Below are positions 1-64,000 of a stretch of DNA of 64,000 nucleotides, piece after piece. Every line of letters starts with the position of its first letter. The first letter of the stretch is position 1. The position numbers were made by a program, and so were the translations under genes. The notes beneath the pieces were generated by a model, which did no database searches, was not told the origin of the DNA, and saw nothing but the letters and a program-made list of their open reading frames with translations. This DNA comes from Cymbomonas tetramitiformis. Its lineage: Eukaryota; Chlorophyta; Pyramimonadophyceae; Pyramimonadales; Pyramimonadaceae. Location: NCBI GenBank assembly GCA_001247695.2, contig LGRX02035254.1, forward strand, positions 1 to 64,000, given 5' to 3'.

Positions 1-474
1 GTGTCTATCCCACTTCGCGCCGAATCGGGCGCGGGGTGGGTGGATACTAACCCTTTGTTAGCGCTTGTGCGTGCTTCTTCTGCGGTCGCGAATCAGCGGC
101 CAAGGGGGTTGGCGACGGCGGTGAGACACACACGTGGGTCAGGTGGGGCGGCGGTGCCATGAAACGGGAGGAGCGTGGCGCGGTGTTGGCTTGGGCTAGG
201 GAGTGGACATGATTGTGTGATCAATCAAGGGTGTCTATCCCACTTTGCGCCGAATCAGGCGCGGGGTGGGTGGATACTAACCCTTGTTAGCGCTTGTGCG
301 TGCTTCTTCTGCGGTCGCGAATCGGCGGCCAAGGGGGTTGGCGATGGCGGTGAGACACACACGTGGGTCAGGTGGGGCGGCGGTGCCGTGAAACGGGAGG
401 CGCGTTGTATGTTGGCTATGGCGGCCGCAGTGCTGGCCTGTGCTGGGAAGTGGTTGTGTGTGATTATTCAAGCG
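1..474. repeat. Direct tandem duplication, two copies of about 230 bp
   Basis: The sequence beginning GTGTCTATCCCACTT at position 1 starts again at position 231, with scattered substitutions, so the window opens inside a tandem repeat with a period of about 230 bp. The copies share the GGTGAGACACACACGTGGG segment and diverge most near their 3' ends. A 100-codon plus-strand frame across the second copy is not supported by any recognisable protein feature. The array may continue to the left of the window. From 475 to 820 I see nothing identifiable. Confidence 0.85.
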
Positions 475-821
475 TGACTCGGCTTATGGTTTACTCAGCT
501 AATGGTTAAGGTAGGTCGTGTTGCGGGATGGATACCATGGGTTGCATGTGTGACAGGCGGGGAATTTGGAAGACGGCCGGGCGGAAAGCTGCAAGATCTC
601 CGATGCAGAAAACGTATGAAATTAGCTTTTGCAAATATAGCACGCACGCCGTATTGATAGACATAGTTGGACCCTCCTAGTTAGTATGCCACCTGCAAGA
701 TCCTAGCATAGCATATCTGGTAACAGTTATGTAACATTCCATGCCTGATTGCCACATGCACTAATCTTGCACACGTGTCCGTATCACAGTGCATCCTGCC
801 TGCCACGTGTCCACCCGTGGT

Positions 822-1138
822 CATACCGTGGTAAATTTACCGGTCATATGTGGTAATTTTACCATTGGGGGTCAATTTACCGGTCATATGTGGTAATTTT
901 ACCATTGGGGGCCAATTTACCGGTCATAGGGTGGTACCATGGTAAATTATATAAAGCAATGGTAAACAATAATATATAATTACCGCGCTATAAGTAAATG
1001 TGGTAAAATCGTGGTAACAAAAACGCCCACTGACCAATAGGAAATTACCCACGGGATTTATATCGCCACTATTAGTATAATTGTGGTAAAACACCAATTT
1101 ACCACATTTTACCACCAGTTTACCGCGTTTATTTCTCA
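822..1138 (+). promoter_or_regulatory. LTR-like promoter with iterated GGTAAA/TTTACC motifs
   Basis: This AT-rich stretch carries roughly twenty copies of GGTAA or its complement TTACC, including a 43-bp direct repeat at about 851-937. It also holds a CCAAT element near 1035, a GGGATTTATAT segment near 1055, and a final run of TTTACC copies ending in TTTATTTCTCAG. It directly abuts the Ty3 pol fragment. Its scaffold (CCAAT, GGGATTTATA, inverted motif run, CTCAGTG) matches the one before the second Ty3 element at about 10540-10660, so I read it as the 5' LTR and leader of a deleted element. That is inference; no second LTR copy was found. Confidence 0.55.
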
Positions 1139-1140
1139 GT

Positions 1141-2384
1141 GTGTCTGGCAAGTCCCGATGGCTCCAGGAGACGTCGAGAAGACCGCCTTCACCACCCAGA
1201 TGGGGTCATATGAGTGGTTGGTCATGCCACACGGACTGCAGAACTCGCCATCTCAGTACCAGCGACGAATGCAGCGGGCTCTGGGTCATCTCCCTTTCGT
1301 CCGGATCTTCATTGATGACGTGGTCGTTTTCAGCAACACCGCCGCAGAGCACTACGAACACGTCAAGCAGTTGCTCCTGACGTGCAGGGAGAAGGGCGTC
1401 TTCCTCAAGAGGTCCAAGTGTCAACTGTTGAAGAAATCCCTGCGGTTCCTTGGTCACTGCATTTCCGCGGATGGCTGCAGACCCCAACACGACAAAGTGG
1501 CCGCAGTGAGAGACTGGCCAGAGCTGGAGACGGTTACCCACGTCAGGCAATTCCTAGGCTTGGCGGGGTATTACCGCAGATTCATTCACTGCTTCTCCGA
1601 GATCGCTCAGCCCCTCACCCGGCTAACCAAATCGGACGTACCCTGGGAGTGGGGTCCCATGCAGCAGTGGGCTTTCGAGGAACTGAAGAAGGCCCTCACC
1701 TCAGCCCCAGTTCTCGCCTTACCCAACATTAAGGGCGCTGCAGACGGCACAGCACCTTTCGTGGTGCAGACGGACGCCAGCGGCATCGCCCTTGGGGGAG
1801 TACTGATGCAAGACAACGGAGATGGTCTCGGCCTGCGCGTAATAGCATACGAGAGCCGCCAGTTCTCGGCTGCCGAGCAGAACTACCACACTGGCGAGTA
1901 GCGAGAACTAGGCGCCCTGCACCACTGTACCACCGTCACCTGGCGGCATTACCTCATCTTCACCAACTTCCGCATCCAGGGCGATCACCGCCCCCTTGAA
2001 TGGCTGATGGAACCTGGAAGAGAGCTCAGCCGCAGACAGGCGCGCTGGTACATGGATCTGGTGGAGGTGGGAGTCCCGCGCATGGAGTACATCAAAGGGG
2101 CACTACTGCTGGTACCGGATGCCTTGTCCAGAAGACCTGACTTCAAGGACAAGGACGTTCGTGAGGGGTTGAAGGAAGCAGGAGTGATCGACCCCACCTC
2201 AGACCTACCGAAGGACCCTCTGGCATCGCTGGAGTCTGAATGCTTCACCAGTTCACCACCCGCGGCTCATCCCCAATGGGCCCAGACGGTTGACTCTTGG
2301 CTTTCAGCAGTGGAAACCCTCTCCGTGGCGGAGCAGGCCATGGACCTGGGGGAGACCATCGCTCTCGTTAATCCGAAGCTCTAG
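1141..2384 (+). pseudogene. Ty3/gypsy pol fragment (RT plus RNase H)
   Basis: The frame starts inside reverse transcriptase at the W-Q-V-P-M block and continues through F-I-D-D (active-site motif, about 1308-1322) and the connection domain. It then reaches RNase H (VQTDASG, about 1765-1785), where one in-frame TAG at 1899-1901 interrupts it just before R-E-L. Reading resumes in the same frame through SRRPDF and stops at 2384, before any methyltransferase or integrase domain. It is clearly homologous to residues about 600-1110 of the 10.7-17.4 kb element. Protease and the N-terminal part of RT are missing because LTR-like sequence joins directly to mid-RT. It is a dead internal-deletion derivative, and no function is expected. 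Confidence 0.9.
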
Positions 2385-2500
2385 GCTGTTCTAGCTTGAA
2401 GTAATTATTTGGAGGAGCTGTTGTTCAACCTGTCAAAATACTGGTCAATCTTTCCTGCCATAAAGATATTGCAATTGCTTAATTGTAGCCTTCACACTAG
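2383..2500. repeat. Short dispersed repeat shared with 38694-38812
   Basis: The run starting GGCTGTTCTAGCTTGAAGTA recurs near 38694 with about 85-90 percent identity by eye over about 110 bp, through TGCAATTG and ATTGTAGCCTT. Here it follows the stop codon of the Ty3 fragment; at 38.7 kb it follows an unrelated short ORF. It may be the 3' end of a non-autonomous element family. Confidence 0.75.
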
Positions 2501-2514
2501 GAAGGATTTCTGTT

Positions 2515-2820
2515 AAAAACTGTTAATGATGTGTTAAAAAATGTTAATCGAGTGTTAAATAGTGTTAATGTGGAAACTGGGTGTTAATCAAGTGTTAATA
2601 CGCGAAAAATTTCATAATGGGCTATATTATAGGCGGAAAAGTGTTAATGAGGTGTGAAGAAAGTGTTAACCGTTGGCGAGGGAGTTAAATGGGACAGTTC
2701 AGGAGTGTTAACGGAAGGCTGCATCTGTTAATCGCGGTATAATCACGCTGCTGGGAATTATATTGGAGCCAGAACACACGCCTGTTTCGCCGATACATTT
2801 GAAAAGTGTTAATACCCAGC
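2515..2820. promoter_or_regulatory. Block of iterated GTGTTAAT motifs
   Basis: At least a dozen copies of GTGTTAAT or GTTAAC lie in about 300 bp, with a TATATTATAG segment near 2625. The motif word is the same as in the promoter region before the Ty3 element at 10.7 kb, so this is probably a solo or partial LTR U3 of that family. No ORF follows it directly. From 2821 to 3440 nothing else is recognisable apart from a small palindrome around 2980. Confidence 0.5.
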
Positions 2821-3460
2821 GCAGCCACCGTGATGTGGGTGTCCTGGCGAGATAATCATTTCAAATTGCAGTCGCCACTGACAACGCCCATGCCCATCGA
2901 CGATCGACAGGATCATCTACGGTAGATATAGGTGCATCCGCGAACACCAAACGCATGAAGACCTTATTAAGACCTATCTAGCTACGTACGTAGGATGGAA
3001 CGATAGTTGGACGTAGGTAGCTAGCGAAATCATTTCTGAGCTGACGTTCTGCCTGAGCAGACCAGCATATATATTATATTTGTTACAAGAGAAACCCGAG
3101 TCTGTAAAATTTGTAAGGTGCTAAATCGTTGCACGGTCGCTGTTATATTTTTATCCACACGTTTATAGACTGCAAACCAAAGGGTGGGGTTGCGTGGTGT
3201 TCGTTCATAACAGATGGATGACCAGTGGAGCACAAACTTGGCGACTGCTGGAAAGCAACCGCGAACTGCTAATAACGCGGTAAGTGCAGATTGTGGAACA
3301 GAATGTTCGTTTATTTTAAGTGTGAGTAAACTGATGCGGGCGATGTTCAGGCTCCCGGTGGCGCACATCGGGGCGCGGGGTTAGTTGGGCCCGCTAAGGT
3401 AAACGCCGGCACCGGAGCATTTGTGCATTTTTAGCTTGTTGCGAGCGTTTTATATAATAA

Positions 3461-4620
3461 GCCGGAGGTCACGCTGGGGACATACCGTCGCCAGCGTGGC
3501 CTGCTTCTGGTTGGTTGAAGTGTTTCATTTTCGTGTTCACCGGGTTACATCTTTTTACTGTGTTGAAGCCTCTGCGGACCGTGTAGCGCGTGCGCTGATC
3601 GCCAACGGGCCGGTCGCGCAACGATGCGGCGGTTATGCAAGCCTCTTGTCCCTGTTTTTTAAAGGGTGTTCTTCATATAAGCCGGAGGTCACGCTGGGGA
3701 CATACCGTCGCCAGCGTGGCCTGCTTCTGGTTGGTTGAAGTGTTTCATTTTCGTGTTCACCGGGTTTCATATTTTTACTGTGTTGAAGCCTCTGCGGACT
3801 GTGTAGCGCGTGCGCTGATCGCCAACGGGCCGGTCGCGCAACGATGCGGCGGTTATGCAAGCATCTTGTCTCTGTTTTTTAAGGGTGTTCTTCGTAGAAG
3901 CCGGAGGTCACGCTGGAGACATACCGTCGCCAGCGTGGCCTGCTTCTGGTTGGTTGAAGTGTTTCATTTTCGTGTTCACCGGGTTACATCTTTTTACCGT
4001 GTTGAAGCCTCTGCGGACCGTGTAGCGCGTGCGCTGATCGCCAACGGGCCGGTCGCGCAACGATGCGGCGGTTATGCAAGCCTCTTGTCCCCGTTTTTTT
4101 AAGGGTGTTCTTCATATAAGCCGGAGGTCACGCTGGGGACATACCGTCGCCAGCGTGGCCTGCTTCTGGTTGGTTGAAGTGTTTCATTTTCGTGTTCACC
4201 GGGTTTCATTTTTTAATGTGTTGAAGCCTCTGCGGACCGTGTAGCGCGTGCGCTGATCGCCAACGGGCCGGTCGCGCAACGATGCGGCGGTTATGCAAGC
4301 CTCTTGTCCCTGTTTTTTTAAAGGGTGATCTTCATATAAGCCGGAGGTCACGCTGGGGACATACCGTCGCCAGCGTGGTACGCTTCTCGTCGTTTTAAGT
4401 GTTTCATTTTCGTGTTCACCGGGTTTCATTTTTTTACATGTGTTGAAGCCTCTGCGGACCGTGTAGCACGTGCGCTGATCGCCCACGGGCCGGTCGCGCA
4501 ACGATGCGGCGGGTTATGCAAGCCTCTTGTCCCCGTTTTTTTAAAGCGTGATCTTCATATAAGCCGGAGGGCTGCTGGGGACATACCGTCGCCAGCGGTC
4601 GTCTTCTGGATGATGAAGTG
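3461..4620. repeat. 220-bp satellite, about 5.5 units
   Basis: The anchor GCCGGAGGTCACGCTGG occurs at about 3461, 3681, 3900, 4120 and 4340, with a degenerate copy at 4563, giving a period of 219-223 bp. Units are highly similar and contain GTCGCGCAACGATGCGGCGG and a T-rich spacer. The period is not a multiple of three, so open frames through the array (for example 155 codons at 3635-4102) are accidental. A related degraded pair sits at 4870-5070. Confidence 0.9.
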
Positions 4621-4624
4621 CTTC

Positions 4625-4739
4625 CGGTTGTTTGTTGCGTCCTACTTAGGAAGTTCCATCAGCGACCGCAGCCGAAGCTGGAGGGGGTGCCTCCGCCCCC
4701 CCCGCTGCTGAAGACGCGGCGGCTGCGGCTGGCAGCAAG
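4625..4739 (+). CDS. Possible upstream exon of the CACTA transposase gene
   Basis: An Ala/Gly-rich frame (EVPSATAAEAGGG and on) ends at AGCAAG followed by a GTACGC donor at 4740. Its phase (0) fits the strong acceptor TTTTTCAG at 5472-5479 in front of the recognisable transposase exon. This is only a splice-compatibility argument. The 740-bp intron it implies would hold the two-copy satellite-like repeat, so the call is weak. Confidence 0.25.
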
Positions 4740-4869
4740 GTACGCATTGCACCCGCCATTCCCGCTTCCTGCTGCGTTTTCCCCGCCCCCCCCCTAAATA
4801 TACACACTTCATTCCCAACGAACGAGTATGCGGTCATCCATCTTGCAGGCCGACCCCCGGTTCTTATTT

Positions 4870-5070
4870 TGGCTTCCACCACCGGCTGCCTGTGACGCGT
4901 GCCGTGTTGCTCGTGCGCTGCTCGCCAACGGGCCGTGCGCGCCTCGTAGCCGCGGCGTTTTAGCGTTTCACCTCACGCCCGTGACGTGTACCGTGTTGCT
5001 CGTGCGCTGCACGCCCACGGGCCGTGCGCGCAACGGACCCGCGGAATTTAAGCGTTTCACCTCACGGCAA
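4870..5070. repeat. Two-copy repeat related to the 220-bp satellite
   Basis: Two adjacent segments of about 105 bp both contain CGTGTTGCTCGTGCGCTGC, an ACGGGCCGTGCGCGC block and AGCGTTTCACCTCACG. The middle resembles the CGTGCGCTGATCGCCAACGG part of the satellite units to the left, which suggests a diverged satellite edge. Confidence 0.6.
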
Positions 5071-5479
5071 GCTGCGGGTTATTTCCTCGCGCGAGCGTGC
5101 CTCGTCCATATCGTCCCCCGGAGTCCTCCTGTCCGGTTCGGGGTGTGTCCAAAGATGTCCGGTTGCGAGACCCGCCGCTCTCAGTTGAACCGTAACACCG
5201 GGTATATTGTAATTGCGATATGGTATGGGACTCCGTCTTAAGCCGTGAACACTGGTGCTGAGAGCGGTGCTGGCACCTCGTGCACCTGCGTCACGGCACT
5301 TGTTGCATGTTGCATGTGTATAATACCACCATACGGCGCGCACGCACCCTGCCAGCATGTGTGCAATGCATGAATCAACTGAGTGGCCAGCGCACGCACG
5401 GCACATGGACTTGCGGTGCATGTTGATGCCTTTATTTTCGTATCCAACACCCTCCTTCCTCCATTGCTCTATTTTTCAG

Positions 5480-8400
5480 GGACTCTCCTTCCCCGACGAC
5501 GCTGTGATTCAGGATCGCTTGAAGGCCATGGGTGCAAGCGAACGTCCGAGAGTTTCAACGTTTGGTGGGGATAATGGCTGGATCCCGCGATCTGCCCGTG
5601 GTAAGGACCAAGCTATGGCGAAGCGCGACCTGGTCAATCAGCTCGCTGGTCGTCTGCCGGACCTCGGGTACACAATTGACGACAGAGGGCGCATCAAGCC
5701 CCGGCGGGAGGCAATGCCACCCGAGGATGGCGGACGCCCTGGTACAGCTGAAGCCCCCCGACAAGCAGCCACCCGACCTGCTGCTGGTGAAGCGAGCGCC
5801 CCCTCCACCACTTGGGATAGCAGTCACGTGTCCGACCAACGCCTACTAGACTTGGCGCGCCAAGCACACAGCACGTCGGACATCGTGAAAGAGAGGCAGA
5901 GCATCCGTTCCGTCTTCACCTTAGAAGACTTGCAGATGCCAACGAAGACGGCGACGAAATGGCACAAAGAGGCAGAACGGAGGTCAGACGTGCTTCTCGC
6001 ACGCACGCGCCGCCTTGGAGTGGCGCTCGATGCCAGGAACAGGGTGTGCGGTGTGCCGGCACCCTACGGGGAGACTGGATCGTTTGACGTCCTCCTGAGT
6101 TCGGATGAAGGGCAGGACGTGGTGATGGAGGAACCGGACACCAGAAGCCGTACTGATCGGTGGCGTAGCGGCAACTTGGTAGGTGGCGCTGGGACAAACG
6201 GTAACCAGGTTAACCACGACATGAGGGACCTGTTGGCGGCGGATCTCAATTGCCCACTGCAGCAGCTGCCGGAGTGCACGCTGATGTCCGGCCTGATGGC
6301 ATTTGGGGAAATGTTCTGCGGATCGGTGCCCTCCCCGGCTGAGAAGGAATACTGGGAGGAGGCGAAGGAGAACCAGGACATCGTTGTGGAAGATGTCGTA
6401 GAAGCTCTGGAAAAGACCCACCTTGTGGCGGACGAAGAAATGAATACGCCTACAGAGGATATGCTTCATCTGCCAGACTTCTTGTTTGAGGTATGCAACC
6501 CGCCCTGCCCATACTGGCACCGAAATGTTTCCCCTGTAACCCACTAACGATGCGTGAGCGTGCGTGAAGTAGTAATATGGCGGGGAGCGCTGGTGGTGTG
6601 ACTGCCATTGTAAGCAGGAGTTGGCAGTGCTGGTGGATATGAATCCCGAAATCAGTATGGCGACGGAGTCCGTGCAGGACATTGTGCTGGCCCTGCAGGC
6701 TGAGCCCGACCCCGCGATTACGTTGTGTGTCACGGACGTGCCAAACCTAGCAGCAGGAAAGCAGTCGCAACCGCTGGTCACGCACGGGAAGGCGAGTCCG
6801 AACGGAGTGACCGTGCAGGAGGCCGTATGGTACTTCATGGATATGAAAAGGCGACAGAGGTGGACTGATGACCATTTCGACACCTTCCTGAAAGTCCTGA
6901 AGATGCTCCTGGGCGGCAATACTTGCAACCTGCCGGGATCGCTATGGCACATGAGACGGGCGCTCGGTGCGGAGAGCGTATGGGACTATGCGATACACGT
7001 GTGTCCCAAGTTCCACCGCAATTTCGCATGGCAAAACGGGGAGGGAAAGCCCGGGAAGAGGGTGCAAGAGGTATGCGGCGTGCCCACGAAGCGTGGGGCG
7101 GATGGCGAGCCCACGGAGTGGTGCACGGAGGAGAGGTACGACGTTGTTAAAACGGCGCGCGGGGAGGAGTATCGTCCCAAGGAGTACTACTTCTATTTCA
7201 CCGTGAAGCGGCTGGTGCGGCGCTGGATGATGGACTACGACTTTGCTAAGCAGCGTGCGAGTCCCACGGCCAGAGCTCCCGAAAACGCTTGTGTCATGAG
7301 CAGTCCGCACGGGCTACGAGTAAACGAGCACCCTAGCGTCGGTGGCAGACTACTGCGTGAGACGCCGAGTGGGAACCAGGAGAAACCAGGGGTATTACGA
7401 ACTGGTATGGGCATCGAATATGGAGAGGACGACGGACAAGCAAAGAAGCATGACAAACAGTGCGACCCGTGCCGATGTTCTTACTCCTTGTAACGGACGA
7501 GTGCCGCGGCTGATTGTATACGAACGTTGCCGATGGGCGATGCCTGATGGGTGAAAGGACCGCAACTGACTAGCGCGTTGCCATCGCAGGAATTGGTCCA
7601 CGCGGTTCGGCGCGATGCGAAGTGCGGACCTCCCTCCCAAGGTAGGTAGTGCGTCACGACGTGTGACAAAGCCCAACCCGCAGTCAGCAACATCTACACG
7701 AGTGTGCGCGCACGGAGGTGTGACGCTCCAGCGCGGCTTGAAGAGATCATAGGCTATTGCGCTTGACTGCGTGTGCAATGGAGGGTATCCGCAGGAACGT
7801 GTGAAGATGAAGCACTGCGGTGTGATCTCGATTGCCCCTGGCCCACGTCAACACTGGAAGGACGTCGACGTGTTGCTAGAACCCATGATGGAAGAGCTGA
7901 AACAACTGAGTAAGGGCCATGCCGATGCTGACCAAACCCCTTTCAGGGTGTATGACGGGTACTTCCAGGTGTGGCATGAACAGTTCAGCGTGTTCCTGAT
8001 GTTATGCTACTGCGATACGATTGCGCGTAACGACTTGGGGAAGTTCGCTCCCGTGGCGGCAAGGCGCAACGACTTCAAAAGCATCTGGGAGGCCACTAAG
8101 GGCCCTAACGGTAATGGTATGTACTGCTTGGGCTATGCGAACCCCATCTCGCAGACATACTTGGACGAAGGGGAGGTGTTGTATGCCAATGATCCGAGTG
8201 TGTGGTTAACGAAGGAGGACCACAAGGAACTGGTGAGGCTGACCGCGGAGGATGGTGTGGATCCGATGCGAACCGGCCGATATGCAGCCGGCCCGTTAGA
8301 GCAGCTGGAATACTTTGACCCCATCTACGGGTACGTGCTGCCGTTCATGCACATGATGTGTTACGGCGTCATCAAGAAGTTCCTGAAAATGCTGCGAAAC

Positions 8401-9962
8401 AAGGTGAACAATTGCCCAAACACGTGCTATTTCTCACCCATGCAACTGAAGCAGTTGCAGGCCAACGGAAAGGGACTGACCGCGCCGCATGACATGCACC
8501 GGGAGTACCAAGACTTCGTGCAATACGCGGGTGAGCACCCGGATCTAACCACGGATACCGACACCCATCACCTTGCATGTGCCTTGTTTAGTAGGAACGG
8601 GCGTGGCAGATGCGCCAACCTTATTCGCCCGGTCCGCGTGCAACCATGTTTGTGTGCACCGGCAGGGAATGGCCACACCTACTAACCGTAGGGATGAATG
8701 CTACTACAACCAGGTATATATGTATGCACCGTTGTTAGTTTGTTGGTGTCATTTCATACGCGGGGAGGATGAGCCGGTTGCCTAACATCTGTAAAAAGCT
8801 CGCTGTTGCAGGGAACTACACCATGGAGGACATGCTGAACTTTATCTTGATTTTCAGTCCGATGGTGTTCATGGATGTTCTGAAGAACTTGAATCCGGAG
8901 TTGGACAAGGCTTGGTGGACTTTGCGGCGGGCGGTGCTCTACTTTATGAGAGGGCCTGCAATAGGATTGTGTGGGGACCTCCAGTCCCGTGCGGAGCCCC
9001 GGAAGGAGGCCGGGAAAGAGCTGTGGGCCTTTGCGGTGATTGTGGAACAGCAATGCCCCATGAACATGTTGACGTTGAATCTGCGCATGGCGGTCGTTCA
9101 CTTGTGCAAGCAAGAGGAGGAAACCGGCGTGGTGAGCAGCACCAACGAGCTCTGGGTCGAGCGTCTCCTGGGCGACAGCAAGGGGGTGGTGCCAGCCCCG
9201 GTCGGAGGTAAGGCGATCGACACGTGCATAGCGAACGCGTATCTCACGAAAGAGGCGGTGGACGACATGGCGTGGAGCTACGAAGGGATCCGCTTCCTTC
9301 CGGACATGCTCACGGAGATGGCCATGGCCAAGGGCGGCGAATACCATGATTCTGGGACCACCCGGGCTGACGATTCATCCAAGGTGTGCCATCTCCTTGA
9401 CACCGGCCACTATCTCGTCCGCGACGGTGTACCAACCGCTGCGTTGGCAAACGAGGAGGGGGGTCGTCTGCACCGGGAACTGGTGGGGTGCGTCCGATCC
9501 CTTTTTGGCGATCACGCAAGCCCTTCCCTGGATGCCATGGACGTCCTTCGATTCTCGCGCATGCGAAGAGGCGATGAGGACTTCACATCCCGGGTTTACA
9601 CCCGGGCAAAAACGCGTATCTCCTTCAACGTGGCTTTGAGTACATGCGCGGCCGACGCTTTTGAGTACGGCACCGTGGAGGCTTACTACTTGATCTTCCT
9701 GAAGCGTTCCGCCGAGAACTCCGCCGCCAACGACACCGTGTGCCGCCTGGCTATGGTGACCGCCTACCCCACTGTTGAGGACCTTACCATGAACAGCCGG
9801 GGCGTGTATGTGTGCAACGAGGCAGAAAAACGTACCCTTCTCCTACCGGTAAGCCGTCTCGAAACCAAGGTCATTATCCATCGCCCACCTGGAAACCGCG
9901 TACCTCTACACGCGACTTACCTATGGCCGGGGATGAAAGCGGTACGTTGCAAGAAGCAATAG
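5480..9962 (+). CDS. CACTA/EnSpm transposase, TNP2 plus DUF4218, spliced
   Basis: Four plus-strand coding blocks form one transposase gene of the CACTA (EnSpm) class, which cuts and pastes the element in the nucleus. Block 1 (5480-6490) follows acceptor TTTTTCAG and ends at a GTATGC donor. Block 2 resumes at 6618 after AAGCAG, phase 0 on both sides. It carries HVCPKFHRNF and later Cys residues, like the Cys-rich start of TNP2. Block 3 (from about 7793 after CCGCAG) has ISIAPGPRQHWKDVDVLLEP and YFDPIYGYVLPFMHMMCYGV, hallmark TNP2 segments. Block 4 (about 8739-9962) has the DUF4218 signature TNELWVERLLGDSKG. The splice points between blocks 2-3 and 3-4 could not be fixed, and the usual DGFNPF-like stretch of TNP2 is not visible, so the gene may be decayed. 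Terminal CACTA inverted repeats were not found. Confidence 0.8.
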
Positions 9963-10079
9963 CGCAAGCTACTTCATCAGCTCCGCGCAGCAATCGAAGG
10001 AGGACACCGAACGCTTGCGCAGCTTCATCAGCTCCGTCCAGTTGCTCTGTGTAGATAGCGAATGCCTGCTTGCCACATG

Positions 10080-10660
10080 GAACGTATCTGTTCCAGTGGT
10101 ACTTTTAGTAGCATCGGCAGTCCCTCTTAGCATGCCACGTGGAACAATCTGGAATTTCTGTTAATAGCTAGTGGTGCTAGTGTTAATATACATGCCACGT
10201 GGAACAATCTGGAATTTCTGTTAATATCTAGTGGTGCTAGTGTTAATAGTCATGCCACGTGGACGATCCGGTCAAATCTGTTAATTTATGACCGTTTACA
10301 GTCTGCCAAGTGTTAGTATCCGGCAAAACTGTTAATCCGAGTGCCACGTGTATGATTCCTATTAAAAGTGTTAATTTTCTGTTAATATTCCTTACATGTG
10401 TAACGATCTCGCGAGGGGGGCCTATTTCAACTCCCTCCGGCACCCCTCCGATTAAGTGTTAACATTCTGTTAAAATTGTGTTAATTTAACATTCTGTTAA
10501 CATTCTGTTAACATGAATTATATAATTCCTTAACTTTCGCCCAAGCCAATCATTATTTACCACCGGGATTTATACCACCAATATTAACAGTTCCTACCCG
10601 TTAACACTTTTTAACACATAATTAACACTTTTTAACACTTTATTAACAGAAATCCTCAGT
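10080..10660 (+). promoter_or_regulatory. LTR-like promoter with iterated GTTAA motifs
   Basis: Two near-perfect 60-bp direct repeats (about 10131-10250, each starting CATGCCACGTGG) are followed by a third partial copy and a dense field of TGTTAA/TTAACA words. Then come TATATAATTCC (about 10516), CCAATC, GGGATTTATACC and a run of TTAACAC copies ending ATTAACAGAAATCCTCAG near 10655. The protease-RT frame begins about 55 bp later. The layout parallels 822-1138, but the motif word is GTTAA instead of GGTAAA. CACGTG cores are present in both upstream parts. No matching 3' LTR was found downstream of the element. Confidence 0.6.
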
Positions 10661-10716
10661 GGTGTGACGGCGATATCAGTCCGAGCTGGTGTGAGTCCCT
10701 GGCAGCGGTGTCCTCG

Positions 10717-13700
10717 ATGGGAGCGCGCCCGAGGAGTTTCGACAGGCACAGTCGCACACCGACGTTGTTGCTGTTTTGGGCCTGGATTGCGGGCGTCAGA
10801 GTCAAGGTGTTGGTGGATTCGGGAGCATCCACCAATATTATCGCAAAGAGTACACTGCAGAAGCTCTCCGGCGTCAAGCCGGTGCGCCACGAGCAAGCCA
10901 TGCGGGTTCGAGTGGCTGACGGCACCACATATGATGCTAATTCCTGCATCAGGCCCAAGCTCCTTGCTGAGACGTCGAAGGGGTCTTACGGCCAGCAGGT
11001 TGAGCTTCGGGTAATGCTCCTCGACCTCAAGGTGGATGTCATCCTGGGAGGTCCTTGGCTGGCGAACCTTTCCCCGGTTACACTGGATTATAAGAATTGG
11101 GGTTCGGTCCGGTTCACCAAGGGCAGGGAAGAGGTCGTCATCACCGGCTGTTCGCCGGGGTCCCCGGACCCCAGTCGGTCCAAGGACACGGCAATGGCAC
11201 TGGTACAGGGAGTCCTTTTGAGCCAACGTCGAGCTCGCCGGGACCTGCGGACCCTCCGAAACAGAGAGGAGCAAGCTTTCGTCGTCTACCTCGGCCCCGA
11301 TGGGACTTTTGGCGCGTTGGCCTGCAACAAGGGGGGGGGAGACTCCGACGAAGATTCCCCCAACGATGTTGTAGCAGGCCTAGCGTCAGAACCCTCCTCC
11401 GGGTCCGAGGATAGTGAAGTCAGCGTGCGTCCCAGCGCAACGGTGCCGGACGGAGCAGAGGAGTCTGAGGGGCCGGGAGGGTTGGTCTCGGACAGTTCCG
11501 AGTCCGGCTATAGTGACGTGGAAGGAGCGTGTCATTTGCAGAGAGTAGGGGCGGTGGTCGAGGATATTAGGCCACAGGGATTTGCGAGTACGGTCGACGA
11601 GGCCGGGGATCACCCTGACCCTCTCAGCTTTTTCGCTAGCAAACAGGAGGCGAACGGAGCATTTGCGTTGCTTCCGCCAGCGGTGCGTAGACAGGCGATA
11701 GAGGATCACGCGGCCGGGAAGCCACCCACCTGGCACGCGCAGGCAGCCGCGGCGCTCCAGCAGGGCCGGGGTCTGGTCGCGGAGCGACGACCCCGAGCAC
11801 GGCGTAAGCGAGTGCGTTGGCGTGACCAGGTCGCAGCAGTCGGTCAGCCTGGTGCTGAAAGTGGCCCCTCCGCCGAGCAGCCGCCGGGACCAAAAGTCCC
11901 CACCGTCCCGAGCCCTCAGAGTCAGAAGTCGCGAGCCTCGGCACCAGTCGTGCCGCCAGACACTACCCCGCCGCCAGCTCCGCAGACCACAGACCCGCCG
12001 GTACCGGCCGTCCCGCCAGGCACTACCCCGCCGCCAGCCCCACAGACTGCTCAGGCCTCCCCGGAACCGCCGGAGGACGAGATAGACGAGACGGTGTCGC
12101 CGGAAATCTGGCAGCAGCTTAGGGACCTGGAAAAGGAGTTCGCAGATGTCATTTGCACAGAGCTGCCAGAATCAGTCCAGTCAAGGGAATTCAAGTCCGG
12201 CATCCGGCTCAGGCCAGATTGGAGTGGGAACGCCTTGCACCGGCGAGGGTACAAGTTGTCGCAGGAGGAGTTGCGGCAACTCCGGCAACAGCTAGATGAG
12301 CTCTTAGCCAAAGGGTACATACGACCCTCGGCCTCTCCGTGGGGCTGCCCCGTGCTGATGGTCCCCAAGCCGAGTAATCCCAAGGAGTTGCGTCTAGTCA
12401 TTGACTACAGACAGATCAATGAGATCACAGTCAAGGATAAGTACCCCCTCCCGGATGTCCAGAGTCTCTTAGATGACCTACAAGGGGCTACCGTCTTCTC
12501 TACGATGGATGCCCTTTGGGGATTTTGGCAGGTTCCTATGAAAGCAGAGGACGTGGAGAAAACCGCAATGACTACGCACTTTGGAGCGTACGAGTGGTTG
12601 GTCATGCCTATGGGATTGTCAAACTCCCCAAGTACCTGGCAAAGGATGATGCAACAGTACCTCGGGCACCTACCCTTTTGCAGAGTATTTGTAGATGACA
12701 TCATGATTTTCTCGGCTGAGGTTCCGGGTAAGAGCGCCCATGAGGTACACCTCGACCACCTCCGCCAGGTCTTGGAGGCATGTCGAAAGAATTCCGTCTA
12801 CCTTAAAAAGTCGAAAGTCAAACTGTGCAAACGATCAGTCCGGTTCCTAGGGCATGTGGTGGATCGGGATGGATGCCGCCCACAGCAGGATAAGGTTGCG
12901 TCGGTACGCGATTGGCCAGACCTAGAAACTGTCACACACGTGCGACAGTTCCTGGGCATGTGTGGCTTCTACCGGAGGTACATCCAGAACTTCGCAGATA
13001 TCGCGTACCCGTTGACCCGCCTCACCAAATCCGGCGTGGACTGGACCTGGGGCGAGAATGAAAAGGCAGCATTTAAACAGCTAAAAACTGCTTTGATCTC
13101 CTCCCCAGCCTTGGCCCTACCCGATCAAAAGGGCGCAGCAGACGGTTCCAGACCCTTCTTTGTACAGACAGATGCCAGTGGAGTAGCACTAGGGGGTGTA
13201 CTCATGCAGGATCAGGGACGAGGCTTACAGCCCTTGGCCTTTGAAAGCCGGCAGTTCTCCAGCGCAGAGCAGAACTATCACGCTGGGGAACGGGAGCTTT
13301 GTGCCATCCATCATTGCACCACGGTCACCTGGAGACATTATCTGATTTTTACATCATTTAAGCTCATGGGAGACCATAAACCCCTTCAGTGGCTCTTCGC
13401 CCCAGCTAGGGAGCTCAGCCGACGTCAGGCTCGCTGGTACGAGGACTTGGTAGAGGTAGGAGTCCATCAGATGGAGCACGTGCCAGGGCGCTGTTTAGTA
13501 GTACCAGACGCGCAGTCCCGGCGACCAGACTATCAGGAAATGTCAGCCAGAGAAGGGTTGAAGGAAAAAGGGATTGTGGATCGCGCCACGGATGGGCCCA
13601 GAGACTCCGCACCGATAGGCAAGGGGTCCGAAGAGGACGAGGATCCTACCTCTGTCCTCGGGGCAGTGGATCGCACCACCGATGGACCCGAGTACTCTGA

Positions 13701-16700
13701 GCCGAAAGGCAAGAGATGTGAAGAGGACGAGGATCCCACATCTGTCTTAGGCGCCACCTTCGAGTATAGTGATTCCGAGGACGAGTCCTTCCCTCCCACC
13801 AGTCCAGCACCGGTCATTGGTGAGCTCACCCATCTGAATGGGCTCACGTGGGTAGAGTCGCCGGCCCTTTGGCTGGACGCAGCTGCCACCCTAGCAGTAG
13901 GCGAGAAGTCCTTGAGGGATGCCGAATCGCTAGCAGTCATGACCAGAGCAGACCGAGCTAGGGAACAGGCCACAGCAGAAGTCCAGAGTCATCCGGAGGA
14001 AGGAGCACCGGGGACCGACGAGTTCCCCCACCCTGAGACCCAGAATCATCCAAAGGCAGCCGGAAAGGTACCTGAGCCCGTTAAGCCCCCAGAAGGTAGC
14101 TCCCACTACGACCAGGTCGTAGATCGCCAGGACTGGAAGCTGATCAGGGAGCGCTTTGAGGAGATAGCGGCCCAGTACGGGATGTTTGACGTTGACGCGT
14201 GTTGCGACTCCATGGGCGTTAACCGGCAGGTTGACACCTATTGGACCGACTGCTTGAAGGAAAAGTGGCGCGGGAAACACGTTTGGCGTAACCCCCCTTA
14301 CACGAAGGATTCAGACTTGATAGAAAGAATTCTTCGGCATTTCCTTGCTGAGTGGCGCGCCGATCCGGAAAACACCTCGGCAATGTTCCTTCTGCCAGAC
14401 TATGACGCTCCCTGGAGGCGGTTGATTCACCCCAAGTATGGGCTTCATCCGGTCAAGGTCTTTGACACAAAGGACGAAAAAGGTCGTCCCAACCACCTCT
14501 TCGAGTCTCCTGATGGAGGTCGGCCCCCGCTGCGCTGGCCGGTCCTTCTGGTGTGGGCCCCAGCAGCCAGCAGGGCAAAGCCCCGAGCGCCGCCTGCGCG
14601 AAAGGACAGTGAGGCAGAACCCGACGAGCCTTTAGTCACTACAGGGGTTGCAGCAAGGGCCAGGGCAGCATCAGGCCCACTGAAGGCTGATGAGTTCGTC
14701 CGCGCCTTGCAAGCGGAATACGAACGCAGCCAGTACCTCAGCTCGTTGAAGGAAGAACTGATCGCAGCCCCACATCAGAGGACAGACACATTTCGCATGG
14801 TAGACGACATGATATGGCGAGTGGCAGAAGGGCGGTATCAGCTAGTGCTAGCTCAGGATTCCCCCCTCAGAGAGCTGGTGATGCGCGAAGCACACGAGTC
14901 CCCAGCAGCAGGGCACACAGGAAGGGATAAGACACTGGACAGGGTATCCCGTCGTTTTTGGTGGCCACGCATGAGCAAGGATGTCACCGACTGGTGCAAA
15001 TCCTGCGTCGTGTGCCAACAGACCCGGCCACGCAACGGGTATCCAGACGGTCAGCTTAACCCCCTGCAAGTCCCAGTAAGACTGTGGCAAGTGGTTAGTA
15101 TCGACTTCGTCACTGGGCTGCCCCGCACAGAGCGAGGGTACGACGCGTTTGCTACCTTCACGGACAAGTTGTCCAAGATGGTGCACGTAGTCCCCATGCT
15201 TTACGCTGACAGCTCAGCTGCACAGATCGCGCGCATGTATTTCGACCAAGTGTGGCGTTTGCACGGCGCTCCCATGAAGATCGTCTGTGATCGGGACTCC
15301 CGCTTCAGGGATGAGATGCATCTCGAGCTACATCGGTTGATGGGAGTCCAGGTTGCCTCTACCACGCCGTACCACCCACAAGGTGATGGGCAGGCAGAGC
15401 ACACAAACCACACGGTCGAACGCATGTTGCGCGCGTATGTCGACGCCAACCAGCACGATTGGGATTTGTGGTGTACCCCGGTCGAGTACGCCATTAATGA
15501 CTCTCGTTCCGCCGTCACGGGCTTCACCCCTTTTGAACTGACGTATGGTCACGCTCCGGCCTCTCAGCTGGACTTCTTCGTGGAGGCAGCACTTGCATCA
15601 CGGAGAGGCCGAGCTAAGGGGGGGAGGGGCGCAGCAGTAAAAAAGGGTACAGCCCACGAGACAGCCCGCCAATTTGTTCGCCAGTTGCAGCTCGCTAGGG
15701 AGAAGCTGCTCTTAGCTCAGCAGCAGCAGATCGCCCAGTACGACGCGCGTCACAAGTCCAGGAGTTACGCAGTAGGCGATGAGGTTTGGGTGGACGCCAC
15801 GTACCTCACCCAGCCGGGCGACCGCGGGTTGCACAAGAAATTGCTTAAGAAGCGCCTCGGGCCCCTTCGGGTGCTGGAAGTCTTTCACAGCGACAGGCAG
15901 ATGGCCCTTCCCGCGAGCGATAGAGGCGCACCGTCGGCCTATAGGTTGCAGACGCCTAAGCAGTGGAAAGTGCACGATGTGTTTACCGTGGACCGGCTTT
16001 CGCCGGTAGAGTCGAGCAGCCGCTTTGTTGAGAGAGCTAAGGAGATTCCCCCTCCTCCGTTGGACGTCAGCGGGCGCAAGGAAACCCACGTCGAGAGGGT
16101 GGAGCGTTCGCGCACGCGCCAGCGTCAGGGTAGGAGGTGGACGGAGTACCTGGTCAAGTGGACAGGAATGCCCCGCAGTGAGAACGAGTGGAAGACCCGA
16201 GAGGATCTGGAGTGGGACGGAGCCGGCAGGCCCGGTGTTCCCAACCGGGCGTTGTTGGAGTTTGAGAGGATCGAGGCTAAGAGAGTGGAGCGAGAGAAGC
16301 TTAGGGTCCGTAAGAGGCGCGACGAGTCCGCAGGAGCGGTATGGACCACGCTATCGGAGGAGCTCAAGGTAGACGGAGCAATGCCATGGGTGCCAGAGGA
16401 GAGGTTTGATGAGGAAGTAGGAACTTTCGCGAGAGTATCTGCTCAGAGCACCCTGCCGCCAGTCAACGGAGCCGCAGCACTTGAGAAGGAGCCAGTCGGC
16501 CAGTCTAAGATTCTCGTATTGTTTTGTGGGACCGGGTCAGTCGAGAGGCAGTTCACTAAGCAATTTCCCAACAGCGAAGTAGTTGCCGTAGACATTCAGC
16601 CCAAGTGGGGCCCCACACATTGCGAGGATATCATGCGATGGGACTACCGACAGTTCAGACCAGGACACTTCGACGTAGTCTGGGCTAGCCCACCTTGTAC

Positions 16701-17385
16701 AGAGTACAGCCAGGCGAAGACGGTAGGCATCCGAGATTTGCGCGCTGCGGACAGGCGAGTTCGTAGGACATTGGAGATCATCCGGTACTTGAGGCCCGAA
16801 GCATACTTCATTGAGCACCCGAAGGGAAGAGAGCCCCACGGTTTGCACACGCGTCGCTGCATGAGCAATCTACCAGCTCCGCACCTCGTCACGTACTGCA
16901 AATACGGGACGGCGTACAGGAAGCCCACGCACATCTGGACCAACGTTCCGTTGCGCACACCCTTGCGAGTGTGCGATTCCGACACGCCTTGCGAGTTCTT
17001 CCGGCAGCACGGTAGGCACGAGAAAGTAGCGCAAGGAGGGCGCGCGATGAGAGCCGGAGGTGTGTTTGCGGAGGGCATGGGAGCGCGAGAGAATTTGTAT
17101 GGGATTCCGTCGGCACTGGGATTCCACAACCTGACCCTACATGAGGTGCATGCGTTCCTGTCTGAATTGCTTGTCAGGGAGGATCTGAGCGAGATGAGCG
17201 TTTTAGTCCAGTCAGCTGTTGTTGAGAGTGACCCGCCCGAGTTTGAGCCGGAACCGATAGCGTTAGCGGGAGTACGAGCTGAAGTGACCAAGGCACGGTA
17301 TCGGTTGGTCCAAGGTGTTATTAGTCGATACCGATATGCCAAAAAAATCTACCAGGCAATACCAATAGTGTCTCTAAGTTATTAG
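10717..17385 (+). CDS. Ty3/gypsy-like polyprotein with two DNA methyltransferase domains
   Basis: One uninterrupted frame of about 2,220 codons (first ATG 10717). Domains in order, residue numbers approximate: retropepsin (LVDSGAS, about 34); Pro-rich linker 330-450; reverse transcriptase 470-700 with FVDD at about 661; RNase H from about 815 (VQTDASG); acidic linker; a Dam-like N6-adenine methyltransferase segment about 1120-1290 (FDVDACC, then NPPY at about 1195); integrase with HHCC zinc finger (HESPAAGH, CVVC) and D,D-35-E (IDFVTG, CDRDSRF, AEHTNH); chromodomain (EYLVKWTG, about 1813); and a C5-cytosine methyltransferase about 1930-2160 with LFCGTGS (motif I), PPC with catalytic Cys (about 1996) and IEHP in place of ENV. 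The last 30 or so residues run into an unrelated TATCGG repeat, so the natural C-terminus is probably lost. No gag is visible. C5-methyltransferase capture by Ty3-type elements is known from dinoflagellates and Klebsormidium. Confidence 0.9.
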   Translation: MGARPRSFDRHSRTPTLLLFWAWIAGVRVKVLVDSGASTNIIAKSTLQKLSGVKPVRHEQAMRVRVADGTTYDANSCIRPKLLAETSKGSYGQQVELRVMLLDLKVDVILGGPWLANLSPVTLDYKNWGSVRFTKGREEVVITGCSPGSPDPSRSKDTAMALVQGVLLSQRRARRDLRTLRNREEQAFVVYLGPDGTFGALACNKGGGDSDEDSPNDVVAGLASEPSSGSEDSEVSVRPSATVPDGAEESEGPGGLVSDSSESGYSDVEGACHLQRVGAVVEDIRPQGFASTVDEAGDHPDPLSFFASKQEANGAFALLPPAVRRQAIEDHAAGKPPTWHAQAAAALQQGRGLVAERRPRARRKRVRWRDQVAAVGQPGAESGPSAEQPPGPKVPTVPSPQSQKSRASAPVVPPDTTPPPAPQTTDPPVPAVPPGTTPPPAPQTAQASPEPPEDEIDETVSPEIWQQLRDLEKEFADVICTELPESVQSREFKSGIRLRPDWSGNALHRRGYKLSQEELRQLRQQLDELLAKGYIRPSASPWGCPVLMVPKPSNPKELRLVIDYRQINEITVKDKYPLPDVQSLLDDLQGATVFSTMDALWGFWQVPMKAEDVEKTAMTTHFGAYEWLVMPMGLSNSPSTWQRMMQQYLGHLPFCRVFVDDIMIFSAEVPGKSAHEVHLDHLRQVLEACRKNSVYLKKSKVKLCKRSVRFLGHVVDRDGCRPQQDKVASVRDWPDLETVTHVRQFLGMCGFYRRYIQNFADIAYPLTRLTKSGVDWTWGENEKAAFKQLKTALISSPALALPDQKGAADGSRPFFVQTDASGVALGGVLMQDQGRGLQPLAFESRQFSSAEQNYHAGERELCAIHHCTTVTWRHYLIFTSFKLMGDHKPLQWLFAPARELSRRQARWYEDLVEVGVHQMEHVPGRCLVVPDAQSRRPDYQEMSAREGLKEKGIVDRATDGPRDSAPIGKGSEEDEDPTSVLGAVDRTTDGPEYSEPKGKRCEEDEDPTSVLGATFEYSDSEDESFPPTSPAPVIGELTHLNGLTWVESPALWLDAAATLAVGEKSLRDAESLAVMTRADRAREQATAEVQSHPEEGAPGTDEFPHPETQNHPKAAGKVPEPVKPPEGSSHYDQVVDRQDWKLIRERFEEIAAQYGMFDVDACCDSMGVNRQVDTYWTDCLKEKWRGKHVWRNPPYTKDSDLIERILRHFLAEWRADPENTSAMFLLPDYDAPWRRLIHPKYGLHPVKVFDTKDEKGRPNHLFESPDGGRPPLRWPVLLVWAPAASRAKPRAPPARKDSEAEPDEPLVTTGVAARARAASGPLKADEFVRALQAEYERSQYLSSLKEELIAAPHQRTDTFRMVDDMIWRVAEGRYQLVLAQDSPLRELVMREAHESPAAGHTGRDKTLDRVSRRFWWPRMSKDVTDWCKSCVVCQQTRPRNGYPDGQLNPLQVPVRLWQVVSIDFVTGLPRTERGYDAFATFTDKLSKMVHVVPMLYADSSAAQIARMYFDQVWRLHGAPMKIVCDRDSRFRDEMHLELHRLMGVQVASTTPYHPQGDGQAEHTNHTVERMLRAYVDANQHDWDLWCTPVEYAINDSRSAVTGFTPFELTYGHAPASQLDFFVEAALASRRGRAKGGRGAAVKKGTAHETARQFVRQLQLAREKLLLAQQQQIAQYDARHKSRSYAVGDEVWVDATYLTQPGDRGLHKKLLKKRLGPLRVLEVFHSDRQMALPASDRGAPSAYRLQTPKQWKVHDVFTVDRLSPVESSSRFVERAKEIPPPPLDVSGRKETHVERVERSRTRQRQGRRWTEYLVKWTGMPRSENEWKTREDLEWDGAGRPGVPNRALLEFERIEAKRVEREKLRVRKRRDESAGAVWTTLSEELKVDGAMPWVPEERFDEEVGTFARVSAQSTLPPVNGAAALEKEPVGQSKILVLFCGTGSVERQFTKQFPNSEVVAVDIQPKWGPTHCEDIMRWDYRQFRPGHFDVVWASPPCTEYSQAKTVGIRDLRAADRRVRRTLEIIRYLRPEAYFIEHPKGREPHGLHTRRCMSNLPAPHLVTYCKYGTAYRKPTHIWTNVPLRTPLRVCDSDTPCEFFRQHGRHEKVAQGGRAMRAGGVFAEGMGARENLYGIPSALGFHNLTLHEVHAFLSELLVREDLSEMSVLVQSAVVESDPPEFEPEPIALAGVRAEVTKARYRLVQGVISRYRYAKKIYQAIPIVSLSY

Positions 17386-17490
17386 TCGATACCGATATTA
17401 ACTAATTGGGTATTAGTTGATACCGATTTTCCGATATGTGAAAAAATAACTATTAGGTAATACCGATATTATAATAAACTGATATATCGG
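17290..17490. repeat. Iterated TTAGTCGATACCGATA block
   Basis: Words of the type TATCGGT/ACCGATA recur at least ten times from the end of the polyprotein frame to about 17490. Similar blocks are at 18045-18130 (TTAGTTGATACCGATG and relatives) and 19455-19535 (TATATCGATTTATCGG). They resemble the motif-rich LTR promoters elsewhere in the window but use a different word. The first block overlaps the 3' end of the Ty3 frame, so it marks the breakpoint of that element. Between 17491 and 18045 no gene is recognisable. Confidence 0.6.
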
Positions 17491-18169
17491 TTCCTAGCAA
17501 GCATACGAATGTTGCCTACTCCTACCTATCTAGTTCAGCTCTTCGGCACATGATTCCTACCTATCTACATATCTAGTTCATTGCAACCATTATTAGGGAA
17601 TGCTCAATGGTCCCTTCATTCAGACTTTTTCTTAAGTCGCTATGCATCTGGATGCAAGCGCTAAAAGCTCGCTCTACTAACACCGGTTGTGCTCGCAGGC
17701 GCAACAAGGAACGGTGTGGTCTGGTCATCTTGAACATCGTAATAAAAGGGAATCCCTCCCCCCCTGAGTCTTCCACCACTCTGCAAGATACAAGTCAAAC
17801 TCGTCATCATTTTTATTGCCCCGTGGCACTGCTGTAGCGGGTTCATATTCATACAACTTCACTATCACTATCTGAAAACACTTGCAAATATGGTTTTTGT
17901 GTTGGAAATAATGGACTTCTTGGCATTGGGCGTGTCACGTTGGGCGGTGCTCTCATACGCAAGCGCGTCGGTGCAAGCCGCTTGGTCCTTGGGACGCCAC
18001 TTCTCTTGCAGCCGAAGGATCGCTTCCGATATTTGAATATTCTGATATCTTTCCCGATATGACACTGATTTTGTATTAGTTGATACCGATGTTACATAAT
18101 TAGTAATTAGTCGATATTGATATTCCGATAACCCTAGCTGGAAATACTGCTCACGGGAGCGAGCCTGGC

Positions 18170-18405
18170 TCGCGCCGGGAAAATCAGGGATTCGCGAGCA
18201 AAAATCAGGGATTCGGGCCCGTAGGGCCCAAATTCCTGGATTCGAGGGCTTTTAAGGCCCGTAGGGCCCCAAATTCCCGGATTCGGGGGCTTTTAAGGCC
18301 CGTAGGGCCTAGAGCTAGGCCCGCAGGGCCTAGCGAAAAATCAGGGATTTGGCCCGCAGCAGGGCCAGGAAAATCAGGGATTTGGCCCGCAGGGACGGTC
18401 TCGAG
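18170..18405. repeat. GC-rich short repeats around AAATCAGGGATT and GGCCCGTAGGGCC
   Basis: The words AAATCAGGGATT (four or more copies), GGCTTTTAAGGCCCGTAGGG (two copies) and GGCCCGCAGGGCC alternate across about 240 bp. The GGCCCGTAGGGCC cores are near-palindromic. An 84-codon minus-strand frame through this block only reflects the repeats. Confidence 0.7.
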
Positions 18406-18637
18406 TCTAGCTACATGTGACACTCGGTGTGTCACAGCACGAACTTGCGGGTCAGTCATCAGTCCAGTGTTGGCTACCTAGATATCTGTCATAGTAGGGG
18501 CCTGCACCGGGACTCCCGATCAGGGCTGCCTATACAGATTTCAGCAGTATATTTGTGTGCCCAATTTGACATATTCGTATGAAACAATGTCTTGTATTGG
18601 GGTGAGGAATATTCTAATAAGACGATGAGAGTAATAA

Positions 18638-19332
18638 ATTCCTTTAAGTGTCTATTACCCGACACTAAGTTGGGTGCACCCAACCTAAGAACCATATTTC
18701 AAACGTCAATAACCCCTCGAATATCCGACTTATAGTGCCAAAACAATGCCAGGCCATGGGCTACTATGTTCCCTTTGAACAATGGGTATGCATTATACCT
18801 CTATAATCCAAGATTGCGGGATATAATGAGGCCGTTTCAATAGGGTATGTGCTGAAATAATCCGGATTTCTCTTAGGTTGGGTGCACAATACCTAAGAAC
18901 TTGGGCAATATAAGGGACTCCCCGTGGCACTCGAAGGTTCTTTGGAAATTCGGAGACCTATGTCATCAAGTTCTCGAGTTGCTCTTTCTGCAGTGTCTTG
19001 TCAAAAGTTTCATCCGAGGTCATCTTGACCCTCAAAATCTCGGTTGAAGTAGCATGGGTAGGTAAAACCCCAAAATCACTTGGAAATTTTACAACGTTTC
19101 CTACCCCTCGCATACTTCCCAAAATTGCTCACGGATAAGCTTGATTCACTCAATAATGTAGATGCGTGTGTAAAAGAGGACATCTTCCCCGTCATTTTGA
19201 GCTAATAAAAACCAGAATCCGGTAACGACAACTCCCAATAATCCCACCAAAGGGTAAGTTGGGTGCACCCAACTTAAATGGCTCTTAAGTTGGGCCCACC
19301 CAACCACCGGGTAATAGACATTTATAAGGAAT
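18638..19332. mobile_element. Non-autonomous DNA element with imperfect terminal inverted repeats
   Basis: The left end (ATTCCTTTAAGTGTCTATTA at 18638) is matched in reverse complement by the right end, finishing at 19332. The shared parts are ATTCCTT, TGTCTATTACCCG, TTGGGTG, CCCAAC, TTAAG or CTAAG, and CCAT, over about 55 bp. Each end also contains the small palindrome GTTGGGTGCACCCAAC or a variant, and a further partial copy lies at 18876-18905. The interior encodes nothing recognisable. This is best read as a MITE-like element of about 695 bp; the superfamily is unknown. Confidence 0.55.
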
Positions 19333-19599
19333 CAACGTATTTTCGAAAAATAATATTCTTTTTTTTTCAAAAATTTCGCCTGCGGCGGGCATTTTCAGGG
19401 AAATGCAAATGCTGGCTCGCGCCGGCATTTGCATTTATTCCAACTAGGCCGATAACTCTTAAAAACATTATCGATTGATAGCAATATCGCCGATATATCG
19501 ATTTATCGGATATCGGTTGCAACCGATACCGTGCCTTGGAAGTGACAATCATACCTGAGGGCGGATGGGAATCTGACGCGAGTGGTCTTAGCGATTGAG

Positions 19600-19990
19600 A
19601 GCGTTGGGGAGCGTCGGGAAGAGCGGTGGCTCCAGCCTTGGCGAGACCAGGCGGCAGGTGAGAACCTGGGTAATCCATCCGAGAGAGCAGTGGCTCCAGC
19701 CTAGGCGAGACCAGGCGGCAGGTGAGAACCTGGGTAATCCATCCGAGAGAGCAGTGGCTCTAGCCTCGGCACAGCCAGGCAACAGGTGGAAATCTGTATA
19801 ATCCATTTGAGCAGTGGCTCTAAGCCTCGGTATGACCAGGCGGCAGGTGAGAACCTGGATAATCTATCCAACCGAGCAGTGGCTCTAGCCTCGGTGCGAC
19901 CAGGCAACAGGTGGATATCTGTATAATCCATTTCACGAGAGCATTGGCTCCGGACCTGGCACGACCGGGCAGCAGTTGGAGATCTGGGTA
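19600..19990. repeat. Tandem repeat, about six units of 60-70 bp
   Basis: Units share GAGCAGTGGCTC, CCAGGCGGCAGGTGAGAACC (or CAACAGGTGGAAATCTG) and ATAATCCAT. Two unit subtypes alternate in the middle of the array. Related degraded words continue to about 20330. Three minus-strand frames here repeat the same peptide and are array artefacts. Confidence 0.8.
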
Positions 19991-20449
19991 AAAGCTCTAA
20001 GCACTCCGAGGAGGCGGTGAAGGTTTAAAACCTTTCCTCCGGGCCGGCATCCCGAGAACTGTCAGGTAATTGGCAAACCTATTGTCATCCCCTGTAAGTG
20101 TACCGTGTTGGAAGGTTTAAAACCTTGAGCGTGGTAATGGATGTGAGACCTTGAGCCTTGGGGGAGCCTGGTAGTGCAGATGGCAGACCGGTGAGAGGCC
20201 GACCCTTGTGCTTAAGAGGTCGATCTCCTTATTGCGGTGTGTCTTGGGAGTGTAATGTCATCCCAGACAACAGGCGGCTGAGACCTGTATAATCATTCAG
20301 AGCAACAGTAGAAGATCTGTATAAAAACTTTACTGGTCCGACGTGGTCAGCGTGGACGTGACCTTCCCTAAGGGGGGGGGAGTTGTGCTAGGAGGCAAGC
20401 ACAAGAGCAAAGAAAAACGGCTAAGTACAAAAAGCAACTACAACTATAA

Positions 20450-20540
20450 AAGTACTCAGTACGGAGTACAGTAGGACCGATCAGAATGATGTTGATGTGA
20501 GGTGCCTAGCCTGTTGTACGGAGTACTCAGTACAGTTGAG
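20450..20540. repeat. Palindromic GTACTCAGTACGGAGTAC pair
   Basis: AAGTACTCAGTACGGAGTAC at about 20452 and TGTACGGAGTACTCAGTACA at about 20515 are near-reverse complements of each other and internally palindromic (GTACT, AGTAC). No ORF starts close by. It fits the recurrent theme of iterated palindromic words in this window. Confidence 0.6.
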
Positions 20541-20825
20541 TTATGGAAAGAGTTCCTGAATGTATAAGAACTCTAAGTGTAACCCGTTTCGGGGATGAGA
20601 ACTGAACTGAAAAGTATAACATAAAAGTAAAGAGCCGTAACCGCTGTATATTGTGTATTGAAAGCATGCACTGAAAGCAAAAGCATAACTATATAGATTT
20701 ACGAAACCGAAGTCTTATAGTTGACCAAGCGTAATCATACCTCGTGCGGTCGTTTAATAAGTGTAGATAGAAAAAGTCCGAAACCGTAAAGAAGAGAAGA
20801 AGCAAGAGTGTAGACTCCTACAGTT

Positions 20826-21050
20826 CCCTTTGCCGCTTCCGTTAACCGTGGTTTACCCTACCGACTGTGACTAGGAATCCACGCACCGTTTCCGTCAGCT
20901 GTTGACATCGCAGCTATCGCGGCTTGATCTGCACCGTAAAAAGCGGCAAGTCCCTTTCCGTCTCCGTTCTTTTTGCCGCTTCCGTCTTTCGTGGCTTGCC
21001 TACCGACTGTGACTGGTATCCCGCGCACCGTCTCCGTCAGCTTTCGTGCA
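20826..21050. repeat. Direct repeat, two copies of about 78 bp
   Basis: TTTGCCGCTTCCGTTAACCG (about 20828) to CACGCACCGTTTCCGTCAGC is repeated with changes at about 20970-21047 (TTTTGCCGCTTCCGTCTTTC to CGCGCACCGTCTCCGTCAGC). The spacing is about 142 bp. I see no coding potential that explains it. Confidence 0.75.
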
Positions 21051-21211
21051 TTTTGGTGCACTCCGTCATTTTTTTATAAGAATCCTTCTACACTCTGGCC
21101 AGCAGCGCCTCTGCTGCCGGGGGACCGCTTTACCGTACGGCATTTTTGACGTCACCACCGTTTTCCTCGTCAAAAACTGCCCCAATTTGACCTTTAGATC
21201 GTTCCATTCGC

Positions 21212-21724
21212 TTGATTTTTCGAGAAGATACCTTTTCGCTTGGGAACCCTATCTTGGGGTTCGCAGAATTCTGCAGACAGCTGGCTGGAACTGTCATGTC
21301 CACAAAACGTCAGCGTGCACGTATGGCCGCTGTTCGTTCAGCGTTGCTCTCTCTCCGAGTGCATCGACATCCTTTTACCGCGGGTTATGTTCTGGTGGTG
21401 CGTGGTGCTTGCGCACCAGGCACCAATCACAACGACAACATCCTGGACGACAACGACGAGACCGATGACTTCCACGACTTCGTCTCGCCACTTCCCTCAC
21501 CTTCGCCGTATGCCCCCAGTGGTCGCCATCTGGTGGTGTCTGGTGGTGCTATCACGACCGCTTCCCCCCTCTCCATCATCCCTTTCGAGTTCCTCCCCAT
21601 GACCTCGATCACGTTCCCTCACCGCATTTTCCACCTTCCACCTCCCTATCCCCTCTTCAGCGACGCATTCGCTCTGGTGGTGCCAGGCCGCTTTTGGCTT
21701 TGGCACCGCGTGGGCATTGGCTGA
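21212..21724 (+). CDS. Unrecognised ORF, 170 codons
   Basis: An open plus-strand frame ends at 21724 and is followed by the dispersed 3' repeat at 21850-22110 in the orientation expected for a gene-proximal terminal repeat. The protein has a basic middle section, an acidic patch (DDNDETDDF) and a Pro/Ser-rich part, and it matches no family I know. The 3' repeat is the same one found behind two gag-like genes at 57 and 61 kb, so this could be the remnant of a related element. The frame may be fortuitous. Confidence 0.25.
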   Translation: MIFREDTFSLGNPILGFAEFCRQLAGTVMSTKRQRARMAAVRSALLSLRVHRHPFTAGYVLVVRGACAPGTNHNDNILDDNDETDDFHDFVSPLPSPSPYAPSGRHLVVSGGAITTASPLSIIPFEFLPMTSITFPHRIFHLPPPYPLFSDAFALVVPGRFWLWHRVGIG

Positions 21725-21849
21725 TTCGTCGTTTTCGTGGCGCTCGAGGACTTCTGCAATCGAGAACTCCGCCGCCGCCATTCCGCAATCACGTCGCGGC
21801 TTGTAGATGCTTGCCCTATGTACTAGGAATTTAGACAACGCCCCATGCA

Positions 21850-22110
21850 CGGATGTGCTTCTAGTTGGGTTGAGAAAGGCCCCTTAGGCCTAAACATTCT
21901 AGTAACTTGGGTTAGGATTTAGGGTTTGCCTGCTTCGGGATGACCACTCACACCTTCGGGGTGAGGTGGTGTCACGGGGAAGCCGATTTCCCTCCCACTG
22001 TATGGGGGCCTGCTTCTCCTAGTATCACCCCTTGCTGCGTGTGTCACTGGTCGTGTGTCGCCGTATGACACTCACCTGCTAGAAAGCTCACTCCCGTAAT
22101 CCTTCTATCA
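21850..22110 (-). repeat. Dispersed repeat R, copy 1
   Basis: Read on the minus strand this shares blocks with 56770-57000 and 61090-61300: GGGGTGA, a TACAGTGGG stretch, GACACCACCTCACCCCGAAG, a CCCTAA tract, and CCTTTCTCA with CCAACTAG. It includes the CACCTCACC hairpin, imperfect in this copy. Confidence 0.65.
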
Positions 22111-22334
22111 GTTTTGTTATCACCGGTTTCCCCAGCACTGCTTTATGAGTCCCTGTTGCAGTGAAACTTTTATATATCTTCACAAATATATATACCTATT
22201 TTCACCTGTTCTATCACTACAGTACCTCCTAGAGGTAGAGTTCTGCTCCGACACTTGATCTGTTTTCGGGAAGGGTTATTATTAGGGTATCATCATTCAT
22301 GGGAGTGCCAATCTGACGAGTTCGGGTGCGTGGA

Positions 22335-22715
22335 CGAAACGTAAATGCATTTATGATCATATATCAAAATGCATTTACGAATTCGTAAATGCATTTATGA
22401 TTTATTCCCTGGAATATTCTATCGCGTGGCAGATCGACTGCTTAGGATATGCTCGTCGCGTGGCAGACGAAATCGTAAATGCATTTATGGTCATAAATAA
22501 ACAGGGCCCTGCACAGGTACAAAAGTACTCGGGTATTTTTGCCAGGTACAGGTACTAGGTACTACCTTTACCTGTACCTGTACCTGGTTGGCTAGTACCT
22601 GTACCTGTACCTGTGTCCGATTTTCAGAATTGAAAGTACCTGGTACCTTATTACCTGACGGCTAGGATTTTGCCAGGTCCTACCTGTGGAATTCAGGTAC
22701 TTTTAAGGTACATTA
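22335..22715. promoter_or_regulatory. Two iterated palindrome blocks upstream of nothing obvious
   Basis: From 22335 to 22500 the near-palindrome GTAAATGCATTTA(T/C)G occurs four times, with two copies of ATCGCGTGGCAGA-like sequence between them. From 22510 to 22715 the words GTACCTGTACCT and AGGTAC recur about fifteen times. The blocks lie at the 3' side of the minus-strand ORF at 22713-23603. They look like the motif-dense LTRs of the Ty3 elements, but each uses its own word. Confidence 0.55.
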
Positions 22716-23552
22716 TGACACAGTGTTAACGATGACAAATTGGATCGATGATCGGCACATCCGATTTATGTCACATTCCCGAGTGAGTGTTAACGTGTAG
22801 ACCGGCCCCCCCGCGTTCAGATCAGTACGCGGGGTCAAAGTCACATGTGTAGCCACATCCCCCGTCGGGGGCGTTCGTGACCTCTCCAGCACCTCGCGGA
22901 AGCTCTCCAAATTCCGAACCATAGTTGCTCTGGACTGGTTGTTCGACACCTCCAGACCAAGGACCTTGGCACAGATCTTCCGAAGGTGCTCGGTCTTAAA
23001 GATTGAGGGGTTCAAAAGTAATTCCTTGCTAGGCAGCACGAAGAAGTTAAGTCCAGTAAAGGCGTTCACCGTCAAGTCGGGAATAGTCAGCCTTTCCTCC
23101 GTCGCGTGGTGGACTTCATCGCGGGACGCCTGCGGACGGAGAGGGAGGCTGGCCCCCCCCGCAACATCCTCCGCCGAGGACGTTCTCTGCAGCACATTTC
23201 TTGCCGGAGGAGGAGAGTCAGCGCGTGCAGGGGCAGCTTGGTCGCCAAACGACAATTCCTGCAACAAGGACGGTCCGGACGGCGACTCCGGCGTTTCAAC
23301 ATTCTCTCGGGACCACCTTTCCCCCGCGTCGACCACCTCGTCACCGTCTTCAGATTCATTAAGACCCAACGAGCGAAAGATTGCGGGCTCCTCCCGCGGA
23401 GGGGAGACCCGCGGAGCCGAGGTCGCTGCATTAAACGCGGACGACATAACGTTGGGCACGGAATTCTCATCAAGCAGACGGGGCCGTGCGCTGCGGGAGG
23501 CGCGGGTCGCCCTCCGCAAATCAGAATTAGTAGCGATTGCTGCGGAACTCAT
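22713..23552 (-). CDS. Unrecognised protein with a SAP-like segment
   Basis: The frame is open from 23603; the methionine at 23552 (MSSAAIATNSDLRRATRAS) is the more natural start, giving about 280 residues. The N-terminal half is Ser/Pro/Glu-rich and likely disordered. The segment LRKICAKVLGLEVSNNQSRA, followed by MVRNLESF, resembles a SAP-type helix-turn-helix (a short DNA-binding fold) by pattern only. The C-terminus runs into the iterated GTACCT block, so it may be a retroelement gag or accessory ORF whose 3' LTR lies just beyond. No neighbour supports a function. Confidence 0.4.
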   Translation of the reverse strand: MSSAAIATNSDLRRATRASRSARPRLLDENSVPNVMSSAFNAATSAPRVSPPREEPAIFRSLGLNESEDGDEVVDAGERWSRENVETPESPSGPSLLQELSFGDQAAPARADSPPPARNVLQRTSSAEDVAGGASLPLRPQASRDEVHHATEERLTIPDLTVNAFTGLNFFVLPSKELLLNPSIFKTEHLRKICAKVLGLEVSNNQSRATMVRNLESFREVLERSRTPPTGDVATHVTLTPRTDLNAGGPVYTLTLTRECDINRMCRSSIQFVIVNTVS

Positions 23553-24246
23553 GATTGTAAGAAGAAAACTTGCGTTAGGAAACGGAGAAGAAAGACGCAG
23601 CAATCGTCAACAGGTAGGAAAAGTGAAGTATTTTCACCAATTTCCGACTTAAGAGCGACACTCTGCGACACTTGGACTTCGAAGCTGGAGGTGAACCGCC
23701 ACTTCGCGATTCTCCATTTCCGCGATCCGAGGAGTGAGATCGGACGATCCGTCTCCTGAATGACGGTCATCACTGATGACGGAAGGAAAGTCGGCGATCA
23801 ACAGTGCCACTGCAGTCGCGTACATTTATCGCGACGCCAGCGCCACCTTCGCGTAGTGGCATGGCATGTTGGGATGCAAAAAGCGAAGTATTGTCGCGCA
23901 CATGATCCTACGGTCAGATGGCCTAGTGGAGATCTCCTTTTGAGATCGATCCGCCTAGTACTCTCACAATAACGAATAAGTCAGAGCCTCGGACGCGGCG
24001 ATTTTCTCCCAGTTTATCGATTTTTTAAAAATTTCTGTGGTAGTCCGGTCTGCTTTCCATTGCTTTCTGTCGAGAATCGCGCGATCGGCCACGCAGCGGC
24101 CGAAGCTCGTAACCTCTGGCTTGCGAGAGTGTCACTGTAATTCTAATACGTCGTAACATAATAAGTGTAAAAGCAAAAAGGTGTTTTACGCAGACCCTGC
24201 AGATCCTCGGAGTCAGCGGACCACTTCGTCAGAGCCCATTTGTACC

Positions 24247-27200
24247 ATGGCGTTTTCGAAAAATGACTCGTGGCTCATGGAGTTTGGCGATGCCCAAAGA
24301 GCTGCGGATAGCATTATGGAGCTTCTTCATGAACGCACCGTTATTATGGAGGAAGGCGGGGCTGATGCTGCTCGCATGACTGGAGCCATCCGTCGGTATG
24401 CTATATGAGTTATGGCATCGACGTTCTAAGCCACACAGTTTGAAACTGATGCTGCATCATTTTTGCCTCGCAGGAAAATTACCGGACTACGAACGAAGTG
24501 TGATGGTCTCGAGAGTCTCCTGAGCGACCAAAATGTGTACGTTCCAAGATTCTCGTGCCGAAGAGAATACCCTCCCTCTGAGCCTATGCAAAGCCGCGTG
24601 CACAGCTGAGAACTCACCGAACTGAGCTTGCAATACCCTACACATTTTCGGTACTGATTAGGTTATAGGTCGGTAACTCTTATGGTGTCGGCACCCGAGC
24701 TCGTCACCACAAACTCCGTCGAGGCCAAGAGAAAATCGGGTGCGGGTACTTGAAACGTGCGAATATGGGCGTTTTGGTGTGCAGATCCCAACAAGAAGTT
24801 GAAAGGAGACGGGATATGCTTACTCGGCTACGTTCGCGTTGCGAACAGATGAACAGTTCTCTAAGTTCCAAAAGCAATGACAGGTGTGCAACGAGACAAT
24901 GCATACTACCTCTCTTCCACAGAACGCCACGCTCCAGCCTTGTTGTTCCTGGGTGGAACGTCCGAGATGTGCCTATGTTGAAGCACAACGTTGTCGTCAC
25001 TGCATGCCCTCTGCTACTAATTTGTGAAGAGGTGGTCGCCTTCTAGTATAGATAGCATGACTCGTGAGCACACGCCGCCCAGCGCTAGCTTGCAAGGAAA
25101 CTCAAAACTGTAAGTTTGACACCGTCTGGCGGAACCCCTTAGCTCTACAAAGCGCTAGGAGTGAGGGTGAATGTCTTCGTGAAGTCTATCAAGCCGCCTC
25201 TGCTGTTTCCCGCGAGGAAAACTCTGGATATGGGGTTTCGAGTGTAACGCAGGAGCAACCTTCTTGCGGGAGGTGGCCGAGCGCCAGCTCAAGAAACGGA
25301 GGACACAGCTGAACGAGACAATGAAGGCATCATTCAACTTCAGCGCGAAGTAATGAAAGGTGGAAGATCGATCCCCACTTGCGCAGCTCAACTTAGCTCG
25401 CTGCAAGACGGACCCTGCCTTCACGTCGTGCGGGCTCGTTCGGCTCTGCAGCGCTTGATTTCGGCTTGAACATCGCTATCCTGGAGGTGGTTGGCCTTTA
25501 TGGCTGGCCGCACGAATAACGCGACAAGCGGTACCGTTGATTAAGGGTGTGTGTGAGAAAACCCTGCCGAGTCTGCCTCACGCAAGGTGCTTGCTTTTCC
25601 TGCCGTATCACCGGAAGATAGTTCGCTGTATATGGGAGATAGAACTACGTGTCACTTGCTCATAGGAATGGGACGACGTACCTACCTACCGCATCTCTTG
25701 ACGAAGGTCCTTGGAATTTCATTGTTCTGAAGAAGTGGTGTCTTCCGCGCAGAGCAAGACGCACAGCTGGATGACTTGTCACGAGTCATCAGTAGTACAA
25801 AGCACATCAGTATGGCTATTGGAGAAGAACTTGATCTGCAGAACGCACTTTTGGTAGGCAACCCGGATCAAGCTGCCCTAGGAATGCTCACGTGAACCTG
25901 GCGGTGCAGTATTGTCAAAAGCTGCACTGTTTTTTCATCGCCGTGCCACGGACCTCGCGCCCTGCTCCACCTCGCTGAGCTTCCTCGCTATGCCACGGAC
26001 CACGCGCCCTGCTCCACCTCGCCGAGCTTCCTCGCCGTGCCACAGACCTCGCGCCCAGCTCCACCTCGCCGAGCTTCCTCGCCGTGCCACGGACCTTGCG
26101 CCATGCTCCACCTCGCTGAGCTTCCGCGCTGTGCCACGGACCTCGCACCCTGCTCCACCTCGCCGGAGCTTCCTCGCCGTGCCACGGACCTCGCACCCTG
26201 CTCCACCTCGCTGAGCTCTCGCTGTGCCACGGACCTCGCGCCCCTGCTCCACCTCCGCTGAGCTTCCTCGCCGTGCCACGGACCTCGCACCCTGCTCCAC
26301 TCCGCTGAGCTTCCCCGCCGTGCCACGGACCTCGCGCCCTGCTCCACTCGCTGAGCTTCCTCGCTATGCCACGGACCACGCGCCTCTGCTCCACTCCGAG
26401 CTCTCGCCGTGCCAGACCTCGCGCCCCAGCTCCACTCGCCGAAGCTCTCGCGTGCCACGGACCTTGCGCCCATGCTCCACCTCGCTGAGCCCGCTGTGCC
26501 ACGGACCTCGCACCTCTGCTCCACCCCGAGCCTCGTGCCACGGACCTCGCACCCTGCCCACCTCGCCAGCTTCCTCGCTGTGCCACGGACTCCGCGCCTG
26601 CTCCACCGCTGAGCTTCCTCGCCGTGCCACGGACCTCGCGCCCTGCTCCACCTCGCTGAGCTTCTGCGCCTGTGCCACGGACCCGCGCCTGCTCCACCTC
26701 GCGCTGAGCTTCCTCGCCGTGCCACGGACCTCGCGCACTGCTCCACTCCGCTGAGCTTCCGCTGTGCCACGGACTTCGCGCCTGCTCCACCTCGCTGAGC
26801 TCTCTCGCTGTGCCACGGACCTCGCGCCCTGCTCCCACTCCGAGCTCCTCGCTATGCCACGGACCCGCACCTCGGTCACCCGAGCTTCTCGCTTTGCCAC
26901 GGACTCGCGCCTGCTCCACTCGCTGAGCTTCCTCGCGTGCCACGGACCTCCCACCCTGCTCCACCTCGCCGAGCTTCCTCGCCGTGCCACGGACCTCGCA
27001 CCCTGCTCCACCTCGCTGAGCTTCCTCNNNNNNNNNNNNNNNNNNNNNNNNNNNNNNNNNNNNNNNNNNNNNNNNNNNNNNNNNNNNNNNNNNNNNNNNN
27101 NNNNNNNNNNNNNNNNNNNNNNNNNNNNNNNNNNNNNNNNNNNNNNNNNNNNNNNNNNNNNNNNNNNNNNNNNNNNNNNNNNNNNNNNNNNNNNNNNNNN

Positions 27201-28618
27201 NNNNNNNNNNNNNNNNNNNNNNNNNNNNNNNNNNNNNNNNNNNNNNNNNNNNNNNNNNNNNNNNNNNNNNNNNNNNNNNNNNNNNNNNNNNNNNNNNNNN
27301 NNNNNNNNNNNNNNNNNNNNNNNNNNNNNNNNNNNNNNNNNNNNNNNNNNNNNNNNNNNNNNNNNNNNNNNNNNNNNNNNNNNNNNNNNNNNNNNNNNNN
27401 NNNNNNNNNNNNNNNNNNNNNNNNNNNNNNNNNNNNNNNNNNNNNNNNNNNNNNNNNNNNNNNNNNNNNNNNNNNNNNNNNNNNNNNNNNNNNNNNNNNN
27501 NNNNNNNNNNNNNNNNNNNNNNNNNNNNNNNNNNNNNNNNNNNNNNNNNNNNNNNNNNNNNNNNNNNNNNNNNNNNNNNNNNNNNNNNNNNNNNNNNNNN
27601 NNNNNNNNNNNNNNNNNNNNNNNNNNNNNNNNNNNNNNNNNNNNNNNNNNNNNNNNNNNNNNNNNNNNNNNNNNNNNNNNNNNNNNNNNNNNNNNNNNNN
27701 NNNNNNNNNNNNNNNNNNNNNNNNNNNNNNNNNNNNNNNNNNNNNNNNNNNNNNNNNNNNNNNNNNNNNNNNNNNNNNNNNNNNNNNNNNNNNNNNNNNN
27801 NNNNNNNNNNNNNNNNNNNNNNNNNNNNNNNNNNNNNNNNNNNNNNNNNNNNNNNNNNNNNNNNNNNNNNNNNNNNNNNNNNNNNNNNNNNNNNNNNNNN
27901 NNNNNNNNNNNNNNNNNNNNNNNNNNNNNNNNNNNNNNNNNNNNNNNNNNNNNNNNNNNNNNNNNNNNNNNNNNNNNNNNNNNNNNNNNNNNNNNNNNNN
28001 NNNNNNNNNNNNNNNNNNNNNNNNCTCGCGCCCTGCTCCACCTTGCCGAGCTTCCTCGCCGTGCCACGGACCTCGCGCCCTGCTCCACCTCGCTGAGCTT
28101 CCTCGCTGTGCCACGGACCTCCCGCCCTGCTCCACCTCGCTCATTTCCCTGTGGTCTATGCCGTTCGTGCTTTCTTTTTTTTGTTCTCTTTTTCTGACTT
28201 TAACAGTCTGTCAGTAAGGCACTGCAAGGGCTCCTTGGACCTGCGAGAGATGCTTTTTGTTAACACTGCTTTCTTCTGCTTCAGTCGAGGCACACTCCTG
28301 GGGTGCACCAGCGCCCGCTCCGAAGTAGAGCTAAGTTGAGCAGTAGAAGTGGGTAAAGCAAGTGGCTTCTCCTGCTTTTACATTAGTTCAGCCTTGAAGT
28401 GATGTCTTGTGGCACACCTTGAACTCACTTTGAGTATGCAAGCGCAGGATGATTTGGACGAAGAGGTAGATGTGACAGGATGGCGCCTGAATAATGCTAC
28501 CAGAAGGGCCAAAGACTTGTATAAAAACAGTGGCATATGCAAGTACCTCTTGTGCATCGTAGTCTTGGTTATAGCTTTGGTAGCAATCCTGGTATTGGTT
28601 ATGAAGGTTGCACAATAG
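24247..28618 (+). CDS. SYP5: SYP5/syntaxin-8-like Qc-SNARE, seven exons
   Basis: Tail-anchored Qc-SNARE for endosomal/vacuolar membrane fusion; it supplies one glutamine helix to the four-helix SNARE complex. Exons deduced from phase-consistent GT-AG junctions: 24247-24395, 24474-24536, 24785-24883, 25047-25109, 25253-25359, 25753-25853 and 28448-28618, giving about 250 residues. Family marks in order: KITGLRTKCDGLESLLS and EVERRRDMLTRLRSRCEQM (N-terminal three-helix domain as in plant SYP5), then EGIIQLQREVMKEQ, STKHISMAIGEELDLQNALL and DDLDEEVD (SNARE motif, zero-layer Gln within ELDLQN), then RRAKDL and a C-terminal membrane anchor from YLLCIVV. The length is normal for the family and all splice phases close. 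The last intron (2.6 kb) contains the minisatellite and the assembly gap. It appears intact. Syntaxin-8 is the animal counterpart. Confidence 0.93.
25930..28140. repeat. 47-bp minisatellite in the last SNARE intron, with assembly gap
   Basis: The unit reads roughly GCCACGGACCTCGCGCCCTG then CTCCACCTCGCTGAGCTTCC then TCGCCGT. At least 25 units are visible on the left and two or three on the right of the run of N at 27028-28024. Units from about 26220 to 26940 carry many one- or two-base deletions, while flanking units are clean. That suggests poor consensus quality next to the gap rather than biology. All long frames through this block, on both strands, are artefacts. Confidence 0.95.
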
Positions 28619-30480
28619 CTGCGATGCTGCATTGAAGTTGTGCTTTGCGCATGAAATGTTTTAGTTTGTGGAGATCAGTCACCGAGCTCGCTGTCAAGGA
28701 ATAGGCAACTGCCCGTGTAGTAGGGAAGAGGTGGAGAAATGTTTTTGTTTTTAGTATATCCCTAACTTGTGATGATTGTTTTTGTATAGATATCTTACAT
28801 TTGTTTTAGAGAGGGCTTTGTTCAACGGAAGGGTTGCGCAACATAGCCAACTGTAAGCACATCGGGTCAAGTGATGCCATCCAAATGGATCAATTGTAAA
28901 GCTTTATACTCCTCTGGTTACTTATTTACCACGTGCAAGTTCTGACCCGAAATCAAGGATGCTGAGGTGTGTATTCATAGTATTCACTCTGGCTTACCAC
29001 CGCGCAGTGTGCGATTTGTACCAACCAACAGAGTCACCGGATACTTAAATCAGACCGTGATGATCACGAAGCATGTCTCCGGCACGACGGGGCATACAAG
29101 GCTACACACGAAGCGACTCACAGTGTGAAACACACATTCTGTAGGTATGAGCGAAGGCCCCTGCATATTCAGATTATAGTATATATAGCATGCATCACGT
29201 GACTAATCGTACACGCTTAATACACGTCGCGTTATGAATATATGCATGTAGGCAATTGTGTCGATAACGCGTACCCTTAGAAAACAATGTTTCGAAGTCG
29301 AACTTGCGCGTGGTCGTCGGGAACACAACCAACCTATGACCGATTTTTCGATTCGCGAATCCATCGTGACGCATTGTGGCTCTCGACGAAAAGCGAACGC
29401 GACCCCCGACTGACTGCATATGGCATCCTGTCGGAACAGTATCGCGATACCTACGGGAAACCGGTCAGGAATACGTAGAGACCCCAAAAATCCGACGTGG
29501 CTGCAGACGTGGCACGCATTAACCCTCCGATTGAAACATATGCGACCGTCGACTTTGCTTTAGGAAATGTCAGATGGTAAGTACGAGACCCCCTCGGATT
29601 ACATATTCTTCTTTCGTGGATATAACTGGCGATAAGAGCCTGGAGATATCGAATTTTGAAAGCCATTGTCGATATCGATGTGGCGCAATACGATTCACAA
29701 CTTGGATACATTACGTGAGACATTAGTCGGGAGAAATTCGGAATTGTAAATGTTTCTATCTAAACCGTTCGCTGAAAATATAGTAACATCTCTATTTCTC
29801 TAGTTAATCGTGCGTACCCGCGAAAAAGATGGTATGTCAAAGACGGCGGATTACACCGACCTGCGCGTGATACGGTAGTGTGTCATCGCAGAAAAGATTT
29901 TGTTTTGCTTTTCACAGATTCGCCTCTCGCGTCTGTCGCTTCCGCCATCCATGTTCAACTGTGACACTGCAATATTTTACATTAACTCCGATTTGTTAAA
30001 TATGCAGTTGTAACTAAAGGCGGAAGGCTTTCGTCTCCCGCAGTGTGCCCCTGTCCAGCGAAGTAAAGATCTCTAAGATTGTATCATAATCTGCGAGTAA
30101 TCTTTTGCTTCAAAATATTATCACATATTCCTACTTAGTACGTGGGCACCCGTTTCGCAAAGAATGGTGACCCATAGCGCAACTATTGCGGGTTTCAAAA
30201 TCCTGAAATTCCGCCTGCTTCCGCCAAATGAACGCGTCACTACATGGGAAGCGTGTAGAGGGGGACCATCCTTATTAAATACAATTGTATTCCTTAAGTA
30301 CCTTCTGTATTTTGCCAGGATTTACCAGTATTTCGGAACGCTTCCCATGTAGTGAGTACCTACGGTTATCTATGGCAGATCTGCATAAGCCGAGTCCGTG
30401 ATCTTCGTACAATACCGCCTACTTACCGCCCATGCCCGCCTGCATTGCTCGCTTCCCAGCTCGCAAGCTAGTTATCTATT
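28619..30480. other. AT-rich stretch without a recognisable gene
   Basis: This covers the 3' flank of the SNARE gene and the approach to the viral block. Short frames (60-95 codons) show no family feature. One element stands out: a perfect 16-nt inverted repeat, CACTACATGGGAAGCG at 30238-30253 and its complement at 30339-30354, which bounds a 117-bp segment and could be a tiny MITE. Confidence 0.6.
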
Positions 30481-30493
30481 AATGATTATATAT

Positions 30494-30872
30494 TGTCATT
30501 ATCTGAGAATCATCATTATAGTAAATATAAGTTCCACTTTGTGACAACTGTAATTTTCTGCGATTTTATTCAGGTTTGTGAATTTCTGCGATTTTAGCCA
30601 GGTTTGTAATTTTTGCGATCGGACCGGTTTCGCTGATGAGATTACAATTTGTCATGCTTGTCACTATCTGAGAATCATCATTATAGTAAATATAAGTTCC
30701 ACTTTGTGACACAGGTAGATATCTGAAATTTTTTGCGATTTGGAATTCTGTGATCTGGCTCCGGGAACAATGGCAACAATCTTTGATTGTTGCTGATCTT
30801 TGATTGTTCCTTTTCAGTTTGTCATAATTAGAGAATTACTATTATAGTAAATATAAGTTTCTGTTTGTGACA
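30494..30872. repeat. Three direct repeats of about 50 bp beside the viral block
   Basis: Copies at 30494-30546, 30659-30711 and 30830-30872 share TATCTGAGAATCATCATTAT (third copy degraded), AGTAAATATAAGTT and TTTGTGACA. The ends TGTCA and TGACA are themselves complementary, so each copy could form a terminal hairpin. Between them lie TTTTTGCGAT words and a GGAACAAT/ATTGTTCC inverted pair (30766-30950). They sit just 3' of the last viral ORF. Confidence 0.75.
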
Positions 30873-30997
30873 ACTGTTAATTTGTGTAGACTCATTTATA
30901 TTATATATATTCTCGTTCTGGCAATAAAAGGAACAATCGTTGATTGTTCCCATAACCGTTTGCGCTTTTCTCACTTTTCTTTTCTCTTATCTTATCA

Positions 30998-31960
30998 TCA
31001 ATTCTGGATTTCTACCAACTTTAGCATAAAGTTTATACGTTGATTAAGTAAGACTCGTCCACTTGAGAATTTCGTTACAAACTGTCCACCTTTTACAAAA
31101 TTATATGCAAGCAATGCATCATCGGGGTCATTTGCATCCTGTACTACAAGCCCACTTAATTCATATGTAAATTTTCTGTTATCTATTTGATCGACTGTTA
31201 TTGGTAAAGCCGTTGTATCAAACGTTAATTCCACAACGTTATCAGTACCACCTACATCTGCTGCGGTCAATGTTAAATCAGAGAAACAAATATAACTACC
31301 AGCTGGTATAACTACTGTTCGTGTACCTGGGTTTCCTGAAGTCAAAGCAGTAATAACTTCACAACCTTTGTAAGACAACTGTGTCGGCAATGTCAATCTT
31401 TCTAACGCTACGTTACGAGCTCCAATAATATCACCCGACATATTAATTCTGAAAAATGTACCATTATCAGGTTTCTTTTCAAAATTTATGAAATATATAG
31501 TTGAAGCATTTGCTTCGTCTACACCTCCGGTATTCAAACTAATAAATGCTGAATTAGCAGATTTGGACCCTTGTAATTCTAAATTTGTTTTTGAACCAAT
31601 TTGTGCAAAGTTAACAATTCCTCCGTTTATTGTTGTATCATTATCTACAGTGATACCTGATCCCGATTTTCCCCGTACATTATCAACTTGCAAATTAATA
31701 CATTCACAACCAGTAAAATCGCCCGCTGCAGCCTGTATACCTCCAGTAAACATCTCAATAGCGTTTTCAACAACCAATTTGTCGTTGATTGTTACAGTTT
31801 CGGCTATTAGTTCATTCTTTACAATGACATTTCCATTTGTTCTTTCAATATCGTCATTTCCAATATCTGTCCATTTACTTGACCCACCTGCCGGTGCATT
31901 ACCATTAATCGTATCACATGTTAAATTTTTACACACTAAACTTTGTCCAAAGCTACTCAT
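30998..31960 (-). CDS. Viral fibre-like protein with shared MSSFG N-terminus
   Basis: 320 residues from ATG at 31960. The N-terminus (MSSFGQSLVCKNLTCDTING) matches the start pattern of two neighbours (MS, S/A, FG, then a short beta segment and TCDT). The rest is Thr/Asn/Gly-rich with short beta-repeat texture (ITVDNDTTINGG, NLELQGSKS) and few charged clusters, as in beta-helical or trimeric fibre proteins. No signal peptide or membrane segment is seen. I infer a virion surface or attachment protein in which a conserved N-terminus docks to the capsid and the C-terminus varies. It is the last gene of the co-directed viral cluster, 19 bp after the preceding ORF. Upstream A/T sequence contains ATTATAGTATAG. 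Confidence 0.6.
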   Translation of the reverse strand: MSSFGQSLVCKNLTCDTINGNAPAGGSSKWTDIGNDDIERTNGNVIVKNELIAETVTINDKLVVENAIEMFTGGIQAAAGDFTGCECINLQVDNVRGKSGSGITVDNDTTINGGIVNFAQIGSKTNLELQGSKSANSAFISLNTGGVDEANASTIYFINFEKKPDNGTFFRINMSGDIIGARNVALERLTLPTQLSYKGCEVITALTSGNPGTRTVVIPAGSYICFSDLTLTAADVGGTDNVVELTFDTTALPITVDQIDNRKFTYELSGLVVQDANDPDDALLAYNFVKGGQFVTKFSSGRVLLNQRINFMLKLVEIQN

Positions 31961-31978
31961 CTGTCGTCTATACTATAA

Positions 31979-32200
31979 TTATGTAAAATAATTGAATCCT
32001 GGGCTTACCCAAATCAATACACCGCCACCAGCACCAGCCACTTTTGATTCCATAGCTGTTCCGATATATGAATCGCCCGCCGTAATCTGAGCACTATTAA
32101 TTTCACCGCTTACTATGTATTTCACACGTTGGCCCTTTACATACGTATTATCTGTAGCAGCGGCATTTCTACATGTGGTGAAACCGCGTCCGATCAACAC
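31979..32200 (-). CDS. Small ORF at the end of the large fibre gene
   Basis: The 73-codon frame has no ATG (it opens at GTG, 32200) and overlaps the stop of the upstream fibre gene. The peptide (GRGFTTCRNAAATD, then VKYIVSGEIN and GVLIWVSPGFNYF) looks like the end of a beta-rich virion protein. Because the frame is also open upstream inside the fibre gene, a simple explanation is a single frameshift near 32200-32230 that cut off the natural C-terminus of the 532-residue protein. An independent small gene is the alternative. Confidence 0.4.
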   Translation of the reverse strand: MLIGRGFTTCRNAAATDNTYVKGQRVKYIVSGEINSAQITAGDSYIGTAMESKVAGAGGGVLIWVSPGFNYFT

Positions 32201-33792
32201 GAAACAACTCTGAGATGCAGCACTGTCTTGAATACAGACACCGATGGGTGTGCAGTTTTGGTTACTTTGAGTATACGAGTTATTGAACGTGGTTGAACTC
32301 CATTCACGGTGTTTATTCCATCATCATCAAACATGACACTCGTTGAAGCCGTAATCGTATTGGTGGTGTTATTTACAAATGTAAATACATCCCCGGTGAA
32401 TCGTAGCGGGTTGGCTGGAAGTGTTGTATGAGCATACGCTTTCGTGATGAGTGTCAATGGAACACCGGTTAATGTCAGTGAATCTGTAGAACTTGGATAG
32501 GCATAGTTCAACGAGTTCCTCAAAATAACAGATGCAGAATTTAATTCATTTAATTCCATTGTTGTACCGGTATTTCCCACAGCTAAAACCTGAGAAAGAC
32601 TGCCGATGCTTCCATTGTTAACAGCTCCACTTCTAACTTCGTTTGATGCTGAATCGTAATACAATTGTAGACTTTCTGAACTCACATCAGGACTGGCCCT
32701 AATATAACAACTACTTGCGACACCGGCGTTCAATTCAACCCCGCTCGCGTTCAAAACGATTGTATTATCGGTGTTTACAGCACTTTGAGTAGAGTTTTGT
32801 GCAGCCAACGCACCTATGTTTATGGAACTTTCACCAGCTGTAAATTCACCTGCATATTTTCCAATGTTCACTGCTGCATCTTTGCAGTTATTCTGCCCAC
32901 AGTCGTCCCCAATAGACACGACATAAGAACCGCAGTTATTATTGCATGAACCAGAACCAATAGCAATCGTATCATTACTGGTTGTATTATTGATGGACAA
33001 TGCATTCCTACCTATAGCGATAGAACGTTCACCCATGTGGTCAGCGTTTGTATATCCTTGAGTCTGTTCTCCGATTGATACTTTACCTAAACCGCCAGAA
33101 CCTGATTCAATTCTCAGATTATTACCGCTGAGTTTTTCTTGGTTGACAACCATGGTACCCGTTCCGGTGTATGAAATATCTGCAACACTGGTCGTGCTTC
33201 CTTGATCAGTGACCGATTGTAGATTCTGATTTGCACCAGCAGGGAAGTTTGTCAAAAGGCTTCCATCTCCGCGATATTTGCCTGCAGTCAATGTAATGTC
33301 ACCTGTATCAAGAACTAATGGACCATTGGATACGAGCAGTCCACTGCCTAATGGCTCTATATTTATGGTTGTTTGCAAGCAGGTTATTTCATTTATTCCT
33401 GCCTCACCGATCTTAACACGCGTTTGTTCAACAGGATCCAAACTTTTAATCTCAAACGATGCATCGAGGTCATCGAGGCCTGCTGAGAATCGTGATTTCG
33501 ACACTGGATTGTTCAGTACGATATCGTTAAATTTTATTGAAGTGTGTACCTTTAGCGACCCATCTGTCAACAAGGACATCTGTTCTCGTTCATTCAATGG
33601 GTCTTGAGTATCTATGAATTTGATATCGTTTTGATAGCGTATGTCTGACCCGATATGCATGGTCTCAAGCGGTGAATCTATAGTTTGACACACAACCGTG
33701 TCGCAAGTGAGTGTATCAGTTGGGCCTGGGGTTGGCACGTATGCTTTGCCGTTAATTTCTTTAACTATTAGATTTGAACCGAAAGCTGACAT
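32194..33792 (-). CDS. Large viral fibre/adhesin-like protein with YadA-like head repeats
   Basis: 532 residues from ATG at 33792. The N-terminus MSAFGSNLIVKEINGKAYV is the shared docking pattern; LTCDTVVC follows as in the 320-residue neighbour. Residues about 240-340 contain a ladder of short IG repeats (RSIAIGRNAL, DTIAIGSGS, VVSIGDDCG, AVNIGKYAG, SSINIGALAA). These are the texture of YadA-type or phage trimeric head repeats, here with extra Cys residues in the loops. The C-terminal third is Thr/Ser/Asn-rich. It was probably part of a trimeric virion spike for host attachment. An A/T promoter-like run (TATATTATATATAAT) lies directly before the start. The C-terminus may be frameshifted into the next ORF. 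Confidence 0.65.
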   Translation of the reverse strand: MSAFGSNLIVKEINGKAYVPTPGPTDTLTCDTVVCQTIDSPLETMHIGSDIRYQNDIKFIDTQDPLNEREQMSLLTDGSLKVHTSIKFNDIVLNNPVSKSRFSAGLDDLDASFEIKSLDPVEQTRVKIGEAGINEITCLQTTINIEPLGSGLLVSNGPLVLDTGDITLTAGKYRGDGSLLTNFPAGANQNLQSVTDQGSTTSVADISYTGTGTMVVNQEKLSGNNLRIESGSGGLGKVSIGEQTQGYTNADHMGERSIAIGRNALSINNTTSNDTIAIGSGSCNNNCGSYVVSIGDDCGQNNCKDAAVNIGKYAGEFTAGESSINIGALAAQNSTQSAVNTDNTIVLNASGVELNAGVASSCYIRASPDVSSESLQLYYDSASNEVRSGAVNNGSIGSLSQVLAVGNTGTTMELNELNSASVILRNSLNYAYPSSTDSLTLTGVPLTLITKAYAHTTLPANPLRFTGDVFTFVNNTTNTITASTSVMFDDDGINTVNGVQPRSITRILKVTKTAHPSVSVFKTVLHLRVVSC

Positions 33793-33817
33793 TATATATA
33801 ATATAGCATTTAATAAT

Positions 33818-34198
33818 TTACGGTGGAGGTATTGACCCCATTTTCATAAAAATCTGAGCAGGTGTATCACCACCTGCAGTTTGATACCCATACAAGCCAT
33901 TGACCGGAACTACACTGTCGTTTGGTGGTGTATTAGTCGCTCCAGTCACAATCGGAAGACCTGCCATTCTAACTTTACAATTATCGGTCAGTGCTGCCAT
34001 GTTGAAGAAAGCTTCACCTGGAGTACCACTTTGACTTGCATCAAAATCAAGTTGAACTTTCGACCCAAGTAGATTCAAAAAGGTATTTGATGAAGGATTA
34101 TTATCAACCCCACCACGACCGATTACCATATTTTCACTTGCTTTAACTGAAATTGCTGTTACTTCTTTTACATTTAGTTCATTACCAAAAGAGCTCAT
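33818..34198 (-). CDS. Short viral fibre-like protein with shared N-terminus
   Basis: 126 residues, starting MSSFGNELNVKEVTAISVKA, the third example of the MSxFG docking start in this cluster. The remainder is Asn/Gly/Pro-rich (RGGVDNNPSSNTF, MAGLPIVTGATNTPPNDSVV) and could be a truncated or minimal fibre. The ATG lies only about a dozen bases from a MITE inserted on its 5' side, so its promoter is probably disrupted. Confidence 0.55.
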   Translation of the reverse strand: MSSFGNELNVKEVTAISVKASENMVIGRGGVDNNPSSNTFLNLLGSKVQLDFDASQSGTPGEAFFNMAALTDNCKVRMAGLPIVTGATNTPPNDSVVPVNGLYGYQTAGGDTPAQIFMKMGSIPPP

Positions 34199-34210
34199 TA
34201 TATATATATA

Positions 34211-34381
34211 CAGTAGTCTCTCGGATATAAGAATGTCGGAGAATCAAGGTCGGCCCATATATTCTTAATACGATTTCCATATCTAAGCACATCATCCCCA
34301 TATACAAGTACATAACACATTTCAAAAAGTTCCGCCCCGAGTTTCTTATAATAGGATATTCTTATATTTGAGAGACTACTG
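34211..34381. mobile_element. pogo/Tc1-type MITE inserted in the viral block
   Basis: 171 bp bounded by 24-nt terminal inverted repeats that differ at two positions: CAGTAGTCTCTC, two variable bases, then ATATAAGAAT. TA dinucleotides flank both sides (34209-34210 and 34382-34383), as in Tc1/mariner/pogo target duplications. The CAGTAGTCTCTC start is typical of pogo-type MITEs. It has no coding capacity. It sits between two viral genes. Confidence 0.85.
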
Positions 34382-34390
34382 TATATTACA

Positions 34391-34711
34391 TTATGAAAAA
34401 AACAAAGGTATAGGTTGTAACAATCTACTATTTAATGGATGCTCGATCGGAAAGTGAAACATGTCCAATTCTTTTGTTACTTGTTGGCCGTGTCCTAAAG
34501 TATAACTTTTATATCCCGCCAAGGGGTTGACGTTACTAATTCTAAATGGTGGATATGTAATATCATTGACTGTTTTACACGGGAGTTGTTTCATCAAAAC
34601 AGGTCTATAACCTGACATTTGAAACATCGTCGCGGTGTGGATTTGTTTGTCCACGTTCGGTCCTACATTTTTTATCATGTTGTACCCAACCAAGCCAGGT
34701 TGTTGTGCCAT
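34391..34711 (-). CDS. Small viral ORF of unknown function
   Basis: 106 residues from ATG at 34711, 24 bp after the stop of the capsid gene. The peptide (MAQQPGLVGYNMIKNVGPNV, then NPLAGYKSYTLGHGQQV and FPIEHPLNSRLL) has no membrane segment and no family I recognise. Tight spacing and shared strand suggest a virion or assembly protein. The upstream region carries AATAGTATAC, like other genes in this cluster. Confidence 0.45.
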   Translation of the reverse strand: MAQQPGLVGYNMIKNVGPNVDKQIHTATMFQMSGYRPVLMKQLPCKTVNDITYPPFRISNVNPLAGYKSYTLGHGQQVTKELDMFHFPIEHPLNSRLLQPIPLFFS

Positions 34712-34734
34712 ACTTGTATACTATTAACGGCTTT

Positions 34735-36060
34735 TTAAAATACTGTTTCGATCACACGATTTTGTCCTATACGAAGCACCGCAGTCGTTTCGCAGATAAT
34801 CATAGTTTCGTTTGTTGTAAGTACCGTTTGTAACGGGTCTGCTGGTGATGCACTAGAAGTTTGATAGTAGAAACTTGAATTTAATCCTCTACTATCTAAA
34901 CTAGTCAAACTTCTGACCCCCCATCTCAGACGGCAAATTCAAACGTACCATAGCAATGAATTGGTTATTGAGCCAATCTTCATATGAATTGATTTTACAT
35001 CCCGACAGCGTGCCATAATTATCGGCTTTGACAATAGTAAGCAAATTGAATGCTGCCAACGGGTCTACCCTATAGTTCGGCACAAACAAGTTGTTGATAT
35101 TGAACTGTAGAGCACCCAGACCACCTGCTAAGAACTGAAAGTATGATGGTAGATAGGTTGTTCCACATGTATTTTCCAATTTGATGAGCCCTTTATTTTT
35201 TTCTCTATAGTCAGCAGGCCTTTGCACAGCATATATGTTATTAATGCATTGTGAACTCAAAGAGAACCTTGTCGATTTGTCCATACCACCAGCACCTTCA
35301 AAGAAAGAAAAGTAATTGAAGTAAGGAATCTCCAAAAATTCATCACGCAATTTAGAATCAACGGCCGCGTCGTAGACCCCTGAACTAAAAGTAATTGTCT
35401 CTACTGTGAAGTAAAGTTTATCCGATTTTAAATTACCTTGCGATACTAAAGCTTCTTGAGCTTTCGTGTCAATTTCTACACCAGGTCCTTTTGATTTTTG
35501 ATAACACCCTAGGACTTCTGGACCTGCAAGGTACAGCCTTATCTGACACGGAGGCAAAAGTGAAGTATCACAGTATGAAGGTTCCGATTCTCCAAGAAAA
35601 GACAGCCATTGATACAAAATGTATGGACGCGGGGTACTGTAAAGGTTTTCAGTTGTATTGATTTCTTGATTTTTCAAAACTCTTTGATAAGTCATTTCTT
35701 TGCTGAGAGTGGTTTTGATCGTATCAAGTACACAACTCACCGTATTGTAACCTTGAAAACCAGTGGCGAGTTGCTGGCCTCCTGCGAAGATTTCCATTCT
35801 TTGAATAAGTTTTTCAATACCATTGGGAAGCGTCGTGATTAATTCATCTGCACCCCCAGCGTCGTTTGTAAAATCTACAGGTGTCGTACACGAACCTAAA
35901 CAATGCATAGATAGACTCTTCGCATGTTTACAATTGAATTTACGGGAAGATTGAGTGTAATCGTACTGTACCTCGATGCTTCAGTGAGATTTGTCGTTTC
36001 TAATCTAAAGTAATTAGTTGAATACGAGTTCATTTTTGAAAGCCCGAACGCCAAGGACAT
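34735..36060 (-). pseudogene. Double-jelly-roll major capsid protein, polinton-like, two frameshifts
   Basis: The longest open part (34901-35908, 335 residues) has PRPYILYQWLSFLG, NLFVPNYRVDPLAAFNLLT and INSYEDWLNNQFIAMVRLNL, which I recognise as major-capsid-like for polinton-like viruses and virophages. The gene is longer than this frame. The N-terminal 47 or so codons start at ATG 36060 in another frame that meets the main frame near 35910-35925. The C-terminal 55 or so codons continue in a third frame from about 34920 to the TAA at 34735. The second break falls in a run of six G on the coding strand (near 34918-34923). Total coding length would be about 440 residues, ordinary for this family. 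With two frameshifts it cannot make capsid as it stands, unless these are consensus errors. Confidence 0.75.
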
Positions 36061-36089
36061 CGGAAGGCTTATATTGTATATAGTATAGA

Positions 36090-36791
36090 TTATAAAATAT
36101 CAGAGAGGCCTATTGGTGCCAATTCTTCAACCTTGATGCTCAATGAATAATTGATAGAGCCGTCTGATGCTTGCGTAGGAGATGCTAATGTGATTAACCT
36201 GGCTTTGGAATCTGTAAGCGTTATTCTAAATGAAGTAAACTGTGAGCCGGACACTTCAATAACAAAGTTGTCGTTTGGATCTATATATCGTATCAAGTCT
36301 GTCGTTGTGTCACTTGGCAACAAGATTTTCGCCCAGATATCAGAACTAATCATTTCGTTAGTATTTGTAAAAGTAGAAAGATTGGTACTCTCAATATTGT
36401 GTGTAGGGAGCGATGTTATCCTAAGATATAAAGCATCATTGGTTTGAATGTTGCATGGATAAACAGATTGAAACACGGAGTTGGGTGTAGTGATGCCAAA
36501 CAGGTCCGAAAGTTGAGATATCTCTGCCAAACCAGCTGTGCTTCTATTAACACGACCTCCGAGTACTTGATCTGAGTCATTGTATTTTCCAGCTGTGGAA
36601 ACTGAAAGTAGGGCATTTTGTAAATTACTCTCCGGTAAAGCAAAAAAGTCCTCACTCACGCTGAATGATACAAACTTAATATTGGGTACTGCAGGATTCA
36701 ACGTTATACGAAATTTATTCTTATAATCAATTCCATCGCCGCTATTATTGTATAACACAGTTACATCACCGTCATACTGCCATACTGTCAT
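36090..36791 (-). CDS. Putative viral minor capsid (penton-like) protein
   Basis: 233 residues from ATG at 36791 (MTVWQYDGDVTVLYNNSGDG), 30 bp before the capsid gene start on the same strand. The sequence is beta-rich, Asn/Ser/Thr-heavy and low in Lys/Arg (SFSVSEDFFALPESNLQNAL, FVIEVSGSQFTSFRITL), as in single-jelly-roll pentons. The position next to the capsid gene is the usual place for the minor capsid gene in polinton-like viruses and virophages. I assign it by size, composition and neighbourhood, not by a specific motif. It is the last AT-rich viral gene; sequence beyond 36791 becomes GC-rich. Confidence 0.5.
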   Translation of the reverse strand: MTVWQYDGDVTVLYNNSGDGIDYKNKFRITLNPAVPNIKFVSFSVSEDFFALPESNLQNALLSVSTAGKYNDSDQVLGGRVNRSTAGLAEISQLSDLFGITTPNSVFQSVYPCNIQTNDALYLRITSLPTHNIESTNLSTFTNTNEMISSDIWAKILLPSDTTTDLIRYIDPNDNFVIEVSGSQFTSFRITLTDSKARLITLASPTQASDGSINYSLSIKVEELAPIGLSDIL

Positions 36792-37413
36792 ACCACGTCA
36801 TACTATGTCCCCTAGTACAAGCCCTGCAAGCAATTCCGAAGCCCTGTGAGCCGTGCAAGGCAACCACCATCCACTGCAACCAATATCTCGAAAAGCTCCG
36901 CGTGTTCCATGTCGCATCCTCCTCCTCCCGAAACAATCGGTCTTGCCTGCGCTGTACACAACTGTCGAAGAACTTCCGCACCGATTTCCCCAAACCTCCA
37001 AAAGACTCCAAAGCAAAAGGCACAAGTGTGTGAGGCCAGATTGGTCCGTACAATGCCCTCTTGGCTCGCTCATGTACCGCCGCAGCCCGCAGCGGCTCCC
37101 GAGCAGCCGCCCGGTCTACATACGAGGCACAACAAAGGAATGCAAGGCTCGCGTTAATCACGATATATCTGCCTCGTCCATCATGGTTGAGCACTGTGAT
37201 GTCGGGCTTCCAATCAGGCGAATACTCATGATGATTGCGATCCTCCACGAGGACAAAGGCTGGATCAAAGACTTGCTTCAGCATAGATGCCAGCACACTG
37301 CGAACGGCACGATGCGCCGTGATAGCCCAGCCACGCCGGTTACAGACAAGGTAGACACGGTAGCGTATTTGTATACTTACAGGTGACATACACACGAAAT
37401 TATGTTGCTGCAT
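36772..37413 (-). pseudogene. Retroelement-type fragment, possible PD-(D/E)XK-like C-terminal domain
   Basis: A 213-codon GC-rich frame with SPDWKPDITVLNHDGRGRYI, then AAVHERAKRALYGPIWPHTL and VPFALESFGGLGKSVRKF. This layout (KPD...D..., then K..Y, then PF..E.FGG) is what I know from the region downstream of RT in many LINE-like and related polyproteins of protists. RT itself is absent. Its base composition contrasts with the viral block it touches, so it marks the block's right-hand edge. Assignment is by pattern memory only. Confidence 0.4.
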
Positions 37414-38100
37414 AATAGGGGTTCCTCAAATCGGGACTAGAAACCTCAAGTTCCGATTTATGGGGGGAAATGTCTAGATTTTCTGTTCAGTGGAATCCAG
37501 GAATTTAATGTCCCCGCATACGACTCAAGGTGTAGATAAATCTCACAAACTTAACGGGACCCGCCGCCATATCAGTTCTGCTGCGTACTGCGTACACTAC
37601 TGTGCGAAATATGCAAATCGAAAACGACTTCAAACCAACCAGCCTGAAAATGACGATCGAAGATTCTTGAAGCCATGTCCCCTGATATTTGAGGTGAAGA
37701 CATGTTTCACATAATTTACGTGACATGATATCTTACGCACGGCGTAAAATATATTGTGCGAAATAAAAATCGAAGACTTATAGACGATGCACCAATGATA
37801 CAAATGAATAAATATATGTAACATTAAACGAGCGCGAGCGCGAACGGAGCGCGAGGGGCGAAGCATCCGCAACGGGCACACTTTTTTTTGTCGTAGGTAC
37901 CTAGGTTGGGGCTAAGGTAGGTGCTTCTCATTGGCACATATGATAATTTCCCCCCAATATTTACGTACCTCGTATGTAACTATGCGGAAACGAAACACTG
38001 TAACGCACGTACATTGTCAGTTCTAAGTGCACGACCTATCAGTTTTGCACGCTTGTGAAGTGAGCGCAGCGAACGAACAACGCGAAATCGCTCGACGACA
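37414..38100. other. No recognisable gene; short duplicated words
   Basis: Only short frames occur. TGTGCGAAATATGCAAATCG at about 37601 and TTGTGCGAAATAAAAATCG at about 37755 are a weak direct repeat about 155 bp apart, each followed by a GAAGA word. A GAGCGCGAGCGCGAACGGAG run lies near 37830. Confidence 0.5.
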
Positions 38101-38111
38101 TTACTCGCGTT

Positions 38112-38465
38112 GTGTCCAAATCCGGCGGGCACGATAAGCTTCCAAGTCATAAAGCAACTGCTGCGAAATGGGAGTATGCCACGCCTGTCGAGTATGACTC
38201 TGAGGATGACGTCAGCGAGTTCGATGACGTGGTAGCTGACGATCCGGAGGAACAGGCTGAAGCTCGGAGGCTGAAGAGACAGGGATCACAGTTGATCCTG
38301 GATGGGAAGGGTGAACTTGTTATCTGGGTGCCAAAGGGCACATCTCCGTCATCACCCGTTCAGCAGGTGGATCAGCATATCCCCGAGCAGAAGTCTGGTG
38401 TTGTCTCTGGTTGTGCTTGTGCTCGAGGTGTGGAGACCAAATCTAACGTTGAAGGGTCAACCTGA
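38112..38465 (+). CDS. Unrecognised acidic ORF
   Basis: 117 codons, opening at GTG with no early ATG. The peptide is acidic in the middle (EYDSEDDVSEFDDVVADDPE) and then has GSQLILDGKGELVIWVPKG. A second frame just downstream ends with DSDGEAELLAPRRKRVRGS, a nuclear-localisation-like tail, which suggests a frameshift or short intron near 38460. It is followed by the dispersed repeat shared with 2383-2500, which ended a retroelement fragment there, so a retroelement origin is possible. Confidence 0.3.
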   Translation: MSKSGGHDKLPSHKATAAKWEYATPVEYDSEDDVSEFDDVVADDPEEQAEARRLKRQGSQLILDGKGELVIWVPKGTSPSSPVQQVDQHIPEQKSGVVSGCACARGVETKSNVEGST

Positions 38466-38693
38466 CAAGTCTGGAAACATCGACAGTGATGGCGAAGCTG
38501 AGTTATTGGCTCCTCGGAGGAAAAGAGTCAGAGGCAGCTAGATAAGCTAGAGGGAAATTAATGTGCTGATTCTCTGATTAGGATTTGTATAGGTGGCAGA
38601 GTATGATTGATGCTAGCCGACACATGACAGATCCATCCGATATTTGGGAGGCGCTCCCTGAAAGTGTATCTAAGACACGAGTTTTAGCCCAGT

Positions 38694-38812
38694 GGAGGCT
38701 GTTCTAGCTTGAAGTAATTATTTGGAAGAGCTTGGTCTCACCCTGTTAAAATACTGGTAATATTTCCTGACATAAAGATAATGCAATTGTCCGATTGTAG
38801 CCTTGTTCAATG
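38694..38812. repeat. Second copy of the dispersed repeat at 2383-2500
   Basis: Starts GGCTGTTCTAGCTTGAAGTA and matches the first copy through CATAAAGATAATGCAATTG and TTGTAGCCTTG. Its right edge abuts the inverted-repeat element at 38814. Confidence 0.75.
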
Positions 38813-38813
38813 A

Positions 38814-38969
38814 ACCTTTTATTCATTTTACAGATAAATTGACGTGGCACCTACGTGGAGCTTACGTGGTCCGACGTGGATGTGACGTGTCACAGCGTGA
38901 ACCGCACAAAACTTTTGTTTTGTTAACTATTTTATAAACTTCACTTTGGAATTAAAATGAATAAAAGGT
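38814..38969. mobile_element. MITE-like element, 17-nt inverted ends
   Basis: ACCTTTTATTCATTTTA at 38814-38830 and its exact complement at 38953-38969 bound 156 bp that contain several ACGTGG/CCACGT words. A related end (GGACCTTTTATTGATTTTAA) appears at about 42148, in the orientation opposite to the right end here. Confidence 0.65.
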
Positions 38970-38985
38970 CCACAGTAGTCGCGTG

Positions 38986-41900
38986 TACAGATATTTCACT
39001 ATCCGTACACAGCTTGCTGCTGGCTGGCACGTATCGACTCAGTAACCCTAAATCCAAACGGCTCTAATTGTGTATCCGAATGTTTAGCAATTATCTTATT
39101 CTGACTGTTCACAACTTATTCCTCTCCGCCTTCATATGTTCAAGGTTCATTATGTTCAACGTCGGAGGTTATATTCCAAATTGCATATACGGGCTGCCGC
39201 GCCGCTTTGCGCCTAGGGGTTGGAGCCAAAGGACATTGCAAAGTCGGGGGGGGGGCTAGGCGCAAAGAATCCTTGCGGAACGAGCAAAGCTCGCTCCAAG
39301 AAACTTGGGAATCGCGAGCGCGCCAATTTGTGGAAGCCTCACCGACGGAGGCGCGGTGCGGTCCATGCAGGGCCCGCTGCAACGTTCCCGCGAATGTGGA
39401 AAGTGGACCCGGCAGGGCCCTGCAATGGGGCAAAAGGGCCCATATCGTGGGATGATGTTCTTAAACGGGTCGGGCACATTTAAGGACACTTTGACAATTT
39501 CAAGGACACTTTGACACTTTTAGGGACATGTTCTTAAATGTGTCCCCACTGTCCTTACAAGTGACAAATCGTCCCTAAAAGTGCCCCCACTGTCCCTAAA
39601 AGTGCCCCGATCGTTCCAAAACACGACTCGCCTGTCCCACATGAGCATATCATATACGTGGTCTTTGCTTCTATCAGCAGACGAACGTGTATAATTACAA
39701 TTGGAATTCATTCGAGATTGAACGTAAACGGCGGGAAAATGCGAATAAGACGGCGGGATCTTCGACAAATGTGTGATTAAGATGCCCCGTGACCCACTAT
39801 GACAGGTGGTCAGCAAACGCGCCGTTAATTTCATCGACTTGACAATAGGAACTCTGACCGTACCGGAGTCCCTGCCGCAGCCACTTGGCGGCACACTACA
39901 GTGTCATTCAAACTGCTTTCGCCCCGCCAAGGTTTTGCTTTCCGTCATTTAAAAATGTTTTTTTTTTCGTTAGACACGTCCCTGCAGCTCATGGTCCACA
40001 TACGAGGCGATAGAGACCGGACTTCGAGAACGGAAACGCACATTTTAGGCGTGCTCCGTCTAGCTTAAGGTTCACGCCCCGAAAAATGCTGTTGCAATGG
40101 AACGGGGAGCCCTTGTCTGAACGGGGTTAATGATGCTTAATTTTTGTGTAGAAAAGTGTTTGTGTTTTCGAATTTTGAGTTGTGCCCTCTATTTTTTGCT
40201 GCCTTCTATTTTCGCAACGTGGGTTTCGCAGTCCACGTGGGTGTAATTTTGAGGTTAAAAACCCTGTGCGTAGAACACTAGAACAGATACTGCGCTGGAA
40301 TGTGTTGACGGGTTTCGGTGGTGCTGCGAGATGGAACAGGACCGTATGGAAAGCTTACCGGCCACGGACCGTCTTTATGGGCGTAACTACGACTTCTAGC
40401 AATGTTTTCTAGGTGCACTTCCCTGGCTCGGTAAAATTTCTTTCACTATGCCCCTGAGCGCGGAGATCCTCAACAGATGCGCTGTTTAAGCGCCCCGCAC
40501 GTGTAGTGAACTGGCATTTGTTCATAGTTTGAATAGTGCCGTGTTTTCTGCGACACGGATGTTTTCGAGTGCTTTCCAGTACATCAAACGATCAAGTGTT
40601 GCGGAATTTAAGGTGTTTCGAAAGGCAAAAGCTCACCCCTACTGTGCCCATGGGTGGCTGTCGCGCTTGCACACGTTTTTGGCACATACGAAACTCATAA
40701 AAGCCGCATCGTAGCATAGGTATGTAGTGTGTTTATTTTTTAAGGGATCAATTGTTTGGCGCAGTTGGTGTTTCAGCGGTTCACAGTGCAGGCCGGTTCC
40801 AGACCACTGCATGTTCGACTACTGATCCGGGCTTTCATATTTCCTTTGTGAGCGGCCCGCAGGTAATATTCTGTTCTTCTCGTCACCATTAACAGCACGG
40901 AGTTGTATTTTCTTCCCTTTCAGATTTTCCTGAGTTTTGGTATTCGTCAGCGTGTGCGCGATGGATTTATATCCTGACCGCCGTTTGCCGCAGCTCAAGG
41001 TATATGTGGTCCAGCAACCTGGGTGGCAAACTTGCCACCCAGCTTGGGATAAAACCCGAACCGCGCCGTGCTCGCTTGACTGCCTAAATATACAGTCAAG
41101 CGAGCCAACCGTATCGGAGAAATAATATATATTCTTGGCGCTGACTGGCTGGGCTGTGCATCGCGGGTTGTGGGAGCAAAGTTTTGCAGGACGTACCGAG
41201 ACTCCGAGCATCTAGACTACGCAAGCAAAGGAGTTCGCTAACTAACCGGCTTTTCGACGGTAAGCTCCTCGGTGCCGAATCCCTGTTGTATGTAGTGCCG
41301 TGCTTCTGATGTGTCTGAGCCGAGGTGTATGGGTTCAGCATCCAGGTGAGAGCGCAGAGCGAAGGGAGCTGGCGAAGAAGCTTGAGATGTAGTAGACTTA
41401 GGCATAGGTTTAGGAAGCAGAAAAACTTTTGAAGAGTAAAAAGCATCGGTATCACTGATTTGTTTACCAGTGGCTACGGTATGCACACTGCAACCCTGCA
41501 CTGTGCGTTTCCATGATTGCATTCCTGTTGCGTGTTTCCAGAATAGGAGCATGCACGCACACAACTGGAACCGGTGCGTTTAGAATCGGATACACTAGCA
41601 CTGGCACGGGCGGGGAGGTTGCTGGGCAGCACGCTTGACGCACTGCCCACACCACGGGTTGTATGGCGAGTGTAAACGCACGCCTCGTTTTCGTAGCATC
41701 GTCATCGTCATCATATGAGTTACGTGCCAGTGGGTGTATCATCGGCAGCATTAGCGCTAGTACCACCGAGCATACACATTCGAGCAATAACTAAAAGTTC
41801 TCAGAGGTTTAAAGCATATTTCTGTTATTGTGTAGAAGTGCTGCAGTGATGAGTGAATAGCTCGGAAAATGAACTTAACCCTGACTATTTGCACTTAAAA

Positions 41901-42140
41901 AGCGCCTGAATCCCAAAAGCTGGAGCATCAGATACCACCCAAATCGATGTCGACCAATCAACAAACTTTTGAGAATCGCTCGCGACTGCTGCCAAGTTAG
42001 GTGGAATACCACCAACCTCCATTTGCGCATTCTGTGCAGCCTTGCCTAGAATAATGGTTCCTATAATTGTCTTGAGAACTTGGTGCGTTCTCATTATTTT
42101 GAATTGACGGACTCGAAGCCTCCTCACCTCCCCGCCCCTT
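38986..42140. other. Long stretch without a recognisable gene
   Basis: Contains a GC-rich segment (39190-39440) and iterated GGGACA/TGTCCC with CACTTTT words (39470-39610). It also has a perfect 13-bp inverted repeat with a 10-nt loop (GCTCGCTTGACTG at 41070-41082, complement 41093-41105), next to a GGGTGGCAAACTTGCCACCC hairpin at about 41022. Frames of 60-130 codons on both strands show no family features. Confidence 0.55.
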
Positions 42141-42666
42141 ACTGTGGACCTTTTATTGATTTTAATTCCAAAACGTGCTTTATTAAACGATTAGCAAAAT
42201 AAACATGATGGGGGGCGGGGGCTGATGGGGCTCGACACGCGATTTTGCCCCGCGCGGTCCCACGAGAAGGTGCCTCGCGCGACGAACCAACGTTTCCGGT
42301 CGCGACATTGCAAAGTCGACGTTGACGCCGAGTGACAACTATAGCAGCTAGGGTATACGTTAGTATACCGAAAATAGCAGTCGGTGTACAGTGACTTACA
42401 TGGTCACAGTCCAGCGGCCAAGCAGGGAGGTGAGAGCGATATACTGATTTTCGCTTGAATGTATGTCTCCGTCGAACATGTGATCGCACAGGTCAGACAC
42501 GTCAACACAGTACCGATATGCGAATGCAGTATATTTTTCACCACCAGATCTGTTAGAGAGAATATTAAGTATTAATTCGTTTCAGCGCGGTCAGCTTATT
42601 GGTTAAGAAAAAGGTTCTTGTTCTCATTAATTAATTCTGATCGACGTGGCAGGATACCCAATATAA

Positions 42667-43646
42667 CGTGTCTTCTTTATTGATTTTGAAATTAAATAAT
42701 CATTTTGCCCCAAAACGACTTATGTAAAGAAATAACAAACAGCAATTAATTGGTTTGCTCGATTCCCGGCGGTGAAAAAAAAACAAAGTCGATTAATTAA
42801 TTAATTGGTAGATAGCCCCGCCACTAAAAGCACGAACAACAAGACCGGAATTAATTCGAATGTCGCCGAATCCTGCCAACAACAGCCAACAATGTCAAAC
42901 TGGTAAAATACTGCTCGATCCGTCAAAATCGCTCTCACTGCACACCACCACACGCCGGCGGACTCGTCGGGACTGTGTCGGTATCATAATAAGGGACTCG
43001 GCGGTGTGTACAGTATTTGGTGTAAATGCAGTCCTGTCAGTTGGAAATGTGGGAAGACGACCCTGGGTGACATGGCCAAGATGCGCCGTTCGTTAGACAA
43101 GCGTCAACATCCGTCACTAATGAGATTCGGTGTGAAGCGCGGTGTCGCCCCCACAGCAGTGAACAACGACCCCGCTGTTGTAACTCGTCCCGAGCCCAAG
43201 CTCTCCGCTGAGGACATACTTTTACTTTTCTTAGAGAAAGTTTTGCGCCATCTCAACAAGAAGTCAATTCACTCCCAGTGCTAGTGTACTGCGTGAATAT
43301 TAGGGTGCCCCCATCCTAATAATGCCATGATTATGCAATCAAACTCGTGTGACGGAGCGTAGTATTATTGTAATGTTTATAAAAGTGGTGGCAAAATCAT
43401 TTAATGTGTGTCCTCTGCGAAGGAATAGCCCATCGGCCTGAAAAGTGAAAACAATTAAATATTTCAACAAAATGCTCGGTATCTATAAAAAAAAAGTCCA
43501 TTGAGTAAATAATTGGTAGGCAGGCTCCGCACTAAAAGAACAAAGAAAAACTTGTAATTATTTAATTGTTTTCAGCCAATCAACAAACTTTTGACCCTGT
43601 TTTATTGCACCCGAATTCAAGAATAAAAATCAATAAAGAAGACACG
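42667..43646. mobile_element. AT-rich segment bounded by a perfect 21-nt inverted repeat
   Basis: CGTGTCTTCTTTATTGATTT plus one T at 42667-42687 is matched exactly in complement at 43626-43646. Both ends then show AATTAATTGG-type words and a CCGC(C)ACTAAAAG word (42829 and 43534), so homology continues inward, partly in direct orientation. The 980-bp interior has one 70-codon frame (43072-43284, MAKMRRSLDKRQHPSLMRFG) without known relatives. It may be a non-autonomous DNA transposon. No clear target duplication is visible. Confidence 0.45.
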
Positions 43647-44084
43647 GTAACCGAGTCACGGTTCGCGACACAGGACACGGAAATTCTGCGACATTTTCGG
43701 AATATTAATGGAGACTAATCCGAAACCGTTTCACGACAACTCCGCGCTTTTCATCTCGCATAGTTTCACCGCAGTATAGGGACATGTGGCGAAGACATGT
43801 CGCGAAAATCAAAAGTGAGCGTAAGACGGCTGTGAATGTTGGGGATATTAGAAAATTCCAGCCTGCGGCGCATAAGAATATCGAAATATTGTTATTTTAG
43901 AATAGAATGGGTTCAGTTTAAAATAGAAGTAGTACTGCGGTTATTTTAGAATAGATACAATAAATTTTGCGAGCTCCCTAAAATGCTTATTCTCAGCTTT
44001 AAATTTCATGACCCCCCTCCTTCTTCCCTCCCCGAAGAAAAAATCGCGTTCTTTCCCATTTTTTCATTTTTAAATCGCGATAAA

Positions 44085-44350
44085 AGAAGCTAGGTAGACA
44101 ACGGGGGCGGAGGAGAGGAGGGGGAAGAGGAGGAGGAGGGAAGGGGGGATGGCATGGTTATTTAAGGAGAAAGATTTGGGGGTATGTACGGAGGGACCAT
44201 GCTGATATATCCCTAAAGCTCCGCGACAAGTCTCTCGGGGGCCCCGCGACAAGCCCGAAGGGCCCCGAGACAGGTCGAGTGGCCCCGCGACGAGCACCTA
44301 GGGACCCGCGACAACGGCCCCGAGGGCACCCCGAAAGGGCTCCCGACGGT
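44085..44350. repeat. Purine-rich tract and GCCCCGCGACAAG repeats
   Basis: 44100-44160 is almost pure purine (GGAGGAGAGGAGGGGGAAGA and similar). From 44218 to 44330 the word GCCCCGCGACAAG or a variant occurs five or six times at 20-25 bp spacing. From 44350 to 45190 I see nothing recognisable. Confidence 0.65.
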
Positions 44351-45199
44351 GGACGAAAGTCGAAAGCCGTACTTGAAAGTGGCTTGTAAGAATATCTGAC
44401 ACAATATCACAGGTAAGGCGATAGCATGGAACAACCGCATCTCGCATCCCCCTTGAGCGACTACCCCGCATGATGGTTGTGTTGTGGGACACGCACGCCC
44501 GCCCCGCTGTGTGTGCCCGAATGCACGTTGTAGGCGGGCGGGCGCAGTGCTGACTCCCAGGGACCGAAAATAAACTCATAGGGCGGGTGTGCTAACCCCC
44601 AAGAGGCAGAATGCACGATCTAGGGTGTATCTCCAGAACCGTTGACCATTCCCCCGGTCATTAATCCTCGGAATCTCACAGTCCATCTTGAACTGTGCTG
44701 ACAACAGTGACATATCAATTGCTCACACATATCATTGCAAGTATGGTGATTATACTTTTCCCTTTATGATACACTACTGGAAAAACCCACATTCGACATC
44801 GCCACAAGGCAGAACGCTTGTATTGATGCACTTCTGCACTTCCGTGTGCCCATATTGATGCATGCACTTTGCAGGGCTTGAAGCATGCAGTTGTATTTGA
44901 CTAAATCTTATTATCACAATAATTCTCAGCATGACACACATTCATAGAGTTTGGTGCAAAAACTCGAGTTCACATCCAGTACAATGCAAGGGCTAGGAAA
45001 TACTGATCGTTTAGTTTGCAACCACTTGTTACTGGATACTGAAATTACAAGGTATGGGTCATGGGCAACAACTGAGAGGATTTGCGATGAATAGCATTAC
45101 ACATAGGCACGTGATTCTGAGATCTCCGAAAACATATGAAGGGGGGAAATTGGGACATGACTATCTCATTCAAGTTTAGATGTCAGCGTGTGGTTGTCC

Positions 45200-48100
45200 T
45201 CATCCATTGGTTATTCTTCCCGGAATTTCATCACCTGCAGCCACAAATGTATGCACCTTGAAGAAGAAATCCGGGAAATTCTGTAAAACGCAGAATTGAT
45301 TTGGGCCCGTGCAACTCTAATTCGTCAGACACAAAAAGGAAATGAATCTCACCTTTCACAGATTTCTTTTCAGAGGCTTGACCTGACGCAGTCTTTGAGC
45401 TTCGTTGCAGACTGTGAATAGCGAGCACCTCGTTGAAGATGCGAGTTCCTACTCCTGACATGTCGTGGTACGGAGGCGACCAGCTGAAAGGATCTTCAAT
45501 GGCCACGCCAATCTCATTGATTCCATAGAAGCCCAGCGCAACGACCATAGACGGAATGGGGGTAATCCAAGAGAAGGTAATGGTGAAGACAAAAGGCGCA
45601 CTGTACACGTAAACAAAGAGCAAGAACTGCACCATCTGCAGATACTGATATGGTGCTGGCGTTGTTGCAATAAACTCGCACCCCTTCAAACCCTGCATAA
45701 CAGCCTCCATTTCGTGGTACACCTCGAAAGCCGCCTGCTCATAGATATGACCGAGTCGTCTGTGTCGCTCTATGATGCGCTCCATGTTCGCAAAGGCAAT
45801 ATTTGGCCGATTCAGTGGCTCAATGCCACGGTACAGCTCGCGCTCCGGTTCGGTGAGAAGTGTTGACAGGCTGGGAGCCCCGTGTTTGTCATTCCGTAAG
45901 AGTTCATCATCGTCAACCTTGCCAGTCGGATATCCGTGTCTCTGATCACGCACAAGCTGCCGGATAAAGGCATAAGCAATGTTGCACTGGCGGCGGAGCT
46001 CCTGCAGGTCCTCTCGCACCATGACGGAGCGCACCATGAAGCCGTCTTTTGAGTAACCGGGTTCCCCTGCACAGCACAGTTCACAGGAAAAATCTCATGT
46101 CGTAATCCTTCATCTTTGATTCTCCTTATGTTGCTAGGAGCACGCTCAGGAAACCAGTTCACACCCGTGCCAACAAGCAAAGCAAAGTACAGTGGAGAGG
46201 GGCCCACCTTCATAAGACTGGCGCATGAACGCTAGTAGCGCAATATTGACGTTCCTCATGGATGTGTACATCTGGCCGAGGTTGGTCATGCCGTCATAGT
46301 ATTTCTCATAGGACAAGTTGGTGCGGAACACAAGCAGGAAGCCGATAATGGTGACTGCAATAGAGTGCATGTTTGTCCCGAAAGTGATGAGGCACTGTGA
46401 TTCTTTCTTTACGTTGTTCCCACACAAGAACACCTTCGTCACCTGTGCAACGACACCCATCCCTGCAGCGCATATGATCTGTGGCAGAACGCGCTCAAAT
46501 ACTGTGCCACGATATAAGAGCACCTCGGTGAACCAAGCCCAGGGCCCATCTGGCCACTCCTTCTGGGTGCTCAGCATGGCCTCCCGCAAGGCCATGTCGC
46601 GGCGCGACAGCAGCAGCGCCTTCTCCGCATCCGTGGTGGGTGCAGAAGGGGGCATGGTGACGCGAGGAGTGGTCACTGCCAACTCATCCAACGTGCGAAC
46701 CACTGCAGGGATCTCCTCCTCCTCAGGACTCAAGCCCTGTCGCTGAATTTGAACATTTTCGCAATAGATGCGCCACCCTATGGAGGTGAGATCCAGGTTG
46801 GGTTTTTCCCAGTCGAAGGGGTGTTCAATGGCTTTCCCGATTGCATCGATGCCGTAGTAGGCCATGGCAAGGATTCCACTTGGGAACCAGGTCATCCACT
46901 TGAAGTCGACCGAGAACACAAAGGGAGCGGAGAAGACGAAGAAGAAGAGAACAAAGTTCATCATCTGGAGGTACTGGAAGGGCACAGGGGTGGTCACAAC
47001 GCGCTCACAGGACTTCAGCTCGTCGAGCACAGACTTTGATTCTAGATATATGTCGAAGGCGCCGCGGTCACAGATGTTCCCCACACGACGGTTGTGCTCC
47101 ACGATGCGCTGGATCAGCGCCACGACAATGTTCGGTCGATTGTTGAAAGTCACTTTTTTGTACTCCTCCACCTCGGTCTTGGTTAGCAGGGCACCGATGC
47201 TCGGCTTGCCATACAGATCTTCCTGCAAGAGATGGTGGTCACTCGCAAACCGTCCACCGGGATATCCTAGACGCTGCTCCCGCAGTGACTGTCGGATAAA
47301 ACCCATGAGCAACGCTGTGAGCCGCAGCAACTCAACACGGTCTTGCGCAAGGCGCACCATCTTCATCGTGTGCGCTTTCCCGCCCTCATAGTTTGGCTCG
47401 CCCTTCCGTGGGCTCCGCAAGAACACCGACACCCCCATATTCAGGTTGCGCAGCCGGTTGTGAATGTTGCTCAGCGCCGTCTTTGCCTCGTAGTAGCGGT
47501 CGTAAGCGAGATTCGTGCGGAACACAAGCAGAAAAGCGAGCACAGAGCCCACGGTGGTGTGCGCATATCGCTCGAAGGTAATCGCACAGTCCCCTGGGGC
47601 AGTCACATCCGAGCCGCAGACGTTGAGCTTGGCGCACTGTGCGACCAGGCCCATGGCTGCGCCGGTAACCCACTGTGGGATCACCTTCAAGTGGATGGTA
47701 TCCTTCACCTTGAACGCCTCAGTGATGAATCCATACCCCGCTTCGCTGAGTGTCTGTGGGCCTTCCTGCTTCTTCTGCGCCGCGGACTTCGAGTTGTCCC
47801 TCACCCTTGCATAATCCGGCTTGCTTTGTCCCTTGTTCTGTACGATCCGTCTGTCCGCTTCCCCCTGGAATTCGGGCCGCCCACTCATATCGTGCATCAC
47901 CTCGTGTAATTGGAGGGTTTCCGAGTAAAGCCGCCAACCAGCAGCAGTGAGATCGTGACGTGGCTCTGTGTAGGTAAAGGGATCCTCGATGGAACGGCCT
48001 ATCTCGTAGACACCGTAGAATCCGAGAGCAAGAATCGCACTCGGGAAGAACGCCAGCCGCCCAAAGAGTCCGACAAACACCAGTGGCGCAGTGTAGATGT

Positions 48101-51100
48101 ACAGGAAGAGGATGAACGTCACCATGTGCAAGTACTGATATGGCATTCTGGTCCCCACAATACGCTCCATATCCTGAAAGGACTGTAGACAAACCTCCAG
48201 CTCATGGTAAATGTCAAATGCGCCACGCTCAGAGATGTGATTCATTCTTCGGTGATGCTCAACGATGGCCTGCATCCTTGTCACAACAATGTTCGGGCGG
48301 TTCTTATAGTTGAAGTTTGCATATTCATCCTTTTCTTGGTCCGACAGCAAGGACTTGAGAGAGGGGCTTCCAGCTTCATCCTCATGAACCAATTCAGCGT
48401 CTGATACTTCCTCAGTTTCCGGGTAACCGTGCCGCTGCTCCCGGATGGCCTGCCGGATGAAGGCGAAGAGCAGGCTGGAAAGCCGGCGAAGCTCAATATG
48501 ATCCTTTGACAGCTGTGTGTTCACCTCAAGCTGTACTTGATCCCCAACATAGGACGCCTCCCCGTCCAAATCGGTACGCAGGAAGGAGCAGAACGCCACG
48601 TTGACATTGCGGAGGGCGTTGAAGAGAGCTCCCAGGCTCTTTTTGCCCTCGTAGAACCGGTAATCGGCAATGTACGTGCGGAACACCAGTAAAAAACCAG
48701 TGATGTTGCCGACGAGTCTATGAGCAGTGGCCGTCGCAAAAAGCTGCGTCGCATCACAATTCTCCGGCAAGGCGTCATCAGCGGACATAGTCAGGAGATT
48801 TCCCGACTTGGCGCATAAGTGCCACACGGTTACATTACCAAGAAGTGCCACTGCGATGGCGATCACAACTTGAGGAACCACTTTCGTGTGCACAGTGTTC
48901 TTCCACTTAAAAACTTCCGTCAGGAAGGCATAGTTCCCGATACCCATCTCACGGCTTGCCGCTTCCTTCCCGTGTTCCTTGCTTGTCCCCTGAGCAGTTG
49001 TTACGGCCATGCTGGTTTCTCCCCTCCCAACTTGCATTGCAGAATGGAGTTTCTTGTACATCTCACAATTGTATAACAGTTGTTGGTCCTTCGCGACGAT
49101 CGCAGACACCTTCTCATGTATCTGCACAACCCAAAGGCCAGCAGTCACTTGGACTAGCACCCAGGATAAACCGCTGTACCTTTGAGAAGCAACTCTATTT
49201 GGTTATACCTCGAGTAATAAACCTAGTACAAGCCACGGAACCCACTCACATGTAAAAACAGTGAAAATCTGCGTGGTCCCTGAATGAATCAATATGGGAG
49301 AAATAGAAACAGAGCCACGCACATACCTGCAAGTTTTCCTTGAACATACGCCATCCAACTGCAGTGAGATTGTGGAAGGGCTCGGTATAGTTGAAAGGGT
49401 CCTGCATGACCCGTCCGACTTCTGCGATTCCGTAGAATCCAAGGACGACGATCGCTGAGGGTATAAATAAGAAGCCGCGGAAGGTGAAGGAGAAGATAAA
49501 GGGGCACGTGTACACGAAAATGAAGAGCACAAAGTTCAGCATATGGAGGTAAGAGTACGGGATGGGTGTGCTAACGATGCGTTCAGTCGCCTTCCACGCC
49601 TCTAGCACGTTCTCGCACTGGAGGTAGACCTCAAACGCCGCACGCTCAGATATATGTCCACGGCGCCGGTGATGCTCCACAATGTACTGAATCTTGCCCA
49701 TTACCACATTCGGCCTGTTGTTTGGGGAAATATTCATCCAAAAGTCCACCTCCCCCTCTAGGAACATCGCTGCAACAGAAGGCTTGCCTTGCTCGTCCTC
49801 GCCCAGGATCTGCGCATCGGTGGGCATTCTACCGTCGGCCAGACCGACACGGTGCTCACGCAGCGTGTGACGTACGAAGGCATAGAGAATGTTTGTAAGC
49901 CGCAGCACCTCGAGACGGTCCTCGTGTAGTTTCTGCCTGAAAGAATCGGAGGCATGAAAAGAGTCATATCCCGGCTCGTCCTCCAGCTCGGTACGCATGA
50001 AAGTCGCAAACGCGACGTTCAGGTTGCGCAGACCGCTATACATCTTTCCCAGCGACATTTTACCCTCGTAGTATCTATCATAAGAGATGTTGGAGCGGAA
50101 CACCAGTAAGAAACCCATGACAGTCGCCATGATGCTGTGTGCTTCGTCGGGGACCGCAACAGGGCAGTTGTCAACCGAGTCTGGGTCGTCACAAACAATT
50201 ATCATTGAGCCGAAAGCAAATAGAGCCACGAGCTGACTCAGAATCAGCTGAGTCACAATTGAAGGTATCACGGTTCCCTTAACTTGGAAGACCACCAACA
50301 GAAACTGGAAAGCACTTTCCGCCTTTTCCTGCATACCATATCCCGAATATGACGTCATTCACCTTTCAACGCACCAGTGCACCCTTTCATCCTCCAGTAC
50401 TAAGGACGACAGGTCTCTCAAGATTCACACGGAATTTAGTAGTTCCCTACGGTGTGCGTTTTCCTTTGGCTACGGTTGAACGTGCGGGCTCGGGGTTCAC
50501 TCCGAGCTATGCAACTATCGTTTATGTAGCACATAAGAAAGGAAGTGGGAAAAGAATCAATATGTCTCTTTTGCACAAAGACACGAAGTGCTGCACCTCT
50601 TTTGGTTGGGGCGTACAGAGAACAGCAGAGGACTGCCATCAAATGCACCCTGCACGAAGAACGGTGTAGGTGGAATACCTTAGGCTTGATGTATTTTGGA
50701 TCCACCTCATCCTCTGGACCAGGTTCGCGGGACTTGCTGGCCCCCAGCTCACTCTCTTCCTCCAGGCGGTGGGCTTGGATTCTCTTCACGTCCTCGCCAA
50801 CAAGAAGGTGCGCAAGACGCATCTCATCATCAGAGCCTTTTGACAAGTCGTCGTGGTCCATGGCACCAATTGCCTCGTGCATGATAGTATTTTCTGTTTC
50901 CCAAGAAACCTCACCGCGTGATGATGAGGCGCCAAGCAAAGAGAACACATTTTGCAGACATGAAGTGAAGCAGCATTTTGGGGGGCTGAAGCGTTTCCTC
51001 AAATTCTACCTCGAATAAAAGTTCTAAAAAAGCCTTTCAAAAAAGCTCAGGGCAAGTTTCGCGTTTGGACACTGAGCTTGCTGCCAGAGTTGTGCATATT

Positions 51101-54100
51101 TGTGCTCCGGGCGGCGAAAGGTACCTCGGTAAATGCGCCATCCGACTTGTGTAAGGTCGTGGTTCGGCTCCTTCCATCCGAAAGGATCCTCCAGGGCACG
51201 GCCCAGCTCGTTGACGCCATAGAATGCAAGCGCAATGACGAAACTCTGCAGAAATAAATGCCGACCGGCAAATAGCTTTCTTTAGTTTAAGGCAAACGTT
51301 TTCGTGGAAAACACAAGCAAGATAAGGCGAGATAGTTCACAAACAGGCTACCGCTTCCCATACGCAACGAGCGTGGTTGCGAGGTTTTGCAGACAGCCCA
51401 TCGAAGCCGCCTGGTGCCCTCGAAGCAAAGACGTACTACTCGCTAGAATATACAAGTCGAGCAGTGAAGGATCTGGACCTAGTACCTGCCCGCACAACGA
51501 AAGATCTGTCGAGCGAATTGAGAGACCCAATTCGCAGAGACGACCGACTTCCACCTAGCGAGGCCAGACGGAGCTCTACCGGCAAAGGTTCTTTCCCTAC
51601 AAGAGGGCGTTGTCAACTTTCCTCGAAGAATCTCGGGAGTCATAGATAGCCGCAGAGCAAGCTCAAAATCGAGGCAAATATAGGGGAACAGAAAAGCGAG
51701 TGGTAAGTGCCGAACCGGGAAAAAGGTTGCATATTTGAAAGATGCGCTGAAGACGAAGGGCGTTGTGTACACAAAAAACACCAGTAGAAAGTCGAGCATG
51801 TGCAAATAAGAGTGTGGGATAGGCGTAGTGATAATGCGCTCTATCCCCTTCAGCTCGCCCATCACTTTCTCCGTTTCTGTGTATATATCCATCAGCCCTT
51901 TCTCTGACAGGTGACCAAGCCGACGGTGATGTTCACAAATTGCCTGAATGTGCGCCATGACTGCACACACATCCCCTCTCCGCTTCTCAGCGAGAAGATG
52001 AGACGACAGACACGACTGGGTAACAGGTATCTCTGTCGAAACTAAAAGAACCTTGAAATGCAACAGAACGAGAAGAGTGATGCGAGACGCAAAACTCGCC
52101 TATATTTGGTCTGTTCCAGGGGTCTGTGCCCTTGTACTCAGCGTACTCAGCCTCATCCTTCCACAGAGAGGCGATGCAAGGCTTGCCAGCTCTATCGTTT
52201 GTAATTATTTCCTCGTCCTCAACTGGCCCCGTATCAGAATATCCATGCCGTTGTTCCCGGACCACTTGCCTGCGAGTAAAATTCAGCTAACGTAAGTGAA
52301 GACTCCTCCGGAGAGAATGCACGCTTCCTTGCCGCAGGAACACCCTTCTTAAAAAGCGAATTTTGTGCGAGGGAGAACTGCTGTGCCTCGTTAGCTGATG
52401 AAGGCGTTCTCTGCGAGGAAGAAGTGCTGTACTGTACCACCTGATGTAAAGCGTTCCATGCGAGAAAGAAGTGCTGCCTTGTTACCTGATGTAAACGGTT
52501 CTAGGTTGGGGAATAGTGCTGTGCCTGTTAGCTGATGAAGGCGTTCTATGAGAGGGGTTGGTGTTGTGCCTTATTACCTGTTAACGGCGTTGTATGCGAG
52601 GAAGAAGTGCTGTGCCTTATGACCTGATGAAGGCGTTATATGCGAGGAAGAAGTGCTGTGCCTTATTACCTGATGAAGGCGTTCTATGCGAGGAAGAAGT
52701 GCTGTGCCTTATTACCTGTTGCAAAGCGTTTTATGCGAGAAAGAAGTGCTGTCTTATTACCTGATGTAAACGGTTCTAGGCTGGGGAATAGTGCTGTGCC
52801 TGTTAGCTGATGAAGCCGTTTTATGAGAGGGGTCAGCGCTGTGCCTTATTACCTGATGAAGGCGTTCTATGGGGGGAAGAACTGCTGTGCCTTATTACCT
52901 GATGAAGGCGTTCTATGCGAGGAAGAAGTGCTGTGCGGTTTTAGCTGATGTAAACGGTTCTATGCTCGGGAGAAGAGTTGTCCCTTTTAGTTGATGAAAG
53001 AGTTCTCGGCTCGGGAGAAGTGCTTGCTTGATCACCTACCTGGTGGAAGGCGGTTTATGCGAGGGGGAAGTGCTATGCCTGCTTACCTTATGAAGGCGTA
53101 AAGCAAATTCGTCAGCCGCAACAGCTCGACACGATCCTGGGCCACGCCAAGTACCGTGCTCCTCAGCCTCCACTGGAGGTGACACAAAAACATTTCGGGT
53201 GCGTCCCGAGGGACGCCCAAGTGCCAAGTGCGCAGCGTGGTTCACCTCCCTTATCTCACAGAGAGCGCGCCTTAGAAACGCCAGGTCTGACCTGCCGAGC
53301 TTGGTTCCCCACACACTACTGCAAGAGGCAACTGTTTTCAGAAGTTTACACAGGCCATACACAGCGTGCAAAATAACTCACCCGCGCCAGTTCTTGCATG
53401 GCCAACGGCGTATATTCCTTCCCATGAAAGTTCATTTCGTCCTGTCTCGGTGCCCTGAAAAACACACAACAGGCGTCATGACTGAACTCGTATGCAGACC
53501 GACTTACGAGGCCGAACCCCTTACGTTGAGCCGACAGCAAGTGCCGCCCCTAGCTCAGTGCTCGTTTACACTGGGGGCAGGAAATACCTGAGAAACACGG
53601 TAAACGCAATATTTATATCGCGAAGACCATTATATATGGCTCCAAAATTCTTCTTTCCCCCGAAATACCTATCTTGCGCGAGCTCGACCCTGCGAAACGG
53701 CGCCGAACGATTAGGGTCGTTGACTTGGGCTACAGGTGTACAGAAGTGAAGGTAAGGGGTCGGGCTCAGGCCTTACCTTGTCACCAGCAAGAAAGAAAGA
53801 ATAAGAGCAACAACCACGTGCCCGGTGGGATCAAAGGTGACAGCACAGTCTTCTGGCGTCTTGCAATCTTCATCGTCATCACTGTCATCACAAGAACTCT
53901 GTGGAGAGGAAACGGAAGCATCAGTTCGGTACTTCTCTCTGCACAAGGTTGATCGGCGCCAAGAAGTCAACACAAGCAAACAAGATACACAGGAACGAGC
54001 ATAGTGAATACTGCACGCAGCTTAAGGCCTTCAATTTCTTCAGAATTTTTGTTTCACCGCTCCAACAAAACTCAAAACCGCCGGCTTTGCGAGGTGCTCA

Positions 54101-54650
54101 ACTGCTTGCGAGTTCCCCAGGAGGGTATTGGCCAAAATTCTGAGTTGCCGGGGCACTCCAACAACTCAGCCAGAGTAAGGGAAAAGCACTGTGGGGAACA
54201 TCACTCACCGCCACATTTGGACCACAAAAGTAAAGCTTGGCAACTTGACCGACGAAACCCATGATGACAGAAGCGATGAGCTGCATACAGAGGAGAGTTC
54301 TCAGCAAACGAACAGCCTGGCAGAATAAGTATCGCCACACCCAAGAAACTAGATTCTCAGTAACTGCGATTTTGACACAAAAGCAGTAGCTTAGTGCCAG
54401 CAAGTATCACGCCTCTGTTGCTGACTTGAAAAATTTCCGGCCCTGTTGCTGACTTTAAATATTTCCGGCACACAGTGAAAACCGTGGAGTGAGTTGCCTT
54501 TGATAAATATTATTTAATACTCGCAGGAGGTGAGCGGGAGGAGACGAAACCGGAGGGCACCTGAGGCAGGATACTTCGGAGCACAGTGCCTCTCCATCTG
54601 AAGCACTCTTTCACAAAGGAAAAATCGTCCGCTTCCAAAATCGCCGTGCG
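45200..54650 (-). CDS. Five-domain tandem bestrophin (poly-bestrophin), spliced
   Basis: Multi-pass anion (chloride/bicarbonate-type) channel protein of the bestrophin family. Phase-consistent exons, 5' to 3' on the minus strand: 54650-54561, 54280-54209, 53898-53777, 53689-53588, 53454-53382, 53172-53087, 52269-52100, 51960-51716, 51245-51125, a linker exon ending 50679, 50328-49327, 49121-46208, 46066-45353 and 45234-45200. They encode five bestrophin units: A (nine exons, 360 residues), B (one exon), C and D (whole within the 2.9-kb exon) and E (split once). Each unit has the FLLV(F/T)R pore-helix motif, a DRYxxG/DRYYE-like stretch, LLRLT..L..FIR, NRP(N)I/V, HRR.GH, P.(P)Y.YLHM and a (E/Q)(D/H)PF end. 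Exon phases join B to C (KENLQ to IHEKV) and the linker to B (KYIKPK to EKAESA), so this is one polypeptide of about 2,000 residues. The 5' end and the unit A-linker join are unresolved. Confidence 0.85.
52385..53080 (-). repeat. Intronic minisatellite built from an exon/donor boundary
   Basis: About 15 units of 44-52 bp (plus strand GTGCCTTATTACCTGATGAA, GGCGTTCTATGCGAGGAAGA, AGTGCT) fill the intron between bestrophin exons 53087-53172 and 52100-52269. On the coding strand each unit reads like the exon end CGCCTTCAT(A/C)AG followed by GTAA, so every unit is a copy of the adjoining 5' splice site. About ten units keep a GT. A five-unit higher-order pattern repeats (the GGTTCTAGG(T/C)TGGGG subtype occurs twice). 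Confidence 0.85.
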
Positions 54651-56720
54651 CTGCAGATCAAGGAAGTAGAATAATCCTTATCCGACTGGGCCGATAGGTT
54701 GACAGATATCAAACATAACAACGGAATAAGCCTGATATGCAAATAACTTACCGGTGGCAGGAAGATATCTCTCTTCTTGGCAGAATACCTCGGTATCGGC
54801 CGACCTTCAGACTGAGACAAAAACACAGAGCGCGTAAGCGTTAAGGAGTGCATAGTGGACCAAGCATAGCTGCATCAACTCGGAAAAAGAAGACGCTTCC
54901 TTAAGAAGTCGCGGAGATGGCGATAGAAATCACAGAAATCAAACCAGACGGAGTAGAACACTCACCCCAGGTGCACCGGCATCCGGCATCCTCCCTCTAC
55001 CTGCGACCAAAAGAACTCGAAGAGAGCGTCATAGGAAAGCGCGCCAGTCAAGTGTAGGAAATGTTCTTGAACAGCATTTCAGGGTCGAGGTATGCAAGAG
55101 TTTGTTAAATGTAAGACACGTCTTTGACGAATACGGGTAGTACTGGCAATGCGATGTCGCCCATGTATCAAAGAAGAGGTCGCACTGACAGGAGTACGGG
55201 TGTGTTCCCCCGTCCGACACACGCGTAATGTTGGGCCACTTCTTTAAGTACCGCAAAAGTATCAAAAAATACTTGGTGAAAGTCATATTCAGATATATGT
55301 CCTCCGGTACAGGCCGAACTCAGCACAACTTCAGATGCATGTTTGGCAGCACGAGCAGCTGCCCTGTGATAAAACTAGTGGACAAGGGAGCCTAGGAGTA
55401 CGACCAAGCCAGGGCAAAAGCAATCCACGGTCCACTTACAGAGTATTTACCAAGTAAGTTACCATACTGGCATTCTAACGTTTCCAAACGAAAGAAGAAG
55501 AACCCGCTGGTGGTGAGTGACTAGTGCACATTCGGTCCCAGGATACCCACCTAACTACTGCGGCAAGACCGGAAAAGCGAAGAAGTGAAGTCATGAGCTG
55601 CCCCTAAAGTGTTTTTTGTTGTCTTTCTCACCTTAAATATTCACGCGCCTTGTCGGCAGTATCAGAGTTGGTCAGTGAATCAATCCCATGTCATTCATGC
55701 TCAGCTCGCAGCAGCACACAACGGCAGACAGGACCGCCAGAATTCAAGTAGAAAATAGGGACAATCATTCGCGAATCTATATTTACATATCTTACACGAG
55801 TGTGAGAGTTCTTGAGAATTCTCAAAGCATCGTGACGTTCCCTTCCAGGGCAAAGCACAGCAGATGAAACCCACTTCTTGCAAACATGAGTCAAATATTA
55901 ATATATCTCACTCACCCTCAAGCCTTGACCTTCCGTCTGTTGATCTGTTGTGTGTCTGGTTGCCTTGTATCAGTATGTGTATCATGTATATCTTGTATCA
56001 TGTATGCCTATGCCTCTTTACTTGTGTACTTGGCCAGTCGATCTAAAGATCTCCACTAGGCCTGTGAGCTGTGTGTGACTGACGTGAGTGACATACTGAC
56101 ATGACATTACACATTTGCGAAATTAATTGTTATCATAATCATCGTCATTTTGCGATCGGACGGCACTGGCGCGACACAATAATTACAATAATAATAATAA
56201 TAATAATAATTACGTAGCGAGTTATCTGACTTAGCTCCGCTCCGCAGAGCACCCCTAGCTACCCCTAACTACCCCTAGCTACTGCCAGCTACTGTACTGC
56301 AACCGCTGAGGTGATAGGCTCACAATGGGAGTGTCCACAGACACTGGTACCCCTCGTGCCCGAAGGCAGGGTATTGCATGTCCCGTGCCTGCCTACAGGC
56401 ACAGTCAGGGATGACCCCGATCTAGCTCGGGAGCCTACGGCGGCTAAGCCACACACTCACAAGCGCTCGGGGATAGGGCTCTCAGAACAGTGATTGTCTA
56501 GGTGAAAATAAACATACGGAACTAAACAAATAAAGCAACGGCAGAAGGAAATAATATGCACGTAAGAGAGGGGGGGGTTGGTACTCAACACAACAATCAG
56601 AGTCGGTAACAAAGACGGTGAAATAACCGCGGTGGGTATATTCGACAACCGCGGTGGAATATATGCGTGTTATTTAGTCTCCACAAACTCTGTGAAGCTG
56701 GGACGAGATGCTCGGGTGGT
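54651..56720. other. 5' flank of the bestrophin gene; no further domain recognised
   Basis: First exon(s) with the start codon and any targeting peptide must lie here but could not be identified. Short minus-strand frames (54611-54853, 55029-55286) are candidates without support. An (AAT)n microsatellite is at 56187-56210, and an ACCCCTAGCT-type short repeat is at 56250-56285. Confidence 0.5.
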
Positions 56721-56749
56721 CTCACAGTCTAAGATGCATGAAAATAAAA

Positions 56750-57030
56750 TACAAGGGTTTTATTTCCCCACCACTGATGACGGAGCCGACCCGGCACCTT
56801 GGTCGAGGGGTGACAGAATACTGTGGCTCCCTCCCCTGGGGGTCTGTGTCTAGGACACCACCTCACCCCGAAGAGGTGAGGTGCCAGATCAGGCATGCAA
56901 GACAGAAAGCCCTAACCCTAAAGCATACATATTGTTACAGGCCCAATGGGACCTTTCTCAGTCCAACTAGTTGCGGATCCCCGCTCGGGCGTTGCGGGCC
57001 CGGAACAAGCTACAGGCTAACGGGGGCTAG
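56750..57030 (+). repeat. Dispersed repeat R, copy 2
   Basis: Contains the hairpin CACCTCACCCCGAAGAGGTG (9-bp perfect stem when extended), the CCCTAACCCTAAA tract and CCTTTCTCAGTCCAACTAGT. It lies directly 3' of the minus-strand gag-like fragment at 57131-57685, the same relation as copy 3 has to the gag-like gene at 61.4 kb. Confidence 0.75.
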
Positions 57031-57130
57031 GCATTAAAATCTCTAAGTCACTATTGAAGTCTACTGCAGCCGGATACAGAGGTCCACACATGTTGGCACC
57101 GGCGATTGGCGGCGACGTGGAACTCGATGC

Positions 57131-57685
57131 TCAGTTGGAGTTGCTGGCAGACCCGCCCACGGACGGAATCCAAGGGGTGGTCCGAAAGGCCGGCCAGTCA
57201 ACGAAGTCTTCGTCCTCGTGCTGCACGATGGAGAGTGTTGCAGGTGCGTCGTGATCGTCCCCGCCGTAAGGCGTGGGTGCCCCCTGAGGAGGGTCGATGC
57301 CGCGATGCGGAGGCGGCTCCACCGGGTAGCGGACAGACATGGCGGCCGCGTCAGGTGGAGGAGCAGCATCCTGCGGTGCAGGCTCGAGCGCGCGGAGGGC
57401 GTGGGCCTGCGGCGCGTCCGAAGGCGGCCATGCGGACATGGGAGGGGGCTTGGGGGGGGCAGAAGGAGCGAGAGTGGGAGCACGCCCTGGTGCCGCGAAC
57501 GCCTGGACGCACACGTAGGGGCAGATGCCGTCGGTGTCCATGTGGCCGGTCGTGACGGCCCACAGGCGGAAGCACGTCACGCACGGCATGCCGGTGCCGT
57601 CCCAGACGAGGTAGCGCCCGCCGCTCTCGTTCTTCTTCCAGGTACCCTCGGGCGGGATGAATTTGCGCCTGCCAAGGGCATTGAA
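57131..57685 (-). pseudogene. Copia-like gag, C-terminal fragment cut by an LTR element
   Basis: From FNALGRRKF onward this matches the C-terminal half of the gag-like protein at 61368-62702. The shared motif is CVTCFRLWAVTTGHMDTDGI followed by CPYVC (C-x2-C-x10-H-x6-C-x3-C). A Pro/Ala-rich tail and an acidic FVDWPAFR end follow. The coding sequence is interrupted at 57690 by a 3.2-kb LTR element inserted with a GGATG duplication. The first 15 or so codons of the open frame (MELSQFVFTERNTCSR) are LTR sequence. The upstream part of the gene beyond the insertion is limited to about 130 bp. Confidence 0.75.
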
Positions 57686-57690
57686 GGATG

Positions 57691-57925
57691 TGCGAGAACA
57701 GGTGTTCCGCTCGGTGAAAACGAACTGGCTAAGCTCCATAAACAGTCCGGCCGAGTGCTTTTATCATGCATCTCGGAAACCCGGATAATACGAGATAATG
57801 ACTGACAGTACAGTACAACTGTACTGTCATCCTAGCTACTAGCGGAGTCACGGTTCCGATCAGAGACAGGTCAGGCTAGGGGCTATCAGAGCCCATAATA
57901 ATAACCCTGAACCTAAAGTCCAACA
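57691..57925 (-). repeat. 3' LTR of the gag-only element
   Basis: 235 bp, TG...CA ends on the plus strand. Contains GACAGTACAGTACAACTGTA (a palindromic core) and GGCTATCAGAGCCC. Differs from the other LTR at the AACTG/TACTG position and near the CAACA/CAGCA end. Confidence 0.93.
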
Positions 57926-58107
57926 CACCACCCGGAGCTGTGACCGTAGCTAATAGGGCTAGGCAAGCGGAGCTAACTAAACAGATAACAAACAGCACTT
58001 CACTGGAAACAGATATACTTTTAGTTGGGTGCCCGGGGACTTGTCCCGGCACAGCCCACCATTGGGGCTAAGGCTAATCACACCTCCAGGATTTGAAATA
58101 AACCAAT

Positions 58108-60291
58108 CTAGCCACTGTAAAGCTGGTCGGCAGAGCCGAGTTCAGCAGACGGATCCCAAGGCAGGAAAACATCCGAAGTAAGTTGAGAAGAGACACCATA
58201 GATGTTGACACCACCAGACCCAAGTGGGTCAGGCGGATCCCAGAGTGGAATGGCAAAATCATCAGACTGGTAAGTAGCCGAGGTCGATTGAGAAAAGACC
58301 CGCGGCACATCCTGCAGCGGCAATGACGAAACAGTAAGCACCGTAGGCGGGTTAAGAGAATCCAGTAGTGCTTCATGGGACCGTAGTGAATCGTAGCCGT
58401 AAGTGGCTCCGGGCTCAACCAGGCCCCTGACACCACCGCCGACCACGAGGGTCGGCATCGCCGTAGCACTGAACAGAAACGTAGCCACCATGAAAAGAGT
58501 GAGTGCAAATTCACCGATGCCAAATGGCCTGGAGCCTCTGGGGACTCCGAACCGCCGAAACGCTGCAGTCGTCGGCGGTGCACCCCCCTCAATTTCAGTC
58601 AGGCAGACACCAGGAGGGTAGTTGGAGCCCTCCCCATCATCATCGGAGTCACAGACATCAACAGGCTCAGGGTCAATGTCAAACCAGTCAGGGTGGACAG
58701 TGTTGAATGTTTTGAAAGAACTGTCAGCAGGAGCCATTGGGCCGAGAGCCAGAGAGGCAGACGGCGGCACAAAGGTGGCACGGTTGACTTCATGTAAGTC
58801 AACCGGCTCATCACGCACAGGCGCAGAGGCCCGCGGCAGCAGCCGCTTGTCGGTGGCCGGCTCGGCGACACCACCAGCAAGCGGACCGCTGACCGCAGCA
58901 AATGCAACACGGCCAATAGAAAGTTGCTCATCAGGTGCAGACTCAGCAGAGGCAGCAGCATCCTTGAACTGCTGCAGAGCCGTAGGCTCTGGAGCAAAGG
59001 CATGCGCAGACAGCTCACAGATTTCAGGTTGCCCCACGAGAGCACACAAGTGCTCCATGGACCCTTCATCTCCAGCGTCATAGTACCGCTGGAAACGAAG
59101 GGCAAGCACGTCGGAGTCATAAGACTCGACGGCTTGGCAGTAGGATGCCGAGATGGACAATGGGTGAGTGTCCTTGTGAGGACACTCACTGAGCCAATGC
59201 TTTGACCCAACGGCGCGGCACTTTTCGTGCCTGCACGTTGGGACAAAGGTGCCAGACCGCTTGTCAAAAGCCACCTCCGGAGAGGTGGAGTGAGCAAGCG
59301 GCTGCACTCCAGGTCGGTGGAAGCTGCGCGGAGTGTGCTTCCCATGAGGCGGCTTGGAGCCACCCTTCTTAAGGGAATCCACATCCCGCTGCAACTTGAC
59401 CAACTGAGCACCGAGCCGCTCAATGGCCGAAGCCAGGCCAGTGTCAGTGGTGCAAGATGCTACAGACATGGGGCGCCCTGCAGTGCGCTTGCCCGAGAGC
59501 CGCCCGCAGCGGTATTGCTCGCGCACGCGCGCCTGCAGGGTGAGCAGACTAACAGCCGCACGCTGGTCAGCTCGAGCAAACGAGTCAACCAGCGTGGCGT
59601 AAGCCGGCCCAGACAGAGCAGAGAGGGATTGTCTCTTAACAGCGTCTTCGGGCAGCGTCGTTAGACGCTGTGCATCCCGAAGACAGCTGTTGAAGAGGCG
59701 AATCCCCGCATCAGGGTCACACTCGTCAGAGACCCTCACCTCAAGCAGCTCAGTCAAAGCATCGAACGGAGTCGACGCGTCAGCAAGCATACGCACCACC
59801 TCCACGGTGGCGCGTTTGCCATCAGCAGGAACATCCGCGCCAGAAGCCTCTACCCAATTACGGGCAGGAGACCCTGGCGCAGTCAGCAGCAGCAGCACAG
59901 AGTACAAGAGTTCATTGGCAGCAGGCAGAACAGGGGTGTCAGCAGCAGTCAGGTCAAACAGGGGTGCGAATGCCGTCGACTGCAACGTGAAGAGCTGCTG
60001 CAGCTCGGATACCAATTGAGAAAAAATGTCCGAAGCTGATGTCTCGTCCCCACGGAATTTTGCAGCTTTGTCGCCCAGTACTTTCGTTGCTGCGGTTTTG
60101 GAACTTTGAACGTCAAATGAATCTCTGCGCAACCGGTGCACAAGGGTGGCAGCCGCAGTCGAAGCTTCCGACGCAGCCGAATCCAAATGCGGAGTCGTGG
60201 GCGTGGCTGCGTTTAACGCTCCAACATCATCAAAAATTGTTGCTAACTTACGCGCCCTAGCGCGTGTACGTGGTCCCTGCGGTGTATCCAT
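58108..60291 (-). CDS. Gag of the gag-only LTR element
   Basis: The frame is open from 60543, but the methionine at 60291 (MDTPQGPRTRARARKLATIF) is the likelier start, giving about 728 residues; the stretch before it is hydrophobic and overlaps the leader. A helical capsid-like region (LLYSVLLLLTAPGSPARNWV, then LLTLQARVREQYR) is followed by a CCHC-type zinc knuckle, CRHEKCRAVGSKHWLSEC (C-x4-C-x6-H-x4-C), that would bind the element RNA. Past residue 500 come low-complexity acidic and Pro-rich parts. One hydrophobic helix (FALTLFMVATFLFSATAM, about 100-120 residues from the end) is unusual for a Gag and could be a membrane anchor or a deletion-junction artefact. No protease motif is present. 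The frame is intact. Confidence 0.8.
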   Translation of the reverse strand: MDTPQGPRTRARARKLATIFDDVGALNAATPTTPHLDSAASEASTAAATLVHRLRRDSFDVQSSKTAATKVLGDKAAKFRGDETSASDIFSQLVSELQQLFTLQSTAFAPLFDLTAADTPVLPAANELLYSVLLLLTAPGSPARNWVEASGADVPADGKRATVEVVRMLADASTPFDALTELLEVRVSDECDPDAGIRLFNSCLRDAQRLTTLPEDAVKRQSLSALSGPAYATLVDSFARADQRAAVSLLTLQARVREQYRCGRLSGKRTAGRPMSVASCTTDTGLASAIERLGAQLVKLQRDVDSLKKGGSKPPHGKHTPRSFHRPGVQPLAHSTSPEVAFDKRSGTFVPTCRHEKCRAVGSKHWLSECPHKDTHPLSISASYCQAVESYDSDVLALRFQRYYDAGDEGSMEHLCALVGQPEICELSAHAFAPEPTALQQFKDAAASAESAPDEQLSIGRVAFAAVSGPLAGGVAEPATDKRLLPRASAPVRDEPVDLHEVNRATFVPPSASLALGPMAPADSSFKTFNTVHPDWFDIDPEPVDVCDSDDDGEGSNYPPGVCLTEIEGGAPPTTAAFRRFGVPRGSRPFGIGEFALTLFMVATFLFSATAMPTLVVGGGVRGLVEPGATYGYDSLRSHEALLDSLNPPTVLTVSSLPLQDVPRVFSQSTSATYQSDDFAIPLWDPPDPLGSGGVNIYGVSSQLTSDVFLPWDPSAELGSADQLYSG

Positions 60292-60688
60292 TTTCAAAAT
60301 GACGGTGAGATGGGGAGCGTGGGCTAGTGTGGCGACAGTAGCTAAATCAGTAGACGCAGCGGCCAATTCCTGCAGAAGTCTCAGCGATAAAAACAACATC
60401 AAACAGGTCATGAGCCGATTGGCTAAAAGTGGTTGCGACCCACAATACGCGGAATGCCCTCTCCACCGGCCAGGTGAAACGTAAAAAGAAGCCATAGCGA
60501 GCGACGACACTGCTGCCGAAAAATGTTCCAAACTGATCTCCACCTCAAGGAGAGGCCATACTGCGAAAAGGTCAACTACTGCCTAAGGGGGCGCCCACCC
60601 CATCTCTGTGTCAAAAACTTAGCCAATCATGGCAACAGCTAGGCGCTGTGCCATCAGAATTACCGGGAAAGTGGTGACGCGCATAACC

Positions 60689-60923
60689 TGCGAGAACAGG
60701 TGTTCCGCTCGGTGAAAACGAACTGGCTAAGCTCCATAAACAGTCCGGCCGAGTGCTTTTATCATGCATCTCGGAAACCCGGATAATACGAGATAATGAC
60801 TGACAGTACAGTACTACTGTACTGTCATCCTAGCTACTAGCGGAGTCACGGTTCCGATCAGAGACAGGTCAGGCTAGGGGCTATCAGAGCCCATAATAAT
60901 AACCCTGAACCTAAAGTCCAGCA
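60689..60923 (-). repeat. 5' LTR of the gag-only element
   Basis: Second 235-bp LTR; in gag orientation this is the promoter-bearing copy. It is followed on the right by the GGATG duplication at 60924-60928. An AT-rich (TA)n tract, not part of the element, follows at about 60970-60990. Confidence 0.93.
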
Positions 60924-61069
60924 GGATGACAGGAACAGTGAAATATATATATGTAATTGACGGAGTCGGGTATATATATATATATATATCACAGAAACCT
61001 AGAACAAAGCTGTATAGCAGGCGCTTCGGGTTTCACAGTGCGAAGATGATTGAATAATATACGGGAGGT

Positions 61070-61320
61070 GTTTTATTCCCTGATCTGAGCAGGACCGTGC
61101 CAGGCAAGACGGCACCGCGGGTCGAGGGGTGACACAGGCGGACAGGACTGCCACCCCCTTACAGTGGGGGGGGGCTAAAGTCACTGTTCCCATGACACCA
61201 CCTCACCCCGAAGAGGTGAGGTGCCAAGGCAGCATCCTAACCCTAAACCCTAGAGATACAAATGTTATAAGTCCAGAGGGACAGCGAGATCCAGCTAACG
61301 AGAATGCCAAGTAGCCGACC
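61070..61320 (+). repeat. Dispersed repeat R, copy 3
   Basis: Shares GGTCGAGGGGTGACA, a TTACAGTGGGGGGG stretch, GACACCACCTCACCCCGAAG with the AGGTGAGGTG partner arm, and CCTAACCCTAAACCCTA with copies 1 and 2. It ends about 50 bp before the stop of the gag-like gene, so it is probably the 3' terminal region of that element. Confidence 0.75.
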
Positions 61321-61367
61321 TACATCAGTGGTTCTACGTAGGATTGAAGGGCAGGGGTCCCGATGCT

Positions 61368-62702
61368 CTAAGGGGCCTCTGCCGGTACATCGGACGGTGT
61401 CACGTCGGTGATCGACAACGCCGCAGCCGTGCTGCCGGCGAAAGACGGAATCCAGACAGGTGACGAGCGGAACGCCGGCCAGTCTTCCTCGTCATCGTCA
61501 TCGTGAACGGCATGGAAAGCTGGCGGCGTCGCATCAGGCTGTTCTTCGTCGGAATGCTCATCGTGGAGGTCAACACCCGAGAATCGGACGGTCATGGCTG
61601 CCGCACCCGGCTGGGCGGCGTCGTCCAGCGGCGGGGGCTCCAACGCCTGCAAAGAGCTGGCACGGGCTGCCGGCGGTGGCGCAGGCGGCCATGCAGACAT
61701 CGGAGGAGGAGGGGCCGCCGTGGGGGCGGTTGCCGGCGCCCGCCCCGGAGCGAAGGATGCCGAACAGGAGTAAGGGCACACACCCTCGGTGTCGAGGTGG
61801 CCCGTGGTCACCGCCCACAGGCGGAAGCAGGTGACACAAACCAGTCCGGTGCCCTCCCACTGCAGGTAGCGGGCGTTGCGCACCGGCTTCCACTCACCGA
61901 CGGGGGGCGCCAATTTCTTCCAGCCGAGGGCATGCATGGAGCCGACGGTGGGCTTGCCACCGCCACCATTGCCACTACTGCCCCTGCCACCACCGCCACC
62001 AGCACCACCGCGCCCGACACCACCAGATGCCGGAGGGGAAGGCGCGGAGAGGCGGGCCAAGGTGAACTCGTCACGGTAAACCTTGGTGATGCGCAAGGTG
62101 AGGGCGGCGAAGGTGAAGGGGAGATTGGCCCCAAGGTCGCGCAACACCACCAGGTAAAGTGGTGCGACGTGGGGGGAGACGGCCGCAGAAGCTCGAAGGA
62201 CGCTGTAGAGGTCCGCGACCATGTCGACGTCGTTGTACTGCGGGTGCAACTTTTTGTGCTTGTCGGCCAGCGTGCGGAAAGCCGCGAGTTGCGGGGCGGG
62301 GTCGACGGTCTCGTCGAGAATGACCGCCCTGAGGCGGACCCAGAAGCGATGCGCGTCGGGGTCTCCGATGCCCTCCACATGGAAACGAAGGCGCTGCAAT
62401 GCGCAGCGGCCATCGCGGGGATGCACCTCCGCGGACTCCTCATACAAGGTGAGGGCAGTCGAGCGGAGGACCGTGGGGAGGACGGCATAAACGAGCTCGT
62501 TGAGGACGATGTGGTAGTCGGAGTACTCGTTGTCCAGGTCCAGAAGCTTGGCGATGTCATCACGGGAAACGGGCCCGAAAACATGGGCCATGTTGGCGAG
62601 CAAGACCGCGAAGTCCGACTCAGCTTCAGGTCCATCAAGAGTGAGGCCGACGTTGCTCTTGAAGCCGTGGGTTCGAAGGAGCTTGTGTGAAAACAAACAC
62701 AC
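61368..62702 (-). CDS. Copia-like gag protein with Cys/His motif
   Basis: 444 residues (ATG at 62702). The N-terminal 230 residues are helical and resemble copia-type capsid (LLDLDNEYSDYHIVLNELVY, ALQRLRFHVEGIGDPDAHRF, ADKHKKLHPQYNDVDMVADL). A Gly-rich hinge (GGVGRGGAGGGGGRGSSGNG) leads to CVTCFRLWAVTTGHLDTEGV then CPYSC, the same C-x2-C-x10-H-x6-C-x3-C pattern as the fragment at 57.1 kb. The tail is Pro-rich and then acidic, ending near EDWPAFRSSPVWIPSF. It is followed immediately by repeat R. No pol is attached, so it is another gag-only unit. LTRs were not delimited. Confidence 0.7.
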   Translation of the reverse strand: MCLFSHKLLRTHGFKSNVGLTLDGPEAESDFAVLLANMAHVFGPVSRDDIAKLLDLDNEYSDYHIVLNELVYAVLPTVLRSTALTLYEESAEVHPRDGRCALQRLRFHVEGIGDPDAHRFWVRLRAVILDETVDPAPQLAAFRTLADKHKKLHPQYNDVDMVADLYSVLRASAAVSPHVAPLYLVVLRDLGANLPFTFAALTLRITKVYRDEFTLARLSAPSPPASGGVGRGGAGGGGGRGSSGNGGGGKPTVGSMHALGWKKLAPPVGEWKPVRNARYLQWEGTGLVCVTCFRLWAVTTGHLDTEGVCPYSCSASFAPGRAPATAPTAAPPPPMSAWPPAPPPAARASSLQALEPPPLDDAAQPGAAAMTVRFSGVDLHDEHSDEEQPDATPPAFHAVHDDDDEEDWPAFRSSPVWIPSFAGSTAAALSITDVTPSDVPAEAP

Positions 62703-63590
62703 AGTGAAGCACTACAAGTCAGGTGCTACGCTCGCATATGTCAACCGTGAAACTGTGAAGCTATACACAAGATAATACGATGTGTTATAGCTTCCGCCGA
62801 AAGAATGTGATGACAGCCCCTAAGGTGTCAGATGTGGAAATGACAGATGCTATGAACTGTCTGACTACCGAAGTCGATATCGGAGATGGCGCTGATGACA
62901 GTGAAGAAGTCATAGTAGTCGAACCATGTCGGTGATGACACAGATGACGATGACACTGTCGGCGTGCCAAATCCAGCACACCACCTCGAGTGAGGTGGGC
63001 AGACCAGAATGAATACACTCATACCAATCTCCAATCCAGACCAGAAAGAACCACAATCATGCCTGCCAGGGCTGAAAACCCCAAAAAGCTGGACAAAGTC
63101 CACACGGTCCTGGCAGGCCTATCAGCTCCCTGTCTCTAGTGCCACTCCTCCACCGGGGAATAGTATGCTGCTGTGCCCTGAGGGTCCGCACACCGCGGTG
63201 CCATGCAGCCGGATGCTTCGTCAGGGATATGACAAGGAGTACCCGAAGGCAGGTCCAGGTCACCCCGTCACCGTCAGACTTACAGACAAAGGAAGATGTA
63301 GGGAGGGTCACAGCGGGTGGAGGCAGAGGCTCTCACGTACGAGACAGGTGCCGGTCACGGGTCCCCGAAGGGTACATAAGGTCGTAGGAGTCAAGGTACG
63401 GCATGCAACATTCACATAACAGGTCTTGTGCATGCTTGCTAAACCTCTAGGCTAACTGTCATTCTATCGGTTGGTTGTATTCTGCATATATTTTCAAAAC
63501 CAAATCATAAAGTACCCGCAACAAAGTACCTGCAAAGCACAGTCAGATACAAAACCCAAAACAGGACAAAACAGAGGGTACTCACAGTCA
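62703..63590. other. No recognisable gene; inverted repeat
   Basis: An acidic-looking minus-strand frame and a 136-codon plus-strand frame (63009-63419) show no family features. GCCTGCCAGG at 63061-63070 and CCTGGCAGGC at 63109-63118 form a 10-bp inverted pair. The CACCACCTCGAGTGAGGTGG word at about 62979 resembles the hairpin of repeat R. Confidence 0.45.
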
Positions 63591-63592
63591 GA

Positions 63593-63952
63593 TCATGCTG
63601 CTGCTTTCTGAGTAGGCCTCCATGTCGAAAATCCAAAAGATCTGGCAGCCTGAATCACTGCCTTTTGCATATCCATGTAGCTGTCAAAGAGCATGTTGAA
63701 GTAGGGCACGGTGTTCTTGGTGGGAGGAACCGGCTTGGTGTAGGGGTCAGCCAAGTTTCTTCTCCGAAGGTACCCTCCAAAGATATGATCCACCCCAGTC
63801 CGACAAAGTCTCGAGCATACAAAGAATCACTCACCGTTAAGAAAACAGGGATTTTGGGCCAGCCAGCCGTACTCATCGAGTTGGGTACCCCCCCCTCCCC
63901 CCCCGCCAGCGTCAGCGTCATAAGAGAACTCGAAGAATAGTAGATCGCTCAT
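63593..63952 (-). CDS. Unrecognised spliced gene, 5' part
   Basis: A minus-strand exon begins with ATG at 63952 (MSDLLFFEFSYDADAGGGGG) and ends at 63835 in front of a GTGAGT donor. A second block (63593 to about 63780, DHIFGGYLRRRNLADPYTKP to FSTWRPTQKAAA) would complete a protein of about 100 residues. The acceptor is not certain. A further GTGAGT donor at the very edge (63993-63998) suggests a 5' non-coding exon outside the window. No domain is recognised. Splice signals and the codon-like composition are the only support. Confidence 0.35.
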
Positions 63953-64000
63953 TTTCAACCAGCCAGCTTATTTCTTCACTCAAGACGTGGACACTCACCT

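Follow-up and report, generated by a model that had tools for sequence, protein, structure and literature searches.

A predicted single-chain bestrophin with five tandem units in the green alga Cymbomonas tetramitiformis

Results

Within a 64,000-base stretch of the Cymbomonas tetramitiformis genome (hereafter the window), we found a gene in which five units, each with the sequence features of bestrophins, lie in one spliced open reading frame. In our view, its likely product is one membrane protein whose five linked protomers close into one asymmetric ring around one pore, most likely anion-selective.

Gene structure

The gene lies on the minus strand, where 15 exons running from 54853 to 45200 are spliced into 6027 bases (2008 codons and a stop) with no internal stop, for a predicted protein of about 2008 amino acids and 228 kDa. 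Thirteen of the 14 introns are GT-AG, and intron 8 is GC-AG. An earlier note on this DNA had placed the gene at 45200 to 54650; all the exons that it described are present, but the gene starts upstream of 54650. Exon 1 (54853-54752) provides the start of the protein with an ATG, an open frame and a GTAAGT donor, at a weak coding score of -0.098. An alternative start, using an extra short exon (54989-54966 joined to 54811-54752), is about equal to this model.

Unit A is encoded by exons 2 to 10 (54650-51125), located at 54650-54561, 54280-54209, 53898-53777, 53689-53588, 53454-53382, 53136-53087, 52269-52100, 51960-51716 and 51245-51125, respectively. These nine exons join in phase, as the note had it, and each scores higher for codon usage in its own frame than in either other frame. 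Exon 11 (50893-50679) completes unit A with ENTIMHE and supplies the linker between A and B, and exon 12 (50328-49327) carries unit B. Exon 13 (49121-46208) is a single open frame of 2914 bases containing the end of B, a linker, C, a linker, D, a linker and the first third of E. The remainder of E is found in exon 14 (46066-45353), and the final residues and the stop in exon 15 (45234-45200), so that C, D and E occupy one 2.9-kb exon and two short ones, again as previously described.

The two ends of the gene, exons 1 and 15, are the least certain parts of the model. Exon 15 is 35 bases long and follows a GT-AG, phase-matched intron 14; its codon score (0.137 in its own frame versus 0.7 and 0.444 in the others) is not informative. 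Exon 7 most likely starts at 53136. A start at 53172, giving a model of 2020 codons, was rejected because it adds 12 residues absent from the other four units and because the in-frame codon score of the 36 additional bases is that of non-coding DNA.

A minisatellite with a 46-base unit (15.9 copies, 52366-53099) fills intron 7. The repeat is similar to the last bases of exon 7 together with the splice donor, ACGCCTTCATCAG followed by GTAA, and GGTA or a similar donor is retained in 8 of the 12 copies listed, the real junction included. The array thus seems to have grown out of the exon-intron junction.

The window has a G+C content of 50.6%, with mostly lower values (0.36-0.49 in 2-kb steps) between 26001 and 44000. 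Elsewhere, a plus-strand frame of 2249 amino acids (10636-17382) has reverse transcriptase, RNase H, integrase and chromodomain matches and is Ty3/gypsy-like; it also matches the Dam-type DNA adenine methyltransferase family PF05869 (31.3 bits, cut-off 28.1). Tandem repeats include a 220-base unit at 3457-4597 (5.2 copies, 95% matches) and long arrays of a 47-base unit at 25934-28141 with several frames open. Four minus-strand frames scanned between 31001 and 36797 gave no Pfam match.

Five bestrophin units

Every unit exceeds the Pfam cut-off of 27 bits for PF25539 (Bestrophin_2), confirming that the matches are not due to chance. After splicing, unit A with its linker scores 111 bits and unit B 127.2; exon 13 scores 265.7 in three stretches (C, D and the start of E), and the rest of E 82.9. 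This unit-by-unit family search, together with the uninterrupted spliced frame, bears out the five tandem domains proposed in the earlier note. Pairwise identity among the units ranges from 39.5 to 46.5%, and the bestrophin protomer fold was found by computational analysis for unit D. A profile built from B to E only recovers eight of the nine unit A exons in the window, in profile order, with exon 6 missed.

At thresholds as loose as E 10, the same profile finds nothing in the 64-kb window beyond the five units. In the 53,411 bases by which the contig (117,411 bases) extends past the window, the best score of a five-unit profile is 7.2 bits (E 4). Neither profile detects a sixth unit upstream of 54.65 kb, which the note had raised as a threat to the count. 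The animal bestrophin profile PF01062 gives 14.8 bits for the rest of E, under its cut-off of 24.2, and no match up to E 0.01 in A, B or exon 13. No rhodopsin domain matches in spliced A, B or exon 13, nor in the three minus-strand frames upstream (54.7-64 kb), where exon pieces too short for the profile could escape.

Pore residues and assembly

At neck positions 1, 2 and 3, the residues are Leu, Phe and Thr in unit A, Thr, Phe and Phe in B, Asn, Phe and Phe in C, Ser, Phe and Phe in D, and Thr, Phe and Phe in E. Because the middle position is Phe in all five units, the predicted pore is most likely anion-selective. A point against the proposed channel is that the first position, which is Thr, Asn, Ser and Thr in B to E, is hydrophobic in the solved bestrophins compared. 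The I-F-F neck of animal BEST1-4 is found in none of the five units. All 59 bacterial sequences have Phe at the third position, where A has Thr. At the aperture, units A to E carry Lys, Arg, Arg, Arg and Gln. The suggestion that each position is free to diverge gains support from the Thr of A and from the Gln of E, against Lys or Arg elsewhere.

Such a ring would be asymmetric by construction. At the third ring of the neck, the Thr of unit A would leave a polar gap; at the aperture, where the ring is otherwise basic, the Gln of unit E would mean one charge fewer. We consider it slightly more likely than not that this is a natural covalently linked pentameric channel, with one chain per pore, five specialised positions and an inherent asymmetry that is out of reach for a homopentamer.

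Both ends of a bestrophin protomer lie on the cytosolic side. In solved structures each protomer has four membrane helices and the ring has C5 symmetry; with this topology, units can be joined without flipping. The five protomers would sit side by side, connected by polar linkers (82, 71, 66 and 77 residues, 61-73% polar), and one chain would do the job of five copies elsewhere. We infer that the five units of one chain close into one ring. This would be the simplest assembly, with a fixed stoichiometry and with the odd residues of A and E present once per pore. A two-unit model of C-D, predicted from one sequence only, is of low confidence (pLDDT 37.7, pTM 0.25) and lends the ring no support.

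Alternatively, a five-unit chain may not correspond to one ring: pores could be shared between chains, or some units could serve as scaffold only. The long linkers would permit mixing between chains, and unit A lacks the neck Phe that is invariant in the bacterial sequences. Nonetheless, the number of units is exactly five (although this count could be due to chance), the remaining pore landmarks are retained in each unit, and on general grounds neighbours on the same chain meet first. We regard this arrangement as unlikely.

Junctions between units

The one-chain reading also depends on how the units are joined. For C, D and the first third of E the joining is direct, since they share the stop-free exon 13. 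Unit C ends within its own exon as WRLYSETLQLHE. Unit B ends as WRMFKENLQ/IHE across intron 12, and unit A as WRIYR/ENTIMHE across intron 10; both are homologous to the within-exon end of C, which ties B and A into the chain. The join of B to C (KENLQ/IHEKV) is in phase (phase 0), in agreement with the earlier note, and so is that of the linker exon to B, with no stop in the frame used in the 50.7-51.1 kb linker region where the note had pointed to a stop as evidence against one chain.

We ranked the splice sites between 45.0 and 55.5 kb with a matrix trained on these same 14 introns, which makes the ranks a consistency check only. First place among acceptors and second among donors go to intron 12. 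For intron 11 the acceptor ranks 7th and the donor 17th, and for intron 10 the acceptor, which is weak, ranks 25th and the donor 28th. Introns 8 and 9 have weak donors, ranked 46th and 62nd. Because exons 12 and 13 served as the training set for the codon score, the score is independent for exon 11, whose in-frame value of 0.432 bits per codon is the highest of the 15 exons. Overlapping intron windows read in three frames gave 2049 values, of which the highest was 0.033 and none reached 0.432, a comparison that is partly circular as the same introns built the background.

These junctions bear on a second possibility, in which A and exon 11 form one protein and B-C-D-E a second, four-unit chain, so that one plus four units could make a two-chain pentamer. 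The frame of unit A stays open beyond exon 11 until a stop at 50436, and an ATG at 50358, immediately after a stop, could start a separate B. The 30 bases from this ATG to exon 12, a very short stretch, have a coding-like score of 0.269; therefore unit B could have its own start. Against two genes, only 77 bases would separate the two frames, the stretch past the exon 11 donor scores -0.221, and by the self-trained matrix both splice sites of intron 11 are usable. TGTAA, a green-algal poly(A) signal, is absent between 53350 and 48834 and occurs twice after the final stop of the gene, at 99 and 151 bases. Two genes therefore seem improbable, somewhat more so than shared pores.

Accordingly, we take a single chain with exactly five units as the best gene model, supported by phase, by the coding signal of exon 11, by homology across the A-linker and B-C junctions and by an A/B gap of only 77 bases. 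A single transcript would then span all five units.

The single chain might still be a polyprotein whose linkers are cleaved, with the pieces forming ordinary bestrophin pentamers. Algal and dinoflagellate polyproteins offer a precedent, judging from titles in a reference list. The four linkers share no detectable motif (across six linker pairs, the observed score is matched in 36 to 144 of 300 shuffles), and we consider cleavage very unlikely. Least probable of all is a decaying tandem array with some units, chiefly A, non-functional: the presence of Thr rather than Phe at the third neck position of A and the minisatellite filling intron 7 would fit decay, but the 15 exons contain no stop or frame break, exons 2-10 score best in their own frame and A keeps the other positions that are invariant among the five units.

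Relatives in the genome

We searched the genome (851.7 Mb, 25,745 contigs; match counts are lower bounds) and found at least 44 PF25539 matches on at least 25 contigs, six of them within this gene (contig C25070). The other matches, at least 38 on at least 24 contigs, are in profile order where there are several, and none covers the profile twice, although on C6997 two pieces share 32 profile positions. A search with unit B gave 10 matches up to E 0.01, eight of them in this gene. No second copy of the five-unit gene was found in this search, since the only matches outside are two weak ones (27.8 and 24 bits). The bestrophin matches of L016 (C18059) and C22728 are identical in score and spacing, and these are probably two assembly copies of one locus.

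A tree of 26 sequences (the five units, six genes of the same genome and 15 bacterial sequences) places the five units in one group with support of 100/100. This group joins L015 and L018, both single-unit genes from the same genome (100/99). Branch lengths are rough for four of the six own-genome entries, each of which was put together from two reading frames with no splice model. Order within the unit group is nearly unresolved (C with E, 91/85), and the unit branches measure 0.45 to 0.69. The grouping, the order and the branch lengths together fit an old fusion that arose through duplications close in time.

Discussion

Among the papers listed in a search that covered mostly work available without subscription, we found none on several bestrophin domains per chain; unreported database entries may exist. 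KpBest of Klebsiella pneumoniae (PDB 4wd7, 6iv3) is a homopentamer with one unit per chain, compared to five units in the predicted chain here. Identity is about 20%, and KpBest has Ile at both the middle neck position and the aperture, whereas the middle neck residue here is Phe. Plant VCCN1 (7ek1-7ek3) also has a single unit per chain, with Ser301 at the aperture. The Ca2+-activated animal BEST1/BEST2 have a single unit per chain and an I-F-F neck that is absent here, and their family, PF01062, stays below its cut-off.

Other algal bestrophins are likewise built from separate chains. Bestrhodopsins are rhodopsin-bestrophin fusions with one bestrophin unit per chain, one or two rhodopsins and five chains per ring (PMC12291454). 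They carry rhodopsin on the chain (7pl9); none was found here. Chlamydomonas BST4 is also a green-algal bestrophin, but a pentamer with one unit per chain and a disordered tail; we compare it by its published description (PMC11638005).

If the five-unit channel is confirmed, each position of the ring could evolve independently. It would be an example of a homomeric ring turned into an asymmetric one by gene fusion, and a ready-made concatemer for probing single positions of the bestrophin neck or aperture.

Single-chain ring channels with four repeats are textbook cases. In four-repeat voltage-gated Na+ and Ca2+ channels and in two-pore channels, several pore subunits are fused and each is free to specialise. 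We know of no single-chain ring channel with five repeats. The principle of fusion would be similar in the Cymbomonas protein, but on an unrelated fold and with five-fold rather than four-fold geometry.
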